The notes beneath the pieces were generated by a model. It was not told the origin of the DNA. It saw only the letters and a list, made by a program, of their open reading frames with translations, and ran no database searches. A program made the translations under genes and the position numbers. Shown one piece after another: positions 1 through 64,000 of a DNA stretch of 64,000 nucleotides. The stretch's first letter is position 1. Each line of letters starts with the position of its first letter. The stretch is from Lentzea tibetensis. Lineage in GTDB: Bacteria; Actinomycetota; Actinomycetes; Mycobacteriales; Pseudonocardiaceae. The DNA is taken from the NCBI RefSeq assembly GCF_007845675.1, contig NZ_VOBR01000004.1, forward strand, positions 323,719-387,718, given 5' to 3'.

Positions 1-49
1 ATCGGGTAAGGATATGGGAACCGAGAGTCACCTCGGTCACTTCTTCATA

Positions 50-70
50 GTTGAGTGGAACTGACTCAAC
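50..70 (+). promoter_or_regulatory. HAIR operator (HspR-type) upstream of clpB
   Basis: The sequence reads GTTGAGT, seven bases, ACTCAAC, a perfect inverted repeat. The known HAIR consensus is CTTGAGT-N7-ACTCAAG, bound by the heat-shock repressor HspR in Streptomyces and mycobacteria. Only the outermost base pair differs. It lies 59 bp before the clpB start, a position where a repressor would block the promoter. HspR control is inferred; no hspR gene is in the window. Confidence 0.85.
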
Positions 71-128
71 TTTTCTGACGTTGTGCGGGATGACGGTGCT
101 TGCGCAAGGCTGACCACGAGGTGGAGGA

Positions 129-2703
<2,575 letters not shown>

Positions 2704-2729
<26 letters not shown>

Positions 2730-3867
2730 GCGTGCGGCCTGCCCTGCGTTCGTCGTAGGGCAGGTCGTCCGTCGCCAGTGCGAGGTTCGGGAAGCGCCGG
2801 AACAACGTCGTGAGCGCGGTCCGGATCTCCAGCCTGGCCAGGTGGGCGCCGAGGCAGAAGTGCGGCCCGTGGCCGAGCGCGGTGTGCGGCGCGGGTCCGT
2901 CCCGCCGGATGTCCAGCTGGTGCGGCTCCGGGTAGACGGAAGGGTCGCGATTCGCGGCCGCGATGATCGGCAGCACCGCCGCGCCCTTCGGGATCTCGAC
3001 GCCCTCCAGCACCACGTCCTCCGTGGTGACCCTCGGCAGCAGCGCGCTCGTGAGGCGGGCGAAGCGCAGCAGCTCCTCGACCGCCTTGCCGATCAGCGAC
3101 GGGTCGTCGCGCAGCAGCTGGAGCTGGTCGGGGTGGCGCAGCAGCGTCGCGGTGAAGCTGCCGATCTGGTTGACCGTCGTCTCGTGTCCCGCCGAGAGCA
3201 GCATCTGCAGGTTCGACGCCATCTCGTCGTTCGTGAGGTGGCCTTCCGCGTCGTTGACCCGCACCAGCTCCGAGATCAGCGCGCCGTCCGGCTCGTGCCG
3301 CTTCACCTCGGCCTGCTCCAGCAGGTACGCCTGGATCTCCCGCTCGGCCGTCTTGAGCTCGTCCGGCGGCAGCGTGACGCTCATCAGCGTCTGCGACCAG
3401 ACGTGGATCTTCTGCCGGTCGGTGTACGGCACGCCGAGCAACTCGCAGATGACCATGATCGGCAACGGCCTGGTGAGACCTTGCACGAGGTCGGCGGGCG
3501 ACTCGAGCGCGTCGAGCAGTTCGTCGACGATGGACTGGACCCGCGGCGCGAGCCCGTCGACCATGCGCGGGCTGAACGTCTGCGCCATCAGCTTGCGCAC
3601 CCGGTTGTGCCGCGGCGGGTCGAGGCTCGTGAGCACCAGCGGGTTCGACGCGGACGGGATGTAGACCGGCCCGCCCGGTTTCGTGGCCTCCTCGCGGCTG
3701 AACCGGTTGTCGGTCAGCACCTGGCGGACGGCGTGGTAGCTGAGCGCGAGGTGGATCTCGGTCGGGCCCATCCGAGCGAGCACGACCGGCCCCTGCTCCA
3801 GCAGCCGGAGTGCTTCGGGATCTTCGTCGAGGGTGTGCGGTGTGGTGAAGGGGAAGGTGGCGGTCAT
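2704..3867 (-). CDS. Cytochrome P450
   Basis: A 387-residue soluble bacterial class I P450 monooxygenase; it needs a ferredoxin and reductase, and none is nearby. Diagnostic motifs are the I-helix AGHETT (226-231), the K-helix ELLR (265-268) and the heme-binding segment GHGPHFCLG with the cysteine thiolate ligand at 338. Length and architecture match the actinobacterial CYP105/107-like range, but family and substrate cannot be assigned from sequence alone. It is transcribed alone, convergent with clpB, from a 186-bp divergent region shared with the next gene. No biosynthetic cluster surrounds it, so a stand-alone oxidation role is likely. Confidence 0.93.
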
Positions 3868-4053
3868 GTCAGCACAACGGACCGCGTGCCGATCGCGTTC
3901 GCCTCACCTGCGCGATACCGCCGAAAAGCACCAATGGGGTACCGCGGCGTCTCCATACGCGACAGTCGGCTCGCGCCACCTCGGGTAACGACTTCGCGCA
4001 CCACGCGGGAAAGTGATCTTCGTATTGAGGCCCGCAACCACTACCCTCCACGT

Positions 4054-4794
4054 GTGGGCATTCCGGCGTGGGTCTGGTTCACCGTCGCCGCCGTAGCTGG
4101 CGTCGCGGGTTTCGCGCTGCTCGCGACCGACCGTGCACAGCGCACCGCTCGCAATCGCGAGCGGCGCCGGTGGGCGGCGTTGCGCGGCTGGCAGTTCGAG
4201 GAAACGGACCACGTGCTGCCAACACGGTGGGAAGCGGGGGCGATCGCCTACTACGGCACCGGCCTCGCGCGGGACGTCGTCGCGGGCTCGACCTTCACCG
4301 CGGACGGCCGTCGTGGCGTGTACGTCCTGGACCACGAGACCGGCGGCAAGGTCAACTCCGTGCTGGTCGGCGTCCGCTGCCGGCGCGCTCTGCCCGTGGT
4401 CATCGAGCTGTGGCTGTCCACCGTGCCGTTCCAGCGCGAGAAGATGCCGGACCTGCTCGGGCCGGTCGGCTCGCGGTACGCGTTCGTCACGGACGTGCCC
4501 GCCGCGCGCAAGCTGATCACGCCCGACCTGATCGACGCGGCCGAGGAGATCGGCGGCGACGTGACCGTGGTCTGGTTCGAGGGCGACTGGGTCCTCGCCG
4601 CCGCGGCACCCAACTCCAGTCCGGCCAGGATCGAACGCCTGCTGCGCGACCTGGGTGAGCTCGCCGACGTCGTCGACCCGTTCGACGCGGAGGCCGAGCC
4701 CGAGGTGGCCGTCGACGTGGACGTGGACGTCGAGCCGGACAACGAGCCCGGCGGGGAGATCTACCGTCCCTCGTTCGGCCGCAAGCAGAGTTGA
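4054..4794 (+). CDS. Conserved actinobacterial membrane-anchored protein, function unknown
   Basis: A 246-residue protein with one N-terminal membrane helix (about 3-24, AWVWFTVAAVAGVAGFALL), then a basic stretch and a soluble domain of about 170 residues, ending in a strongly acidic tail with Asp-Val repeats (about 215-235). No catalytic motif is recognisable. The GTG at 4054 directly opens the membrane helix and is preferred; the reading frame stays open upstream only as antisense to the P450 gene. Its place between clpB and pyrE matches that of the predicted secreted protein Rv0383c in M. tuberculosis, so orthology is possible but rests on position only. Confidence 0.75.
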   Translation: MGIPAWVWFTVAAVAGVAGFALLATDRAQRTARNRERRRWAALRGWQFEETDHVLPTRWEAGAIAYYGTGLARDVVAGSTFTADGRRGVYVLDHETGGKVNSVLVGVRCRRALPVVIELWLSTVPFQREKMPDLLGPVGSRYAFVTDVPAARKLITPDLIDAAEEIGGDVTVVWFEGDWVLAAAAPNSSPARIERLLRDLGELADVVDPFDAEAEPEVAVDVDVDVEPDNEPGGEIYRPSFGRKQS

Positions 4795-4816
4795 GTTCTA
4801 ACCTCACCCGGTCGAA

Positions 4817-4832
4817 TGTGACCTGGATCACA
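4817..4832 (+). promoter_or_regulatory. Crp/GlxR-type palindrome
   Basis: TGTGA-CCTGGA-TCACA is an exact match to the TGTGA-N6-TCACA consensus of cAMP-receptor-type regulators (Crp in mycobacteria and Streptomyces, GlxR in corynebacteria). It lies 145 bp before the small LANTG-motif gene and 23 bp after the stop of the preceding gene, in the only promoter-sized gap here. Binding is inferred from sequence alone. Confidence 0.7.
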
Positions 4833-4890
4833 GTTAACCCTGTGTAAAAGATTAGCTTCCAAAACAGATAGTCCGTGCGGATGCCCCTTG

Positions 4891-4955
4891 CCCGGGATGT
4901 CGCCCCGCCGGGTGACGCCTCAGGCGTAGTACTCGCACGCCGTCGTGAGTCCTAC
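4891..4955 (+). promoter_or_regulatory. Possible structured 5' leader of the small LANTG gene
   Basis: Three consecutive hairpins can be drawn. CCCGG (4891-4895) pairs with CCGGG (4908-4912). ACGCC-TCA-GGCGT forms a tight stem-loop at 4915-4927. ACTC (4931-4934) pairs with GAGT (4947-4950), with GTAG/CTAC (4926-4929/4952-4955) outside; this outer helix overlaps hairpin 2 by two bases, so the two may alternate. The segment ends shortly before the ribosome binding site. I do not recognise a known riboswitch class, and it could simply be a structured untranslated region. Confidence 0.3.
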
Positions 4956-4976
4956 TGACCCGTTGGAGGAACCACG

Positions 4977-5156
4977 ATGTACGGAGCAAAAGTCATCACC
5001 GTCCCGGCCGCAGCCGGGACCGGATCCGTTGTGGTCCTGGCGAACACCGGTGCGTCTGTCGGCTGGATGCTCTTCGGTGGCGCCGCACTGCTCATCTCCG
5101 GTCTGATGCTGCGCGTCGCGGTTCTTCGCCGTCCGGCGAAGCAGATCCGGAGATGA
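4977..5156 (+). CDS. Tiny membrane protein with LANTG sorting-like signal
   Basis: A 59-residue protein starting at ATG with GGAGGA eight bases upstream. After a short Ala/Gly/Val-rich N-terminus it carries LANTG (about 22-26), then a hydrophobic helix (GWMLFGGAALLISGLMLRVAV) and a positive tail RRPAKQIRR. LAxTG followed by a helix and arginines is the layout of a class E sortase sorting signal, but there is almost no protein before the motif and no clear signal peptide. It may be a sortase substrate of unusual size or a simple small membrane protein. A Crp-type site and a structured leader precede it. Confidence 0.7.
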   Translation: MYGAKVITVPAAAGTGSVVVLANTGASVGWMLFGGAALLISGLMLRVAVLRRPAKQIRR

Positions 5157-5199
5157 CCGCACGCTTCGAACCCGGCGGTCTCTCCATTAGCGTCAGGGC

Positions 5200-5973
5200 A
5201 TGCCTACTGCGCTGGTAACCGGAGCGACCGTCGGGATCGGAGCGGCATTCGCGAGGCGGCTTGCCGCCGAGGGGAACGACCTGGTGCTGGTCGCCCGCAC
5301 GGCGTCGAGCCTCGAGGACCTCGCCGCCCAGCTCCGCGAACGGCACGGCGTGCACGTCGACGTGCTGCCCGCCGACCTGTCCGACGCGACCGACCGGGCC
5401 AAGGTCGAGGCCAGGCTCGCCGAGTCGCCCGTCGACCTCCTCGTGAACAACGCCGGCTTCGCGAACTCGGGCGAGTTCTTCGCGGCCGACGTGGAGAAGC
5501 TCCAGGCCCAGCTCGACGTCAACGTCGCGACCGTCCTGCGGCTGTGCCGCGCCGCGATCCCCGGCATGGTCGAGCGCCGCCGCGGTGACGTGATCAACGT
5601 GTCCAGCGTCGCGTCGTTCCTGCCGGGCCGCGGCACCAGCTACAGCGCGGACAAGGCGTGGGTGACGTCGTTCTCCGAGGGCATGTCGCTCGCCGTCGGC
5701 GACTCCGGTGTGCGGATCATGGCGCTCTGCCCCGGCTTCGTGCGCACCGAGTTCCACAAGCGCGCGAACATCGACATGTCGTCGACCCCGTCCTGGCTGT
5801 ACGTCGACGCCGACCGGCTCGTGCACCAGGCGCTGCTCGACCTGCGCAAGGGCAAGGTCCTGTCGATCCCCGGCTTCCAGTACAAGGCGATCGTGACCAT
5901 CACGAAGGTCCTGCCGCGGGCGCTCGTACGCCGAATGGCCTCACGCTTCGCCGGTGGTCGCGGCCGTACCTGA
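5200..5973 (+). CDS. Short-chain dehydrogenase/reductase (SDR)
   Basis: A 257-residue classical SDR: NAD(P)-binding [13 protein letters not shown] near the N-terminus, NNAG at about 84-87, catalytic Ser in NVSSVASF and the YSADK catalytic Tyr/Lys pair at about 148-152. This set predicts NAD(P)-dependent alcohol/ketone oxidoreduction in the cytoplasm. The substrate is unknown; the C-terminal region with several basic residues and a hydrophobic patch ([19 protein letters not shown]) resembles the DltE/YqjQ-like short-chain family. It is apparently monocistronic, with 43 bp separating it from the previous small gene. Confidence 0.9.
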
Positions 5974-6037
5974 TAAACGGACATTATTGGGCCAAATGCG
6001 AAGGAACCACACATAGAGGTCAGGCGTCTGAGGGCCC

Positions 6038-6394
6038 ATGGACGAAGCTTTCAGAGTCGTGCCTGATGAGCTGCGCGGGTACAGCGGGCTGCTCGAACGT
6101 CAGGCTGAGCACTTCCTGACGATCCGCGAGCACGCGATCGTCAAGGGTGGGGACACGTCCGGGTTCACCGGGCTGCTGTCGCTGCTCGACCCCGTCGTGA
6201 TCGGGGTGGCGCAGCTCTACGGCGAGACCCTGGAGGCCGCCAACAAGAAGATGACCCAGGACGCCGAAACGCTGGTGAAGTCGGCCAACGCCTACGAGAA
6301 GGCGGACGAGATCGGCGTCTGCCTGATCGACACCGCCGGCGGCAAGATGGAGGCCCCGTCCTGGCTGGAGCGCTTCCTGGGGGTGGGCCAGTGA
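6038..6394 (+). CDS. Type VII secretion substrate-like helical protein (WXG100/EspC-type)
   Basis: A 118-residue, almost wholly alpha-helical protein starting MDEAFRVVPDEL. Two predicted helices flank a central glycine/proline break (about 38-55), the layout of ESX small secreted proteins. A helix-ending A-N-A-Y-E-K-A-D tract at about 88-95 resembles the YxxxD/E export signal of type VII substrates (Y91 to D95 fits exactly). It is first in a three-gene cluster coupled by a GTGA overlap with the next gene. No ESX machinery genes lie nearby, so export by a distant system is inferred. Confidence 0.7.
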   Translation: MDEAFRVVPDELRGYSGLLERQAEHFLTIREHAIVKGGDTSGFTGLLSLLDPVVIGVAQLYGETLEAANKKMTQDAETLVKSANAYEKADEIGVCLIDTAGGKMEAPSWLERFLGVGQ

Positions 6395-7281
6395 CTGGCG
6401 GAGTCTGCAACGGCTATCAGGACCTCGAGGATCCGAACGTCGCGCTGCGCGCGCCCGCCGAGGACCGGCCGGGACGGCAGACCGTCAAGGAGCTGATCGA
6501 GGCCGCCGGATGGAAGATCCAGGGCGTCAACTGGATCTACCAGGAGGTCACCGGCGACGACCTCATCCGCGATCTGATCATGCCGCTCACCGGCGACTTC
6601 GAGAAGATCGACGCCAACGCGGCCGCGTGGGACCGCATCGCCAAGTCGCTGGACGCCGTGCGGCACAACGTGAACAACGGCATCGAGGAGCTCTCGCCGC
6701 ACTGGGACGGCGGCGCGGCGCAGAGCTTCGAGAACCGGATGCGCCGCACGTGGACGACGGCGATCGAGTGGGACTCGCAGGTCGCGAAGTTCATCGGCGA
6801 CCGGTTCAAGAACATGGCGAGCACCTGCCGGTCGGCCGCGAAGCTCGCGCTGGGCCTGCTCGACAAGGTCTGCGACAAGCTGATGAAGGCCGCGATGACC
6901 GCGTGGATCCCCATCGTCGGCTGGGGCCGCGCGGTGTGGATGGTCTACGACGTGGTCAACATCGTCGACCAGATCCGCAAGATCATCCAGTCGATCCAGA
7001 CGCTCATCGAGGGCGTCAAGGGCATGATCAACGGCATCAAGATGATGGGCACCGCGCTGGCCCGGATCCCCGACGTGCGGGACGCCAACGACTTCTTCGA
7101 CGTGGTCGACGCGTTCCAGGACGGCAGGGAGAAGTTCAGCGACGGCACGTCCGCGGTCGGCAGCGGTGCCTGGGGCATCGCCAAGAACGGCTACAAGGCG
7201 CGCAGCAAGTTCAAGGACGCGGAGAAGGAACCGCGCTGGGCGGACAGTCCCTCTTCTTCGAGTTCGGGCGGTGGGGAATGA
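6391..7281 (+). CDS. WXG100-domain protein with hydrophobic C-terminal region (candidate type VII effector)
   Basis: A 296-residue protein starting at a GTG that overlaps the upstream stop (GTGA). The N-terminal half contains a WXG-like helical hairpin with the turn motif WDGGAAQSFENRM (about 107-119). The middle has a long amphipathic to hydrophobic stretch (about 165-215, including PIVGWGRAVWMVYDVVNIVDQI). The end is a low-complexity serine/glycine tail. WXG domains of this kind direct proteins to ESX systems. No toxin active site is recognised, so effector activity is inferred from architecture only. The ATGA overlap with the third gene indicates translational coupling. Confidence 0.7.
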   Translation: MTGGVCNGYQDLEDPNVALRAPAEDRPGRQTVKELIEAAGWKIQGVNWIYQEVTGDDLIRDLIMPLTGDFEKIDANAAAWDRIAKSLDAVRHNVNNGIEELSPHWDGGAAQSFENRMRRTWTTAIEWDSQVAKFIGDRFKNMASTCRSAAKLALGLLDKVCDKLMKAAMTAWIPIVGWGRAVWMVYDVVNIVDQIRKIIQSIQTLIEGVKGMINGIKMMGTALARIPDVRDANDFFDVVDAFQDGREKFSDGTSAVGSGAWGIAKNGYKARSKFKDAEKEPRWADSPSSSSSGGGE

Positions 7282-7721
7282 CGTTCCCGTACGACAGTGC
7301 GCGTCAGCAGTTGCAGTCGTGGCAGGAAGATCTCGACGCCAAGGGCGCGCAGCTGGAGAAGGTCGCTCTCGAAGCGTCCAAGGTGCAGACCCGCGGCGCC
7401 GACCTGTCTCCTTCGGACGTGGCGGAGATCGAGAAGTACGCGCGTTCGTCCGCCGCGCCGAACGCGCTGAAAGACCTGCAGCGCAAGGTGGACTCGGGCG
7501 AGATGTCCTGGCGGGACATCGCGTCCGGCAAGGCCGTCAACGATCCCGAGGTGCAACGGGCGATGCGCGGCAGCATGCCGTCGCTGAAGCGCGCGTACAC
7601 GGCGATCAAGGAGGGCCAGAACCTCGACGAGATCGTCGCGGCCGGCCAGTCGCGCACCCGGCGGTCGCGCGGCGACTTCGACGACGACGCGCCGAGCGAC
7701 TTCACCGAGGACGCCTTCTAG
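7278..7721 (+). CDS. Helical partner protein of the type VII cluster, function unknown
   Basis: A 147-residue protein starting at ATG within the ATGA overlap with the WXG gene; translation is probably coupled. It opens with a coiled-coil-prone segment (about 5-40, SARQQLQSWQEDLDAKGAQLEKVALEA), has a basic middle and an acidic C-terminal tail (DFDDDAPSDFTEDAF). There are no membrane segments or catalytic motifs. As the downstream partner of a WXG protein it could be a chaperone, an immunity-like protein or a co-substrate; I cannot tell which. Confidence 0.75.
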   Translation: MTFPYDSARQQLQSWQEDLDAKGAQLEKVALEASKVQTRGADLSPSDVAEIEKYARSSAAPNALKDLQRKVDSGEMSWRDIASGKAVNDPEVQRAMRGSMPSLKRAYTAIKEGQNLDEIVAAGQSRTRRSRGDFDDDAPSDFTEDAF

Positions 7722-7778
7722 GCCTCTGGTCCGTGGCTGGACTTTTCCTCCAATTTCGGCCTCTCGCTGCGTGAGGGG

Positions 7779-7840
7779 CCGGAATTGTCGGTGCTCGCTG
7801 GGAGAATGGAATCAGGGTGCCCCTGGGCGGGGACCCTTGC
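7779..7840 (+). repeat. Dispersed hairpin repeat, copy 1
   Basis: One of four copies in the window. It has the shared lead CCGGAATTGTCGGTGCT, the box CTGGGAGAATGGAATCAGG and then an inverted repeat. Here the hairpin reads CAGGGT-G-CCCC, loop, GGGG-ACCCTTG: relative to copies 2 and 3, the G-C pair after AGGG is replaced by T-A on both arms, which keeps pairing. It lies 57 bp after the type VII cluster in the same sense and well before pyrE. Confidence 0.85.
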
Positions 7841-7981
7841 GTGAGCACGGCTTGCGGCGCGGGCTGGTGGGCGCGTACGGCGGCGGACAACGAGGGCGCG
7901 GAAGTCCCAGCGGGCGATAAGGGTCACGTCGCACGAGGCGATGCGGGCGCCAGATGCTTTCGTGTGCGAAGCTCACGACCT

Positions 7982-8545
7982 GTGCGTACTGAAGTGGTCT
8001 TGGATGCGGGCGCGAAGGCCGAACTGGCCCGCCTGGTGAGCGAGTTGGCCGTCGTGCACGGCAAGGTGACCCTGTCTTCCGGCAAAGAGGCGGACTACTA
8101 CATCGACCTGCGTCGGGCGACGCTGCACCACGCGGCCGCGCCCCTGATCGGCAGGTTGCTCCGCCAGCTCACGACCGACTGGGACTTCGTCGCCGTCGGC
8201 GGTCTCACGCTCGGCGCCGACCCGGTGGCCTACGCGATGATGCACGCCGCCGCCTCGGCAGGCGACGTGCTGGACGCGTTCGTCGTCCGCAAGTCGGCCA
8301 AGGCGCACGGCATGCAGCGCCAGATCGAGGGCATCGACGTGGCGGGCCAGCGCGTGCTCGCCGTCGAGGACACCTCGACGACCGGCAGCTCGGTGCTGAC
8401 GGCCGTGTCGGCGCTGCGCGAGGCGGGCGCCAACGTGGTGGGCGTCGCGACCGTCGTCGACCGCAACACCGGTGCCCGCGAGGCGATCGAGGCCGAGGGC
8501 CTGCCCTACCGCTACCTGCTCGATCTCGCCGATCTGGGTCTCTGA
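7982..8545 (+). CDS. pyrE: Orotate phosphoribosyltransferase
   Basis: A 187-residue PRTase-fold enzyme that makes OMP from orotate and PRPP in pyrimidine synthesis. The PRPP-binding motif VLAVEDTSTTG spans about 125-135, and the substrate-side segment LSSGKEADYYIDLR is at 31-44, both typical of actinobacterial PyrE. GTG 7982 gives the usual length; the frame stays open further upstream but that part overlaps the hairpin repeat and is atypical. No Shine-Dalgarno is visible before 7982, so a leaderless mRNA is possible. In M. tuberculosis pyrE sits in the same clpB-linked block. Confidence 0.93.
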   Translation: MRTEVVLDAGAKAELARLVSELAVVHGKVTLSSGKEADYYIDLRRATLHHAAAPLIGRLLRQLTTDWDFVAVGGLTLGADPVAYAMMHAAASAGDVLDAFVVRKSAKAHGMQRQIEGIDVAGQRVLAVEDTSTTGSSVLTAVSALREAGANVVGVATVVDRNTGAREAIEAEGLPYRYLLDLADLGL

Positions 8546-8602
8546 GGTTTCTCGAGAGCACTTCCAGGCCATCCGCTCTACCCTGGAGAAGGGGTGGTGC
8601 GG

Positions 8603-8971
8603 ATGGCCCGAGTGCTCGCCGAGCTGGTCATGGCTCTGCACTTCGCGTTGCTGGCATTCCTCGTGCTGGGCGGCTTCTTCGCCTGGCGGTGGCGGGGCGT
8701 GATCTACCCGCATCTCGCGATCGGCGCGTGGGCGATCCTCAGCCTGTTGGTCGACGTCACCTGTCCGCTCACCGTGTGGGAGAACTTCTTCCGCGCTCGC
8801 GCCGGTATGCCGGTGCTGGAGACCGGGTTCATCGACCACTACATCGACGGTGTCTGGTACCCGGAGAGCGCGTCGGTGACCGTCCAGCTCGTGCTCGGCA
8901 CGATCGTGATCATCTCGTGGGTCGGCTTCTATGCTGGCGCCCGTGCTGCTCGAAGGCTTTCACGCTGTTAA
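8603..8971 (+). CDS. DUF2784-family small integral membrane protein
   Basis: About 122 residues with four hydrophobic helices: the first at about 5-28, then IYPHLAIGAWAILSLL, a region containing CPLTVWEN, and VQLVLGTIVIISWVGFYAG near the end. The pattern HF..L.FL.LGG..AWRW plus CPLT.WEN is characteristic of DUF2784, a family without an assigned biochemical role. ATG 8603 is chosen because GGAGAAGGGG lies just upstream at good spacing; GTG 8594 would add three residues. The 3' end overlaps the methylase gene by 41 bp. Confidence 0.85.
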   Translation: MARVLAELVMALHFALLAFLVLGGFFAWRWRGVIYPHLAIGAWAILSLLVDVTCPLTVWENFFRARAGMPVLETGFIDHYIDGVWYPESASVTVQLVLGTIVIISWVGFYAGARAARRLSRC

Positions 8972-9611
8972 GCACGCGCTCCGCTTCGGCGGCGACGTGC
9001 GGCCCCTGCTCACCACGAGCCTGCCGGGCCTGCTGAAGCTCGCCGAGTCGCACGCACCCGATCTGCTCGACGAGCTCACCACGAGAGCCACCGAGGTCGA
9101 CGAGGTCGAGTTCAAGAAAACCGTCGGCCGCACCCACCCCACCGGAGTGGCGGGCTTCGCCGAACGCCCGGACCTGCCGTTCGACCGCAACGCCCCGATC
9201 GTCCTGCTGGACAACCCGCGCAACCTGGGCAACTTCGGCGCGGCGATCCGCGTGGCCGCGGGGCTGGACGCGGGAGGCGTGCTGTCGATCGGCGACGTGG
9301 ACCCGTGGCACCCCAACGTCCTGCGCGGCTCGGCCGGTCTGCACTTCGCGCTCCCGGTGGCCAGGACCGAGAGCCTCGACCTCAACCGAGAGCTGATCGC
9401 GTTCGACGCGGACGGCGAACTGCTGAAGGGCACGATCCCGGACGACGCGGTGCTCGCGTTCGGCAGCGAGCGCCACGGGCTGTCCGAACGAGTGAGGCAC
9501 AGGGCCGACCGGATCGTCAGCCTTCCCATGCGGGACAAGGTTTCCAGCTACAACCTGACGACGTCGGTCGCGATGGCGCTGTACCACTGGGTGATTCACC
9601 GGGCGTCTTGA
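8931..9611 (+). CDS. TrmH/SpoU-family RNA 2'-O-methyltransferase
   Basis: A 226-residue SPOUT methyltransferase. The three family motifs are visible: LDNPRNLGNFGAAIR (about 94-108), FGSERHGLS (about 179-187) and LPM...SYNLTTSVAMALY near the C-terminus, which forms the knotted AdoMet site. The N-terminal 80 residues form the substrate-binding part. It is likely to methylate ribose in rRNA or tRNA; the target is not readable from sequence. The start lies inside the preceding gene (41-bp overlap; GTG 8943 is an alternative), implying coupled translation. A SpoU-type gene is also found beside pyrE in M. tuberculosis. Confidence 0.9.
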   Translation: MLAPVLLEGFHAVKHALRFGGDVRPLLTTSLPGLLKLAESHAPDLLDELTTRATEVDEVEFKKTVGRTHPTGVAGFAERPDLPFDRNAPIVLLDNPRNLGNFGAAIRVAAGLDAGGVLSIGDVDPWHPNVLRGSAGLHFALPVARTESLDLNRELIAFDADGELLKGTIPDDAVLAFGSERHGLSERVRHRADRIVSLPMRDKVSSYNLTTSVAMALYHWVIHRAS

Positions 9612-9636
9612 CCGTTCAAGCGACGACGATGACCCG

Positions 9637-10737
9637 GTGGTGATCGCGAAACTGCTTGCGGCGCGAGCCGGCGTTGCGGAGCGGGCGGTGCAGTCGAGGC
9701 ACCTGCGCCGCGTGTGGGGGATGCCGGGCACGTTGCTCGGCACCGGTGCGTGGCCGCCGAACTGGCGGGACCGGACGCACGTGCGGTTCAACTACTGGTG
9801 GCAGGCGCACCTGCTGGACTGCATGGTCGACGCCTACCTCCGCAAGCCGACCGGGGCGCGCAAGGACGTGGTCCAGCGGCTCGTGCGCGGCATCCGGGTG
9901 CGGAACCTCACGAGCTGGACCAACGACTTCTACGACGACGTCGCATGGCTCGGGCTGGCGCTGCTGCGCGCCGCCAAGGAGGTCGACGTCGTCAGGCCCA
10001 AGGCGATCGACGCGATCGCGCGGCGTCTCCGCGACGGCTGGACCGACCACGCGGGCGGCGGGATCTGGTGGAGGCGCAACGACGACTTCAAGAACGTCCC
10101 CGCCAACGGGCCCGCCGCGATCTTCCTCGCCAGGCTCGCCAACGCGGGCGGTGAACGCAGCGATCTCACCAGAGCGCGGTCCACTGTGGACTGGATCGAG
10201 GAGCACCTCGTCGATCCGGGAACTGGGCTCGCGTGGGACGGGCTGCACGTGCACCCGAGCGGCGAGATCAGGGAGATCGAGAAGAACGTTTACACGTACT
10301 GCCAAGGGGTTCTGCTCGGCGCCTGCGTGGAGATCGGCCGGTCCGGACAGCCGGAGGTGTGGCTCGACCGGGCCGCGCGCGTGGTCACCGGGGTGCACGA
10401 CCACCTGGCGACCAACGGCGTGGTCAAGGGTGCCGGCGGCGGCGACGGCGGGCTGTTCGCCGGGATCCTCGTGCGCTACCTGGCACAAGCGGCGCTCGTG
10501 ATCCCCGAGCTCGATCCGCAACGGGGTGAGGTCGGCAGTCTTGCCGCCGAACTCGTGTACCAGTCAGCGGAAGCCGCGTGGCTCAACAGGTCCATGGCCG
10601 TCAGCGGGCCGTTGTTCGGGCCGGACTGGGCGCAGCCGACCGTGGATCGGGACGCGCGCGATCTGTCCGTACAGCTCGGTGGCTGGATGTGCCTCGAAGC
10701 AGCGGCGCTGCTCGAACGTCACGACGTGCGGATGTAG
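9637..10737 (+). CDS. Glycoside hydrolase family 76 protein (alpha-1,6-mannanase-like)
   Basis: A 366-residue (alpha/alpha)6-barrel protein of the GH76 type. The NDFYDDVAWLGLALL segment (about 90-104) carries the paired aspartates that act as catalytic residues in GH76, and NYWWQAHLLD and W(D)GLHVHP are further conserved pieces. No signal peptide is visible, as in the actinobacterial cytoplasmic-type homologues. It probably acts on alpha-1,6-mannose chains, such as lipomannan-like glycans; the substrate is inferred. The GTG start lies 25 bp after the methylase. It converges on the isomerase gene with a 19-bp overlap. Rv0365c of M. tuberculosis is the positional counterpart. Confidence 0.88.
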   Translation: MVIAKLLAARAGVAERAVQSRHLRRVWGMPGTLLGTGAWPPNWRDRTHVRFNYWWQAHLLDCMVDAYLRKPTGARKDVVQRLVRGIRVRNLTSWTNDFYDDVAWLGLALLRAAKEVDVVRPKAIDAIARRLRDGWTDHAGGGIWWRRNDDFKNVPANGPAAIFLARLANAGGERSDLTRARSTVDWIEEHLVDPGTGLAWDGLHVHPSGEIREIEKNVYTYCQGVLLGACVEIGRSGQPEVWLDRAARVVTGVHDHLATNGVVKGAGGGDGGLFAGILVRYLAQAALVIPELDPQRGEVGSLAAELVYQSAEAAWLNRSMAVSGPLFGPDWAQPTVDRDARDLSVQLGGWMCLEAAALLERHDVRM

Positions 10738-11450
10738 CTCAGCAGCGCCTTGGCGTCCTGGCGGAACAGGTCCGGGTCGTCGTTGACGACGAACTCCAGC
10801 AGCGCGTTGCGGTCGATGCCGTCGCGCGCGAGCTCGGTGAGCACCGGGCGCCACATGTCCTTGCGCGCGGCCAGCGGCAGGCGGTCCTTGCCGCCACCGG
10901 GGCCCCACGAGAACACGTGCGCCGTCACGGGTTCCAGCGTGCGCACCTCGTGCACCGCGGAGAACACGTCCTGCCCACCGCGCGGCTGCCAGTACGGCAC
11001 GACGCCCGGAACCTCTTCGAGCAGCTGCACGGTCGAGTCGAGCGTGTCGGTCAGCGTGTTGCGGTGGTACTCCAGCGCGATCTTCGTGCCCATCGCGTCG
11101 GCGTGCTCGACGGCGTGCTGCAACGCCTCGATCACCGGCCCGCGCTCGGCGTCCTCGGAACCCGAGGTGCCCGCCCACACGCGGACGAGCGGCGCGTCCA
11201 GCTCGGCCGCGGTCTCCAGAATCGCCGGTAACTCGGCCCGGTCGGTGACACCGGCGCGGTAGTACGAGCCGTACGCGGCGACCTTCAGCCCGGTGTCCAG
11301 CGCCCTGCGCGCGGCCGCGAAGTCGCCCGGCGGCACGTGCACGTCCGCACCCCACTCGACGGCCTGCAACCCGCACTCCGCGGCCAGCTCGCCGATCTCC
11401 TCGACCGACAGCTGGCGGAAGGTCACCGAGACCAGGCCCGTGATCAGCAT
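10719..11450 (-). CDS. Sugar phosphate isomerase/epimerase (AP endonuclease 2-like TIM barrel)
   Basis: A 243-residue TIM barrel of the xylose-isomerase-like/AP_endonuc_2 family. Signature pieces are AVEWGADVHVPP near the N-terminus and IALEYHRNTLTDT (about 130-142), where Glu and His are expected to bind metal. The ATG overlaps the stop of the LacI gene as ATGCTGA, so the regulator and enzyme are translationally coupled. Together with the divergent PfkB and P-loop kinase genes this forms a small carbohydrate-handling module; its sugar is unknown. Confidence 0.85.
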   Translation of the reverse strand: MLITGLVSVTFRQLSVEEIGELAAECGLQAVEWGADVHVPPGDFAAARRALDTGLKVAAYGSYYRAGVTDRAELPAILETAAELDAPLVRVWAGTSGSEDAERGPVIEALQHAVEHADAMGTKIALEYHRNTLTDTLDSTVQLLEEVPGVVPYWQPRGGQDVFSAVHEVRTLEPVTAHVFSWGPGGGKDRLPLAARKDMWRPVLTELARDGIDRNALLEFVVNDDPDLFRQDAKALLSYIRTS

Positions 11451-12418
11451 CCGCAGGACTGGCGGTGCATCAACGACGGCGAGAGCCGGATCGTCTCCGG
11501 CGGCCGGTCGGGGTCGGCGATGCGGGACAGCAGCAGTCGCACGGCGGTGCGGCCGATCTCCTCGACGGGCTGCGCCAGCGTCGTCAGCGGCGGGTCGATC
11601 AGCGTCGCCCACTCCACCTCGTCGTACGCGACGACCGCGAGGTCGTGGCCGAGTTTCAGGCCGCGCGCCCGCGCCTCGTGCAGCATGCCGACCGTCACGA
11701 GGTGATCAGCGGCGACGACTGCGGTCGCGGGTTCTTCGAGGTCGAGCAGAGGCGCCAGCCAGCCGTTGCTGGACACCAGCGCCTCGTCCCACTTGAGTCC
11801 GGCGCGGCCGAGTCCGAGCCGGTAGCCGAGGATGCGCTCCTCGGTCGTCGCGACACCGGCCTTGCCGCAGACGATGCCGATCCGCCGGTGGCCCAGCTCG
11901 GCGAGGTGTCTGACGAGCGACGACGTCGCCTGCACGTTCTCCGGGCCGACCTGGTCGATGTCCTTCGCGACGGTGAGTCGGTCGACCAGCACGGTCGGGA
12001 TGCCGAGCCGCTTCAGCTCCGGCAGCACCACGCCGCTGGCGCCCGCGGACGGGGTGAGCAGCAGCCCGTCGACGCGGCGGCCTCTGAGCTTGCGGACGGC
12101 CGCCTGCTCGGACTCCGGTGTGTCACGGGTGTCCATGAGCACGAGCGTGTACCCGTTGAGGGTCGCCTCGCTCTCGATGGCCGCGATCAGCTCGGCGAAG
12201 TACGGGTGCGACACGAGTGAAACGGCGAGCCCCAACGACTTGGTGCCGCCCATGACCAGCGATCTCGCGATGGCGTCGCCCGTGTACCCGGTCTCGTCGA
12301 TCGCCTTCTGGACCCGGTCGCGCGTGTCCAGCGCGACCGATCTGGTCTCGTTGATCACGTGTGACACCGTGGTGATGGAGACCCCCGCGAGAGCCGCGAC
12401 ATCCCGCATGGTGACCAT
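11444..12418 (-). CDS. LacI-family transcriptional regulator
   Basis: A 324-residue repressor-type protein with the N-terminal HTH MRDVAALAGVSITTVSHVIN (starting at residue 4), hinge, and a periplasmic-binding-protein-like sugar sensor domain ending VRLLLSRIADPDRPPE. It is divergent from the PfkB kinase gene across only 33 bp and co-transcribed with the isomerase. The usual reading is autoregulation plus local control of both arms, relieved by the module's sugar or sugar phosphate. An alternative start is the ATG three codons downstream (12409). Confidence 0.94.
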   Translation of the reverse strand: MVTMRDVAALAGVSITTVSHVINETRSVALDTRDRVQKAIDETGYTGDAIARSLVMGGTKSLGLAVSLVSHPYFAELIAAIESEATLNGYTLVLMDTRDTPESEQAAVRKLRGRRVDGLLLTPSAGASGVVLPELKRLGIPTVLVDRLTVAKDIDQVGPENVQATSSLVRHLAELGHRRIGIVCGKAGVATTEERILGYRLGLGRAGLKWDEALVSSNGWLAPLLDLEEPATAVVAADHLVTVGMLHEARARGLKLGHDLAVVAYDEVEWATLIDPPLTTLAQPVEEIGRTAVRLLLSRIADPDRPPETIRLSPSLMHRQSCGC

Positions 12419-12451
12419 GCGCGGGACCTTACCCGTTTGGAGGATCGCCAG

Positions 12452-13303
12452 ATGGCTGCCGTGCTGTGTGTCGGGCTGGCAACTCTGGACGTCGTCCAGA
12501 CGGTCGCGGACTTCCCCGCTCCCGGCCGGAAGGTGCAGTCGTCGTCGGTGTCCTACGCGCCCGGCGGACCGGCCGCCAACGCGGCGCGCACCGTGGCGGC
12601 CCTCGGCGGGTCGGCGACGCTGCTGACCGCGCTCGGCGACGACCCGCTCGCGGGGGCGGTCGTGTCGGCACTCGCACCCGTCGACGTGCGTGCTGTGACG
12701 GGTATCACCCCGGTGAGCATGGTGGTCGTGCGGGAGTCGGACGGCGAGCGCGTCGTCGTGTCCCACAACGCCGGTTCCCATGAGGCGCATGTGGACGATT
12801 CGGACGCTCTGGTGGCGCGCGCGGACGTCGTGCTGGTCGACGGCCACCACCCTGCGCTGGCGCTTTCCGCTGCTTTGTCCGCAAAACGGTGCGGTCTGAC
12901 TGTGGTGTTGGACGCCGGGAGCTGGAAACCTGTCCTCGATCACCTGTTGCCGCTGGTGGACGTGGCTGCCTGCTCGTCGAACTTCGAACGTTCGGAGGAC
13001 GAGCTGCACGCCCGCGGCGTGCCGCTGGTGATCAGGACCCACGGCTCCGCCCCGGTCACCTGGTCGCGTTCCGGCGTGACGGGTGCCGTGCCGGTCCCGT
13101 CGGTCGACGTGAAGGACACGAACGGCGCAGGCGACGTCTGGCACGGCGCCTACGCGCTCGAACTGGCCCGCGGAACGGACCCGGTCGCGGCGATCGGGCC
13201 TGCGTCCGCTGCCGCGGCGGTTCGGGTCGGCAGTGCGGTCGGGGACTGGGTTAGGGAGCTGGCACGGTGGCAGGACAGCAGGTCAGGTTCGACGAGCTGC
13301 TAG
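12452..13303 (+). CDS. PfkB-family carbohydrate kinase
   Basis: A 283-residue ribokinase-fold kinase with the N-terminal glycine motif APGGPAANAARTVAALGG (about 35-52) and the C-terminal PfkB signature DTNGAGDVWHGAY (about 227-239) containing the catalytic aspartate. It phosphorylates a sugar with ATP; the sugar is unknown. ATG 12452 has GGAGG eight bases upstream; an in-frame TTG at 12437 is a poorer start. It is divergent from lacI-isomerase and overlaps the next kinase by 37 bp. Confidence 0.9.
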   Translation: MAAVLCVGLATLDVVQTVADFPAPGRKVQSSSVSYAPGGPAANAARTVAALGGSATLLTALGDDPLAGAVVSALAPVDVRAVTGITPVSMVVVRESDGERVVVSHNAGSHEAHVDDSDALVARADVVLVDGHHPALALSAALSAKRCGLTVVLDAGSWKPVLDHLLPLVDVAACSSNFERSEDELHARGVPLVIRTHGSAPVTWSRSGVTGAVPVPSVDVKDTNGAGDVWHGAYALELARGTDPVAAIGPASAAAAVRVGSAVGDWVRELARWQDSRSGSTSC

Positions 13304-13902
13304 GCCGGGCACGCGCATTGGCGGTGTCCGGTGAACGCAAGATCCTCGGCATCGGCGGAGCCCCCGGCTCCGGCAAGTCCACACTCGCGCGCCGTCTCGT
13401 CGAGGCGCTCGACGGCTCGGCGGTGCTCGTCGAGATGGACGGCTTCCACCTCGCGCAGCGCGAGCTGGAGCGGTTGAGGCTGGTGGAGCGCAAGGGCGCG
13501 CCCGACACGTTCGACATCCCCGGCTACGTCGACCTGCTCGCCAGGTTGAAGGCCGCAGGCCCCGACCTGATCTACGCGCCGGAGTTCCGCCGCGAGATCG
13601 AGGAACCCATCGCGGGTGCGGTACCCGTGCCGCCGGAGATCCCGCTCGTCGTGACCGAGGGCAACTACCTGCTGCTCAACTACGACAAGTGGAAGCGCGT
13701 CCGGATGATCCTGGACGAGGCGTGGTTCCTGTTCATCGACGAGGACGTGCGGGTGCAGCGGCTGATCGACCGGCACCTGCGGTACGGGCGGACGCTGTCC
13801 GAGGCCGAGGAGCGGGTGCTGCACGGCACCGACCACGTGAACGCGCTGATGGTCAACTCGTCGAAGGGCTCGGCGGACCTGCTGATCACCGAGGTGCTCT
13901 AG
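13267..13902 (+). CDS. P-loop nucleoside/nucleotide kinase family protein (uridine kinase/PanK-like fold)
   Basis: A 211-residue P-loop kinase with Walker A GGAPGSGKST (about 29-38), EMDGFHLAQ (about 57-65) as the Walker-B/acceptor loop and RYGRTLSEAEE as lid. This is the phosphoribulokinase/uridine-kinase superfamily form often found in sugar-utilisation clusters and annotated as a fructose-type kinase; the substrate is uncertain. The GTG start sits inside the PfkB gene (37-bp overlap), so the two kinases are translated together and may act on the same pathway. The 3' end overlaps the lipoprotein gene by 4 bp. Confidence 0.86.
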   Translation: MAGQQVRFDELLGRARALAVSGERKILGIGGAPGSGKSTLARRLVEALDGSAVLVEMDGFHLAQRELERLRLVERKGAPDTFDIPGYVDLLARLKAAGPDLIYAPEFRREIEEPIAGAVPVPPEIPLVVTEGNYLLLNYDKWKRVRMILDEAWFLFIDEDVRVQRLIDRHLRYGRTLSEAEERVLHGTDHVNALMVNSSKGSADLLITEVL

Positions 13903-14369
13903 GAGTACCGAAAAGACACGTACTTGGTGATGTCGCCCCAGGTGATCGTCACCTGGTTCTGCCCTTTTTTCGTGTGGTGCATCGTGAACAACAGAGCGGG
14001 CCACGCGGTGTCGGGCTCGACCTGAACGGTGCTGTCGCACGTGTTCACGAACGCGTCGCCCGTGCACTGCCAGCCCTCGCCCCCGACCACGATGTCGCCC
14101 TGGCCGTCGGGGTACTCGCTCTTGAACGTGACGTGGGCCTTGTCCTGCCGTGCGGAGGTCGTGTTGCCGAGCTTCAGCCGGAACGCGATGGGCTGCTCGT
14201 CGTAGACGAACCCCATGTGCGTGTCGTCGGACCACAACCGCCGCGCGTCCGGCACGTCGGTGTCGAGCGAGAACTTCTCCACGGGGTTCTTCGGGGTGGC
14301 CGCGGGCGCGCTGCCACACGCGGTGAGCAGTAAGGCGAGCATCGCTGCCAGTGGCGCCTGAGGACGCAT
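13899..14369 (-). CDS. Predicted lipoprotein, paralogue of the next gene
   Basis: A 156-residue exported protein. The signal peptide MRPQAPLAAMLALLLTAC ends in a lipobox with Cys18. The mature part has PVEKFSL, D.HMGFVY..QPI.FRLKLGN and ends VTITWGDITKYVSFRYS. The same blocks recur in the upstream neighbour, so the two are tandem duplicates. Two cysteines (C...C around WQC...NTC) may form a disulfide. Function is unknown; it probably sits on the outer face of the membrane. GTG 14378 is an alternative start. Confidence 0.82.
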   Translation of the reverse strand: MRPQAPLAAMLALLLTACGSAPAATPKNPVEKFSLDTDVPDARRLWSDDTHMGFVYDEQPIAFRLKLGNTTSARQDKAHVTFKSEYPDGQGDIVVGGEGWQCTGDAFVNTCDSTVQVEPDTAWPALLFTMHHTKKGQNQVTITWGDITKYVSFRYS

Positions 14370-14427
14370 GCCGGCCACCGTACGGCGTTCCGCGTTGGCT
14401 CCGTGTTGTGCCTGGGAGTGCGCCGGG

Positions 14428-14970
14428 TCAGGTGCTGGTGTCGTAGCGGAACATCACGGATCGCGTGAGGTCGCCCCACGTGATGGTGACCTCGGTCTGC
14501 CCGCCCTTGGTGTGGCTCATGGTGAACGGCAGCGCGGGCCAGATCCCGCCGGGCTCGACGAATCGCGTGCTCGTGCAGGTGATCTCGGTGTCGCCAGCGC
14601 ACGTCCAGCCGTCACCGTCGACGTTCAGGTCGCCCTCGCCGTCGAGGTTCTCCACGGCGAACTTGATCTCGGTCCGCTCCTGCTGGACGTCGGTGTTGTT
14701 GCCGAGCGTCAGGATCATGTCGATGCTCTGCTGCCGGTAGACGAACCCGATGTGCTCGTCGTCGGTCTTCCACTCCCGCACGCCCTTGGCGGACGTCTCG
14801 AGCACGAACGGTTCCACGGGTTCCCTCGACTGAGGTGGCGCGGCAGCGGGCGTGCTCGTGCACGCCGCGACCAGAGCAGATGTGGCCAGTGCGACCAGTG
14901 CGACGACTAGACGTCCACCATGTCGTCGACCGGCTTGTGCATCTCCTGCCGGTAGCGCCAGATGCCCCAC
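14428..14970 (-). CDS. Predicted lipoprotein, second paralogue (start uncertain)
   Basis: The mature region, from the lipobox LVAAC, contains PVEPFVL, HIGFVYRQQSIDMILTLGN and VTITWGDLTRSVMFRYDTST, the same blocks as the downstream paralogue. The start is a problem: between the DedA stop and the lipobox there is no in-frame ATG or GTG. The first in-frame GTG, at 14970, lies 64 bp inside the DedA gene and gives a 37-residue leader with RRHGGR before the hydrophobic core. A CTG start nearer the core is the alternative. The reading frame itself is well supported by the paralogy. Confidence 0.72.
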   Translation of the reverse strand: MGHLALPAGDAQAGRRHGGRLVVALVALATSALVAACTSTPAAAPPQSREPVEPFVLETSAKGVREWKTDDEHIGFVYRQQSIDMILTLGNNTDVQQERTEIKFAVENLDGEGDLNVDGDGWTCAGDTEITCTSTRFVEPGGIWPALPFTMSHTKGGQTEVTITWGDLTRSVMFRYDTST

Positions 14971-15545
14971 CCGGTACCTCCGACGAAGAACGCGACGCTG
15001 ACGACGACCGCGGCCGTCTCCAGCCACGGGATGGACGTGAGCAACCCTGCCGCGTAGTACCCGGCGAGCACCAGTGTTGGCACCCAGGCGAGTGCACCGA
15101 TCGTGGTGGCCGCGGTGAACCGCTTGACGTCCATGCGCGCCGCGCCGGCGATCATCGGGGCGAGCGTGCGCACCCACGGCAGCCAGCGCGCCAGCACGAC
15201 GGCCCAGAAGCCGCGGCGGTCGAGGAAGTCGCGGGCCTTGTTCAGGTTCCGCCGGTTCAGCACCTTGCCGCCACGCCGCGCGAGCAGCCGCGTGCCGGTG
15301 TGCCTGCCGACGTAGTACCCGACCCAGTTGCCCACGACGGCGACGACCATGGCCGCGCCCGACAGACCCCACGCGCTGAGCTCGTTGCCGTGCTGCGCCA
15401 GCACGACCCCGGCCGCGAACAGCAGCGAGTCACCCGGCAGGAACAGGCCGAAGATGAATGCGCACTCGAAGAAGACGAAGCTCAGCACGATGAGCCACAC
15501 GGCCACCGGGCCTGCGGTCTCGAGCGAGGCAAAAGCGTGCGCCAC
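14907..15545 (-). CDS. DedA-family membrane protein
   Basis: A 212-residue polytopic protein of the DedA/SNARE-associated family. Recognisable blocks are the re-entrant FLPGDSLLFAAG (about 42-53) and RFVPxxR-like RWLPWVRTLAPMIAGAARMD, plus four to five hydrophobic helices. Family members act in lipid carrier (undecaprenyl-phosphate) recycling and membrane homeostasis. The GTG at 15545 is chosen because it opens just before the first helix; the frame further upstream is Arg/Pro-rich and atypical. A second DedA gene is at 19550. The lipoprotein gene downstream overlaps its 3' end. Confidence 0.9.
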   Translation of the reverse strand: MAHAFASLETAGPVAVWLIVLSFVFFECAFIFGLFLPGDSLLFAAGVVLAQHGNELSAWGLSGAAMVVAVVGNWVGYYVGRHTGTRLLARRGGKVLNRRNLNKARDFLDRRGFWAVVLARWLPWVRTLAPMIAGAARMDVKRFTAATTIGALAWVPTLVLAGYYAAGLLTSIPWLETAAVVVSVAFFVGGTGWGIWRYRQEMHKPVDDMVDV

Positions 15546-15592
15546 GGGTCGCAGCCTACGTCGAACTGCTGGCCCAGGTCGGCGACATGGAC

Positions 15593-15844
15593 CTAACGAG
15601 CCGACGAATACTGGATTGAGCACACACAGTCACCACGTGAACCGCCCTCGTCGACTCGCCACACCATCACCACCCAGGTACCCCGTTGATCGTGGAGGTA
15701 CTCGGCCGCGCAGGCCGTCGTGTACTCGACCTTCCACTCCTGGCCGACGTTGATGTACCAGCCGTGGTCGAACACCTCTTCCGAGTGAACGAGTTCATGG
15801 CCGCGCCTGTACTCGATGCGGTGCCGGTAGTCGTGAAGTGCCAT
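15593..15844 (-). CDS. Small hypothetical protein divergent from XRE regulator
   Basis: An 83-residue predicted soluble protein, MALHDYRHRIEYRRGHELVH at the start, with a central FDHGWYINVGQEWKVEY and two C-terminal cysteines (CVC). I do not recognise a family. It reads as a compact folded domain with balanced charge and normal codon use, and it stands divergently from an XRE/DUF397 pair across a 100-bp region holding a perfect palindrome. A longer start at 15874 would run into that palindrome, so ATG 15844 is preferred. Confidence 0.55.
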   Translation of the reverse strand: MALHDYRHRIEYRRGHELVHSEEVFDHGWYINVGQEWKVEYTTACAAEYLHDQRGTWVVMVWRVDEGGSRGDCVCSIQYSSAR

Positions 15845-15872
15845 TTCTCTGATGGTGCGGATGGCGACGATC

Positions 15873-15903
15873 AAGTGACGACGTCACTTTGTCGGTGTCA
15901 CTT
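15873..15903. promoter_or_regulatory. Palindromic operator candidate in XRE divergent promoter
   Basis: AAGTGACGACGTCACTT (15873-15889) is a perfect palindrome with 8-bp arms around a central A. The half-site GTCACTT occurs again at 15897-15903, 14 bp further on. Both lie between the divergent starts of the small 83-residue gene and the XRE regulator, the expected place for an autoregulatory operator. Binding by the neighbouring XRE protein is inferred. Confidence 0.6.
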
Positions 15904-15947
15904 GTCATGCTGTGTGACTGGGCAGCTACAAAGGGGAGGCGGTCAGG

Positions 15948-16784
15948 GTGGGTGTGGACGACAGCCCTGCCTACTACCGGAAGGCGCTCGGACGGCAGCT
16001 TCGACGCTTGCGGCGAGCGGCCGGATATTCGGTGGAGGCGGCGCACCGGCAGTTGGAGCTGTCGGACACCACCTTGCATCGGATGGAACTGGGCAAAACC
16101 AAGGTCACCATCCACACCGCGAAGTCGATGCTCGATCTGTACGGGGTCGGAGCCGATGAGTGGGAACCCATCCTCGAGTTGGTTCGCATTGCCAACAGGA
16201 AAGGGTGGTGGGCGCGATTCGGTCTGACGAACAAGCATCACACCGCGCTCGAAACCGCTGCCTCAGTGATCTGGGCCTTCTGTTTCGGCTACCTCCACGG
16301 GCTCCTCCAGACCGAGGCCTACATGCGTGCGGTCTTCCACACGAGCATCTCGCCCCGCACCGAAAGCCAAGTCGCCAATCAGGTCGAGATCCGCAAGATC
16401 CGCCAGCGGCGGCTCGCCGACCCCGACGACTCGCTGGAACTGGTGGCTGTGATTGACGAGAGCGCACTGCGCAGACTTGTCGGCGGCCGCGATGTCATGC
16501 GTGCCCAGCTCCAGCACCTGCTCGACCAATCCGAAGCGTCCATTCAGGTGCTGCCCGCCGAGGTCGGCGCGCACCTCGGCTTCTTCGGATCCTTCTCCGT
16601 ACTGGAGTTCCCCGACCCGGAGGAGCCTGCCATCGGCTACTACGAGCACATCACCGGTCCGACCTTCGTGAACCGCGCCGCCGACGTCGACACTTGTAAG
16701 CTCACCTTTGGGTATCTGAGGTCGATCGCATTGAGCATGGCGGACTCGCGGGTCCTGATCGAGCAGATCATGGCGGAGCTTTAG
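15948..16784 (+). CDS. XRE-family regulator with DUF5753
   Basis: A 278-residue protein with an N-terminal helix-turn-helix (about 10-70; LGRQLRRLRRAAGYSVEAAHRQLELSDTT region) and the C-terminal DUF5753 domain (from about 95) typical of the large Streptomyces WhiJ-like family. The invariant W/F-rich segment IWAFCFGYLHGLLQTEAYMRA marks the domain start. These regulators are normally paired with a DUF397 gene, which follows here 8 bp downstream. They control development or antibiotic-related genes, or act as modules of unknown output. The GTG start suits the usual N-terminus. Confidence 0.93.
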   Translation: MGVDDSPAYYRKALGRQLRRLRRAAGYSVEAAHRQLELSDTTLHRMELGKTKVTIHTAKSMLDLYGVGADEWEPILELVRIANRKGWWARFGLTNKHHTALETAASVIWAFCFGYLHGLLQTEAYMRAVFHTSISPRTESQVANQVEIRKIRQRRLADPDDSLELVAVIDESALRRLVGGRDVMRAQLQHLLDQSEASIQVLPAEVGAHLGFFGSFSVLEFPDPEEPAIGYYEHITGPTFVNRAADVDTCKLTFGYLRSIALSMADSRVLIEQIMAEL

Positions 16785-16792
16785 GAGGTCGT

Positions 16793-16981
16793 GTGAGCCG
16801 GTGGCGCAAGAGCAGCCGCAGTGGTGCGACCGACAACTCGGAGTGCGTGGAGATCGACTTCACGGGCCCGACCGCGGTACTCCGCGACTCCAAGAACCCA
16901 GCCGAGACGATCTTCTTCTCCGGCAGCAGCTTCCGCGCTTTCGTGGGGCTAGCGTGTCGGTATGGAGACGCTGCTCGCTGA
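16793..16981 (+). CDS. DUF397-domain protein
   Basis: A 62-residue protein with the DUF397 hallmark: WRKSSRSGATDNSECVEI at the start, then VLRDSKNPAETIFFSGSSFRAFVGLA. AGGAGG lies 5 bp before the GTG. DUF397 proteins are partners of the preceding XRE/DUF5753 regulator and are thought to modulate it. The 3' end overlaps the FAD oxidase gene by 20 bp, an unusual link between a regulatory pair and an enzyme gene. Confidence 0.92.
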   Translation: MSRWRKSSRSGATDNSECVEIDFTGPTAVLRDSKNPAETIFFSGSSFRAFVGLACRYGDAAR

Positions 16982-18347
16982 ACTTCGCGCTGCCGTAGGA
17001 GACACGGGCGTCCTGACGGACACCGACGTCACCGCGAGCTACCAGCGCGACATGATGCCGCTGGCCCCGCACGGCACCCCGCTCGCCGTCGTCTTCCCGA
17101 CGAACACCGAGCAGGTCCAGGCGGTGGTCCGAGCATGCGCCAAAGCCAAGACACCGATCGTCCCCCGAGGCGCGGGCAGCGGCCTGAGCGGCGCCGCGAA
17201 CGCCATCGACGGCTGCGTCGTCCTGGTCATGACGAAGATGAACGACATCATCGAGGTCGACGCGGACAACCGGCTGGCGGTCGTCGAACCGGGCGTGATC
17301 AACCTCGACCTGCGCGACGCGGTTGAGAAGCACGGGCTGTTCTACCCGCCGGACCCGTCGAGCTACGACTGGTGCACGATCGGCGGCAACCTCTCCACCA
17401 ACGCGGGTGGCCTGTGCTGCGTGAAGTACGGCGTCACCACGGACTCCGTGCTGGGGATCGAGGTCGTGCTGGCCGACGGCGAGCTGCTGAAGACCGGGCG
17501 CCGCACCGTGAAGGGCGTCGCGGGGTACGACCTGACCAAGCTGTTCATCGGCAGCGAGGGCACCCTGGGCGTGATCACCAAGGCCACGCTCGCCCTGCGG
17601 CCGTTGCCGCAGGCGCCGAGCACTCTCGTCGCGGCTTTTCCGACGACCGCGCAGGCAGGTGCCGCGGTCAGCCGGATCATCAAGGAGGGCCTCGTGCCGT
17701 CCCTGATGGAGATCATGGACCGCAGCTCCATCGAGGCAGTCGAGCGCTACCTCAAGACCGAGCTGGGCGCGGGTCCCGGCTGCGCGGCGCTGCTGATCTG
17801 CCAGTCGGACGCGGGGGCCGAGGCGGCGCAGCGGGAGCTCAACAAGATCGACACCGTCTGCCACGACGCGGGTGCCGACCTGGTCTACGCGACGCACGAC
17901 CTGAGCGAGGGGCGTGACCTGCTCACCGCGCGCCGGGCGGTGCTCACCGCGCTCGAGGTCTACGGCTCGTGGCTCACCGACGACGTGTGCGTGCCGCGCA
18001 CCCGGATCGCCGAGCTGATCCAGGGCTGCGAGGACATCAGCCGGGAGGTCGGGCTGCGCATCGCCGTCGTCGGCCACGCGGGCGACGGCAACATGCACCC
18101 GACGATCGTCTACGACCCCACGAGCCCTGACGAGTTCGCCCGCGCGCGCAAGGCGTTCGACGACATCCTCGCCGTCGGGCTCGCGCTCGGCGGCACGGTC
18201 ACCGGCGAGCACGGGGTCGGGAAGATCAAGCGGGACTGGCTGGCGCAGGAGATCGGGCCGATCGGTCTCCGGGTCCACCGCGACATCAAGCGCGCGCTGG
18301 ACCCGGAGAACCTGTTCAACCCCGGCTCGATGTTCAGCGCGACATAG
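16962..18347 (+). CDS. FAD-linked oxidase, GlcD/D-lactate dehydrogenase type
   Basis: A 461-residue flavoenzyme of the VAO/PCMH family. The FAD-binding domain holds PTNTEQVQAVVRAC and PRGAGSGLSGAANAIDG (about 67-83), with GGNLSTNAGGLCCVKYG (about 138-154). The C-terminal cap ends GTVTGEHGVGKIKRDWL, where His and acidic residues support hydroxyacid oxidation. Glycolate or D-lactate is the likely substrate. It is a single-subunit form; no GlcE/GlcF genes are adjacent. It overlaps the DUF397 gene at its start and the chitinase gene (convergent, 14 bp) at its end. Confidence 0.92.
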   Translation: METLLAELRAAVGDTGVLTDTDVTASYQRDMMPLAPHGTPLAVVFPTNTEQVQAVVRACAKAKTPIVPRGAGSGLSGAANAIDGCVVLVMTKMNDIIEVDADNRLAVVEPGVINLDLRDAVEKHGLFYPPDPSSYDWCTIGGNLSTNAGGLCCVKYGVTTDSVLGIEVVLADGELLKTGRRTVKGVAGYDLTKLFIGSEGTLGVITKATLALRPLPQAPSTLVAAFPTTAQAGAAVSRIIKEGLVPSLMEIMDRSSIEAVERYLKTELGAGPGCAALLICQSDAGAEAAQRELNKIDTVCHDAGADLVYATHDLSEGRDLLTARRAVLTALEVYGSWLTDDVCVPRTRIAELIQGCEDISREVGLRIAVVGHAGDGNMHPTIVYDPTSPDEFARARKAFDDILAVGLALGGTVTGEHGVGKIKRDWLAQEIGPIGLRVHRDIKRALDPENLFNPGSMFSAT

Positions 18348-19479
18348 CCTTCAGCAACGAGTGCTGCGCGTCGTCGTGGCCGAGCTCCCACATGAACGTG
18401 CCGAGCAGGCCGCGTGACCGCGCGAAGTCCGCGCGGATGCCGATGGAGCGCGGGTTCTCATACGACACGAACTTGCGCTCCGCGGCGTTGTACAGCCACG
18501 GGGACTGCGCGACGGGGTGCCAGTACTCCTTCCACCCCGGAGTGGCGCGCAGCTGCTGCACCTCGACGTACCCGTCGACCCAGAACGCGCTCTCGTACGG
18601 CTGGTAGAGCCCGTGCTGCGGACCCTCCTGCTTGACCACGAAACCGCGTCCGTAGAACGGCACCCCGAGCACCATCTTGCGCGGCGACACCCCGTGCCGC
18701 TGGTAGAAGTCGACGGCGCGAACCACGTTGTTCCACTTGCGATCCGCGGCCGGCATCGGGTCCGACGACACCTCGCGGAACGGCGCGTTGAACGTCGACA
18801 CGGGCGAGAACCCGGTGCCCATGTCGTAGGTCATCACGTTGATGAAGTCCAAAACCCGGGACAGCTCACCGAGCTCGAACGACTTGGCCGGGTCGTAAGG
18901 ACCATCGGTCTGCAGACGCCCGGTCGGCAGCGCGGCCGTCACGAGACGCGAACCCAGAGCGCGCCGGAAGTCGCGCGCCAGCAACGTCATGTTGTGCCGG
19001 TCCTCGGGCCGGTCCTTGATCTCGACGGGACCGCCGTAGACCGGGAACTCCCAGTCGATGTCGATGCCGTCGAACGTCCCGTCGCGGAAGAACAGGTCCA
19101 CACAGGACTGCACCAGCACCGTTCGGGACGCGGAAGTCAAAGCGGCGTCGGAGAAACCGCCCGCACCCCAGCCGCCCAGTGAGATCAGGGCCTTCAGGGA
19201 ACGCTTGCGCTTCTTCAGGTCCCGGATGTCCGCGAAATCGCGAGCAGCCGTCGCCGCGGGCATCACGCACTTGCCGTTCTCGATCAACGAGAACGCGTAG
19301 AACAGGTGCGTGATGGGCGTGTCGGACGGGATCGCCGAGATGGGGTAGCTCTCGCTGTACCAGTTGCCGTAGTAGGCCCCGACGATCCGGCGGGGAGCGG
19401 CGTCGGCAACACCAACCGAGACGGAGAGCGCAGACAGTGCGGTCAACGCGACCGCCAAAGTCTTGCGGAACAACGACAT
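18334..19479 (-). CDS. Secreted chitinase, glycoside hydrolase family 18
   Basis: A 381-residue exported protein: signal peptide at 1-28 (cleavage near VADAAP), then a single GH18 barrel without a separate chitin-binding domain. The catalytic motif DGIDIDWEFP (137-146) gives the DxxDxDxE signature with acid/base Glu144. SLGGWGAGGFS (about 100-110) and the MTYDMG segment are further GH18 hallmarks. It hydrolyses chitin outside the cell and fits the nagA/ROK genes downstream on the map. A DasR-type operator lies 16 bp upstream, and the ribosome binding site GGAGG lies inside a 13-bp stem. Confidence 0.94.
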   Translation of the reverse strand: MSLFRKTLAVALTALSALSVSVGVADAAPRRIVGAYYGNWYSESYPISAIPSDTPITHLFYAFSLIENGKCVMPAATAARDFADIRDLKKRKRSLKALISLGGWGAGGFSDAALTSASRTVLVQSCVDLFFRDGTFDGIDIDWEFPVYGGPVEIKDRPEDRHNMTLLARDFRRALGSRLVTAALPTGRLQTDGPYDPAKSFELGELSRVLDFINVMTYDMGTGFSPVSTFNAPFREVSSDPMPAADRKWNNVVRAVDFYQRHGVSPRKMVLGVPFYGRGFVVKQEGPQHGLYQPYESAFWVDGYVEVQQLRATPGWKEYWHPVAQSPWLYNAAERKFVSYENPRSIGIRADFARSRGLLGTFMWELGHDDAQHSLLKAMSR

Positions 19480-19480
19480 C

Positions 19481-19528
19481 AGGGCCTCCAGCCAACTGGT
19501 TTAGACCAAACCTAAGGCTGGAGGCCCT
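19481..19528 (-). promoter_or_regulatory. 13-bp stem that hides the chitinase ribosome binding site
   Basis: AGGGCCTCCAGCC (19481-19493) and GGCTGGAGGCCCT (19516-19528) are perfect reverse complements with 22 bases between. On the minus-strand mRNA the 3' arm contains the GGAGG of the chitinase and ends one base before its ATG. A transcript reading through from the DedA gene would fold the ribosome binding site shut, whereas one starting within the loop would lack the 5' arm. It could also terminate DedA transcripts. Confidence 0.75.
19495..19510. promoter_or_regulatory. DasR-type (dre) site at chitinase promoter
   Basis: ACTGGTTTAGACCAAA contains TGGTTTAGACCA, matching the TGGTCTAGACCA core that the GntR regulator DasR recognises in Streptomyces chitin and GlcNAc genes. 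One central base deviates. It sits in the loop of the stem described at 19481-19528, right before the chitinase start. A second such site precedes the ROK kinase gene. Confidence 0.8.
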
Positions 19529-19549
19529 GCTGCCACAAGGGTACGAAAG

Positions 19550-20215
19550 TCAGTCCTCGATGCGGGGCATGACCTGGGTGGCGCCGTTCAGCGCCTTCTT
19601 CTCACGGCGCGCCTTGAGGTACTCGAAGATGATCGGCACGATCGACAGGAACACGATGCCGATCAGGGTCAGCTCGAGGTTCTCGCGGATGATCGGGACC
19701 GAGCCGAGGAAGTAGCCGAGAACGGTCAGGCCACCGGCCCAGAAGATGCCGCCGATGAACGAGTACGTGAAGAACTTCTTCGCGTCCATCCGGCCGACAC
19801 CGGCGACCAGGGTGATGAAGGTGCGCACGATCGGCACGAAGCGGGCCAGCACGATCGCGCGGGCCCCGTACTTCTCGAAGAACTCGTGCGTCTTGTCGAC
19901 GTACTCCTGCTTGAAGATCTTCGAGTCCGGCCGGTTGAACAGCGCGGGGCCGACGCGGTGGCCGATCCAGTAGCCGACGACGTTGCCGAGCATCGCGCAC
20001 GCGATCAGCACGATGCACGCCAGCCACAGCGGGGTCTTGATGGCGCCGGCCGCGATGAACAGGCCCGCCGTGAAGAGCAGTGAGTCGCCGGGGAGGAAGA
20101 ACAGCAGCAGACCGCACTCCACGAACACGATCAGGCACACCCCGACGAGCGCCCACGTGTCGAGCAACGTGATGAGCTTTTCGGGATTCAGCAAGTCAGC
20201 GAACGTCACGGCCAC
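19550..20215 (-). CDS. DedA-family membrane protein (second copy)
   Basis: A 221-residue polytopic protein with the same blocks as the DedA at 14907: FFLPGDSLLFTAGLF (about 38-52), VGYWIGHRVG, ARFVPIVRTFITLVAGVGRMDAKKF (about 122-146) and two C-terminal hydrophobic helices. Family role is lipid-carrier flipping and envelope homeostasis. The basic tail KARREKKALNG faces the cytoplasm by the positive-inside rule. In M. tuberculosis a DedA gene (Rv0364) lies next to fba and GH76, so this copy or the 14907 one is the conserved one. It stands upstream of the chitinase on the same strand. Confidence 0.93.
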   Translation of the reverse strand: MAVTFADLLNPEKLITLLDTWALVGVCLIVFVECGLLLFFLPGDSLLFTAGLFIAAGAIKTPLWLACIVLIACAMLGNVVGYWIGHRVGPALFNRPDSKIFKQEYVDKTHEFFEKYGARAIVLARFVPIVRTFITLVAGVGRMDAKKFFTYSFIGGIFWAGGLTVLGYFLGSVPIIRENLELTLIGIVFLSIVPIIFEYLKARREKKALNGATQVMPRIED

Positions 20216-20226
20216 AACGGTACAGG

Positions 20227-20418
20227 TCAGCTCAGCGTGATCACCGCAGCCACCGTGCCCGCGGCCAGACCCAGCAGCAACGCCAGCACCAGCACCCAGA
20301 GCACCGGCATGCGGTCAGTACGAGGTGCCGGAGCGGGCTGAACCGGCGTCATGCCCGCGTTGGTGCTGGTCGCCTGTCTGCGCAGCGCGTCGGTCAGCAC
20401 CCGCTCCGAATCGTCCAT
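20227..20418 (-). CDS. Small single-helix membrane protein
   Basis: 63 residues: a soluble N-terminal part (MDDSERVLTDALRRQATSTNAG) with a Pro/Ala linker, then one C-terminal membrane helix VLWVLVLALLLGLAAGTVAAVITL. It is a tail-anchored topology with the N-terminus probably inside. No family is recognised. It sits between nagA (7 bp) and DedA (11 bp) on the same strand, so it is probably part of one transcript. Confidence 0.7.
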   Translation of the reverse strand: MDDSERVLTDALRRQATSTNAGMTPVQPAPAPRTDRMPVLWVLVLALLLGLAAGTVAAVITLS

Positions 20419-20425
20419 CAGTCCT

Positions 20426-21577
20426 TCAGTCCTTGACCCACTCGCCCTTGCTCAGCACGTCCCTCGGCTTCAATTCTGCATCGAGCACCACTAGGTCCGC
20501 CGCGTAACCGGCGCGCAGCTGTCCGGTCTGCAGTCCGAGCAGCGTCGCGGGGCGGGTCGACGTCGCGTGCACGGCCTCCACGAGCGACAGCCCGCACGAG
20601 TTGATGGCATTGCGGAACGCCATGTCCATCGTCAGCGTGCTGCCCGCCAGCGCGGCGCCACCGGCCAGCGTCGGCACGCCGTCCACCACGCGTACCTCGA
20701 GTCCGCCCACGTCGTACACGCCGTCGCCGACGCCCGCTGCGGCGATGGCGTCCGTGACCAGCACCGTGCGGTCGATGCCCGCGTGCCGCGCGGCCAGCCG
20801 GACGGCGGTCGGGTGCAGGTGCACGAGGTCGCAGATGAGCTCGACGGTCACCCGCTCGTCGTCGAGCAGCGCGCCGATCGGGCCCGGCTCGCGGTGATGC
20901 AGCGGGCGCATGCCGTTGAACAGGTGCGTCGCGACCGACGCCCCCGCGTCGACAGCGGGCCTGACCTGCGCTTCCGTCGCGTCGGTGTGGCCGATGGCCG
21001 CGATCACGCCGTTGTCGACGAGCTGGTGCACGGCGGCGACCGCGCCCTCCAGCTCGGGCGCGAGAGTGATCATCCGGACGGTGCCCTTGCCCGCGTCGAG
21101 CAGCTTGGTCACCGAGTCCGCGTCCGGCGGGCACAGGATGGCCGGGTCGTGCGCGCCGCAGCGGGCGGGCGACATGAACGGGCCCTCGAGGTGGATGCCC
21201 GCGATGAGGCCGTCCTGCACGAACTCGGCCAGCGCGGACACCTGGTCGGCGAGCTCGGGGATCGGCCGGGACACGAGCGAGGCGATCTGCGTCGTCGTGC
21301 CGTGCCTGCGGTGCGCGGCGGCCGCCCTGCGGACCTTCTCCGGGTCGTCGCTGGTGAACGCGTGCCCGCCGCCGCCGTGGCAGTGGATGTCGACGAATCC
21401 GGGCACCACCAGGTTGCCCGACACGTCCGTCGTGGGTCCGTCGGGAGGCACCCCGTCGCCGACGGCCTGGATGCGGCCCTCGCGCACGCTGATCCAGCCC
21501 GACTCGAGCACCCCGTCCGGCGTGACCACCCGACCGCCGGTCAAGGTCACGTCCACGGGCCCGCCCCACGTGCTCAT
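20426..21577 (-). CDS. nagA: N-acetylglucosamine-6-phosphate deacetylase
   Basis: A 383-residue amidohydrolase-superfamily enzyme. The metal-binding VDIHCHGGGGHAF has His65 and His67, HLEGPFMSP marks the substrate/metal loop (about 131-139), and the later GHTDAT and LVTDAIAA segments complete the NagA pattern. It converts GlcNAc-6-P to glucosamine-6-P and acetate, feeding glycolysis or cell-wall precursor supply. The ATG overlaps the ROK kinase stop (ATGA), so the two are coupled and share the DasR-type site upstream of the kinase. No nagB is in the window. Confidence 0.93.
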   Translation of the reverse strand: MSTWGGPVDVTLTGGRVVTPDGVLESGWISVREGRIQAVGDGVPPDGPTTDVSGNLVVPGFVDIHCHGGGGHAFTSDDPEKVRRAAAAHRRHGTTTQIASLVSRPIPELADQVSALAEFVQDGLIAGIHLEGPFMSPARCGAHDPAILCPPDADSVTKLLDAGKGTVRMITLAPELEGAVAAVHQLVDNGVIAAIGHTDATEAQVRPAVDAGASVATHLFNGMRPLHHREPGPIGALLDDERVTVELICDLVHLHPTAVRLAARHAGIDRTVLVTDAIAAAGVGDGVYDVGGLEVRVVDGVPTLAGGAALAGSTLTMDMAFRNAINSCGLSLVEAVHATSTRPATLLGLQTGQLRAGYAADLVVLDAELKPRDVLSKGEWVKD

Positions 21578-22488
21578 CTGTCCTCCAGCATGTCGATGGC
21601 CAGCAGGGCGGCACCGAGGCAGCCGGCCTCGTCACCGAGAGCCGCCAGCCGCAGCTCAGGTCGGCGCTGGAAGGCGATGAGACCGTCCAGCCTGTCGCGC
21701 AACGGCTCGATGAGCAGGTCGCCTGCCAGGGCGAGTCCGCCACCGAGCACCACCGCTTCCGGCCCGAGCAGGGTCGCCAGTACCAGGATGCCCCTGGCCA
21801 GCGCGTCCACCGCCTCGTGCCACACGGCCACCGCGTCCTGGTCGCCAAGACGCACCCGTTCGGCGACCTCCACCGCGCCGTTGACGGGTCTTCCGGTTCG
21901 GATGGAGTAGCGGCGCGCGATGGCGGCCGACGACGCGACCGTCTCCACGCACCCCGTCTGACCGCAACCGCACGGCTCGCCGTGACCGACGTCGACGTGC
22001 CCGATCTCGCCCGCGTACCCGCCGCCGCTGTAGAGCCGGCCGTCGAGCACCAGCGCACCGGCGATGCCCGTGCCGATCGGCAGGACCACCGCGTCCCGCA
22101 GACCCCTGGCCGCTCCCATCCGGAGCTCCGCGAGACCGCCTGCGCGAACGTCGTGCCCGAACGCGACGGGCAACCCGGTGCGCTGGGTCAGCTCGGCCGC
22201 GAACGGGAAGTCCTCCCAGCCGAGGTTGGCGGAGTAGACGCCGATGCCGTTGACCTCGTCGACGACGCCCGGCACGACCACTCCGACCGCGTCAACGGGG
22301 TGCTCGGACGATTGGCGCAGCTCGCCGACGAGCTCGGTGACCAGGTCGAGGATCGGGCCGACCGGTCTCGGCGTGCCTCTGCGGCTGTGCTTGACCGCCG
22401 TCACGCCCTCCGGCGTGCCGGTGACCAGCGCGGCTTTGGTGTCCGTCCCGCCGATGTCGACGGCGACCACGTGTCTGCTGGGTGCCAC
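21574..22488 (-). CDS. ROK-family sugar kinase (probable GlcNAc kinase)
   Basis: A 304-residue ROK kinase. The ATP phosphate loop DIGGTDTKAA starts at 11. The ROK signature GEIGHVDVGHGEPCGCGQTGC (zinc ligands His164, Cys173, Cys175, Cys180) is complete, and GHDVRAGGLAE carries the catalytic Asp. Lack of an HTH domain makes it an enzyme, not a repressor. With nagA coupled downstream and a DasR-type site 30 bp upstream, N-acetylglucosamine is the most likely substrate; glucose or N-acetylmannosamine cannot be excluded. Confidence 0.9.
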   Translation of the reverse strand: MAPSRHVVAVDIGGTDTKAALVTGTPEGVTAVKHSRRGTPRPVGPILDLVTELVGELRQSSEHPVDAVGVVVPGVVDEVNGIGVYSANLGWEDFPFAAELTQRTGLPVAFGHDVRAGGLAELRMGAARGLRDAVVLPIGTGIAGALVLDGRLYSGGGYAGEIGHVDVGHGEPCGCGQTGCVETVASSAAIARRYSIRTGRPVNGAVEVAERVRLGDQDAVAVWHEAVDALARGILVLATLLGPEAVVLGGGLALAGDLLIEPLRDRLDGLIAFQRRPELRLAALGDEAGCLGAALLAIDMLEDR

Positions 22489-22517
22489 GAGGTCTGATCC
22501 TGAGGCATCAGCACGCC

Positions 22518-22534
22518 ATTGGTCTATACCAAGT
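22518..22534. promoter_or_regulatory. DasR-type (dre) site upstream of ROK kinase-nagA
   Basis: ATTGGTCTATACCAAGT carries perfect TTGGT/ACCAA arms around CTAT and resembles the DasR consensus. It lies 30-46 bp before the kinase start on the minus strand, overlapping the expected promoter. It matches the site at 19495-19510, tying chitinase and GlcNAc catabolism to one regulator. Confidence 0.82.
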
Positions 22535-22546
22535 ACCGGATTGGGC

Positions 22547-22573
22547 CCGCGCGTCCACGCCGTGGAAGCGCGG
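22547..22573 (-). terminator. Hairpin terminator after the sigma factor gene
   Basis: CCGCGC-g-TCCACG (22547-22559) pairs with CGTGGA-a-GCGCGG (22561-22573): 12 pairs with one mismatch around a central C. It is 18 bp after the sigma factor stop and before the ROK kinase promoter. There is no U-tract, as is common for actinobacterial terminators. Confidence 0.6.
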
Positions 22574-22591
22574 CCACGGACAAAACGGGTG

Positions 22592-23158
22592 TCAGCGACC
22601 CGCCATGATCTTCTGGAGTGCGTCCAGCGCGCGGCTCGCGGTGGACTTCACGGTGCCCTTCGAGATACCGGTCGCCTCGGCGATCTCGGCCTCCGACAGG
22701 TCGCCGTAATAGCGCAGCACGAGCACCTCTCGCTGGCGCGGAGGCAGCTGCTGGAGCGCCTTCACGACGGCCTGGTGCTCGGCCGTCAGCATCGCGAGAC
22801 TCTCCGCCGAACGGGCGTTCGCGACGTGCGGCGGGGTGTAGTCACGTGCGGTCTTGCGGCGCCGGAGCACGCTGCGCGAGCCGTTCACCACGGCCGTGCG
22901 CAGGTAGCCGACAGCCGCCTGGGCGTCGCGCAGTCCCTTCCAGTTGCGGTACAGGCCGGTGAAAGCCTCCTGCACCACGTCCTCGGCCGTCGCCGGCTCG
23001 TCGACCAGCAGCAGCGCCAGGCGGATGAGCCGCATGCGGTGCTGCTTGTACAGGTCTTCGAGCGTCAACGGCCCCGTGGGAGGGGCTGCCACGCCATCTG
23101 CGATCCGCAGGTTGGTCAGCGTGTCCTGCACGCTGCTCGGAGTCTGGTCGCCAACCAC
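22592..23158 (-). CDS. SigE-family/ECF RNA polymerase sigma factor
   Basis: A 188-residue sigma-70 family protein containing region 2 (DLYKQHRMRLIRLALLLVDEPATAEDVVQEAF, about 34-65) and region 4 (QQLPPRQREVLVLRYYGDLSEAEIAEATGISKGTVKSTASRAL, about 140-182), joined by a short linker. This is the SigE-family form common in Streptomyces-like actinobacteria. No anti-sigma gene is adjacent. The GTG start gives an N-terminal extension of about 30 residues. A hairpin terminator follows. Confidence 0.9.
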   Translation of the reverse strand: MVGDQTPSSVQDTLTNLRIADGVAAPPTGPLTLEDLYKQHRMRLIRLALLLVDEPATAEDVVQEAFTGLYRNWKGLRDAQAAVGYLRTAVVNGSRSVLRRRKTARDYTPPHVANARSAESLAMLTAEHQAVVKALQQLPPRQREVLVLRYYGDLSEAEIAEATGISKGTVKSTASRALDALQKIMAGR

Positions 23159-23200
23159 AGAGAGGACCGTACCGTGTTTGCCTGGGCGCAGTCGCCAGGC

Positions 23201-24055
23201 TCACTGCTTTGCCGCAGCCTTTCCGCCCGGTCCTACCAGGCCGGACGTGTCCGTGTCGGCCATCGCCCTGTCCGCGGCGGGCACGGACTTCGCCGCCTGC
23301 CGGTCGATCAACGCGGGGAGCAGCGCGCGGAACAGCTTCACGACGCCGACCCAGCCGGGCGTGTGCACCGCCTTCGCGCGCCTCTCGATGCCGCGGACGA
23401 CGTCCCGTCCGACGTCCTGCACCGGGTACTTCTTGCCCAGCGGACCGGGCATGGCCGTGCGCATCGGGCCGAACACCGGGTGCTCGTCGGCGCTGTTGAC
23501 CATGTCCGTGGAGATCCACGAGAAGTAGGCGACGCCCACGTCGACGCCGAGGTGCTTGACCTCGGCGCGCAGGCTGTCCGCAAACGCTTCGCAGCCCGCC
23601 TTGGCCGCCGTGTAGTTCGCCATGCCCGGCGTGTGCGCGATGGCGGCCAGCGACGACACGACCAGCACGTACCCCTGCGAGTCGATGACGTGCGGCAGCG
23701 CCGCGCGGACGGTGCGCCAGACGCCGAGCAGGTTCACCTCGATGACCCGCTCGAACGCCTTCGGGTCCATGGACCGGACGAACCCCGTCGACGCGACGCC
23801 CGCGTTCGCCACGACCACGTCGATCGCGCCGAAGTGCTCCTTCGCCCCGCTGACGGCGCGCTCGAGGTCGTCCCAGCTCGTGACGTCGGCCTCCCACGCC
23901 TTGCCACCGGTCTGGGCCGCGACCTCGTCGAGCTGGTCCTTCTCGAGTCCGACGAGCGCGAGACGTGCCCCGCGCGCGGCCAGTTGCCTCGCCACCTCGG
24001 CGCCGATGCCCCTGGCCGCGCCGGTGATCAGTACCACCTTGCCCGTGACGTCCAT
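23201..24055 (-). CDS. Short-chain dehydrogenase/reductase with C-terminal extension
   Basis: A 284-residue SDR: LITGAARGIGAEVARQLAARGA at the N-terminus, NAGV in place of NNAG at about 83-86, catalytic Ser in VVSSLAAIA and YTAAK (about 148-152). An extra C-terminal part of about 60 residues ends in a Gly/Ala/Lys tail. Mycobacterial SDRs of this form act on lipids or sterols, but the substrate here is open. ATG 24055 is preferred to 24073 because the latter lies closer to a palindromic operator. A TetR-type palindrome is 19 bp upstream. Confidence 0.9.
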   Translation of the reverse strand: MDVTGKVVLITGAARGIGAEVARQLAARGARLALVGLEKDQLDEVAAQTGGKAWEADVTSWDDLERAVSGAKEHFGAIDVVVANAGVASTGFVRSMDPKAFERVIEVNLLGVWRTVRAALPHVIDSQGYVLVVSSLAAIAHTPGMANYTAAKAGCEAFADSLRAEVKHLGVDVGVAYFSWISTDMVNSADEHPVFGPMRTAMPGPLGKKYPVQDVGRDVVRGIERRAKAVHTPGWVGVVKLFRALLPALIDRQAAKSVPAADRAMADTDTSGLVGPGGKAAAKQ

Positions 24056-24073
24056 GAGGTCACGGTAGCGCAA

Positions 24074-24088
24074 CTTACTTTGAGTAAG
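24074..24088. promoter_or_regulatory. Palindromic operator upstream of SDR
   Basis: CTTACT-TTG-AGTAAG is a perfect inverted repeat with 6-bp arms, in an A/T-richer gap between the aldo/keto reductase stop and the SDR start on the minus strand. Size and spacing fit a TetR-family operator. No TetR gene is adjacent, so the regulator would act from elsewhere. Confidence 0.55.
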
Positions 24089-24099
24089 CTACTGGCAAG

Positions 24100-25014
24100 T
24101 TAAATTACGTTCAGCCTGGTCGTGTCGATCTCCAGGTCGAGCACGGGCAGCAGGTCGGCCAGCTGCTCGACGGTCCGCGCGCTGGCGATCGGCGCCGCCA
24201 CGGTCGGCTGGTTCGCGAGCCACGCCAGCGCCACGGCGGCGACCGTCGTGCTGTGCTGCTCGGCCAGCTCGTCGAGGATCTCCAGCGTCTTCAGCCCGTG
24301 CTCGTCGAGGTACTTCGACGCCGCCACCTTGCGCGCGCTCTCGACCTCGACGCCCGGCCGGTACTTGCCGGTCAGGAAGCCCTTCGCGAGCGACCAGTAC
24401 GGCACCGCGGCGAGCCCGTTCTCCCGGACGACCCGCTCCAGGTCGCCCTCGTACTGCGCGCGGGACACCAGGTTGTACTCGGGCTGGAGCGCGACGAACT
24501 TCGCGAAGCCCTCGCGCTCGGAGATCTCCAGCGCCTCCTGAAGGCGTGCGGCGGAGTAGTTGGACGCCGCGATGTAGCGGACCTTGCCGTCCTTCACCAG
24601 CCGGTCGTAGGCCGCGAGCGACTCGACCAGCGGGGTCTCCGGGTCGTCGCGGTGCGCGTAGTACAGGTCGATGTGGTCGACGCCGAGCCGCTTCAGCGAC
24701 GCCTCGGCGGCGGCCTCGATGGTGGTGGCCTTCTGGTCGTCGAAGCCCTTCAGCATGCCGACCTTGGTCGCGAGAACGACGTCGTCGCGGTCCTTGGTCG
24801 CCAGCCAGCGGCCGATGATCTCCTCGGACTCGCCGCCGGAGTTGCCCTCACCCCACTGCGAGTACACGTCCGCGGTGTCGATGAAGTTGCCGCCCCGCTC
24901 GTGGTACGCGTCGAGCACCGCGAACGACTGCTCGGAATCAGCGGTCCACCCGAAGACGTTGCCTCCGAGGCAGAGGCGGGACACGTCAAGATCAGTTGAA
25001 CTCAATTTCGGCAT
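24100..25014 (-). CDS. Aldo/keto reductase
   Basis: A 304-residue TIM-barrel NADPH-dependent reductase. The catalytic tetrad is readable: Asp and Tyr in FIDTADVYSQWGEG (about 40-53), Lys in LATKVGM (about 81-87) and His in YYAHRDDPETP (about 118-128). The NADPH-binding C-terminal segment is VAAPIASARTVEQL. It belongs to the AKR subgroup common in actinobacteria; the substrate is unknown. Its ATG is 36 bp from the divergent F420-type oxidoreductase, so the two may share regulation. Confidence 0.93.
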   Translation of the reverse strand: MPKLSSTDLDVSRLCLGGNVFGWTADSEQSFAVLDAYHERGGNFIDTADVYSQWGEGNSGGESEEIIGRWLATKDRDDVVLATKVGMLKGFDDQKATTIEAAAEASLKRLGVDHIDLYYAHRDDPETPLVESLAAYDRLVKDGKVRYIAASNYSAARLQEALEISEREGFAKFVALQPEYNLVSRAQYEGDLERVVRENGLAAVPYWSLAKGFLTGKYRPGVEVESARKVAASKYLDEHGLKTLEILDELAEQHSTTVAAVALAWLANQPTVAAPIASARTVEQLADLLPVLDLEIDTTRLNVI

Positions 25015-25050
25015 ACTACGAACCTACCGCTTTCAACGTGAGGGGTCGAC

Positions 25051-25839
25051 ATGTTCGGGTCGTTCGGTGTGTGGGGCTCGTGGCAACAGGGCTGGGGTGA
25101 CGAGCCGGAGCGGGTCGCTGAGCTGGAGCGACTGGGCTACGGCACGTTCTGGCTCGGCGGCTCCCCTGGTGCGGACCTCGCCATCCCCGAGCGTCTGCTG
25201 AACGCCACCAAGAACATCACGATCGCCACCGGTGTCGTCAACGTCTGGGACTCGCCTGCCGCGGAAGTCAGCCGCTCGTTCCACAGGCTGGGAAGCGACC
25301 GGTTCGTGCTCGGCGTCGGCCCCGGCCACCGCCAGCTCGACCAGGCCTACGAGAAGCCGTACGCCAAGCTCGTGTCGTACCTCGACGAGCTGGACGTGCC
25401 GCGTGAGCAGGTGGTCCTCGCCGCGCTCGGCCCGAAGACGCTGAAGCTGGCCGCCGACCGCACGGCGGGCTCGCACCCGTACCTGGTGCCGGTCGCGCAC
25501 ACCGCGCACGCCCGTGCGGTGCTGGGCGACGGGGTGCTCGCGCCCGAGGTGACCGCCGTGGTCGAGGAGGACCCGGAGGCGGCGCGGGCGATCGCGCGGC
25601 AGATGCTCGGCTTCTACCTCACGCTGACCAACTACACGGGCAACCTGCTCCGGCACGGTTTCACGGCCGACGACTTCGCGAACGACGGTTCGGACCGCCT
25701 GGTGGACGCGCTGTTCGCGTGGGGATCGCCGGAACAGGTGGCCGCGAAGCTCCGTTCGCACCTCGACGCGGGCGCGAACCACGTCGCGATCCAGTCGCTG
25801 AACGGCCGCTATGCGGAGCTGGCCGAAGCCCTCTTCTAG
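25051..25839 (+). CDS. LLM-class (F420-dependent type) oxidoreductase
   Basis: A 262-residue luciferase-like monooxygenase-superfamily protein. ERLGYGTFWLGGSPGADL near the N-terminus and RFVLGVGPGHRQLDQAY (about 88-104) are typical of actinobacterial F420-dependent members (TIGR03620-like). Coenzyme F420 is more likely than FMN in this lineage but is not proven by sequence. It precedes fba by 45 bp and may be co-transcribed with it. Confidence 0.88.
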   Translation: MFGSFGVWGSWQQGWGDEPERVAELERLGYGTFWLGGSPGADLAIPERLLNATKNITIATGVVNVWDSPAAEVSRSFHRLGSDRFVLGVGPGHRQLDQAYEKPYAKLVSYLDELDVPREQVVLAALGPKTLKLAADRTAGSHPYLVPVAHTAHARAVLGDGVLAPEVTAVVEEDPEAARAIARQMLGFYLTLTNYTGNLLRHGFTADDFANDGSDRLVDALFAWGSPEQVAAKLRSHLDAGANHVAIQSLNGRYAELAEALF

Positions 25840-25884
25840 GATTGCCGCGACCAGGCGTTCCGGGCACCTGAGGAGGAACCACCG

Positions 25885-26919
25885 ATGCCCATCGCAACCC
25901 CCGAGGTCTACAACGAGATGCTGGACCGGGCCAAGGCGAACGAGTTCGCCTACCCCGCGATCAACGTCACCTCGTCGGAGACGCTCAACGCGGCACTGCG
26001 CGGGTTCGCCGAGGCCGAGAGCGACGGCATCATCCAGGTCTCGACCGGCGGTGCGGAGTTCGCCTCCGGCACCAAGGTCAAGGACATGGTGACCGGAGCT
26101 GTCGCCCTCGCCGAGTTCGCGCACGTGGTGGCGGAGAAGTACCCCGTCAACATCGCGCTGCACACGGACCACTGCCCGAAGGACAAGCTCGACGGCTACG
26201 TCCGCCCGCTGATCGCGATCAGCCAGGAGCGGGTCGACAAGGGCGGCAACCCGCTCTTCCAGTCGCACATGTGGGACGGCTCCGCTGTGCCGATGGACGA
26301 GAACCTCGCCATCGCCAGCGAACTGCTCGACCTGGCCGCCAAGGCGAAGATCGTCCTCGAGATCGAGGTCGGTGTCGTCGGCGGCGAAGAGGACGGCGTC
26401 GACAACGAGATCAACGACAAGCTCTACACGACGCCCGAGGACTACCTGAAGACCGTCGAGGTGCTGGGCGCAGGCGAGAAGGGCCGGTACCTGCTGGCCG
26501 CGACGTTCGGCAACGTGCACGGCGTCTACAAGCCGGGCAACGTCAAGCTCCGCCCGGAGATCCTCAAGCAGGGCCAGGACGTCGTGGCGGAGAAGCTGGG
26601 CCTCGCGGCCGGCTCCAAGCCGTTCGACCTGGTCTTCCACGGCGGCTCCGGCTCGCTGCTCGAGGAGATCCACGAGGCCGTCTCGTACGGCGTCATCAAG
26701 ATGAACATCGACACGGACACGCAGTACGCGTTCACGCGCCCGATCGCGGCGCACATGTTCGCGAACTACGACGGCGTGCTGAAGGTGGACGGCGAGGTCG
26801 GCAACAAGAAGGCCTACGACCCGCGCAGCTACCTGAAGGCGGCCGAGCAGTCCATGGCCGCGCGCATCGCCCAGGCGTGCGAGCACCTGAAGTCGTCCGG
26901 CCGCATGATCGCCGGCTGA
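25885..26919 (+). CDS. fba: Fructose-bisphosphate aldolase, class II
   Basis: A 344-residue zinc-dependent aldolase of glycolysis and gluconeogenesis. Visible landmarks are LHTDHCPKDK (about 92-101; catalytic Asp95 and zinc His96), LEIEVGVVGGEEDGV (about 157-171) and VFHGGSGS and MNIDTDTQYAFT for phosphate binding. Start ATG with GAGGAGG upstream. A perfect stem terminator follows. Neighbouring DUF3151 and DedA genes match the M. tuberculosis fba locus. Confidence 0.97.
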   Translation: MPIATPEVYNEMLDRAKANEFAYPAINVTSSETLNAALRGFAEAESDGIIQVSTGGAEFASGTKVKDMVTGAVALAEFAHVVAEKYPVNIALHTDHCPKDKLDGYVRPLIAISQERVDKGGNPLFQSHMWDGSAVPMDENLAIASELLDLAAKAKIVLEIEVGVVGGEEDGVDNEINDKLYTTPEDYLKTVEVLGAGEKGRYLLAATFGNVHGVYKPGNVKLRPEILKQGQDVVAEKLGLAAGSKPFDLVFHGGSGSLLEEIHEAVSYGVIKMNIDTDTQYAFTRPIAAHMFANYDGVLKVDGEVGNKKAYDPRSYLKAAEQSMAARIAQACEHLKSSGRMIAG

Positions 26920-26930
26920 CCGTTCTCGTG

Positions 26931-26962
26931 AAAAGGGCCCCCGGTTCGCCGGGGGCCCTTTT
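26931..26962 (+). terminator. Strong intrinsic terminator after fba (bidirectional)
   Basis: AAAAGGGCCCCCGG, TTCG tetraloop, CCGGGGGCCCTTTT: a perfect 14-bp stem with a T-run on the plus strand and, because of the leading A-run, also on the minus strand. It serves fba and the convergent membrane protein gene that ends two bases beyond it. Confidence 0.95.
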
Positions 26963-26964
26963 CG

Positions 26965-28080
26965 CTACACGAGGTGGAGTCTCGCCGCGACGGTCTTGAC
27001 CTCCGGCCGGTGTATCAGGAGATCACCGACCGTCCACAGCACGGCCAGCAGCACGAACGTCGCCGCGGCCGAAGGGAAGTAGATGGGCGGGGCGAGCAGG
27101 TACTCCTGCTGCGTCCAGATGCCCACGTACCCGACGGTCGTGACCGCCGCCGAACCGAGCAGCGCCGCGACCGGCACCGACACCTTCAGCAGGTGCACCA
27201 CGTCGATCACCAGCCCGACGAGCACCAGGAACAGCGGCACCGCCGAAGCGGGGAAGTCGATGCCCTGGAGGATCGGCCACACCAGGCAGCGGTACGCCAC
27301 GTAGCCGCCCGCGACCGCGGTGGCCGCCCACGGCTTGTTGATCGTCCGCCGGGCGATGACGAGCACGAGCCCGGCCGCGACCAGGCCCCACAGCGGGTAC
27401 ACCCAGTCCGCGATCGGCAACGCGAACCGCGCCGTCGACTCGCGTCCGACCGCGATCCCGAGCTGGTCGGCCGCGAACTTGAGCAGGATCGGCTCCGCTT
27501 CCGGCGAGCCCGCGTCCCACGCCTGCAGCGCCCGCACGCCGTACTCCTGGTGCTGGTTGGGGAACCAGATGTTCTCCAGGAAGAAGAACCACAGCGCGAC
27601 GAGCCCGAAGGTCCTCGCACGACCTTCGGGGAAGTACTTCAGCCACCCGCGGATCGCGCCGGCCAGCATGATCGCGGTGCCCAGGTACAGCAGGGCGTGC
27701 GATCCGCTCCACGACGTGATGTCGAGGCCGTTGATCCGGTGGTTGATGACGTCGATGGGCAGCGCGACCAGGAAGATCCCGCACCCCCACTGCATCAGCC
27801 GCAGCGAGGCGCGGTCCGCGCCGTAACCGGTGTAGGTGTGGAAGAGCGTGAGCGCGACCACGATGACGGAACCAGCGGTGTTGATCAGGTGTGGCGGCGC
27901 CAGATCGTCGCGCAACCACTTGAAGTGCCAGGCCACGTCCCATGACGAGCCGAGCATCTTCAACAGCAGACCGGCCAGCCAGAGCACGTACAGCTGCTCG
28001 ACCAGCCGCCGCGGAGTCTCTCTCCCCGGCTCGCCCCGCTCCCAGTACTGGTCGCGGAACTGCCTAACCCCCTGGATCAT
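26965..28080 (-). CDS. Polytopic membrane protein, function unknown
   Basis: A 371-residue protein with nine to ten predicted membrane helices. The N-terminal cytoplasmic part is followed by LYVLWLAGLLLKMLG, and conserved-looking polar residues sit in the membrane: WDVAWHFKW (His at about 52), INHRINGLDITSWSGSHALLYLG (about 112-134) and FFFLENIWFPNQHQEYG. Several buried histidines could bind metal or heme, but I do not recognise the family. It is monocistronic and convergent with fba across the shared terminator. Confidence 0.82.
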   Translation of the reverse strand: MIQGVRQFRDQYWERGEPGRETPRRLVEQLYVLWLAGLLLKMLGSSWDVAWHFKWLRDDLAPPHLINTAGSVIVVALTLFHTYTGYGADRASLRLMQWGCGIFLVALPIDVINHRINGLDITSWSGSHALLYLGTAIMLAGAIRGWLKYFPEGRARTFGLVALWFFFLENIWFPNQHQEYGVRALQAWDAGSPEAEPILLKFAADQLGIAVGRESTARFALPIADWVYPLWGLVAAGLVLVIARRTINKPWAATAVAGGYVAYRCLVWPILQGIDFPASAVPLFLVLVGLVIDVVHLLKVSVPVAALLGSAAVTTVGYVGIWTQQEYLLAPPIYFPSAAATFVLLAVLWTVGDLLIHRPEVKTVAARLHLV

Positions 28081-28216
28081 TCGCCCATGATGAGCTGACC
28101 TCGCATGGTCAGGTAGTGCGAACCGCCCTGGTTTTACCCTGAAGTTTTCATATTGTGTTCACGTTCGGGTGAGTGCCGTTGCTCTGAACGGCCTACCTGC
28201 GGCACTCTGCACGGCC

Positions 28217-28303
28217 ATGAGCAAGAAGGTCATCGCAGGCGTACTGGTCTCCGCCCTCATGCTGATGGTGGTGGCCGCCGTCACCAGGGTGTTCCTGACC
28301 TGA
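28217..28303 (+). CDS. Putative 28-residue membrane peptide
   Basis: A short reading frame encoding MSKKVIAGVLVSALMLMVVA and eight more residues: a positive start and one membrane helix. It lies 27 bp before the DUF3151 gene in the same direction. Composition is convincing for a micropeptide, but no good Shine-Dalgarno is visible, so this is tentative. Confidence 0.45.
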   Translation: MSKKVIAGVLVSALMLMVVAAVTRVFLT

Positions 28304-28330
28304 TCGTCCCGAGTGCGGCACGATGGCCGC

Positions 28331-28747
28331 ATGTCGCTGAACGAGAACCTCCTCGGCCCGGAACCGACCCGCCTGCCCGCGCGGCCGGAAGCCGAGTCCG
28401 CCGCCGACGGCGGCACCGATCCCGCCAAGATCGTCCGGGCGTACCCGGACTTCAGCGAGGCCTGGGCACTGCTCGCCGAACGCGCGCTGCACGCCGGTGA
28501 CCCCGTCGCCGCGTACGCCTACGCCCGCACCGGCTACCACCGCGGCCTCGACCAGCTCCGCCGTTCCGGCTGGAAGGGCTTCGGGCCCGTGCCGTGGACG
28601 CACCGCGCCAACCAGGGCTTCCTCCGCGCTCTCGGCGCACTCGCCCGTGCCGCTCAGGAGATCGGCGAGGACGAGGAGTACGACCGCTGCCGCAAGTTCC
28701 TGGTGGACAGCGACCCGCAGGCCGCTTCGGTTCTCGGCCTGGCCTGA
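28331..28747 (+). CDS. DUF3151-family protein
   Basis: A 138-residue soluble helical protein. MSLNENLLGPEPTRLP at the N-terminus, SEAWALLAERAL and the Y-H-R-G-L-D-Q-L-R-R-S-G-W-K-G block are the family signature. DUF3151 is actinobacterial and has a TPR-like look; its function is unknown. It sits one gene from fba as in M. tuberculosis (Rv0360c). Two copies of the dispersed hairpin repeat follow its stop in the same sense. Confidence 0.92.
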   Translation: MSLNENLLGPEPTRLPARPEAESAADGGTDPAKIVRAYPDFSEAWALLAERALHAGDPVAAYAYARTGYHRGLDQLRRSGWKGFGPVPWTHRANQGFLRALGALARAAQEIGEDEEYDRCRKFLVDSDPQAASVLGLA

Positions 28748-28774
28748 CCTGTGGATGAGTGCCGGTCTCGGGGC

Positions 28775-28837
28775 CCGGAACTGTCGGTGCTGCCTGGGAG
28801 AATGGAATCAGGGGACCCCCAGCGGGGGACCCCTGCG
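28775..28837 (+). repeat. Dispersed hairpin repeat, copy 2
   Basis: The most regular copy: CCGGAACTGTCGGTGCTGCC, then TGGGAGAATGGAATCAGG, then the hairpin CAGGGG-A-CCCCC, loop AGC, GGGGG-A-CCCCTG with 11 pairs and one A-A mismatch. It starts 28 bp after the DUF3151 stop. Copy 3 follows in tandem with a 99-bp period. The rest of the 386-bp gap (28748-29133) holds only these two copies and a GC-rich stretch without a gene. Confidence 0.9.
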
Positions 28838-28873
28838 AAGCCTTCCCCGTCCACCGGCCGGTTCGGCGCGGGA

Positions 28874-28936
28874 CCGGAATTGTCGGTGCTGCCTGGGATG
28901 ATTGAAACAGGGGACCCCCAGGCGGGTACCCCTGCG
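28874..28936 (+). repeat. Dispersed hairpin repeat, copy 3
   Basis: Shares CCGGAATTGTCGGTGCTGCC and TGGGATGATTGAAACAGG with the family. The outer CAGGGG/CCCCTG stem is intact, while the inner arm is weakened to CCC/GGG. The CGAAGCC that follows copy 2 is repeated after this copy, so the duplicated unit extends a little past the hairpin. Confidence 0.88.
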
Positions 28937-29133
28937 AAGCCATTCGGTGTGCAGCCCGGCGAGCCGAAGCCCGTGCAGACCGGCGGGCGATCGTCCACAG
29001 TGGCGCCGCCACGCGCTGTCATCCCTCGGTCACCGATGGAACTTCTGACCGCACCCGTTCGTTCGACGGACCGGAAGCACGGGGCGCGGGTGGCTGCTCC
29101 GCCCGCCCCCCGCGCTCCGCGAGGCACCTGACC

Positions 29134-30216
29134 GTGGGCGCCGTCCGCGAAGAGATCACCCGCCGCCTCAAGCGCTGGCGCGGCACCGCGCTGCCCATCG
29201 CGCAGTCGGCGCTGTCCGCGGGTCTGGCCTGGCTGGTCGCCACCAGCCTGATCGGCCACGAGCACCCGTTCTTCGCCCCGATCGCCGCGGTCGTCTGCCT
29301 CGGCGTGTCACTGGGCCAGCGCCTGCGCCGCGTCGGCGAGCTGGTGGTCGGCGTGTCGGTGGGCGTGGGCGTAGGCGACGCACTGGTCGGCTGGATCGGC
29401 TCGGGACCGTGGCAGATCGCGCTGGTCGTGGCGCTGGCGATGTCCGGAGCCGTCCTGCTCGACGGCGGCGCGGTGATCGCGCTCCAGGCGGGCAGCAGCG
29501 CGGTCCTGGTGGCCACGCTCCTCCCACCGGAGACGGGCGGCGGCCTCGACCGGATGGTCGACGCGCTCATCGGTGGCCTGGTGGGCCTGGCCGTGACGGC
29601 GCTGCTCCCGGCCAACCCGCTCATCGTCGCCCAGCGCCAGGCGAAACAGCTGTTCGGTGAACTCGCGACCGCCTTGAGAGGCGTCGCGACCGCGGTGTCC
29701 GAACAGGACCTGGTGAAGGCGGCGGGCGTCCTCTCCCAGCTGCGCAGCACCCAGACCGCGGTGGACGACTTCAAGGGCGCGTTGAAGACCGGCGGCGAGA
29801 TCGCGACCATCGCGCCGATTCGCTGGCGGTCGAAAGACGAGCTGGGCCGCTACAAAACGGCGGCCTCCCCGATCGACTACGCGCTGCGCAACACCCGCGT
29901 GCTGGCCCGCAGAGCCCTCGCCGCGCTCCGCGCGAAGGAAGACATGCCCGAGACCCTCCCGGACGTCCTGCGGCGCTACGCGGACGCAGTGGACATGCTC
30001 AGGACCGAGCTGTCGCGGGGTGTCACGCCGGTGGAGACGCGCAAGGCGATCCGAGATGCCGCGCAGTACCTGACCGCGCGGCACCTCGGGGGCGACGGGT
30101 TCTCGACCAAGGTCGTGCTGGCGCAGATCCGGAGCATCGCCGTCGACCTGCTCCAGGCGACCGGGCTCTCGCGAGCCGAGGCGGCCGAGTCGCTGCCTAG
30201 CCTGACGGGCGGTTGA
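29134..30216 (+). CDS. FUSC/aromatic acid exporter-type membrane protein
   Basis: A 360-residue protein with an N-terminal membrane half of about six helices (20-165). These include LPIAQSALSAGLAWLVA, PFFAPIAAVVCLGVSLGQR and VGELVVGVSVGVGVGDALV, typical of the FUSC/ArAE family. A C-terminal cytoplasmic helical half follows, with QLFGELATALRGVATAVS and RRYADAVDMLRTEL. Homologues export aromatic acids or act in envelope stress; the substrate here is unknown. GTG 29134 opens 31 residues before the first full helix. The 3' end overlaps the small minus-strand gene by 20 bp. Confidence 0.87.
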   Translation: MGAVREEITRRLKRWRGTALPIAQSALSAGLAWLVATSLIGHEHPFFAPIAAVVCLGVSLGQRLRRVGELVVGVSVGVGVGDALVGWIGSGPWQIALVVALAMSGAVLLDGGAVIALQAGSSAVLVATLLPPETGGGLDRMVDALIGGLVGLAVTALLPANPLIVAQRQAKQLFGELATALRGVATAVSEQDLVKAAGVLSQLRSTQTAVDDFKGALKTGGEIATIAPIRWRSKDELGRYKTAASPIDYALRNTRVLARRALAALRAKEDMPETLPDVLRRYADAVDMLRTELSRGVTPVETRKAIRDAAQYLTARHLGGDGFSTKVVLAQIRSIAVDLLQATGLSRAEAAESLPSLTGG

Positions 30217-30445
30217 GCACGCCCAGCAGGAGTGCGTGCACGGCCTCGTGATCACGGGGATCAGTCAGGGCGACCGTGCCGCCGGTGATGCCGTACCACT
30301 CGTCAGCGCCTTCGTAGCGGACCAGCGACCGCAGGGTTCCGTCCTCCAGGAGAGTCCGGAGCTCCAGGTCACCGGTGACCACGCCGACCTCGTCGGTCAT
30401 GATCCCGCCCGGTCCTGCCACGAAGAGGGACGAGAGTTCGGCCAT
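30197..30445 (-). CDS. Small acidic protein coupled to the secreted nuclease
   Basis: An 82-residue protein whose ATG shares one base with the nuclease stop (TGATG), so it is translated by re-initiation. The core MTDEVGVVTGDLELRTLLEDG...EWYGITGGTVAL...HEAVHALLLGVL looks like a compact alpha/beta fold with no signal peptide. I do not recognise the family. Its pairing with a secreted HNH nuclease makes a protective or regulatory role possible, but this is speculation. ATG 30400 is an alternative start. Confidence 0.7.
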   Translation of the reverse strand: MAELSSLFVAGPGGIMTDEVGVVTGDLELRTLLEDGTLRSLVRYEGADEWYGITGGTVALTDPRDHEAVHALLLGVLNRPSG

Positions 30446-31077
30446 CAGCACCTTCCGAGCATGTCCGTCAACGCCGTCTTCTCCGCCGAGTTCACGTTGA
30501 GCTTCCAGCGGTACTTGGTGTGTACCCACATCTTGGCGTAGGTGCACCAGTAGGACGTCAGCGGCGGCTTCCACGTGGCCGGCGTCTGGTCGCCCTTGGC
30601 CTGGTTCACGTTGTCCGTCACCGCGATCAGCTGCGGACCGGTCAGGTCGTTCGCGAACGACTGCCGTTGCGACGTCGTCCACGACGACGCGCCCGAACGC
30701 CAGGCGGCCGCCAGCGGCACGATGTGGTCGATGTCCACATCGGACGCCGCGGTCCACGTCGCGCCGTCGTACGGGCTGAACCAGCGGCCCGAGACCGCGG
30801 CGCACGACGAGTCCTGCTGCACGTTCGTGCCGTCGCGCTTCAGCACGACCTCACGCGTGTTGCAGGCGCCCGACTGCGTGATCCAGTGCGGGAACTTGTC
30901 CCGCGAGTAGCCGGTCATGGAGCCGTCGGCCTTGACCGTGAGGCCCGCCAGCTCGGACTTGGCGGTGGTGCTGCTGGGGATGTTCGGCGGTGTCGCGAGT
31001 GCAGGGGAAACGAGCCCCAGCGTCAGCGCGAGAGCAGCGCCGAACGCGACCAGGGCCTTGTTAACTGTTGACATCAT
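30445..31077 (-). CDS. Secreted HNH endonuclease (DUF1524/GmrSD C-terminal type)
   Basis: A 210-residue exported protein: signal peptide MMSTVNKALVAFGAALALTL with cleavage near PALATPP (about 28). The nuclease core has Y-S-R-D-K-F-P-H-W, then DVDIDHIVPLAAAWRSG (about 122-138) with the catalytic His, and the later NVNQAKGDQTPATW typical of DUF1524-type HNH enzymes. Cysteines suggest disulfides outside the cell. It probably degrades extracellular DNA or RNA for nutrition or competition. GGAAGG precedes the ATG. Confidence 0.92.
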   Translation of the reverse strand: MMSTVNKALVAFGAALALTLGLVSPALATPPNIPSSTTAKSELAGLTVKADGSMTGYSRDKFPHWITQSGACNTREVVLKRDGTNVQQDSSCAAVSGRWFSPYDGATWTAASDVDIDHIVPLAAAWRSGASSWTTSQRQSFANDLTGPQLIAVTDNVNQAKGDQTPATWKPPLTSYWCTYAKMWVHTKYRWKLNVNSAEKTALTDMLGRC

Positions 31078-31169
31078 CCCGACCTTCCTGGTTGGAAGTG
31101 ATCGGGAACACTGTCGGCTAGTAATTAGGCGTAGGCAATACCTCTGGGTGACACCCGGATGGCTGACAG

Positions 31170-31835
31170 TTAAAGCCCGCGGACGAGTCGCAGGTCCTCC
31201 GTGTGCCGGTACCAGGTCCACTTGTCGACCGGACGGGGGTGCTTCCGCCCGTCGAGCACCGGCGTCGTCGGCAGGCAGCCGAGCTGGAACGCGCGGGTCC
31301 GGTGCTCCTTCACCTTGGACCCGATCAGCCGCCGGTGGATCACCCGGACGACCAGCCCGAGGCCGCCCTCCGGGTCCGGCGTGACCTCGATCCGCGACGC
31401 CTGTCCGCGCAGCACGTTGTCCGCGTCGCAGTACCCGACGCCGCGCACCGGCGACAGAACCCCAAGCCCCACAAGCACTCCGCCGACGTCGTCGCGCACC
31501 AGCGGCACCGGGTCGGGGTCGCCGTTCATCGCGAGCTTCAGCGCGCCCGCGACGTTCACGGGCAACGTCCACAGCGACGCGACCGCGGACCGCGGCGAGG
31601 TCGGCACGTAGCCGACGATCGTGTCGCCGAGCCGCTCCTTGCGCAGCAGGCGCAGCGCGACGGCGGCCAGGTCGGTGTCCGTCCCGGCGACGATCAGCCG
31701 ACCGTGATCGAGGTGCTGGTCGACGTCGTCCTTGCCGGGGCGTTCCGGGACCTGGACGACCTCGAAACCGTCACCGTCAGTGATCAACGGCAACTGCGTG
31801 TTTCCGCAGGCCAGCACGATTCCACGCACGGTCAT
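31170..31835 (-). CDS. Conserved hypothetical protein divergent from purA
   Basis: A 221-residue protein with ADGK-like features in its second half. The first 60 residues include IVAGTDTDLAAVALRLLRK, then LPVNVAGALKLAMNG and a beta-rich C-terminal domain ending in basic residues (RKHPRPVDKWTWYRH). A nucleotide- or lipid-kinase relation (diacylglycerol kinase C-terminal type) is possible but not established. It stands divergently from purA across 62 bp, as Rv0358 does in M. tuberculosis; the correspondence is by position. Confidence 0.75.
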   Translation of the reverse strand: MTVRGIVLACGNTQLPLITDGDGFEVVQVPERPGKDDVDQHLDHGRLIVAGTDTDLAAVALRLLRKERLGDTIVGYVPTSPRSAVASLWTLPVNVAGALKLAMNGDPDPVPLVRDDVGGVLVGLGVLSPVRGVGYCDADNVLRGQASRIEVTPDPEGGLGLVVRVIHRRLIGSKVKEHRTRAFQLGCLPTTPVLDGRKHPRPVDKWTWYRHTEDLRLVRGL

Positions 31836-31876
31836 CTCCTGGTCTACCCTCGCTTACCGGCATTCGCTCGAACTAG

Positions 31877-33187
<1,311 letters not shown>

Positions 33188-33216
33188 ACAGAGCTATTTC
33201 CAGAATTCGGGCGGCG

Positions 33217-33245
33217 TTGACTTCGGGTTGACGCTCGCCTGTACT
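33217..33245 (+). promoter_or_regulatory. Promoter of the ssu leader peptide
   Basis: TTGACT, a 17-bp spacer and TGTACT (33240-33245) fit a -35/-10 pair (4 of 6 at -10). The -10 ends seven bases before the ATG of the leader peptide, so the expected transcript start is at or next to that ATG: the peptide mRNA would be leaderless. Confidence 0.65.
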
Positions 33246-33252
33246 CAGCGGC

Positions 33253-33333
33253 ATGAGTGAGCGCGAGATCCTGGTGGCTCGCCTGCACGTCGATCTTCGG
33301 CGGCAGGCGAGCGCGATCTGTCGTACGCGCTGA
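33253..33333 (+). CDS. Cysteine-containing leader peptide of the sulfonate operon
   Basis: A 26-residue peptide with the motif RLHVDLRRQASAIC followed by RTR. Short peptides with HVDL..R..SA.C upstream of sulfur-assimilation genes are a recognised actinobacterial leader family; cysteine codons near their ends sense cysteinyl-tRNA. The single Cys codon TGT is at 33319-33321, codon 23. The stop lies 36 bp before ssuC. It has no Shine-Dalgarno, and the promoter position predicts leaderless translation. Confidence 0.85.
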   Translation: MSEREILVARLHVDLRRQASAICRTR

Positions 33334-33364
33334 TCAAACCCACCTTCTCGCTCGCCGCTGGGAG
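33306..33364 (+). promoter_or_regulatory. Attenuator: competing stems between leader peptide and ssuC
   Basis: GGCGAGCG (33306-33313), inside the leader peptide coding region, pairs perfectly with CGCTCGCC (33349-33356), which ends four bases before the ssuC ribosome binding site GGGAG (33360-33364). A competing stem GCGCG/CGCGC (33311-33315/33326-33330) shares three bases with the first arm, so the two exclude each other. A ribosome halted at the Cys codon would cover the first arm and leave the ribosome binding site open. Confidence 0.6.
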
Positions 33365-33369
33365 AAATC

Positions 33370-34176
33370 GTGTCGATTTCTGTTGCGGGCGTACTCGCGC
33401 GCCCGAAAACAGCCGTACCCCGCCCACGAAAACGTTCCCTACCGCTGCGCTGGATCAGTCCGGTCGCATTGGTTCTGCTGTGGCAGGCCGCCAGTTCGAC
33501 CGGCGTCCTGCCACCGGACAAGCTCGCCTCACCGCTGACCGTCGTCGCCTCGGCGGGTGAGCTGATCGCCGACGGCCAGCTCGGCGAGGCGTTCGCCGTC
33601 TCGCTCGGCCGGGTGTTCTTCGGCTTCCTGCTCGGCGGGGTCGTCGGCGTCGTTCTCGGCCTGGTGTCCGGGCTTTCGCGCTGGGGCGAGACGCTGCTCG
33701 ACCCGCCGGTGCAGATGCTGCGGACGTTGCCGCACCTCGGCCTCATCCCGCTGTTCATCCTGTGGTTCGGCATCGGGGAGGAGCCGAAGCTCGCGCTGGT
33801 CGCGGCGGGCGTCGCCTTCCCGCTGTACCTCAACCTGCACGCCGGCATCCGGCAGACCGACCCCGGCCTGGTCGAGGCGGCGAAGGTGCTCGGCTACACG
33901 CGCGTCGAACGCGTGGTGCACGTCGTGCTGCCGTCCGCCGTGCCGCAATCCCTGGTGGGTCTGCGGATCGCGCTCGGCACGGCGTGGCTCTCGCTGATCG
34001 TGGGCGAGCAGATCAACGCCGACGCGGGCCTCGGCTTCCTGATCAACAACGCCCGCGAGTTCCTGCGCACGGACATCGTCGTGGTGGGCCTGGTGGTCTA
34101 CGCGCTGCTCGGCCTGACGACGGACTACCTCGTCCGGCTGCTCGAGAGGAGGGTGCTGCGATGGCGAGCGCGGTGA
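33370..34176 (+). CDS. ssuC: Sulfonate ABC transporter permease SsuC
   Basis: A 268-residue BPD_transp_1 permease with about six helices. After a basic N-terminal tail come ALVLLWQAASSTGVLPP, GRVFFGFLLGGVVGVVLGLVSG, and the EAA-loop region EAAKVLGYTRVERVVHVVLPSAVP (about 175-198) that contacts the ATPase. GTG start with GGGAG five bases upstream. It is first in a tightly overlapping ssuCBAD operon. The nitrate/taurine/sulfonate transporter class cannot be separated by the permease alone; the ssuD gene points to alkanesulfonates. Confidence 0.93.
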   Translation: MSISVAGVLARPKTAVPRPRKRSLPLRWISPVALVLLWQAASSTGVLPPDKLASPLTVVASAGELIADGQLGEAFAVSLGRVFFGFLLGGVVGVVLGLVSGLSRWGETLLDPPVQMLRTLPHLGLIPLFILWFGIGEEPKLALVAAGVAFPLYLNLHAGIRQTDPGLVEAAKVLGYTRVERVVHVVLPSAVPQSLVGLRIALGTAWLSLIVGEQINADAGLGFLINNAREFLRTDIVVVGLVVYALLGLTTDYLVRLLERRVLRWRAR

Positions 34177-34862
34177 GCATTCGCGGTCTGCACAAGGCTT
34201 TCGGGTCACGGGTCGTGCTCGACGGCGTCGACCTGGAGATCGCGCCCGGCGAGTTCGTCGCGCTGCTGGGACGCAGCGGCTGTGGGAAGTCCACGCTGCT
34301 GCGGATCCTCGCCGGGTTGGACTCGGACGTGCGCGGGTCGTTCTCGGTGCCGGGCACGGTGTCCATCGCGTTCCAGCAGCCGAGGCTGCTGCCGTGGCGA
34401 CGGGTGTGGCGCAACGTCTCCCTTGGGCTGCACGGGGTCGACGGCCGCGAGGTCGCCAGGAAGGCGCTGGACGAGGTGCGCCTGCCCGACCACGCCGACG
34501 CGTGGCCGCTGACGCTGTCGGGCGGTGAGGCGCAACGGGTCTCGCTCGCGCGGGCACTCGTCCGGCAGCCGGACGTGCTGCTGCTGGACGAGCCGTTCGG
34601 CGCGCTCGACGCGTTGACCAGGCTCGCGATGCACCGGCTGGTCGAGGACCTGTGGGAGGCGCACCGCCCGGCGGTGCTGCTGGTCACGCACGACGTCGAC
34701 GAGGCGCTGCTCCTCGCCGACCGGATCGTCGTGCTCGACGAGGGGCGCGTCGTCGCCTCGCACTTCGTGGACCTGCCACGCCCGCGGCGCCGGGCGTCGT
34801 TCGTGGAGCAGCGCGTGCGCGTGCTGGCTGATCTGGGAGTTGACGATGCGCAAGCTGCTTAG
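34161..34862 (+). CDS. ssuB: Sulfonate ABC transporter ATP-binding protein SsuB
   Basis: A 233-residue ABC ATPase. Walker A GRSGCGKST (37-45), Q-loop FQQPRLLPWRRVW, signature LSGGEAQRVSLARAL, Walker B VLLLDEPFGALDALTR and the H-loop VTHDVDEALLLAD are all complete. The AFQQPRLLPW form is typical of the nitrate/sulfonate/taurine subfamily. The ATG lies 16 bp inside ssuC and the gene overlaps ssuA by 17 bp. Confidence 0.95.
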   Translation: MASAVSIRGLHKAFGSRVVLDGVDLEIAPGEFVALLGRSGCGKSTLLRILAGLDSDVRGSFSVPGTVSIAFQQPRLLPWRRVWRNVSLGLHGVDGREVARKALDEVRLPDHADAWPLTLSGGEAQRVSLARALVRQPDVLLLDEPFGALDALTRLAMHRLVEDLWEAHRPAVLLVTHDVDEALLLADRIVVLDEGRVVASHFVDLPRPRRRASFVEQRVRVLADLGVDDAQAA

Positions 34863-35793
34863 CCTGCTGGCCGCGATCCTGCTGACCACGGGGTGCGGCG
34901 CGGCCGCGTCGACCCCCGGCGAGGTCGTGCTGAAGGTCGGTGACCAGAAGGGCGGGGCGAAGTCCCTGCTCACCGCGGCCGGTCTGCTGAACGACTTCCC
35001 TTACAAGATCGAGTGGTCGACGTTCACCTCCGGCCCGCCGCTGCTGGAAGCGGCGTCGGCGGGTGCGATCGACGTCGGCGGCGTCGGCAACACGCCACCG
35101 ATCTTCGCCGCGGCGGCGAACGCCAAGATCGCCGCGGTGGGTGCGTCGAAGGGCAACGTCGAGAGCGACGCGATCCTCGTGCCCGCCTCGTCGGCCCTGC
35201 GTTCGGTGGCGGAACTGAAGGGCAAGAACATCGCCGTGGCGAAGGGCAGCTCGGCGCACGGCCAGGTGCTGACGACGTTGCGCGGCGCCGGTCTCACGAC
35301 CAAGGACGTGACGCTGAACTTCCTGCAGCCGTCGGACGCGTACGGCGCGTTCACGCAGGGCAAGGTCGACGCGTGGGCGGTGTGGGACCCCTACACCGCG
35401 CAGGCGCAGCAGGAGGTCCAGGCGCGGGTGCTCGCCGACGGCAAGGGTTCGGCGAACGGCTACGGCTTCCAGGTCGCGAGCCGCAAGGCGCTGGACGACC
35501 AGGCGAAGAACCCCGCCATCAAGGAGTTCCTCGTCCGCTACTACAAGGCGCAGCGCTGGGCCGACGGCCACCGCGACGAGTGGGCGCAGGCGTGGTCCAA
35601 GGAGACCGGACTGAAGTACGAGGTCGCGCGGGCCGCGGTGGAACGCGCGGCGGACCTGCCGGTGCGGCTCGACGACACGGTGATCAAGTCCGAGCAGGAG
35701 CTCGCGGACGCCTTCACCGAGGACAAGACGTTGCCCGGCGAGGTCGAGTTCGCGAAGTTCGTCGACACGAGGTTCCAGGGAGATCTCTCATGA
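34846..35793 (+). CDS. ssuA: Sulfonate-binding lipoprotein SsuA
   Basis: A 315-residue substrate-binding lipoprotein. The signal peptide MRKLLSLLAAILLTTGC ends in a lipobox with Cys17. The mature protein follows the SsuA/THI5-like fold: KVGDQKGG, SAGAIDVGGVGNTPPIFAAAA and KGKNIAVAKGSSAHGQVL. It captures sulfonates on the membrane surface for SsuCB. ATG 34846 is chosen over the upstream TTG. The start is inside ssuB. Confidence 0.94.
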   Translation: MRKLLSLLAAILLTTGCGAAASTPGEVVLKVGDQKGGAKSLLTAAGLLNDFPYKIEWSTFTSGPPLLEAASAGAIDVGGVGNTPPIFAAAANAKIAAVGASKGNVESDAILVPASSALRSVAELKGKNIAVAKGSSAHGQVLTTLRGAGLTTKDVTLNFLQPSDAYGAFTQGKVDAWAVWDPYTAQAQQEVQARVLADGKGSANGYGFQVASRKALDDQAKNPAIKEFLVRYYKAQRWADGHRDEWAQAWSKETGLKYEVARAAVERAADLPVRLDDTVIKSEQELADAFTEDKTLPGEVEFAKFVDTRFQGDLS

Positions 35794-36926
35794 GCATCAC
35801 GCTGCACTGGTTCCTGCCGACGTCCGGCGACGGGCGCACGGTCGTGGAGCACTTCCACGCCAACCGCGCGCCGAGCGCGGGCGCACGCCGCGAGCCGGAC
35901 ATCGACTACCTGGCGCAGATCGCGCGCACCGCCGAGCAGGTCGGGTTCACCGGCGTGCTGACGCCGACCGGCACGTGGTGCGAGGACGCGTGGCTCACCA
36001 CCGCCGCGCTCATCGCGCAGACCTCGCGGCTGAAGTTCCTCGTCGCGTTCCGGCCAGGCGTCCTGTCGCCGACGCTCGCGGCGCAGATGGCGGCGACCTA
36101 CCAGCGGATCTCCCGCGGGCGGCTGCTGCTGAACGTCGTGACCGGTGGTGATGCCGTTGAGCAGCAACGGTTCGGCGACTGGCTGGACAAGGACGAGCGG
36201 TACTCCCGCACCGACGAGTTCCTGCAGATCGTGCGCGAAGTGTGGTCGGGCAAGCCGTTCTCGTTCGACGGCAGGCACTACAAGGTCGAGGGCGCCACGG
36301 TGCTCGCACCGCCGGACCCGGTGCCGCCGATCTACTTCGGCGGTTCGTCGGACGCGGCCCTTCCGGTGGCGGCACGACGCGCCGACGTGTACCTGACCTG
36401 GGGCGAGCCGCCAGCCGATGTGGCGGCGAAGATCGCTCGGGTGCGCGCGCTGACCGATCGGCCGATCCGCTTCGGCATCCGGCTGCACACGATCAGCCGC
36501 GACAGCTCCGCCGAGGCGTGGGCCGCGGCGGAGCGGCTGCTCGACGCGCTGGACCCCGCCGCGGTGGCGCAGGCCCAGTCACAGCTGCGGGCGTCGGAGT
36601 CCGTTGGGCAGCAACGCATGGTCGCGCTGCACGGCGGCGACCTGAGCCGGGGCGTCCGCGGCCTGGAGATCTACCCGAACCTGTGGGCCGGTGTCGGGCT
36701 CGTGCGCGGCGGTGCCGGTACCGCACTGGTCGGCAGCCACGAGGAGGTCGCCGACCTGATCGAGGAGTACCACGCGATCGGCATCAGCGAGTTCATCCTG
36801 TCCGGCTACCCGCACCTGGAGGAGGCCTACTGGTTCGGGGAGGGCGTGCGCCCGATCCTGGCCCAGCGCGGCCTGCTGTCCGGCGAGCGAGAGCTCTCGC
36901 TCGCCGGCGCGCCTTCCTTCAGCTGA
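35790..36926 (+). CDS. ssuD: FMNH2-dependent alkanesulfonate monooxygenase
   Basis: A 378-residue luciferase-fold enzyme that cleaves alkanesulfonates to aldehyde and sulfite with FMNH2 and oxygen. LHWFLPTSGDGR at the N-terminus, GVLTPTGTWCEDAWL (active-site Cys about 53), FRPGVLSPTLAAQMAAT and NVVTGGD match SsuD. Length agrees with the E. coli enzyme (381). The ATGA overlap with ssuA indicates coupling. No NADPH:FMN reductase gene (ssuE) is in the window, so FMNH2 would come from elsewhere. It converges with the protease gene (8-bp overlap). Confidence 0.95.
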   Translation: MSITLHWFLPTSGDGRTVVEHFHANRAPSAGARREPDIDYLAQIARTAEQVGFTGVLTPTGTWCEDAWLTTAALIAQTSRLKFLVAFRPGVLSPTLAAQMAATYQRISRGRLLLNVVTGGDAVEQQRFGDWLDKDERYSRTDEFLQIVREVWSGKPFSFDGRHYKVEGATVLAPPDPVPPIYFGGSSDAALPVAARRADVYLTWGEPPADVAAKIARVRALTDRPIRFGIRLHTISRDSSAEAWAAAERLLDALDPAAVAQAQSQLRASESVGQQRMVALHGGDLSRGVRGLEIYPNLWAGVGLVRGGAGTALVGSHEEVADLIEEYHAIGISEFILSGYPHLEEAYWFGEGVRPILAQRGLLSGERELSLAGAPSFS

Positions 36927-39417
36927 GCGCCCGTTGCTGGGCCTCGAGCAGCATGGTCTGCGTGACCTTGAGCTGGTCGAGGCCCAGCACGAACTGCTTG
37001 CCCATCTCGTCCGCGCTGCCCGAGCTGTCCCGGAAGACCAGCACGCACTCCCGCGCACCGTTCTCCAACGAGCCCAGCGCGGCCTTCCAGTTGCCGCGCA
37101 CGCGTTCCTCCGGTGGTTCGGGGAACGCCGCGGCGTCGCGCAGCACCGGCAGCAGCTCGTCGCACGCGCTCGCGATCTTGGCCGGATCGTTGGCCCTGAC
37201 CTGGTCGAACACCCGGCCGTTGCTGTTGATGACCGACAGGTAGGTGTCCCAGCCGCCGCCGTAGATCCAGATGTTGACCGCCTGGTCGCGGTTGAGCTCC
37301 GTGTCGCCCGACGGCGGCGGTGGTTGCAGCGGCGAGGCCTTGGGCGCCGTCGGCCACCACGCGACGAGAAACGCTGACACGACCGCGATCGCGATGAGTC
37401 CCCACGGCTTCGTCTGTCTGCCTGCCGGGCGTGTTCCCGTTGCCGCGAGGCCGCCGAGCAGCGCCGCGGCCGTGCCGAGGAACGGCAGCACCTGCATCGG
37501 ACGGGTGGCCAGCGCGCTGTCGACGTGCGGGAACCCGTCCAGGTGCATGATCCAGATGGCGACCGTCGCGATGAGCCCGACCAGCCACGCCGACAGGAGC
37601 GCCGCGATGCGATCCACCTGTCGTGCGACGACCGTCGCGGTCGCGAACTGCACCACCGCGACCGCGAGCACCGCCCACGCCGATCGCACGAGCGTGGGCG
37701 ACGGATCAGCCACCGCGACCGCCGCCATGATCAGCAGCCAGGTTCCGGCGCCCACCAGTGCCGCCAGCAGTGCGAAGCGGGGCAGCTCGCGGCGCAGCAC
37801 CAGCGGCACCAGCCACAGCAGGCCGAGCGCGGCCGCGGTCGTCAGCCGGTCGAAGTTGAGCAGGAACGGGACGATCGCGCCGTTCAGCACCGCGTCGTCC
37901 ACAGCGGACGTCCCGTAGCTCCGCATCAGCTCCACGACGGGACGCATGTAGTTGTGCCAGAACGCGTCCGCCGCCCCGATCTCGGTGAACCAGCCGAGCG
38001 CGCTGTAGCAGACGACGGCCGTCGCCCCCGCGATCAGCACCGCGTGCCACCGGACGCGGGCGAGTGTCGCGCAGTGGCCGACCCAGGAGCACACCAGCAC
38101 CGCGGTGACCACGAGCAGCACCGACGCGGTCGCGCCGAGGACGGTGATCTGCTGCCGGTCCTGCGTGTCGAGGTGGTCGCCGAGCACGAACCCGATGCCG
38201 AGCGCCAGGCCCGGCAGCGCGAACACACCTCGGTGCGCGCCGCCCGTGCGCAGGAACACCGCGCCGCGGAACGCGATCGTGCCGACCAGAGCCGCCGCGA
38301 TCACCGCCCACACGATCCGCATGACGAGCATGGACCCGTTGCCCTCGCGGTACCAGGTGAGCTCGCGCAGCCCGGTGACCGCGTGCCACCACGCGATCTG
38401 CACCGCGAGCGCGCTCACCAGCACCTCCCAGAAACCCGGCCGCAGCAAGGAGTTCGGGTCCCGCATCGCCGCCGCCCGTGCGGCGCGCGTCGGGTGGATC
38501 GCGATCCACCGGCGGATGTTCTTGCTCGGACTCAGGTTCCGGTACGGGTCGTCCGCACCGGTCCACTGCACGACGAGCGCGTCCGCGTACTTCTCGCGTG
38601 ACCGCAGCACCGCGGTGCGCGCCAGGTAGACGAGCGCGACCATGACGGCCAGCCGCCACGCGATGCCCCACGTGACGCCCTCACCGGGCCTGGAGAAGTC
38701 CGGGAGCCGCCACGGCGTCTTGGACAGCAGCATCGGGTTGACCAGCACCAGCCCGTACGGCACCAGCACCGTGATGAGGAACGCGCGCCACACCGCGAGC
38801 GTCGCGTACGTCGTCGTCACGTCACCGCGCACGTGCGCCAGCTCGTGCAGCACGATCGCCCGGAACGAGTCCGGATCGCGGCGGTGCAACGCGACCAGGC
38901 CCGCGTCGAGGCACACGATCTTGCGCCGGTGGTGCCCGAACGCGACGCCACCCGCTCGCCGGCTCGTCGGGTCGAGCACGAACTCGGGCGCCTCGCGCAG
39001 CCCGGCCCGCACCACCAACTCGGCCAGCGTGTCGCTCAGCTCGTCGGCGAGCGCGCCTTCGAGCGGCACCAGGCGTGACCGGCGGATCCGCCAGGCAGGC
39101 CGCGCGAGGTAGATCACCAGCGCGACCGCGAACAGCAGCAGCACGCCGCCCGCCAGCCACGCCGCGCGCGGCACGAGGAAGACGGACATGCAGGCCCGGT
39201 AGGCGTCCCACTTCCGCTGGTCGGGGTCGACGTCCAGGGCCGAGGTGAAGTAGAGGCCCGCGCGCACCTGGCAGCGGGCGTCGTCCAGCGAGGTGGCGGT
39301 CGGCCACACCGCCGCGTACCGCCCGAAGACCAGCAGCGTGGTCGCGACCGCGAGCCCGACGAGGGTGGCGAAGCGCAGCGTCGTACCGGACGGCACTCGC
39401 AGCAGGTCAGTTCTCAC
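36919..39417 (-). CDS. Large M48-type membrane metalloprotease
   Basis: An 832-residue protein. Two N-terminal membrane helices come first (about 14-34 and 84-106), then the M48 catalytic domain with zinc motif HELAH (191-195) and third ligand in REKYAD (Glu275). Then come about ten further helices (about 320-650) and a periplasmic-looking C-terminal domain of about 170 residues (DTELNRDQAVNIWIYGGG onward). Ordinary HtpX/M48 proteins are about 300 residues, so the membrane and C-terminal parts are extra. It overlaps the downstream partner gene by 11 bp at its GTG. Confidence 0.88.
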   Translation of the reverse strand: MRTDLLRVPSGTTLRFATLVGLAVATTLLVFGRYAAVWPTATSLDDARCQVRAGLYFTSALDVDPDQRKWDAYRACMSVFLVPRAAWLAGGVLLLFAVALVIYLARPAWRIRRSRLVPLEGALADELSDTLAELVVRAGLREAPEFVLDPTSRRAGGVAFGHHRRKIVCLDAGLVALHRRDPDSFRAIVLHELAHVRGDVTTTYATLAVWRAFLITVLVPYGLVLVNPMLLSKTPWRLPDFSRPGEGVTWGIAWRLAVMVALVYLARTAVLRSREKYADALVVQWTGADDPYRNLSPSKNIRRWIAIHPTRAARAAAMRDPNSLLRPGFWEVLVSALAVQIAWWHAVTGLRELTWYREGNGSMLVMRIVWAVIAAALVGTIAFRGAVFLRTGGAHRGVFALPGLALGIGFVLGDHLDTQDRQQITVLGATASVLLVVTAVLVCSWVGHCATLARVRWHAVLIAGATAVVCYSALGWFTEIGAADAFWHNYMRPVVELMRSYGTSAVDDAVLNGAIVPFLLNFDRLTTAAALGLLWLVPLVLRRELPRFALLAALVGAGTWLLIMAAVAVADPSPTLVRSAWAVLAVAVVQFATATVVARQVDRIAALLSAWLVGLIATVAIWIMHLDGFPHVDSALATRPMQVLPFLGTAAALLGGLAATGTRPAGRQTKPWGLIAIAVVSAFLVAWWPTAPKASPLQPPPPSGDTELNRDQAVNIWIYGGGWDTYLSVINSNGRVFDQVRANDPAKIASACDELLPVLRDAAAFPEPPEERVRGNWKAALGSLENGARECVLVFRDSSGSADEMGKQFVLGLDQLKVTQTMLLEAQQRALS

Positions 39418-39850
39418 GTGTGAGCTGGGCTCTCAGCGCGTCGGCCACCTTCGTGGCCTGCTCTTCCGAGAGCCCCAGCTCCAGTGCCCGCTCCCGCGCC
39501 ATCGCGTGCAGCTCGTCGAGCTGCTCGTCGGTGATCGTTCCTTCGGGCAGCTCCTTGCGACGCAGGCGTTTCCACAGCCTGCTGCCGGTGTTGACCACCG
39601 CCTCACCGGTCTTGTCGGCCAGCCGGTTGTAGGTCGCGGTGGCGATGGCGAGCGCGACCGGTGAGACGAGTGCGATGGCGACGTCGATGCCCGAGCCGAG
39701 GACCTCGCCGGGCCTGCCGCGCTGCGCCAGCACCTTCTCCGGATCACGCAGGTACGCGCGGCTGACCGGCTCGAACAGCGCTAGCTCGTCCGGTGCGACG
39801 GCCGCGACCACTTCGCGTGCGACGGTACTGACGAAGTCCTCGTGATCCAT
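39407..39850 (-). CDS. Small membrane-associated protein, partner of the M48 protease gene
   Basis: A 147-residue protein. The N-terminal half contains LGSGIDVAIALVSPVALAIATATYNRLAD (about 50-78), which could be one membrane or amphipathic helix. The C-terminal half is helical and charged: LRRKELPEGTITDEQLDELHAMARERALELGLSEEQATKVADAL. I do not recognise the family. It is upstream of, and overlaps, the protease gene, so co-expression is likely. The ATG at 39850 is preferred. Confidence 0.72.
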   Translation of the reverse strand: MDHEDFVSTVAREVVAAVAPDELALFEPVSRAYLRDPEKVLAQRGRPGEVLGSGIDVAIALVSPVALAIATATYNRLADKTGEAVVNTGSRLWKRLRRKELPEGTITDEQLDELHAMARERALELGLSEEQATKVADALRAQLTREN

Positions 39851-39918
39851 CCCTAGATGCTGCGTGGACAGATCGGCTGTGTCACTCGTCCGTTGGGACG
39901 ACGGGCACACTCGGCGAG

Positions 39919-40538
39919 GTGAGCGACTTCGTGGAGATGTACGCGCGGATGCCGTCCTTCGGAGAGCCGGAGATCATCCACGCGCGATCCCGGCCGGCGC
40001 CGAGATACTCGAGCTGGGCAGCGGCGCCGGGCGCGTGACGCACGAGCTGATCGCGCTCGGCCACCCGGTCGTGGCCGTCGACTCGGATCCGCGCATGCTC
40101 GACCGGATCCGCGGCGCGGAGCTGGTCTGCGCCCGCATCGAGGAGCTGGACCTGGGGCGCCGCTTCCCGGTCGTCCTGCTGGGCTCGCACCTGGTCAACC
40201 GGCCGGAACCGGGCGCGCTGCTGGACTCCTGTCGCAGGCACGCGGGCGGTGTGGTGCTGATCGAACGGCACCCGCCGTCGTGGTTCGCCGACCCGGCCGG
40301 GGTCCGCGACGTCACCCGCCCCGGACCGGGCCTGCTCGCCGCCACCGTCGACCACACGATCGGCGCCACGACGTGGACCGAGGACTTCGTGGTGCGCGAC
40401 CACGACCTGCCCGTGCTGCTGGAGGAGCACGGGCTGGCCGTGGAGCGCTACCTCACCGAGGACGAGCGCTGGGTGCTCAGCGTGCCTCGACAGCGGTGTC
40501 CGGGTTGTCGGCGAACAGCCCGTCGATGCCCTGCTTGA
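39919..40538 (+). CDS. Class I SAM-dependent methyltransferase, apparent frameshift near 39985
   Basis: The main part has motif I AEILELGSGAGRVTHELIALG, acidic motif VVAVDSDPRML and post-motifs, a typical Rossmann methyltransferase. The natural start appears to be GTG 39919, giving MSDFVEMYARMPSFGEPEII in one frame, but the Rossmann part is in another frame. The shift falls in CACGCGCGATCC (39980-39991); one extra G would restore HAAIPAGAEI. The methyltransferase frame stays open upstream to 39864 but is atypical there. The C-terminal 15 residues, rich in Arg and Cys, also look unnatural and overlap the GDPD gene by 62 bp. The substrate is unknown. Confidence 0.7.
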
Positions 40539-41544
40539 AGAACACCTCGTACTCGGCGAACGCCCTGCCGTACGCGGCCGGGTCGACGGAGGAGCGGAAG
40601 TCGGCGGGCAGGAAGGCGTTCTCGTTGCGGAACGTCCACGCGTGCACGACCAGCCGCGCCCGGTGGGCGTCCTTGACCAGCGACGTCGGCTGCTGCAGGA
40701 ACCCGGCCGGGTCGCGCGGGATGATCCGGTCCTTCGTCGCGCCGATGCCGTCGGCGTAGGTGGCGATCTCCTTCAGCCCGGCGGGCGTGATCATGTCGCT
40801 GTACGTCCGCTTGTCGCCGCCCGCCACGAAGTCGTAGGGCGCGCCCGCGGCGTTGATCAGCTGCACGATCGGCACTCGCAGCTGCCGGTTCAGCTCCTTG
40901 AGGTTGCCGACCTCGAACGACTGCACGAACACCTTGGCGCTGCGCCGGTTCAGCCCGTTGCGGTTGAGCGCGTCGACCAACTTGGGCTCCAGCGCCAGCC
41001 CGATCGACTTGAAGTAGGTCGGGTGCTTGGTCTCCGGGTAGATGCCGATCTCCCGGTGCAGCTCGCGGGACAGCCGCCTCGTGAGGTCGACGACCTCCTG
41101 GAAGGTCGGCACCTCGAACCGGCCGTCGTACAGGGTGTTGCGCGGCCGGATCTCCGGGATGCGCTCCTTGGCGCGCAACGTCTTCAGCTCGGCCAGCGTG
41201 AAGTCCTCGGTGAACCAGCCGGTGACCGCGATGCCGTCGATCGTCTTCGTGGTCCTGCGCGCGGCGAACTCGGTGCGCGTGGCGACGTCGGTCGTGCCGC
41301 CGATCTCGTTCTCGTGCCGCGCGACCAGCTTGCCGTCCTTCGTGGACACCAGGTCGGGCTCGACGTACTCGGCGCCCATGCGCGCCGCGAGCTCGTACGA
41401 GGCCAGCGTGTGCTCGGGGCGGTACGCGGACGCGCCGCGGTGCCCGATCACCAGCGGTTCGTCGTTGCCGCCCGTCGCCGCGCCCGACGGAACCACCACC
41501 GCCGCGAGCACCACGACTGTCGCTGCCAGAGCTCTTCGGTACAT
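40477..41544 (-). CDS. Secreted glycerophosphodiester phosphodiesterase
   Basis: A 355-residue exported GDPD. Signal peptide about 1-23 (MYRRALAATVVVLAAVVVPSG). The metal and catalytic residues are readable: IGHRGASAYRPEHT (His35, Arg36, Glu44), EYVEPDLV (Glu62, Asp64) and VARHEN (His77). It hydrolyses glycerophosphodiesters from phospholipids or teichoic acids outside the membrane, giving glycerol-3-phosphate. It is longer than cytoplasmic GDPDs, as usual for the secreted GlpQ type. The downstream methyltransferase end overlaps. Confidence 0.93.
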   Translation of the reverse strand: MYRRALAATVVVLAAVVVPSGAATGGNDEPLVIGHRGASAYRPEHTLASYELAARMGAEYVEPDLVSTKDGKLVARHENEIGGTTDVATRTEFAARRTTKTIDGIAVTGWFTEDFTLAELKTLRAKERIPEIRPRNTLYDGRFEVPTFQEVVDLTRRLSRELHREIGIYPETKHPTYFKSIGLALEPKLVDALNRNGLNRRSAKVFVQSFEVGNLKELNRQLRVPIVQLINAAGAPYDFVAGGDKRTYSDMITPAGLKEIATYADGIGATKDRIIPRDPAGFLQQPTSLVKDAHRARLVVHAWTFRNENAFLPADFRSSVDPAAYGRAFAEYEVFFKQGIDGLFADNPDTAVEAR

Positions 41545-41612
41545 CGCTGGACCTCCCGTTTCCGCGCTGAAAGGGGCACCCAAGCATCGAAACACGAAGA
41601 ACAGGTGAACGG

Positions 41613-43160
41613 TCACTCTCTGGCGAGTGCCGCTTCCTCGAGATCCAGCTCCCGCAGCACCCGGAACAGCACCTCGTCGTCGATCTCACCGGCGTCGCGG
41701 GCCTGCACGAACACCTCGCGCTCGGTCGCCAGCATCGTCCGGCGCAACCGCCGGTACGCCGCCGCGGGGCTTTCGCTCTCCTGCCTGCCCAACCGCTCCC
41801 ACGCCGCGTTGCCGCGGTGCTCGGCGATGATCCGCAGCCGGTCGACGATCTGCGGCGGCACGTCCTCGCCGACCAGCTCGTCCAGCCGGTCGACCGACGC
41901 CTGCGCGGCTCGGTGCTGCACCTGCGCCTCGGCGAGCGCGTCCCCGCGCTCCTCGTTGTTCTCGAACCCGATCTTGCGGATCACCCAGGGCAGGGTCGTG
42001 CCCTGGATCAGCAGCGTCCCGACGACGACCACGAACGTGCAGAACAGGATCACGTTGCGCTCCTCGACCCGTGAGTCGATCGCGGCCGCGGCGGCGAGGG
42101 ACACCACGCCGCGCATGCCGGCCCACGCGATCACGTTGACCTTGCCGACGTGCGGCATGCCCTCCCGTTCGCGGACCCGTTTCGACAGCCAGATCGGCAG
42201 GTACGTCGCCGGGTACATCCACACGAACCGCACGACGATCGTCGCCAGCAGCACCAGCAGCGCCGCCTGCACGAGCTGCCAGTTCAGGTCCACGTCGCTG
42301 AGCACCTTGCGGACCTGGAGCCCGATGATCGCGAAGACGAACGCCTCCAGCAGCGCGTCGACCGACCGCCACACCGCGGCGTCCTGCAACCGGGTCGAGT
42401 AGCCGGTGCTCGGCGCGTTGTGGCCGACGTAGAGCCCCGCGACCACGACGGCGAGCACACCGGACGCCTCGACGCTCTCCGCGAACAGGTAGGCGCCGAA
42501 CGGCACCAGCAGGGCGAACGCGCTGTCCAGCAGTCCTTCGCCGCACATCCGGCGGACCCGTTGCACCAGGAACCCGAAGACCAGGCCGAGCGCGATGCCG
42601 CCGACGGTCGCGGCCAGGAACACGAACACGCCTTCGCCCCAGCCCATCGCCGTCCCGACCGCGGCCGCGACGGCGACCTTGTACGCGGTCAGCGCGGTCG
42701 CGTCGTTGATCAGGCTCTCGCCGGTCAGCAACGTCATCGCGCGGCGCGGCAGACCCAGCCGCCGCCCGATGGTGATGGCGGCGACCGCGTCCGGCGGTGC
42801 GACGACCGCGCCCAGCACGAGAGCGGCGGCCAGCGGCATGTCCGGGATCACGAGGTGCGCGACCCAGCCGACGGTGACCGTCGTGAACAGCACGAGTCCC
42901 ACCGCGAGGAAGCCGATCGGCCGCAGGTTCGCGCGGATGTTCAGGTACGAGCTGTCCAGCGCGGCCGAGTAGAGCAGCGGCGGCAGGACCAGCACGAGGA
43001 TCAGGTGCGGATCCAGGTCGAACGCGGGCAGCCCCGGGATGAACGACACCCCCAGGCCCACCGCCACCAGCAGCAGCGGCGCCGACCAGTTCAGTCGGTT
43101 CGCCAGCGCTGTGACGAGCAGCGCACCCAGCAGCAACATCAGCAGTTCCGGCCCGTGCAT
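41613..43160 (-). CDS. Na+/H+ antiporter, CPA1 type
   Basis: A 515-residue transporter with about twelve helices. LILVLVLPPLLYSAALD (about 52-68), VVAPPDAVAAITIGRRLGLPRRAMTLLTGESLINDATAL (about 120-158) with the ion-binding Asp pair, and WAGMRGVVSLAAAAAI are CPA1/NhaP hallmarks. A cytoplasmic C-terminal tail of about 110 charged residues probably regulates it. ATG 43160 is preferred to the upstream in-frame start. It exports Na+ for H+ and supports pH and salt balance. It is divergent from the TRAP genes. Confidence 0.94.
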   Translation of the reverse strand: MHGPELLMLLLGALLVTALANRLNWSAPLLLVAVGLGVSFIPGLPAFDLDPHLILVLVLPPLLYSAALDSSYLNIRANLRPIGFLAVGLVLFTTVTVGWVAHLVIPDMPLAAALVLGAVVAPPDAVAAITIGRRLGLPRRAMTLLTGESLINDATALTAYKVAVAAAVGTAMGWGEGVFVFLAATVGGIALGLVFGFLVQRVRRMCGEGLLDSAFALLVPFGAYLFAESVEASGVLAVVVAGLYVGHNAPSTGYSTRLQDAAVWRSVDALLEAFVFAIIGLQVRKVLSDVDLNWQLVQAALLVLLATIVVRFVWMYPATYLPIWLSKRVREREGMPHVGKVNVIAWAGMRGVVSLAAAAAIDSRVEERNVILFCTFVVVVGTLLIQGTTLPWVIRKIGFENNEERGDALAEAQVQHRAAQASVDRLDELVGEDVPPQIVDRLRIIAEHRGNAAWERLGRQESESPAAAYRRLRRTMLATEREVFVQARDAGEIDDEVLFRVLRELDLEEAALARE

Positions 43161-43251
43161 GCGCTCATCTTGCGCCACGACGGCGGGCCCGGCGCGTGCC
43201 ATGTGGACAGTCGGGGTTCTTTACATTCCCTTTAGACGATTACCGCGCGCC

Positions 43252-43267
43252 TGTGACCAGCACCACA
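43252..43267 (+). promoter_or_regulatory. Crp-like site before the TRAP operon
   Basis: TGTGA-CCAGCA-CCACA matches the Crp consensus with one mismatch and lies 14 bp before the TRAP permease GTG. If active it is more likely a repressor position. The only other good match in the window is at 4817-4832. Confidence 0.4.
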
Positions 43268-43280
43268 GTACGGTCCAGGG

Positions 43281-45242
43281 GTGACCGCACAACCGACACC
43301 GGACGTCGCGAAACTCGTCGCCGAGTTCGACGAGGAGCGGCCGTGCCGCACCCTGTCGCCGCGCTGGGAACGGGCGATGTGGATCGCCGGTCTCGCCGTC
43401 GCGCTGCTCGTGCTGAAGCAGGTGTTCTTCCCGTTCAGCAAGGGAAACCAGTTCTACCTGGTGATCTTCCTGGCGGTGACGCTGCCGCTGGTGTTCCTCT
43501 GCTACCGGCCGGGCGGCAAGGCGCCGGAGAAGGACGACCCAGCCTGGTACGACTGGGTGCTGGCGGCGCTGGCGTTCGCTGTCGCGGCCTACCCGCTGCT
43601 CGGCGGCTTCGACGCGTTCCTCGACCGGCAGGGCCAGCTCACGCCGCTGGACGTCGCCGCGGGCGCGGTGCTGCTCGTGCTGATCCTGGAGGCGTGCAGG
43701 CGCACCACCGGGCTGGTGCTGCCGATCGTCTGCCTCGGCTTCGTCGCCTACGCCTACTACGGCGGATACCTGCCGCCCAGCTGGGGGATCGCGCACGCGG
43801 GCGTGGACTTCGGGCAGATCATCAACGGCTTCTACAACGACGCCAGCGGTTTCTACGGCACACCGCTGGACGTCGCCGCGACCTACATCGTGCTGTTCAC
43901 GATCTACGGCGCGGTGCTGAACGCCTCGGGCGCCGGCAAGTTCTTCGTGGACATCAGCTTCGCCGCGTTCCGCAGGTCGCACACCGCGCCGGGCCGCACC
44001 GCGGCGACCGCCGGGTTCCTGCTCGGCACGGTCTCCGGGTCGGGCACCGCGACGACGGTGTCGCTGGGCGCGGTGACGTGGCCGATGCTGCGGAAAGCCG
44101 GATATCCCAAGGAGAACGCGGGCGGCCTGCTCGCCGCGTCCGGCATCGGCGCGATCCTGTCGCCGCCGACACTGGGCGCCGCGGCGTTCATCATCGCGGA
44201 GTACCTGGAGACGTCGTACCTGCAGGTGCTGATCTGGGCGATCATCCCGACCCTGCTGTACTACCTGGGCATCGCGCTGGCCGTGGAGGCCGACGCGCGG
44301 CGGTTCGGCGCCCGCCCGGTCGACATCGACTCGCCGTCGCCGCTGACGTTGCTCAAGCAGGGCGGCTACCACTTCCTGTCGCTCGGCATCATCGTCGTGT
44401 TCCTGGCGCTGGACATCCCTCCTTACGCCGCAGTCGTTTACGCCAGTGGCGTCGCCGCTCTGTTCGCGTTGCTCAAGGAGCGCCGCGGCTGGCTCTACCT
44501 GGTGGCGGACTCGCTGTCGACGGGCGTGCGCTCGGCGTTCCCGGTGATCGCGGTGTGCGCGGCGGCCGGCGTGATCACGTCGACCATCACCAAGACCGGG
44601 CTGGGGCAGGAGCTCGCGTCGTCGCTCGTCGACCTGGCCGAGCTGATGGCGTCGAACGCGACGATCGTGCTGTTGCTGACCGCGGTGTTCTCGGCGCTCG
44701 CCGTCTCGGTGCTGGGACTGGCCGTTCCGGTGACCGCGTCGTTCATCATCTCGTGGGTCGTGATCGGCCCCGCGCTGATCAACCTCGGCGTCGACAAGGC
44801 CGAGACGGCGATGTTCATCTTCTACTACGCGGTGCTGTCCGAGGTGACGCCGCCGACCGCGCTCGCCGCCGTGGCGGCCGCCGCGATCACCGGCGGCGAC
44901 GTGCTGAAGACCATGTGGCAGACGTGGAAGTACACGCTGCCCGCGTTCCTCGTGCCGCTCGCGTTCGTGCTCACCGACGAGGGTTCCGCGTTGCTGCTGC
45001 GGGGATCCCTGTTCGACTCGCTGTGGACGTTCGTCGTGTCCGCTCTTGGCGTGGCCGCGCTGGCCGTGCTGACGAGCGGCTGGCTGCTCGGCGCGGCGCG
45101 CTGGCCGGAACGGCTCCTGTGCGTGCCGGCCGCGTTGTTCCTGCTCTACCTGCAGCCGCTGACCATCGGCATCGGGATCGGGTTCCTGGTGCTCGCTGTT
45201 GCCGTGCATTTCGTACTTCGTAGGAGGACGCAAGATGCGTAG
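43281..45242 (+). CDS. TRAP transporter fused permease (TAXI type)
   Basis: A 653-residue membrane protein combining small (DctQ-like) and large (DctM-like) TRAP permease parts in one chain. A soluble N-terminal region of about 40 residues is followed by around 16 helices. GTVSGSGTATTVSLGAVTWPMLRKAGYPKENAGGLLAASGIGAILSPPTLGAAAF (about 250-305) is the DctM core, and SEVTPPTALAAVAAAAITGGD (about 525-545) is another conserved loop. Driven by an ion gradient, it imports small acids; the substrate is unknown. The gene overlaps the binding-protein gene by 8 bp. Confidence 0.94.
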   Translation: MTAQPTPDVAKLVAEFDEERPCRTLSPRWERAMWIAGLAVALLVLKQVFFPFSKGNQFYLVIFLAVTLPLVFLCYRPGGKAPEKDDPAWYDWVLAALAFAVAAYPLLGGFDAFLDRQGQLTPLDVAAGAVLLVLILEACRRTTGLVLPIVCLGFVAYAYYGGYLPPSWGIAHAGVDFGQIINGFYNDASGFYGTPLDVAATYIVLFTIYGAVLNASGAGKFFVDISFAAFRRSHTAPGRTAATAGFLLGTVSGSGTATTVSLGAVTWPMLRKAGYPKENAGGLLAASGIGAILSPPTLGAAAFIIAEYLETSYLQVLIWAIIPTLLYYLGIALAVEADARRFGARPVDIDSPSPLTLLKQGGYHFLSLGIIVVFLALDIPPYAAVVYASGVAALFALLKERRGWLYLVADSLSTGVRSAFPVIAVCAAAGVITSTITKTGLGQELASSLVDLAELMASNATIVLLLTAVFSALAVSVLGLAVPVTASFIISWVVIGPALINLGVDKAETAMFIFYYAVLSEVTPPTALAAVAAAAITGGDVLKTMWQTWKYTLPAFLVPLAFVLTDEGSALLLRGSLFDSLWTFVVSALGVAALAVLTSGWLLGAARWPERLLCVPAALFLLYLQPLTIGIGIGFLVLAVAVHFVLRRRTQDA

Positions 45243-46209
45243 GTTGACGATCGGCCTGCTCGCGCTCGCCGTGGTCGTTTCGGGGTGCGGTGGCAAGCGG
45301 ACGGCATCGCCGTCGGACACCGGCGGAGGCGCGGGCTGTGAGGCGGCCGACGGTCGCATCACGATCGCGACCGGCAACTCGGGCGGCGTGTACTTCGTCG
45401 TCGGCGGTGGACTGGCGAAGTTGATCAGCGACAACACCAAGCTGAAGGCGTCGGCCGCCGAGACGGGCGCGTCCGTGCAGAACATCCAGCAGCTCGTCGC
45501 GGGCAGCTACGACGTGGCGTTCTCGCTGGCGGACACGGCGGCGGACGCCGTGCAGGGCAAGGGCGCCTTCGACGGCAAGCCGGTCAAGGTGTCCGCGCTG
45601 TCGCGCATCTACCCGAACTACACGCAGGTGCTCGTGCGCGCGGACTCCGGCATCAACAGCGTCGCGGACATGAAGGGCAAGCGGATCTCGACCGGTTCGC
45701 CGAAGTCCGGCACCGAGGTGATCGCCGGACGGCTGCTGCAGGCGGCCGGCCTGTCCATCGACACCGACGTGCAGGCGCAGCGGCTGGACCTGGCGAAGAC
45801 CGCGGACGGCATGAAGGACGGCAGCCTCGACGGTCTCGTGTGGTCCGGTGGCCTGCCGACCGCGCAGATCACCGACATCACCACGTCGTTGAAGGAGAAG
45901 GTGAAGTTCGTCGACATCACGCCGCAGCTCGACGCGTTGAAGAAGGTCAACCCGGTCTACGACCGCGGCACCATCCCGGCGGCCACGTACTCGCAGGCCG
46001 CCGACGCGCCGACCATCGTGGTGCCGAACGTCCTGCTGGTGAAGGACGACTTCCCGGCGAACAACGCGTGCGCCATCACCAAGCTGCTGTTCGACAAGAA
46101 GTCGGACCTCGAAAAGGTGCATCCGGCCACCAAGGACATCGCCCGTGACAAGGCCTCGGCGACCGACCCGGTGCCACTCCACCCCGGCGCCAAGCAGGCA
46201 CTCGGCTGA
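45235..46209 (+). CDS. TAXI-family TRAP substrate-binding lipoprotein
   Basis: A 324-residue lipoprotein. Signal peptide [18 protein letters not shown] with lipobox Cys18. [23 protein letters not shown] is the TAXI signature (T-A-x-x-G...Y), and [26 protein letters not shown] forms the second lobe. It delivers ligand to the fused permease. TAXI proteins are associated with glutamate/aspartate or other carboxylates in other species, which cannot be read here. ATG 45235 has AGGAGG upstream. Confidence 0.94.
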
Positions 46210-46229
46210 ATGAACTACGCTCGGGCATC

Positions 46230-47489
<1,260 letters not shown>

Positions 47490-47506
47490 AGCGAGCGCGG
47501 TCTCCG

Positions 47507-47527
47507 CTGACGCGCACGCGGCGTCAG
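47507..47527 (+). terminator. Hairpin after purD
   Basis: CTGACGC and GCGTCAG form a 7-bp stem with a 7-base loop, 18 bp after the purD stop. No T-run follows, so it is a candidate only. It separates purD from the type VII cluster. Confidence 0.5.
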
Positions 47528-47648
47528 GGCGTCCAGGTGGGAACCATCTCCGGGTGGTCTTCGTCCAACCACAGGTGTGCCTCACGCAGGCGTTGGTAGC
47601 CTGCGAAGTGGGACCGAACCGTTACCGAACGTACGGGGGTAGGACGTC

Positions 47649-48098
47649 GTGGCAGAGGACAACGCGGCAGCGGGGGCCCTCCTCGGCGCCGTCGCTGGTG
47701 TCGGTGGAGCGGTGGGTGCAGCTGTCGGATCGCTGTTCGCCGCTGAGGGGGCTCTCGGCAGAATGCTCGCCGGGGCATCGGGGCAGAAATTCGAGGTCGA
47801 CAAGGGCACGGTCCTGCAGGCCGGCAAGGTGATCAGTGATCAGGCGACCGTGCTGCAGGACGCTCTCTCGCATGCGGGCCAGCGACTGGAAGTCGTGGTC
47901 GACGACGATGTGAACAAGCCCATCGCCTCGGCCTGGAACACGAGGCTCGTCAACGGCGAGTCGTCTTATGCGGGCCGGATTCAGCAGTACATCAACAGCC
48001 TCGACAACCTCGCCGGCCAGCTGAAAGAAGCTGCGAAGCAATACGGTTTCACCGAGGATGAAGTTCAAGCAGCGTTCGGAGACAAGGGTGTTCAGTAG
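47649..48098 (+). CDS. Type VII cluster protein with glycine-rich N-terminal helix
   Basis: A 149-residue protein. A glycine/alanine-rich hydrophobic N-terminus (about 8-38, ALLGAVAGVGGAVGAAVGSLFAAEGALGRML) precedes a helical WXG100-like region (about 48-149) with the turn SAWNTRLV; a true WXG is absent. The C-terminal helix SLDNLAGQLKEAAKQYGFTEDEVQAAF holds a Y-G-F-T-E pattern similar to the YxxxE/D secretion signal. GTG start. First gene of a seven-gene cluster; the stop overlaps the lipoprotein start. Confidence 0.72.
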   Translation: MAEDNAAAGALLGAVAGVGGAVGAAVGSLFAAEGALGRMLAGASGQKFEVDKGTVLQAGKVISDQATVLQDALSHAGQRLEVVVDDDVNKPIASAWNTRLVNGESSYAGRIQQYINSLDNLAGQLKEAAKQYGFTEDEVQAAFGDKGVQ

Positions 48099-48678
48099 GG
48101 TAAGCCTTCCTCTCGCTGCGGTCGTGGTCGCTCTGGCCGTGGCCGGTTGCACGCAGCAGGTGCCCGGTACGGGAGGCGGTTCGAGCGAAACGCCACCGCC
48201 CGCGAGCACCTCATCCAGCGCGAACCGTCCAGATCGGCCGGAGGCCCTCAAGGTCGACGGGATCGACGCCTGCAAGGTCCTGACGCCTGAACAGATGCAG
48301 ACGCTCAAGGTCCAGCGAACTGTTCCGGAGACCAACAAGATCATCGGTTTGGACATTCCGTTGTGCAACTTCGCCACGGCGAGTGCTCCGCGTTTCTCCT
48401 ACGGCGTGGGACTGGTCGGCTCGAAGGGAATCGACTACCTGCGTTCCGGTGGCAGCAACCTCGACATCAACGATGATGAAGTTTCCGGGTACGCCGCGTT
48501 GCAGACGAATCTGACCGGCGTGACCACTGAATGCGTTTACTGGCTCGACGTGGCTGACGGAAAAATGCTCATGGTCGAATATCGTCCGGCCACGGAGAAA
48601 GAATCCCGAGAGCAGATGTGCCAGAAGGCGAAGCAGGGGGCCGAGTCCGCCCTTAAAACACTGAAGACATTGCAGTGA
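48088..48678 (+). CDS. DUF3558-type lipoprotein
   Basis: A 196-residue lipoprotein. The signal sequence MFSRVSLPLAAVVVALAVAGC has its lipobox Cys at 21, followed by a Ser/Pro/Thr linker. The DUF3558 part has DACKVLTPEQMQTL, PLCNFATA and TECVYWLDVADGKMLMVEYRP with four cysteines that probably form two disulfides. DUF3558 lipoproteins (LppM/LprE-like position) often accompany ESX substrates. GTG 48088 with GGAGACAAGG upstream is preferred to ATG 48058, which would add a charged extension before the signal. Confidence 0.86.
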   Translation: MFSRVSLPLAAVVVALAVAGCTQQVPGTGGGSSETPPPASTSSSANRPDRPEALKVDGIDACKVLTPEQMQTLKVQRTVPETNKIIGLDIPLCNFATASAPRFSYGVGLVGSKGIDYLRSGGSNLDINDDEVSGYAALQTNLTGVTTECVYWLDVADGKMLMVEYRPATEKESREQMCQKAKQGAESALKTLKTLQ

Positions 48679-48687
48679 GGGGGAACG

Positions 48688-49929
48688 ATGTCGAACGAGT
48701 CGTTCGGTGACGCCCGCTACGCGGGATATGACAACGCTGGCCTCGCCAACCTGATCGAGGGCTTCCGGGCCAGCGGAGGCGCCCGCGTTTTCGGCGAGGC
48801 GTCTGCTGCGCTGCGCGAGCTGTCCTTGCAGCTCGAGAAGACCGATGACGACCTGCGCCGGGAGCTCGGCAAGCTGAACATCTCCTGGCAGGGGCTCGCG
48901 GGCGACAACGCAGGGCAGAGCGTCGAGGCGTCGGCCAAGCACGGTGGCGACAGCAGCGATGCGGCCAAGCAGAACGCCCAGGCCACGATGATGCAGAGCG
49001 AGGCCAACAGCCAGGCCCGCAACACCATGCCGGAGTCTCAGAAGCTTCGCGGCGCCACCTCCACCGGGATCGTCGACGACGTGGCCGGGTTCTTCGGGCA
49101 CGAGACCGATCGCGCCAAGGAGGTCAAGGAGACCAACGCGGCCCGGCAGCAGGCGATCGACAGCCTCAACGGCTACTCGCAGAACTCGCAGGACGCGATC
49201 AACCGGTTCCAGGACCCCGGCCGCCCGCCGAACTTCGAGGTCACCTCGACGTCGAGCGTCAGCACGCCGGTCGGCCACACACAGCAACCCGGCGTCGGCA
49301 CGCCCGGATTCCACGGCACGCCGGGCACGCCCGGCTCGACCGGCCTGCCCCCAGGTACGGGCGGCAACCCGGTCGGCCCCGTGCCGAACGTGCCCGGTGG
49401 CACCACCGGCACGCTCCCCGGAACGCCACCGCCCGGCGCCATCCCGCCCGGTCCCGGTCTGCCCGGCAAGCTCGGTTCGCCGTTGCCCGTCGGGCTCGGG
49501 ATCGCGACCGCCGCGGCGGCTGGTCTCGGTGCGGCCGCGGCGACCGCGCGGCCTGGTCAGACCGTCGGCGGTGGGCGTGGGCCGAGCCAGGCGCCCAAGA
49601 CGCCGATCGCTCCCGCTGGGCCGAAGGGTGCGCCGAGCACCATCGGTGCCGGTGGCACGGGCACCGGCAGTGGCACCACCAAGGGTGGCGCCGCGGGTGT
49701 CGGGGCTGCCGACGAGCACGGTCCGAACCGGCCTGGTGCCAAGGGTGGCGCCGGTGTTGCCGGCAAGGGCGGCTCTGGCCTGATGTCTCCCGCGGCCGGT
49801 GCGGCCAAGGGCGAGGGCGACGAGGACGAAGAGCACGTGCGGAAGTACGGGGTCGACTCGGACGACGTGTTCGGTGACGAGCGCATGGTGGTCCAGTCGG
49901 TCATCGGCGAAGACCCGAAGGACAAGTAG
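48688..49929 (+). CDS. PPE/WXG-like protein with Pro/Gly-rich C-terminal region
   Basis: A 413-residue protein. N-terminal helical domain (about 1-165) with the WXG-like turn ISWQGLAGDNAGQSVE (about 65-80). Then comes a long Pro/Gly/Thr-rich disordered region (about 180-380) and a short charged C-terminus, EHVRKYGVDSDDVFGDERM (about 388-406), which is conserved in similar actinobacterial proteins. This is the counterpart of mycobacterial PPE or EspB-like substrates. The EspG genes downstream support a type VII substrate, since EspG proteins are chaperones of PE/PPE pairs. Confidence 0.78.
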   Translation: MSNESFGDARYAGYDNAGLANLIEGFRASGGARVFGEASAALRELSLQLEKTDDDLRRELGKLNISWQGLAGDNAGQSVEASAKHGGDSSDAAKQNAQATMMQSEANSQARNTMPESQKLRGATSTGIVDDVAGFFGHETDRAKEVKETNAARQQAIDSLNGYSQNSQDAINRFQDPGRPPNFEVTSTSSVSTPVGHTQQPGVGTPGFHGTPGTPGSTGLPPGTGGNPVGPVPNVPGGTTGTLPGTPPPGAIPPGPGLPGKLGSPLPVGLGIATAAAAGLGAAAATARPGQTVGGGRGPSQAPKTPIAPAGPKGAPSTIGAGGTGTGSGTTKGGAAGVGAADEHGPNRPGAKGGAGVAGKGGSGLMSPAAGAAKGEGDEDEEHVRKYGVDSDDVFGDERMVVQSVIGEDPKDK

Positions 49930-49952
49930 ATCCCTTGAGCTCTCCAGGTTCT

Positions 49953-50690
49953 GTGGTTCTGTCCACATTGGAGTTCGACGTCGCGTGGGAGGCCCAGCGC
50001 CTCCCCGCGCGCAACGTCGCGCTCGACGTGCCCAGCCCCGGTACGACGCACACCGAACGTGCGCAGTTCGTGGCGAGCGCCTGGGGATCGCTGGAGGGGC
50101 GCGGCCTGGCCAGCAGAGGCCGGGTCGTGCCGGAGCTCGCCGACGGGTTCGCCTTGCTGGCGAACCCGCAGGTGAGCATCGACATCTGGATCTGGGCCGA
50201 CCGGCAGATCACCGGGCTCGCGGCCTCGATCGGTGAGGAAGCGATCCTCGCCGTCGTCGACGGCAACGAGGTGTGGCTGATCGAGGCTCGGGCCAGCGCG
50301 CTCGCCGAGGCCGCGGTGTCCGTGGCAGGCGACATGCCGTCCGGGCACGGGCGGTCGATCAGCCTGCCGCACGACACGCTGCGCGACGCGTCCGCCGAGG
50401 CGGGCAAGGACGCGGAGAAGTTCCTCCTCGCGCTGGAACGGCGGGGCATCCCGCTCAGCGACGCGCAGGAGCTCGCCCGCATGTGCGACGGCATGAGCAC
50501 GCGCGGGCAGTTCGGGGTCGAGCGCGGACGGGACCGGGCGGGCCGGGTCGTCGCGTTCCACGACACGCCGAACGGGCGGTTCCTGCACCAGATGCGGCCC
50601 AGCTCGGACGGGCGGAACTGGAGCACGGTCACGCCCGCGAGCAACCAGAAGCTCGCAAGCAGCGTCTGGGAGTTGCTCCAGGAGGTCTAG
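49953..50690 (+). CDS. EspG-family type VII secretion chaperone
   Basis: A 245-residue protein of the EspG/ESX secretion-associated family. It begins VLSTLEFDVAWEAQRLP, contains ADGFALLANPQVSIDIWIWADRQITGLAA (about 62-90) and a helical C-terminal part ending in SVWELLQEV. In mycobacteria EspG binds PE/PPE dimers in the cytoplasm and keeps them soluble for the ESX machine. It directly follows the PPE-like gene (23 bp). GTG 49953 gives the usual EspG start; TTG 49935 is the alternative. Confidence 0.84.
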   Translation: MVLSTLEFDVAWEAQRLPARNVALDVPSPGTTHTERAQFVASAWGSLEGRGLASRGRVVPELADGFALLANPQVSIDIWIWADRQITGLAASIGEEAILAVVDGNEVWLIEARASALAEAAVSVAGDMPSGHGRSISLPHDTLRDASAEAGKDAEKFLLALERRGIPLSDAQELARMCDGMSTRGQFGVERGRDRAGRVVAFHDTPNGRFLHQMRPSSDGRNWSTVTPASNQKLASSVWELLQEV

Positions 50691-50779
50691 GCGGGAACCT
50701 AACGGGCACCAGCGTCGTCTTAAGAGTCGCGGGCCTGGGGGGCCAGGGGTGAAGCCCGCTGCCATCTGGGAGACGTCCG

Positions 50780-51283
50780 TTGAGAGCAGTCCTCAGCCCA
50801 GCCGCTTACCGTTCCGCGTGGGAGAAACTCGAGCTCGGCGCCATGCCGATCGTGCTCTACGTGGAGGAGCCCGGCGAGCCCGAAGAGCTCGCCGAACACA
50901 TGCAGGGAAACGAGCTCGATCCGTGGCTCGCCGCGGCGTTCAAGCTCATCGCCACGCCACCGTTGTCGATCGACCTCCGGCTCGGGTACGGCAGCACCTC
51001 GGTGCGCGCGCTGGCCACGAGCAACGTGCTCGCCGTGCTCACGCGTGACGCGATGACGATCAGGGAGATCGACGATCCGATCGACGCGCTCGTCGGTCTC
51101 CTGCCTGACGCGCCGGGTGAGTTGCGCGCGCAGTTCGGGGCCGCCGTCGTCGACGCGGGTGGGCGCAGGCAGCGTGCCGCCGACGTCGTCGACTGGTCGT
51201 CGAACGACGGTGTCACCCAAGAGGCGCTGAAAGCGCGAATCGGCTCCATGGTCGACACGATTCGTTCTATCGTCGAGAAGTAG
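50780..51283 (+). CDS. Short second EspG-like protein
   Basis: A 167-residue protein with the EspG-like opening VLSPAAYRSAWEKLELG and the core LAAAFKLIATPPLSIDLRLGYGSTSVRALA, ending in a helix (ALKARIGSMVDTIRSIVEK). It is shorter than a full EspG (about 250), so it may be half of the fold or a specialised form. The start is a TTG with GGGAG seven bases upstream; no ATG or GTG fits. It lies next to the full-length EspG gene. Confidence 0.75.
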   Translation: MRAVLSPAAYRSAWEKLELGAMPIVLYVEEPGEPEELAEHMQGNELDPWLAAAFKLIATPPLSIDLRLGYGSTSVRALATSNVLAVLTRDAMTIREIDDPIDALVGLLPDAPGELRAQFGAAVVDAGGRRQRAADVVDWSSNDGVTQEALKARIGSMVDTIRSIVEK

Positions 51284-51304
51284 AGACCAAGGGGGTTGGC
51301 CGGC

Positions 51305-51610
51305 GTGGCTGTCGCGAAGTTCAACACCGAAGCCATGGAACAGTGCCGCACTACCGTGAGCAGTCAGGCCGGGCAATTCGGCGCGATCGGGGACGGCTTT
51401 TCCAATCAGTATGGCAATCCGGACATTTTCGGAAAGCTGTCCGCTTCCGGTTCGATGTCCGGTTCGGTGAGCTCGATGGACGAGGCCGCCGGACGCGAGT
51501 TCGCCGCCGCCGAGACTTTGCTCGGCAAGGTGGAGCGAACGCTCGACGCGGTCCAGCAGAACGTCGCGGACATCGAGGAGTCCAACGTGCAGTCGTTCCG
51601 GACGGTGTGA
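51305..51610 (+). CDS. EspC/WXG100-type small secreted protein
   Basis: A 101-residue helical hairpin protein. After MAVAKFNTEAMEQCRTTVSS it carries a glycine/serine-rich turn (GKLSASGSMSGSVSSMDEA, about 50-68) and a second helix (AAGREFAAAETLLGKVERTLDAVQQNVADIEESN). It matches the layout of DUF2580/EspC-like type VII substrates, about 100 residues long. GTG 51305 is chosen by its spacing to AAGGGGG; TTG 51296 is possible. It is 4 bp before the transglycosylase fusion gene, with which it may form a secreted pair. Confidence 0.8.
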   Translation: MAVAKFNTEAMEQCRTTVSSQAGQFGAIGDGFSNQYGNPDIFGKLSASGSMSGSVSSMDEAAGREFAAAETLLGKVERTLDAVQQNVADIEESNVQSFRTV

Positions 51611-51614
51611 GCTG

Positions 51615-52784
51615 ATGAGTGCGAAGGACGAGGTCGCGGCACTTCCCGGCGGGGCGCCGCTCGCCGCGCTCGCGGACAAGGTCGAGACCGCGCAGCCCGA
51701 GGCCGTGCGCGAGATCGCGACCCGCTGGCGTCAGGCCGCGGGCAAGTGCGGTGACAACACCAACACCGTGCAGCAGTCGGTCAACCAGCTCGACGGCGCG
51801 TGGCAGGGCGGCTCGGCGGACGGTTTCGTCGCGTACATGGGCAACTTCGGCAAATGCGGCACCGCGATGGCTGAGGCGCTCAACAATGCGGCGACCGATG
51901 TCGAAGCCGCGGCGTCCGCACTGGAAAGCGCGAAGACGTCGATGTCGCGCATCTGTGAGGACCTGCTGAGCCGGGTTCGGCAATTGCGCCAGCAGTACCG
52001 GAACTTCCCCGAGGAAGATCTGAACAGCGCGATCGCCGGCATGTGCCAGGAAGCGACCAGCGACGCGGAACCCGTCATCGCGCAGGCCGACAGCGCACTG
52101 AGCAATGCGCAGGGTGCGTTGAACGGCCGCGCGGGCGGGCTCTCGCCGAAGTTCTCCACGATGGAGGACCCGACCTCGCAGTCCTTCACGCCGGCACCGG
52201 GCAAGTCGATCGAGTGGGCGCCGACGCCCCCGCCCGACGAGTCGACCAAGCCGTCCAGCGCCGAGCCGAAGCCGAGCACCGGCGGGTCCACCGGAAGCGG
52301 TTCCGGTGGTTCCGGCGGTGGTTCCGGCGATGGTGGTGGTTCCGGTGGCGGAGGCGGCGGCACCGGTGGTGGCGGAGGTGGTGGCCTCGGCCCGAGCGGC
52401 GGCCCGCCGTCCGGCAGCCCGCCGCCCGGCAACGTCGAGGAGTGGATCCGCGAGGCCATCAAGATCCTGCAGGCCAACGGCATCCCGGTCACCGACGAGA
52501 ACATCGACGAGATCTGGAAGATCATCGAGAAGGAGTCGAGCGGAAACCCGCACGCCATCAACGACTGGGACTCGAACGCCGCCAAGGGAACGCCGTCGAA
52601 GGGGCTGATGCAGTGCATCGACCCGACGTTCCAGGCGCACAAGCTGCCCGGCCACGACGACATCTGGAATCCGGTCGACAACATCATCGCCGGAGTCCGG
52701 TACACGTTCTCGCGGTACGGCGGCTTCGAGGGCCACCCCGGTCTCAAGGCGATGTCGCAGGGCGGCGGCTACCAGGGCTACTGA
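51615..52784 (+). CDS. WXG100-transglycosylase (SLT) fusion, candidate type VII-secreted wall hydrolase
   Basis: A 389-residue three-part protein. Residues 20-120 form a WXG100-type helical hairpin with turn AWQGG (W63). Residues 200-275 are a disordered Pro/Ser then Gly-rich linker. Residues 275-389 are a lysozyme-like SLT domain with IIEKESSGNPHAIN (catalytic Glu307), then SKGLMQCIDPTF and NIIAGVRYTFSRYGG. It predicts a wall-cleaving enzyme exported by an ESX system through its WXG part. It has several cysteines in the helical part (45, 81, 114, 144). A palindromic terminator follows. Confidence 0.9.
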   Translation: MSAKDEVAALPGGAPLAALADKVETAQPEAVREIATRWRQAAGKCGDNTNTVQQSVNQLDGAWQGGSADGFVAYMGNFGKCGTAMAEALNNAATDVEAAASALESAKTSMSRICEDLLSRVRQLRQQYRNFPEEDLNSAIAGMCQEATSDAEPVIAQADSALSNAQGALNGRAGGLSPKFSTMEDPTSQSFTPAPGKSIEWAPTPPPDESTKPSSAEPKPSTGGSTGSGSGGSGGGSGDGGGSGGGGGGTGGGGGGGLGPSGGPPSGSPPPGNVEEWIREAIKILQANGIPVTDENIDEIWKIIEKESSGNPHAINDWDSNAAKGTPSKGLMQCIDPTFQAHKLPGHDDIWNPVDNIIAGVRYTFSRYGGFEGHPGLKAMSQGGGYQGY

Positions 52785-52795
52785 CGCCTGGTGCG

Positions 52796-52812
52796 GTGAA
52801 CGGGCCGTTCAC
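52796..52812 (+). terminator. Palindromic terminator after the type VII cluster
   Basis: GTGAACGGGCCGTTCAC is a perfect palindrome with 8-bp arms around a central G, 12 bp after the stop of the transglycosylase gene. A weaker CCGCC/GGCGG stem follows. There is no T-run. The remaining space to 52983 holds no gene. Confidence 0.65.
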
Positions 52813-52983
52813 TCGACCTCCGCCGTTGTGGGCGGAACGAAGTGGGCGGGAAAATCGTTGCGCAACGAGGAAGCGCGCGGGGGCAGCGGCAGGGATACCG
52901 CCATCGGCACGGCGGGCAGGCTGAGCGGACTACGGCGTCTCGGACTACGGCGTCGCCGCCTGCCGGGTGGTTAACCTGGCGGC

Positions 52984-54117
52984 ATGCTGACCGTCGCCGC
53001 GAGGGCCGCTGTCCCGCCGTTCCACGTCATGGACGTGCTGTCCGCAGCCGCGCGCAGGCAGCGGACGCACGGGGACGTGGTGTCGCTGGCCGCGGGGCAG
53101 CCCTCGAGCCCGGCGCCGCGGCCGGTGCGGGAGGCGGCGGAGCGCGCGCTGCGGGAGCAGACGCTCGGGTACACCGAGCAACTGGGCATCCTGGAGCTGC
53201 GCGAGGCCATCGCCGGGCACTACGAGCGGATGTACGAGCTGGACGTGCACCCGGACGACGTGGTCGTGACGACCGGGTCGTCGGGTGCGTTCCTGCTGGC
53301 GTTCCTGAGCGCGTTCGACGCCGGGGACAAGGTCGCGCTGGCGCGGCCGGGCTACCCGGCGTACCGGAACATCCTGAGCGCGCTCGGGTGCGAGGTGGTC
53401 GAGCTGCCGTGCGGGCCGGACACGCGGTTCCAGCCGACGGTGGAGATGCTCGACCCGAGCCTCAAGGGTGTGATCGTCGCCAGTCCGGCCAACCCGACGG
53501 GCACGGTGGTCGACGTCGGGCCGATCGCCGGGTGGTGCGCGGAGAACGGGGTGCAGCTCGTCAGCGACGAGATCTACCACGGGATCAGCTACGGCGACCC
53601 GCTGCACTGCGCGTGGGAGACCGACCGCGAGGCGATCGTGGTCAACTCGTTCTCCAAGGCGTTCGCGATGACCGGGTGGCGGCTCGGGTGGATGTTGCTG
53701 CCGAAAAGGCTGCGGCGCGCGGTCGACTGCCTCACCGGCAACTTCACGCTGTGCCCGCCCGCGTTGGCGCAGTACGCGGCGGTCGAGGCGTTCAGCCACC
53801 AGTCGTACGCCGAGATCGAGCAGCACGTCCTGCGCTACCGGACGAACCGCGACCTGCTGCTCGCCGGGCTCGACGAGCTGGGCATCGACAGGCTCGCGCC
53901 CGCTGACGGCGCGTTCTACGCGTACGCCGACGTCCGGCACCTCACCGACGACTCAATGGGCTTCTGCAAGAAGCTGCTCGACGACACCGGGGTCGCGATC
54001 GTCCCCGGCATCGACTTCGACCCCGTCGACGGGCACCACTTCATCAGGATGTCCTTCGCCGGGTCCACTGAGGACATCGAGGAAGCGTTGCGGCGACTGA
54101 AGGCCTGGCTGCCCTAG
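52984..54117 (+). CDS. PLP-dependent class I/II aminotransferase
   Basis: A 377-residue fold-type I enzyme. Visible parts are LAAGQPSSPAPRPV, TTGSSGAFLLAFLSAFDAGDKVALARPGYPAY, the cofactor segment SPANPTG and SDEIYHGISY. The PLP-Schiff-base motif SFSKAFAMTGWRLGW has its lysine at about 224, and the carboxylate-binding Arg is in HHFIRMSFAGS. It transfers amino groups to a keto acid such as pyruvate, but the amino acid substrate is not clear. It appears monocistronic. Confidence 0.93.
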   Translation: MLTVAARAAVPPFHVMDVLSAAARRQRTHGDVVSLAAGQPSSPAPRPVREAAERALREQTLGYTEQLGILELREAIAGHYERMYELDVHPDDVVVTTGSSGAFLLAFLSAFDAGDKVALARPGYPAYRNILSALGCEVVELPCGPDTRFQPTVEMLDPSLKGVIVASPANPTGTVVDVGPIAGWCAENGVQLVSDEIYHGISYGDPLHCAWETDREAIVVNSFSKAFAMTGWRLGWMLLPKRLRRAVDCLTGNFTLCPPALAQYAAVEAFSHQSYAEIEQHVLRYRTNRDLLLAGLDELGIDRLAPADGAFYAYADVRHLTDDSMGFCKKLLDDTGVAIVPGIDFDPVDGHHFIRMSFAGSTEDIEEALRRLKAWLP

Positions 54118-54200
54118 CCGCACTGCCAGAGGACGGCAGCGGGCCGGGCTGGCATGGCACTGTTGTACCGGGAGGGTCCGACAAAAACGGGAGCGGAACT

Positions 54201-54350
54201 ATGTGGGCGATCATCGGGTGGCTCGTCGCGATCTGGCTCGTGCTCACCGTCGTCGGTGCGGTGGTGAAGGGACTGTTCTGGCTGGCGGTCGTCGGCGGCG
54301 TCCTGCTGGCGGGCACGGCCGCGTACGGCGCGATCAAGAGCCGCAGGTGA
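54201..54350 (+). CDS. 49-residue two-helix membrane protein
   Basis: MWAIIGWLVAIWLVLTVVGA is the first helix, KGLFWLAVVGGVLLAGTAAYGA the second, and IKSRR a basic tail. GGAGCGGA lies eight bases before the ATG. Such tiny membrane proteins are widespread in actinobacteria; function is unknown. Confidence 0.75.
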   Translation: MWAIIGWLVAIWLVLTVVGAVVKGLFWLAVVGGVLLAGTAAYGAIKSRR

Positions 54351-54390
54351 TGCACTGGAATATCGGCCGGAAGACGTTCACCATGTAGCG

Positions 54391-55149
54391 GTGTTGCAGT
54401 CCGACGAGGCACGCCTGGCCAGGTGGGAGGCACGCGTCGAGTGGCCGATGACGGCCCTCGCCGTGGTCTTCCTGGTGGCCTACGCCTGGCAGGTGCTCGA
54501 CGACAAGGCCACCACCGGCCTGCACGCCGTGCTCGAGATCGTGCTGTGGGGCGTGTGGGCGGTCTTCCTCGTCGACTACCTCGCCCGGTTCAAGCTCGCC
54601 GAGAACAAGGGCCGCTTCGTCGTCCAGCACCTGTTCGACCTGCTCGCCGTGCTGTTGCCGATGGTTCGGCAGCTGCGCGTGCTGCGGCTGGTCAGCGTGC
54701 TCAAGGTCCTCAACAAGCGGTTCCAGGGCAAGATCCGCCAGCGCGTCGGCATCTACGTCGGCGGCGTCACCGTGCTCGTGTCGTTGTGCGCCAGCCTCGC
54801 GGTGCTGGACGCGGAGCGGCACCACGCGAACGCGACCATCACGACGTTCCCCGACGCTCTGTGGTGGACGCTCACCACGATGTCCACGGTCGGCTACGGC
54901 GACCGCTACCCGGTCACCACCGAGGGCAGGCTGGTCGCCGCGCTGCTCATGGTCGGTGGCATCGCGCTGCTCGGTGTCATCACCGGCACGATCGCCAGCT
55001 GGCTCGTCGAGAAGCTCAAGGGCGTCGAGGAAGCCGAGCTGGAGACCGCGGCCGAGGTCAGGAAGCTACGCGCCGAGCTGGCGGAACTCCGCGCCGAGCT
55101 CAGGGCCGACGTGCGGGGCCCACAGCCTGGCGTCGATGCCCGCGGCTAG
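54391..55149 (+). CDS. Voltage-gated-type potassium channel
   Basis: A 252-residue ion channel. Four or more helices (about 20-115) include LLAVLLPMVRQLRVLRLVSVLKVLNKRF, an S4-like segment with arginines and lysines every few residues. The pore has TTMSTVGYGD (filter TVGYGD at 166-171), followed by the inner helix ALLMVGGIALLGVITGTIASWL. The C-terminus is a coiled coil (about 210-245, ETAAEVRKLRAELAELRAEL) that may hold the tetramer together. It overlaps the HAD gene by 84 bp, convergently. Confidence 0.93.
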   Translation: MLQSDEARLARWEARVEWPMTALAVVFLVAYAWQVLDDKATTGLHAVLEIVLWGVWAVFLVDYLARFKLAENKGRFVVQHLFDLLAVLLPMVRQLRVLRLVSVLKVLNKRFQGKIRQRVGIYVGGVTVLVSLCASLAVLDAERHHANATITTFPDALWWTLTTMSTVGYGDRYPVTTEGRLVAALLMVGGIALLGVITGTIASWLVEKLKGVEEAELETAAEVRKLRAELAELRAELRADVRGPQPGVDARG

Positions 55150-55662
55150 CGCGCCGTCGACGTTGGTCTGACGGTCGTCGAGGAACACCACGTCACCCGG
55201 CGCCGCGTCCAACAGGGACACCAGGTGGTCCCAGATCCGCCGGTCCGGCTTCGCGCACCCGAGGTCGCCGGAGAACACCAGGTGCCGGAAGTGCTTGGTC
55301 CACTCCTGCTCCTCGGCCACCCGCGCGAACGACACGGGAGCGTTCGACAGCAACGCCATCGGCACGCCTGCCGAGTCCAGCGACTCCAGCAACGACAGGG
55401 TCGACGGGTCGGTGTGCAGCCACCCGGCGACATCGGCCGCCGTCAGCGACTCGGCCATCGAAGCGGAGACGTCGACCCCCAGCGGCTCGCCGACCGCGCG
55501 CCAGTAGTCCACATCGGACTGGCCGCGGTCGTACGCGTCGCGCGCGGGCCAGTAGGCCTGCTCGAAGTCGGCCACCGAGACGCCGTACATCGACGCGAGC
55601 GTCGGCAGCGCCGTGGTGTAGCGGCTGATGACCTCGCCGTAGTCGAACACGATCCAGCGCAC
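55066..55662 (-). CDS. HAD-superfamily hydrolase (subclass IA)
   Basis: A 198-residue phosphatase-type HAD protein. Motif I FDYGEVI (4-11) has one Asp and Gly-Glu in place of DxD, so the usual second acid is missing; motif II is LLSNAP (about 104-109), the motif III Lys lies in CAKPDRRIW, and motif IV is VVFLDDRQTN. The DYGE variant is common in this group and may alter activity. It is 1 bp after the threonine aldolase gene, so the two are co-transcribed. Its 3' end overlaps the channel gene by 84 bp. Confidence 0.88.
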   Translation of the reverse strand: MRWIVFDYGEVISRYTTALPTLASMYGVSVADFEQAYWPARDAYDRGQSDVDYWRAVGEPLGVDVSASMAESLTAADVAGWLHTDPSTLSLLESLDSAGVPMALLSNAPVSFARVAEEQEWTKHFRHLVFSGDLGCAKPDRRIWDHLVSLLDAAPGDVVFLDDRQTNVDGALAAGIDARLWAPHVGPELGAEFRQLGA

Positions 55663-55663
55663 G

Positions 55664-56653
55664 TCAGCTGACCCCCTCGATCCTCCGCACCACGTCGGCC
55701 ACGTCGTCGGACGACACGTCCCGGTGCGTCACGAATCTGATCTTCCCGGCCATCGGGCTGGCCAGCACGCCGACCCGTTCGAGCTCCTTCAGCGCGACGC
55801 CGATGTCCGGCACCCCGGCCAGCACGATGTTCGTCTCCGGCGCCGCGACGTCCCAGCCCAGCGACGCGAGCCCGGAGGCGAGCGCACGCGCGTTGGCGTG
55901 GTCGGCGGCCAGCGAGGAGATCCGGTCCAGCCCGACCAGCCCCGCCGCCGCGAGCACGCCGCCCTGCCGCACGCCACCACCGAGCATCTTGCGCACCCGC
56001 CGCGCCTCGGCCGCGAACGCGGCCGACCCGGCGACCACGGACCCGACCGGCGCGCCCAGCCCCTTGCTCAGGCACACCTGCACCGTGTCCACACCGGCCG
56101 CCAGTGCCGCCGGTGGCACGTCCAGTGCGACCGCCGCGTTCCACAGCCGCGCGCCGTCGAGGTGCACCTTCAACCCGGCGTCCCGCGCGGCCGCGATCAG
56201 TGCGACGTGGGAGTCGACCGAGGTCACCGTGCCGCCGGTCGAGTTGTGCGTGTTCTCCAGGCACAACAACGTCGTGCGCAGCCCGTAGTAGGGCGACTCA
56301 CCGCCGGCCAGCCCGCGCACCGCGTCCGGCGTCAGCGTCACCGCGTGCGGCATCCCGCCCGCGAGCCACGCGGCGGTCCCCAGCTCGGCGTCCAGCACGT
56401 GCGCGCCGGGAGAGGCGAGGAAACGATCACCGCGCGACAGGTGCAGCGTCAGCGCGATCAGGTTGCCCATCGACCCGGTCGGCACCCACAGCGCCGCCTC
56501 GACGCCCAGCAGGCCGGCGACGCGCTCCTCGAGCGCGCGCATCGTGGGGTCGTGGTCGAGCACGTCGTCGGCGACCTCGGCCGCGGCCATCGCCCGCCGC
56601 ATCTCGTCATCTGGACGGGTGACGGTGTCCGAGCGCAGGTCGATGGGAGTCAC
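55664..56653 (-). CDS. Low-specificity L-threonine aldolase
   Basis: A 329-residue fold-type I PLP enzyme that splits threonine into glycine and acetaldehyde. DLRSDTVTRPDDEMRRAMA opens the protein, VPTGSMGNLIALTLHL follows, and HLDGARLWNAAVAL and CLSKGLGAPVGSVVAG (PLP lysine at about 200) complete the family pattern. GTG 56653 gives the usual start MTPIDLRSD; GTG 56665 adds four residues. No Shine-Dalgarno is seen, so the mRNA may be leaderless. It is upstream of the HAD gene on the same strand. Confidence 0.93.
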   Translation of the reverse strand: MTPIDLRSDTVTRPDDEMRRAMAAAEVADDVLDHDPTMRALEERVAGLLGVEAALWVPTGSMGNLIALTLHLSRGDRFLASPGAHVLDAELGTAAWLAGGMPHAVTLTPDAVRGLAGGESPYYGLRTTLLCLENTHNSTGGTVTSVDSHVALIAAARDAGLKVHLDGARLWNAAVALDVPPAALAAGVDTVQVCLSKGLGAPVGSVVAGSAAFAAEARRVRKMLGGGVRQGGVLAAAGLVGLDRISSLAADHANARALASGLASLGWDVAAPETNIVLAGVPDIGVALKELERVGVLASPMAGKIRFVTHRDVSSDDVADVVRRIEGVS

Positions 56654-56781
56654 GCATCGGATCACATCACACTCGGCTCACGACCGATGGGGTGATGTAG
56701 CTCTCTCCAGAGGTTCATGCAACCGTTGGTGGCCGATGCACCGTCCGGTAAGTGCAAGCACGAGGAGCGGAGAGAGTCCGC

Positions 56782-57300
56782 GTGGATCAGCGCGACGAGC
56801 AGGAGTTCGCGGAGTACTTCGTGGCTCGCCGGGAGGCCGTGCGCCGAACGGCGTACCTGCTCTGTGGTGACTGGCACCGGGCGGACGACTTCGCGCAGAC
56901 GGCGTTCGTCGCCGTGCATCGGAGGTGGCGCAAGATCCGGGACAAGCAGGCCCTCGACGCCTACGTCCGCAGGACGCTGGTGCGCGCGGTGATCGACGAG
57001 TCGCGCCGGCCGTGGCGGCGGGAGCGGTTCGTGGACGAGCTCCCCGAGTCGCCGTCGAGCGACCACGAGGTCGGCGACACGGTGGCGACGCGCGACGCGC
57101 TGATGAAGGGCTTGAAGCGGGTTCCTCCCCGGCAACGGGCGGTGCTCGTGCTGAGGTTCCTCGAGGGACTCGACGTCGCTTCGGCGGCGGAAGTGCTCGG
57201 GTGTTCGGAAGGCACTGTGAAAAGTCAGACTGCACGAGGACTCGAAGCACTGCGAGAAGCTTTGGGTGACGCGATCGACGACCTGCGACCGGCGTCATGA
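56782..57300 (+). CDS. SigE-family sigma factor (pair 1)
   Basis: A 172-residue ECF-like sigma factor: region 2 (FAEYFVARREAVRRTAYLLCGDWHRADDFAQTAFVAVHRRW) and region 4 (RVPPRQRAVLVLRFLEGLDVASAAEVLGCSEGTVKSQTARGLEALREAL). The LLCGDWHRADD opening is typical of the SigE family in Streptomyces-like bacteria. GTG 56782 has GGAGAGAG upstream. It is followed after 17 bp by a membrane protein that is probably its anti-sigma. The second pair at 58673 is a close paralogue. Confidence 0.9.
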   Translation: MDQRDEQEFAEYFVARREAVRRTAYLLCGDWHRADDFAQTAFVAVHRRWRKIRDKQALDAYVRRTLVRAVIDESRRPWRRERFVDELPESPSSDHEVGDTVATRDALMKGLKRVPPRQRAVLVLRFLEGLDVASAAEVLGCSEGTVKSQTARGLEALREALGDAIDDLRPAS

Positions 57301-57317
57301 GCGGGAGGTGGAGGTAG

Positions 57318-58004
57318 GTGGACGAGCACAAGCTCGCGGAGCTGTTCCGCGACGCGGTGCGCGACACGCCGCCGTCGTCCTTCGACGAGGGGGACGTCCG
57401 TTCGGCGTCCCGCCGCGTCACCGCACGCCGCCGCACCCAGCTCGCGCTGGGGTCCACGATGGCCGCTGTGCTCCTCGTGGGTGGGGCAGTTGTGGCCACC
57501 GGATTGATTGCGCGGCCCGATTCCGCTACTACAAGTGCTGCGAAGGGTGACAACACGGTCATGCAGGCTCCGGCCGAAGTCGACCGAAGTGACACTTCGC
57601 TGAACAAGGAACTTCCCGGTGGCGTGCCTACGCAGGGGGGCACACCACCGTGGAGTGTCGGCGCAAGCGCCGGCACTTCCGCACCGCAGGGGTGCGGAAC
57701 GGTGGACCGGGAGCTCGCCGACGCCCTCGCCGTCGAGCTTTCGGTCCCCGCCGGCCAAGAAGCGGTCCCCGTCGGCATCGCGTGCCCGGCCGACTCCCGT
57801 GCCGCCGCGTTCGTCGTCGACGGCGAGAAGATCGCCGCGATCGTGACGCCGCGCGGCGCCGCCATGCAGTACGAGGCGAACACGAAGTTCACCCAGGTGC
57901 CCACGGCCAGCGGCCTCACGCTGCACGTGTTCGCCGAACCGGCCGACGGACAGGCGGCCGATCGGGTGCAGGCGATCGCGGGTGCGTTGATCGGTCAGTT
58001 CTGA
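57318..58004 (+). CDS. Membrane protein, likely anti-sigma partner of sigma pair 1
   Basis: A 228-residue protein. N-terminal cytoplasmic part with LAELFRDAVRDTPPSSFDEGDVRSASRRVTARRR (about 6-39), one membrane helix (about 41-64, LALGSTMAAVLLVGGAVVATGLI) and an extracytoplasmic domain of about 160 residues with a cysteine pair (QGCGTV...GIACPA). The LF..AV.D.P...D.DV....R...R motif recurs in proteins next to SigE-family sigma genes. Anti-sigma function is inferred from position and topology; no classical zinc anti-sigma motif is present. Confidence 0.8.
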   Translation: MDEHKLAELFRDAVRDTPPSSFDEGDVRSASRRVTARRRTQLALGSTMAAVLLVGGAVVATGLIARPDSATTSAAKGDNTVMQAPAEVDRSDTSLNKELPGGVPTQGGTPPWSVGASAGTSAPQGCGTVDRELADALAVELSVPAGQEAVPVGIACPADSRAAAFVVDGEKIAAIVTPRGAAMQYEANTKFTQVPTASGLTLHVFAEPADGQAADRVQAIAGALIGQF

Positions 58005-58033
58005 CGGACCGGACGCACTACCCTGACTCGACC

Positions 58034-58615
58034 ATGACCGCAGCCACTCCCAAGGGCGAGCGCCGCAGGCAGGCGCTCGTCGAGGCCGCCGCGGAGCTGC
58101 TCGCCGACGGCGGGTTCGACGCGGTCAGGCACCGCGCCGTCGCCGAACGCGCCGGCCTGCCGCTGGCCTCCACCACGTACTACTTCGACTCGCTCGACGA
58201 GCTGATCGTCGCCGCCACCGAGTTCCACGCCCGCCAGGAGCTGGTGTGGGGCGCGAAACGGCTGGAAGAGGTCGCCGACCGGCTCGGTGACGACGAGGTG
58301 CTCGCCGACCTCGTGCTCGACCTGCTGCTCGGGCAGAGCGCGGACGCCGAGGCCGTCGTGCTCCGCTACGAACGCCTCGTCGCGACCGGCCGCCGCCCCT
58401 ACCTCCGCCCGCTCATGCGCGCGCTCGGCGGCGAGCTGCGCGGGCTGATCTACGAGATCTTCACCAGGTCCGGCCGCCGGTTCGGCAGGGAACGGGTCGA
58501 GGAGCTCATCGCGCTCGTCGACGGCGCCGTCGTGAACGCGCTGATCGAGGTCGACTCGGACCCGCGCGGGGTCGCCGGCCGGATGTTGCGCACCGCACTG
58601 TCCCGTCAGGACTGA
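58034..58615 (+). CDS. TetR-family transcriptional regulator
   Basis: A 193-residue regulator. N-terminal HTH: RRQALVEAAAELLADGGFDAVRHRAVAERAGLPLASTTYYFDSLDELI (about 11-58). The C-terminal helical ligand domain has no known specificity. It lies between the two sigma/partner pairs, 29 bp after the first pair. In M. tuberculosis a TetR-type gene (Rv0775) also lies near purB. Targets are unknown; an autoregulatory operator is not evident in the small gap. Confidence 0.92.
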   Translation: MTAATPKGERRRQALVEAAAELLADGGFDAVRHRAVAERAGLPLASTTYYFDSLDELIVAATEFHARQELVWGAKRLEEVADRLGDDEVLADLVLDLLLGQSADAEAVVLRYERLVATGRRPYLRPLMRALGGELRGLIYEIFTRSGRRFGRERVEELIALVDGAVVNALIEVDSDPRGVAGRMLRTALSRQD

Positions 58616-58672
58616 TGCAACCTTCCCTCTCCTCGAGGCGTCGTCCTCAGTGAAGACGTGGAAGGGGCATGC

Positions 58673-59209
58673 ATGCGCAAGGCCGATGAACAGGGCTTTC
58701 GTGAGTTCGCGGCGTCGCATGCCGCCTCGCTCCGGCGCACGGCCTACCTCTTCTGCGGTGACTGGCACACGGCAGAGGACCTGATGCAGGCCAGCCTGAT
58801 GAAGATGTACCTCGCCTGGAAGCGGGCGAAGGACCTGGACAACGTCACCGCGTACGCCCGCAAGGTGCTGCTGCGCACCTGGCTGGACGAGAAGCGCAGG
58901 CCGTGGCGCCGCGCCGAGCAGCACGACGGGGAGCTGCCGGACACCGCGGACGCGACCGCCGACCCCGACCTCACCAGCAGCCGCCTGTGGGCGCGCGAGC
59001 TGGTGCACGCGGCGTTGTTGCAGGTCCCTCCCAGACAACGGGCGGTGCTCGTGCTGCGCTACTTCGAGGACCTGTCGGTCGCCGAGGTCTCCGTCGCCAT
59101 GGGATGCACCGAGGGGACGGTCAAGAGTCAGACGGCACGCGGGCTCGTCGCGCTGCGCGCCGCCGTCGAGAAGCTGGACAGCAGCACCGCGGGGAGGGTC
59201 GCGTCATGA
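58673..59209 (+). CDS. SigE-family sigma factor (pair 2)
   Basis: A 178-residue sigma factor closely similar to that at 56782: FREFAASHAASLRRTAYLFCGDWHTAEDLMQASLMKMYLAW (region 2) and QVPPRQRAVLVLRYFEDLSVAEVSVAMGCTEGTVKSQTARGLVAL (region 4). ATG 58673 has GGAAGGGG at good spacing; GTG 58658 would add five residues. The next gene starts at an ATGA overlap, so sigma and partner are translated together. Promoter targets are unknown. Confidence 0.9.
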   Translation: MRKADEQGFREFAASHAASLRRTAYLFCGDWHTAEDLMQASLMKMYLAWKRAKDLDNVTAYARKVLLRTWLDEKRRPWRRAEQHDGELPDTADATADPDLTSSRLWARELVHAALLQVPPRQRAVLVLRYFEDLSVAEVSVAMGCTEGTVKSQTARGLVALRAAVEKLDSSTAGRVAS

Positions 59210-59943
59210 GTGAGCAGGAGATCCGGGAGGGTTTGCGGGTCGCAGTCTGGGACGAGCCGCCGCTCGACTTCGACCCGGACGCGCTGATCGCGCAGGCCGA
59301 GAAGGTGCGCACGCGCAGGCGTGCGCTGGTCAGCGTGGGCGTCGGGACCGCGCTGGTCGTCGTGTCGGCGTTCGCGCTGCCGACGTTGTTCAGCCCGTCG
59401 CGGCCGGACTCGGCGAACGTGGCCGAGTCACCGACCCGCTCGTCGGCGGTGACGGCGCCACCGGCCCCGAACTCGCAGCAGGTGGAGAAGGTGGCCGTTC
59501 AGGCCGTGAAGCGCCTGCACCTCATCCTGCCTTCGGCAATCGGTGTCGTGCCCGAGTACGTCGACGACGGCCGGGGGGTGCCGGTGCCGCCGATGGCGGT
59601 CGGCCGGTTCGGCTGGTTCATCAGGTTCGAGGACACCATCGGCCCGACGGCGATCCAGCTGCAGATCGGTGGGCACATGACCGACGAGAAGTACTGCGGA
59701 GGCTTCGAGACGTGCAGACAGGAGGCCGAGTCCGACGGCAGCAAGGTCATCATCGCCGAGCACTACGAGGGCGCTGAGATGATCGAGTCGATGGTCACGC
59801 ACGTGCGCACCAACGGCACGGCCGTCACGGTCACCTCGTTCTCGTACAACCCGCTGACCGGCAGCGGGATCCGCAAGACCGTGCCGATCGGGTCGGGCGG
59901 ACTGCGCGTGCTGGCGACGGACCCGCAGATCAGCTGGGACTAG
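59206..59943 (+). CDS. Membrane protein, likely anti-sigma partner of sigma pair 2
   Basis: A 245-residue protein with the same layout as the partner at 57318. It has a cytoplasmic segment EIREGLRVAVWDEPPLDFDPDALIAQAEKVRTRRR (about 5-39), one helix (about 41-62) and an outer domain of about 180 residues with a CGGFETC pair. The cytoplasmic motif L..AV.DEPP..FD.D.L matches the first partner. Sigma control is inferred from the ATGA-coupled sigma gene. The stop is 9 bp before purB. Confidence 0.8.
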   Translation: MSEQEIREGLRVAVWDEPPLDFDPDALIAQAEKVRTRRRALVSVGVGTALVVVSAFALPTLFSPSRPDSANVAESPTRSSAVTAPPAPNSQQVEKVAVQAVKRLHLILPSAIGVVPEYVDDGRGVPVPPMAVGRFGWFIRFEDTIGPTAIQLQIGGHMTDEKYCGGFETCRQEAESDGSKVIIAEHYEGAEMIESMVTHVRTNGTAVTVTSFSYNPLTGSGIRKTVPIGSGGLRVLATDPQISWD

Positions 59944-59952
59944 TCTGGCCGG

Positions 59953-61380
59953 GTGAGCAAGCCCCGCATCGCGAACGTTCTGGCCAACCGCTACGCCTCC
60001 GCCGAGCTCGTGACCCTGTGGTCAGCCGAGCACAAGATCGTCCTGGAGCGCCAGCTGTGGCTGGCCGTGCTCCGCGCGCAGGCCGCCGCCGGCATCGACG
60101 TGCCGTCGTCGGCGCTGGACGACTACGCCCGCGTGCTGGACCAGGTCGACCTCGAGTCGATCGCCGCGCGCGAGCGGGTCACCCGGCACGACGTGAAGGC
60201 GCGGATCGAGGAGTTCAACGCCCTCGCCGGGCACGAGCACGTGCACAAGGGCATGACGTCCCGCGACCTCACCGAGAACGTCGAGCAGCTGCAGATCCTG
60301 CGCTCGCTCGAACTCGTCCGCGGCAAGACCGCGGCCGTGCTGGCCCGCCTCGCGCGGCTCGCCGCCGAGCACACCGACCTCGTGATGGCGGGCCGGTCGC
60401 ACAACGTCGCGGCGCAGGCCACGACGCTGGGCAAGCGCTTCGCGACGTCCGCCGACGAGCTGCTGGTGGCGTTCCGCAGGCTCGACGAGCTCATCGCGCG
60501 CTACCCGCTGCGCGGCATCAAGGGCCCGGTCGGCACCGCGCAGGACATGCTGGACCTGCTGGGTTCACCGTCCGAGCTGGCGTCGCTCGAGCAGGCGGTC
60601 GCCGGGCACCTCGGCTTCGAACGCGTGCTGACCAGCGTCGGCCAGGTGTACCCGAGGTCGCTGGACTTCGACGTGCTGTCGTGCCTGGTCCAGCTGGCCG
60701 CGGCACCGTCGTCGCTGGCGAAGACGATCAGGCTGATGGCCGGGCACGAGCTGGTGACCGAGGGCTTCAAGCCGGGCCAGGTGGGCTCGTCGGCGATGCC
60801 GCACAAGATGAACACCCGCTCGTGCGAGCGCGTCAACGGCTTCGCGGTGATCCTGCGCGGCTACCTGTCGATGGTCGGCGAGCTGGCCGGTGACCAGTGG
60901 AACGAGGGCGACGTGTCGTGCTCGGTCGTGCGCCGCGTCGCGCTGCCGGACGCGTTCTTCGCGTTCGACGGCCTGCTGGAGACGCTGCTCACCGTGCTGG
61001 ACGAGTTCGGCGCGTACCCGGCCGTCGTCGTCCGCGAGCTGGACCGCTACCTGCCGTTCCTCGCGACGACCAAGGTCCTGATGGGCGCCGTGCGCGCGGG
61101 CGTCGGCCGTGAGACCGCGCACGAGGCGATCAAGGAGAACGCCGTCGCCGTCGCACTCGCGATGCGCGAGGACGGCCTGGTCGAGAACGACCTGCTCGAC
61201 CGCCTCGCCGCCGACTCGCGGCTGCCGCTCGACCGGGCCGCGCTCGACGCGCTGCTGGCCGACCGGCTGTCGTTCACCGGCGTGGCGTCCGACCAGGTCC
61301 TGTCCGTGGTGGCGCAGGTGGAGGACGTGCTGGCGAAGTTCCCGGCCGCGTCGGGGTACGTGCCGGAGCCCATCCTGTGA
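59953..61380 (+). CDS. purB: Adenylosuccinate lyase
   Basis: A 475-residue fumarase/aspartase-superfamily enzyme that releases fumarate from SAICAR and from adenylosuccinate, so it works in both branches of the purine pathway. The family signature GSSAMPHKMN (about 278-287) is intact with its mobile-loop serines; GHEHVHKGMTSRDLTEN and AGRSHNVAAQATTLGKR supply active-site residues. The GTG start gives the expected N-terminus. The stop overlaps the MOSC gene as GTGA. Confidence 0.97.
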   Translation: MSKPRIANVLANRYASAELVTLWSAEHKIVLERQLWLAVLRAQAAAGIDVPSSALDDYARVLDQVDLESIAARERVTRHDVKARIEEFNALAGHEHVHKGMTSRDLTENVEQLQILRSLELVRGKTAAVLARLARLAAEHTDLVMAGRSHNVAAQATTLGKRFATSADELLVAFRRLDELIARYPLRGIKGPVGTAQDMLDLLGSPSELASLEQAVAGHLGFERVLTSVGQVYPRSLDFDVLSCLVQLAAAPSSLAKTIRLMAGHELVTEGFKPGQVGSSAMPHKMNTRSCERVNGFAVILRGYLSMVGELAGDQWNEGDVSCSVVRRVALPDAFFAFDGLLETLLTVLDEFGAYPAVVVRELDRYLPFLATTKVLMGAVRAGVGRETAHEAIKENAVAVALAMREDGLVENDLLDRLAADSRLPLDRAALDALLADRLSFTGVASDQVLSVVAQVEDVLAKFPAASGYVPEPIL

Positions 61381-62180
61381 AGGTGCACTCCCTGTTCCAC
61401 TACCCGATCAAGGGTTGCGGCGGCGTGGCGGTGCCGTCGTCCGCCGTGGTGCCGACGGGTCTCGTCGGCGACCGGATGCTGATGCTGGTCGATGCCGAGG
61501 GGACGTTCCTCAGCCAGCGTCGTGAGCCGGCGATGGCCGCCATCCGGCCTTCGCTGGCCGGGTCTGTGCTGTCCGTCGGCGATTTCTCGTGCCCGGTTGT
61601 TGCCGATGGGCCTCAGGTGCCGGTCCGGGTGCACACGTGGGACGGGTCCGGCGTCGACCAGGGCGATCTGGCCGCCGCGTACTTCTCCGACGTGCTGGGA
61701 CAGGCGGTTCGGCTGGTCGGGGTTCCGCCGTCGTTGCGCCGCGAGTCGTTCGGGTCGACGCCGGGGCTGGTTGGCTTTGCCGACGGGCACGCCGTGCTGA
61801 TCACCTCGTTGTCCTCTTTGGACGGACTGAACGAGCGGATCGTGCTGCGCGGTGGGGCCGGCGTGCCGATGGACCGGTTCCGGCCCAACGTCGTCGTGTC
61901 CGGGTGGGCCGAGGCGCACACCGAGGACCGGGTGCGGCGGGTGACCATCGGGAGCGTCGAGCTCGGGTACGCGCGGGACTGCATCCGGTGCGCGGTGCCG
62001 ACTGTTGATCAGGAGACCGGGGAGAAGGACGGGCCTGAGCCGACTCGTACGCTCGCCTCCTACCGGCGGCACCCCGATGGCGGGGTGGCGTTCGGGATGA
62101 AGGCGGCCGTCATCCGGCCCGGTGAGCTGGCCGTCGGGGACAAGGTGGACGTGCAGGAGTGGGGATCGGCCGAGATCTGA
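61377..62180 (+). CDS. MOSC-domain protein (MOCO sulfurase C-terminal type)
   Basis: A 267-residue protein with the MOSC N-terminal beta-barrel ([33 protein letters not shown], about 7-39) and the MOSC domain. FRPNVVVSG (about 164-172) and [13 protein letters not shown] (about 203-215) carry the conserved Cys. These proteins bind the molybdenum cofactor and take part in its sulfuration or in N-hydroxylated substrate reduction (mARC/YcbX type). No electron-transfer domain is present. The GTG overlaps the purB stop, implying coupling despite the unrelated pathway. Confidence 0.9.
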
Positions 62181-62300
62181 TCTCGGTCTTGGTGCGCGGG
62201 CCGCGAGTTGATCTGGCCTCGTTGCGCAGGCATCCCCAGCCCGTTGTCCGGTTGCCCAGTGGTCCGCCGCCCAGCATCTCCGGGTCACGGCCCGGCTGCA

Positions 62301-62362
62301 CAGGCGTCCCCGGCCAGGGGACCCCTGGATTTCATTCTCCCAGCTGGGACCGACATTTCGGG
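62301..62362 (-). repeat. Dispersed hairpin repeat, copy 4 (minus strand)
   Basis: Read on the minus strand: CCGAAATGTCGGT, then GCTGGGAGAATGAAATCC, then AGGGG-TCCCCTGGCCGGGGA-CGCCTG, with the hairpin mostly preserved (one G-G mismatch). It lies downstream of the minus-strand gene ending at 62489 in the same sense, as the other copies relate to their upstream genes. The 308-bp gap 62181-62488 holds this repeat and the DnaA-box array. Confidence 0.82.
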
Positions 62363-62379
62363 GCGTGTGAGGCCTGGCC

Positions 62380-62441
62380 TGTGGACAACTCTGCGGCTGT
62401 GGACAACTCGCCGCATGGGGCAACTCGGCGCCTGTGGACAA
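62380..62441. repeat. Tandem DnaA-box array (three perfect TGTGGACAA plus one degenerate)
   Basis: TGTGGACAA occurs at 62380-62388, 62398-62406 and 62433-62441; it is the reverse complement of TTGTCCACA, the preferred actinobacterial DnaA box. A degenerate ATGGGGCAA sits at 62415-62423 and keeps the 17-18 bp period (62380, 62398, 62415, 62433). Flanking CTC-GCGG pieces repeat too, so this is an 18-bp tandem repeat with DnaA boxes. No origin genes (dnaA, dnaN) are near, so it is more likely a titration or control site than oriC. Confidence 0.75.
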
Positions 62442-62488
62442 CTCAAGCGCCCTCTCAGGCTCCGTGCCTCCTCAGGCCACGAGCCGTC

Positions 62489-62908
62489 TCACGCCTCGTT
62501 CCACCTCAACCGCCCGTTGTCACCCTTCCGGCACACGAGCGGCTTCCCGCGCGAACTAACCGCGATAGCCCCTTCAGGCCGGCAAGGCGCCCCTTCCACC
62601 ACGATGAGCCCGCGGTCAGGCGTCTCGGACGCCGACGTGGGCGGCACGACGGGAATGGTCACCTCGGGAGAGGTGGTGTCCTCAGTGGTCGTCGTGGGCG
62701 CGGGCGGCGGTGGCGTGGTCGTGGTGGTCTTCACCACGATGGCGGCCACGGTCGGCACCACCGACACGACCTCGGTGGTCCGCTTCGTGGGTGGCGCGGA
62801 CGTGGGTGGTGCGGCGGTGTCGGACCCGCCCCAGCCGGTCAGTGCCAGCACGACGAGCAGGACGCCGCTGGCCGCGGCCGGTATCCACAGCGCCTTTCGG
62901 GAAAGCAC
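62489..62908 (-). CDS. Single-helix membrane protein with Thr/Pro-rich stalk
   Basis: 139 residues. N-terminal helix ([26 protein letters not shown]) acts as signal anchor. A Thr/Pro-rich linker follows (about 30-85, many TTT and PPPP tracts), then a small C-terminal domain with two cysteines ([29 protein letters not shown]). The C...C end resembles a short wall-associated module seen in several actinobacterial proteins. GTG 62908 is chosen; GTG 62917 is equally open. Function is unknown. It is divergent from purC. Confidence 0.75.
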
Positions 62909-62965
62909 GGGGTGCACTGTAAGGGCAGTTCGCCGTTCGATGAAGCCGTACGTACGCTGACCAGC

Positions 62966-63835
62966 GTGCCAACGCTCGCTGACTACCAGCACATCGCCCG
63001 CGGCAAGGTCCGCGACCTGTACGACGTGGACGACGAGCTGCTGCTGTTCGTCGCGTCCGACCGGATCTCCGCGTACGACCACGTCCTGACGTCCGAGATC
63101 CCGGACAAGGGCCGCGTGCTGACGGCGATGAGCGTCTTCTGGTTCGAGATGTTCCAGCCGAACCACCTGGTCGCGCACGACGACCCGCGCATCCCCGCCG
63201 AGGTCCGCGGGCGGGCGCTGCTGGTGCGCAAGCTCAAGATGATCGACGTCGAGTGCGTGGCGCGTGGCTACCTGACCGGGTCCGGGCTCAAGGACTACCA
63301 GCGCACCGGCGCGGTCTGCGGCGTCCAGCTCCCGGAGAACCTGAGGGAGGCCGACGAGCTCGCCGAGCCGATCTTCACGCCGGCCACGAAGGCGGAGATC
63401 GGTGCGCACGACGAGAACGTGAGCTTCGAGGTCATCGCGAAGAAGCACGGCGTGGAGCTGGCAACCCAGCTCAAGGACCGCACGCTGGAGATCTACGCGC
63501 AGGCGCGCACGTTCGCGAAGACGCGTGGGCTGATCCTCGCCGACACCAAGTTCGAGTTCGGGCACGACAGCGACGGCGAACTGGTGCTCGCGGACGAGGT
63601 GTTCACGCCGGACTCGTCGCGCTACTGGCCCGCCGACGGCTACGAGCCCGGCAAGGTCCAGCCGTCGTTCGACAAGCAGTTCGTGCGCAACTGGCTGACG
63701 GGCCCGGAGTCCGGCTGGGACGGGAAGTCCCAGCCGCCCGCGCTGCCGCAGGACGTCGTCGAGGCGACCAGGAGCAAGTACGTCGAGGCGTACGAGCGGC
63801 TCACCGGCCGGGCTTTCGCCGACTGGCTCGCCTGA
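62966..63835 (+). CDS. purC: SAICAR synthetase
   Basis: A 289-residue enzyme that joins CAIR and aspartate with ATP in purine synthesis; PurB then acts on its product. [30 protein letters not shown] (about 10-39) is the ATP/substrate opening, [23 protein letters not shown] (about 88-110) a signature, and [10 protein letters not shown] (about 190-200) a metal-binding segment. GTG 62966 gives the usual N-terminus. The frame stays open far upstream, but that part lies antisense to the membrane protein gene and in the repeats. Confidence 0.97.
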
Positions 63836-63885
63836 GTTCGTCGGGCTGTCACGTTCGTGTCATCCGGGTGTGGCGCACTGATGTG

Positions 63886-64000
63886 GTGCGCTCACAGCTG
63901 GTGGTCTCGCTCTCCGGCATCGGTACCCGCACGGCGGACCGGTGCGCCGACCTCGCCGCCGAACTCGACCGGCGGCACGTCCCGCTGTCCCTGCTCGTCG
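63886..64000 (+). CDS. DUF2334-like/polysaccharide-deacetylase-type protein (partial, 5' end)
   Basis: Only the first 38 codons are in the window. They read RSQLVVSLSGIGTRT followed by ADLAAELDRRHVPLSLLV, where the strand-helix-strand opening resembles DUF2334 deacetylase-like proteins. M. tuberculosis has such a gene (Rv0784) a few genes after purC. A GTG at 63883 is an alternative start. The assignment is tentative because the catalytic part is outside the window. Confidence 0.6.
   Translation, partial: MRSQLVVSLSGIGTRTADRCADLAAELDRRHVPLSLLV

Follow-up and report, generated by a model that had tools for sequence, protein, structure and literature searches.

The main result of our analysis is that the ssu sulfonate-uptake operon of Lentzea tibetensis is preceded by a short ORF best explained as a leaderless, cysteine-responsive leader-peptide attenuator belonging to the NF042934 family, a reading to which we assign a probability of about 0.72. 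It is the likeliest reading because the family, the sulfur context and a published mycobacterial system all speak for it. Comparison of sequences supports the ORF with its promoter geometry, the conservation of the peptide, its Cys codon and the link to ssu; the start of transcription, the cysteine response and its sign are what we infer. The locus lies in a window of 64,000 nucleotides, by which we mean the whole stretch of DNA that was analysed. Its principal features are as follows.

33217..33222, plus strand: -35 element TTGACT, seen in the sequence, with the spacing of TTGAC kept in relatives
33240..33245, plus strand: -10 element TGTACT, 17 nt after the -35 element and 7 nt before the leader ATG
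33253-33330, plus strand: leader peptide ORF MSEREILVARLHVDLRRQASAICRTR, beginning with ATG, 26 sense codons followed by the stop TGA at 33331-33333
33319..33321, plus strand: single Cys codon TGT, the fourth codon from the end of the leader
33334..33355, plus strand: C-rich, G-poor spacer that follows the leader stop, with 50% C and 9% G
about 33360-33365, plus strand: Shine-Dalgarno sequence of ssuC, seen in the sequence
33370..34176, plus strand: ssuC, sulfonate ABC transporter permease with a GTG start (NCBIfam SsuC; Pfam BPD_transp_1)
34140..34862, plus strand: ssuB-like ATPase, start approximate (best NCBIfam match, aliphatic sulfonate ATPase)
34840..35793, plus strand: ssuA, sulfonate-binding protein (TIGR01728, 216.7 bits, above the cut-off of 163.5)
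35790..36926, plus strand: ssuD, alkanesulfonate monooxygenase-like, start approximate (NF001939; Pfam Bac_luciferase)

A sequence-only reading of this DNA had proposed a 26-codon ORF at 33253 with a Cys codon at 33319, and both are there. The ORF matches the NF042934 profile ('putative leader peptide', cis_reg_atten) with 34.3 bits against a cut-off of 27, and a six-frame search of the complete genome finds it with E 1.1e-6, which places it beyond chance. Against the Cys-rich Ms4527A profile NF042936, a family that presumably stems from the 2020 work of Canestrari, the leader scores 21.3 bits and stays below the cut-off of 45. Matches to NF042934 occur in 113 of 120 genomes drawn from the window's taxonomic family and in 79 of 118 drawn from its class (E 1e-4), as well as in 10 of 149 drawn from its phylum (E 0.001). 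The above-cut-off match together with this wide occurrence makes the leader a member of a broad, already curated family, with which it shares the character of a short ORF upstream of metabolic genes; we found nothing that excludes its membership. Many strong members are of an RRAVDLCR type with several Cys codons, and such rows were dropped by our HVD/SA.C search pattern. The core common to NF042934 is VDL.R followed by Cys near the stop, with the H and the single Cys marking one branch.

The genome of the window itself contains five places matching NF042934 at E 0.001, three of them above the cut-off. Family leaders in this genome also stand upstream of a sulfite reductase gene and, by eye, of a ferredoxin-like gene; against a sulfur role, however, others precede a ROK gene, a symporter gene and a gene for a protein without a Pfam match. 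Specifically, L006 stands before a nitrite/sulfite reductase gene, L008 before the gene whose product has no Pfam match and L009 before a sodium:dicarboxylate symporter gene. L004 (G000:C66:88323) lies upstream of the ROK-family gene, and an ssuC-like paralogue of 46% identity follows some 3.8 kb further along at G000:C66:92202. The leader upstream of the ferredoxin-like gene (L007, G000:C97:88441-88482, minus strand) ends in HVDLRRQASAICR and is separated from that gene by an AT-rich repeated element (TATGTAGCGAYATATC-like, by eye), perhaps an operator.

The -35/-10 pair whose -10 element ends 7 nt before the ATG had likewise been proposed from the sequence; it is present, and its leaderless geometry is kept in relatives. 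A sigma-70 consensus scan did not pick up the pair, returning 0 sites. TTGAC is found 35-38 nt upstream of the leader start in 38 of 47 ssu leaders and is missing at the expected distance in the other 9. In all 18 named close relatives that lack a leader (17 records from Lentzea plus one under the name Nocardia, which clusters with them), the start of ssuC itself lies 35-37 nt after the TTGAC of the same promoter, as established by script for 17 of them and by eye for L084. These leader-less Lentzea also carry an identical or near-identical -10 hexamer directly upstream of ssuC. One and the same distance from the promoter thus suits the leader in the window and ssuC in other Lentzea, a good though indirect indication that transcription starts at the start codon.

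Among the downstream genes, SsuA alone passes a curated cut-off. For the other three the sulfonate family is the best match at sub-cut-off scores: SsuC at 260.8 bits (equivalog cut-off 347), the aliphatic sulfonate ATPase profile for the ssuB-like gene at 246.8 bits (cut-off 395) and NF001939 for the ssuD-like gene at 457.9 bits (cut-off 510).

The association of leader and sulfonate operon, also part of the earlier reading, holds across genera. With a wide search pattern, 25 of the 80 best named ssuC loci proved to have a leader upstream of the gene, as did 34 of 60 regions that we chose from a list of matches; the two sets overlap, and one chance hit (L297) was set aside by eye. The narrower first pattern (HVD/SA.C), which misses the AVDLCR type, had given 22/80 and 33/60, so that the rescan added three named leaders and one other leader (Saccharopolyspora-like YVDF type), none of them in Lentzea. 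Family leaders precede ssuC in Umezawaea, Actinokineospora, Kutzneria, Actinophytocola, Saccharopolyspora and Pseudonocardia, and in some members of Saccharothrix and Amycolatopsis. Comparisons among ssu leaders use the 49 distinct regions found by the first pattern, without the wide-pattern additions, 47 of them with an assigned start. For some rows the start of ssuC or of the leader was assigned by an automatic procedure, and a few of these starts look wrong (L111, for instance); as the rows are related, p values do not refer to independent data.

Within Lentzea the leader is an exception. An ssuC-like match is present in 24 of 25 genomes of the genus, and among 23 upstream regions (21 full-length orthologs and partial ones in two genomes) only the one in the window has a leader. 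A DNA tree of ssuC-ssuB-ssuA groups the 18 close relatives to the exclusion of the window (support 100/100). For its 25 rows two leader changes suffice, which we read as two separate losses, the first in the other Lentzea and the second in part of Saccharothrix. Because the window falls outside the 18 leader-less relatives, the leader is probably ancestral and was lost in them; this position, together with the presence of leaders in other genera, argues against a recent gain in the window lineage. A protein tree of 49 rows, in which the window is placed ambiguously within Lentzea, requires seven leader changes, at least five of them forced by supported branches. Since the trees need several losses or gains, control by the leader is dispensable.

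Four regions of this leader-less Saccharothrix group (L085, L086, L093 and L095) no longer have the leader ORF but still show the promoter and the ribosome site of ssuC, with a short palindrome, CGCTGATCAGCG, between them. Three records stood out by their labels. The ssuC region of Nocardia sp. NRRL S-836 (L092) is Lentzea-like in the tree and that of Rhodococcus rhodnii (L101) is Kibdelosporangium-like by eye, and either record is possibly misnamed or contaminated; a contig labelled as an Alphaproteobacteria MAG (L149), with an ssuC 58% identical to that of the window, is possibly misbinned.

As to how a paused ribosome would raise ssu expression, our leading guess, held at somewhat less than even odds, is protection from Rho-dependent termination in the C-rich spacer. 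Between the leader stop and the ribosome site, ssu leader spacers average 46% C and 20% G. C exceeds G in 45 of 45 leader-ssuC spacers compared with 117 of 205 control intervals (Mann-Whitney p 2e-16, relatedness of rows ignored); the controls depend on a rough gene prediction, and some of them may lie upstream of ssuC. A C-rich, G-poor untranslated stretch of the kind that a Rho-dependent attenuator would need is present, with a YC density of 0.30 against 0.18 in the controls. An attenuator working through an intrinsic terminator can be dismissed, because a search for a hairpin followed by a U-run found 0 terminator-like sites in 32800-33600; in the window as a whole, 0 Rfam families reached the gathering score. 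The Rho step itself would not be simple: a ribosome paused at UGU, with an assumed downstream footprint of 13 nt, reaches approximately the stop codon and leaves the spacer open. A possible logic is that of TnaC-type leaders with Rho-dependent termination, where the ribosome at the leader peptide decides whether Rho acts. TnaC, however, stalls on free tryptophan, whereas for the window leader the sensing of Cys-tRNA supply is assumed.

Rho has been invoked for cysteine leaders before. In the passages available from Seliverstov 2005 (PMC1262725), it is proposed for cys leaders without terminators, in a prediction called weak. Those leaders share with ours the lack of an obvious terminator, pyrimidine motifs before the first gene and the suggestion of Rho; according to the same passages, they differ in having Cys runs and in lying upstream of cys or cbs, and the words 'ssu' and 'sulfonate' occur 0 times in the PMC1262725 text. 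The C-rich spacers fit this earlier proposal, though they may be C-rich for other reasons. For Streptomyces lividans, the available part of PMC8079986 lists eight leader peptides, none called cysteine-dependent, and no title or abstract beginning among the literature matches listed mentions a cysteine leader upstream of ssu genes.

Among the closest known parallels is the mycobacterial one. According to passages of a review (PMC9031893), leaderless sORFs that contain contiguous Cys codons control the genes behind them through attenuation; further passages on the same system are found in PMC4633059 and PMC9094748. As far as these sources extend, the window shares with the mycobacterial poly-cysteine attenuators the leaderless geometry, Cys near the end of the peptide and a sulfur operon downstream (PMC9031893, PMC9094748). 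It differs from them in more than its low NF042936 score. The mycobacterial leaders have a run of Cys codons, whereas the window leader has the single one at 33319, a point against the attenuator reading, and no conserved pairing between leader and ribosome site was found in the ssu leaders.

In all 35 core-type ssu leaders the motif Cys codon is TGT, and when the final Cys codon of each peptide is taken instead, TGT accounts for 46 of 47 ssu leaders. The background is 164 TGT among 1124 Cys codons (14.6%) in the long ORFs of the named loci. The search pattern did not fix which codon is used for the motif Cys. Among 51 HVD-type leaders not located before ssuC, TGT is used in 10 of 10 of the QAS type, 16 of 30 of the xSSA type and 10 of 11 of the rest; these counts omit 32 of 87 family loci without the HVD motif, mostly multi-Cys leaders of the AVDLCR type. 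Neither the ssu-linked NF042934 group nor a fixed TGT codon appears in the available passages of the literature, and the fixed TGT codon and the C-rich spacer are new details of ssu leaders.

The constancy of the peptide and the rare codon together suggest that the nascent chain helps. One explanation along this line, tentative and rather unlikely in our estimate, is that VDLRRQASA in the exit tunnel would let a single UGU give a strong cysteine-dependent pause. More is conserved ahead of the Cys than the mere need for a Cys codon would explain, while synonymous changes accumulate (pS 0.42 versus pN 0.08 in the 35 core-type leaders, the latter biased downward because rows were picked by peptide pattern). 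The sensing position always has the same rare codon, and the VDL.R core recurs in the multi-Cys members of the RRAVDLCR type. However, the search pattern itself accounts for part of the conserved positions, leaders of the AVDLCR type do not keep the H, and some ssu leaders have a quite different stretch preceding the Cys (RLAGCTC, VCAQAC, RLDATTC).

Two further explanations involve RNA structure, for which these elements are relevant.

33306-33313, plus strand: first arm GGCGAGCG of the earlier proposed stem, seen in the sequence
33349..33356, plus strand: 3' arm CGCTCGCC of the earlier proposed stem, seen in the sequence
33310-33315 and 33326-33331, plus strand: competing stem AGCGCG/CGCGCT, seen in the sequence
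33277..33286, plus strand: arm GCTCGCCTGC inside the leader, complementary to 33303-33312, from folding
33303..33313, plus strand: arm GCAGGCGAGCG (codons QAS), pairing with 33277-33286 or 33349-33356
33363..33381, plus strand: 8-bp ssuC start-codon hairpin AGAAATCG-TGT-CGATTTCT, overlapping the Shine-Dalgarno sequence, from folding

It is quite improbable that the hairpin AGCGCG/CGCGCT, which encloses the Cys codon, acts as a pause or stop signal melted by the ribosome. In folding calculations the stretch tends to be more stable than its synonymous recodings (mean z -0.81 over 36 leaders, 18 below -1 and 1 above 1), and replacing TGT by TGC would add a further 1.0 kcal/mol of stability on average. 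In the window itself, though, z is -0.22 and the stretch folds differently; the helix also varies between clades, near-identical Kutzneria-type rows weigh in the mean, and the scan of 32800-33600 gave no terminator-like site.

Still less probable is the translational attenuation put forward in the sequence-only reading, in which a ribosome stalled at Cys covers GGCGAGCG, leaves CGCTCGCC unpaired and frees the ssuC ribosome site. The arms of the two mutually exclusive stems do lie where they had been placed, and the 8-bp complementarity exists; the 168-nt region 33253-33420 also folds better than its own shuffles (z -3.1). The mycobacterial poly-cysteine leader model of Canestrari (2020) reportedly frees the ribosome site as well. 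The pairing named, however, did not hold up: of 46 other leader-ssuC spacers, 1 has the 3' arm, and that one belongs to a different leader type, leader-spacer complementarity is at chance level (mean z 0.04, 37 leaders), and the Shine-Dalgarno sequence lies outside the stem. For the ssuC ribosome site we compared three modelled states, namely free RNA, a ribosome paused on the final Cys codon and a ribosome at the stop, using 37 of the 49 rows (those with an assigned start and a spacer of up to 110 nt, as for the complementarity analysis, and here also with a recognisable Shine-Dalgarno sequence). In this folding model the window gave the reverse of the proposed release, with the opening cost of the site rising from 4.8 to 7.8 kcal/mol upon pausing, and over the 37 leaders the mean stayed practically the same (9.29 kcal/mol free, 9.28 paused), the cost falling by more than 1 kcal/mol in 4 and rising by more than 0.5 in 7. 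We therefore reject the 8-bp stem as a conserved switch on the grounds of chance-level pairing, the rarity of its 3' arm and the lack of average modelled opening. Some clade may use such a switch, since four leaders (L260 and, of another peptide type, L303, L304 and L305) follow it in the folding model.

Two structures had been missed in the earlier reading. One is the arm GCTCGCCTGC, a better partner of 33303-33312 than the one proposed. In the resulting leader hairpin (33277-33286/33303-33312), 72% of cells are paired across 35 relatives, compared with 29-55% for slid versions; nevertheless, we rejected it as a conserved element, as changes break pairs without compensation. The other is the hairpin that contains the ssuC start, which by eye takes the form GAAATC..GATTTC or GGAATC..GATTCC in relatives. 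It is predicted to be stable, and its signal relative to synonymous recoding of ssuC is weak (mean z 0.45; 12/46 above 1, 2/46 below -1). Overall, neither the folding model nor the pairing tests found an RNA switch conserved across relatives.

The least probable explanation, that the sORF encodes a small trans-acting protein or serves ribosome loading and its cysteine has no regulatory role, would agree with conservation at the peptide level, but the leader is kept before ssuC in several genera and has another copy before sulfite reductase in the same genome.

The attenuator reading may thus be pictured as follows. The transcript would begin at the leader ATG or right beside it. A ribosome would initiate directly on the 5' AUG and have to decode one UGU Cys codon, fourth from the end. 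With ample Cys-tRNA it would proceed and exit at UGA, leaving the C-rich spacer bare and the ssuC start in its own hairpin, so that the operon would be poorly expressed. With Cys-tRNA scarce it would pause at UGU and ssu expression would rise, the step between the two being, as a leading guess, Rho protection rather than the unlikely 8-bp stem. A bolder version, in our view doubtful, would join these elements into a single-codon cysteine sensor: the VDLRRQASA chain would slow the ribosome, one rare UGU, maintained in the face of strong codon bias, would replace the poly-Cys run of mycobacterial leaders, and Rho, not an RNA switch, would provide the output.

The ssu leaders connect leader peptides of the cysteine type with sulfonate scavenging in several genera of the taxonomic family. 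They also form a comparative set in which the leader is either kept or lost beside a kept promoter. That one rare Cys codon and a peptide motif are kept, and that no RNA pairing was found to be, makes the nascent chain and Rho, rather than hairpins, the places to look. Were the single-codon sensor true, the repeated loss of the leader and the leaderless ssuC of other Lentzea would provide natural on/off pairs.
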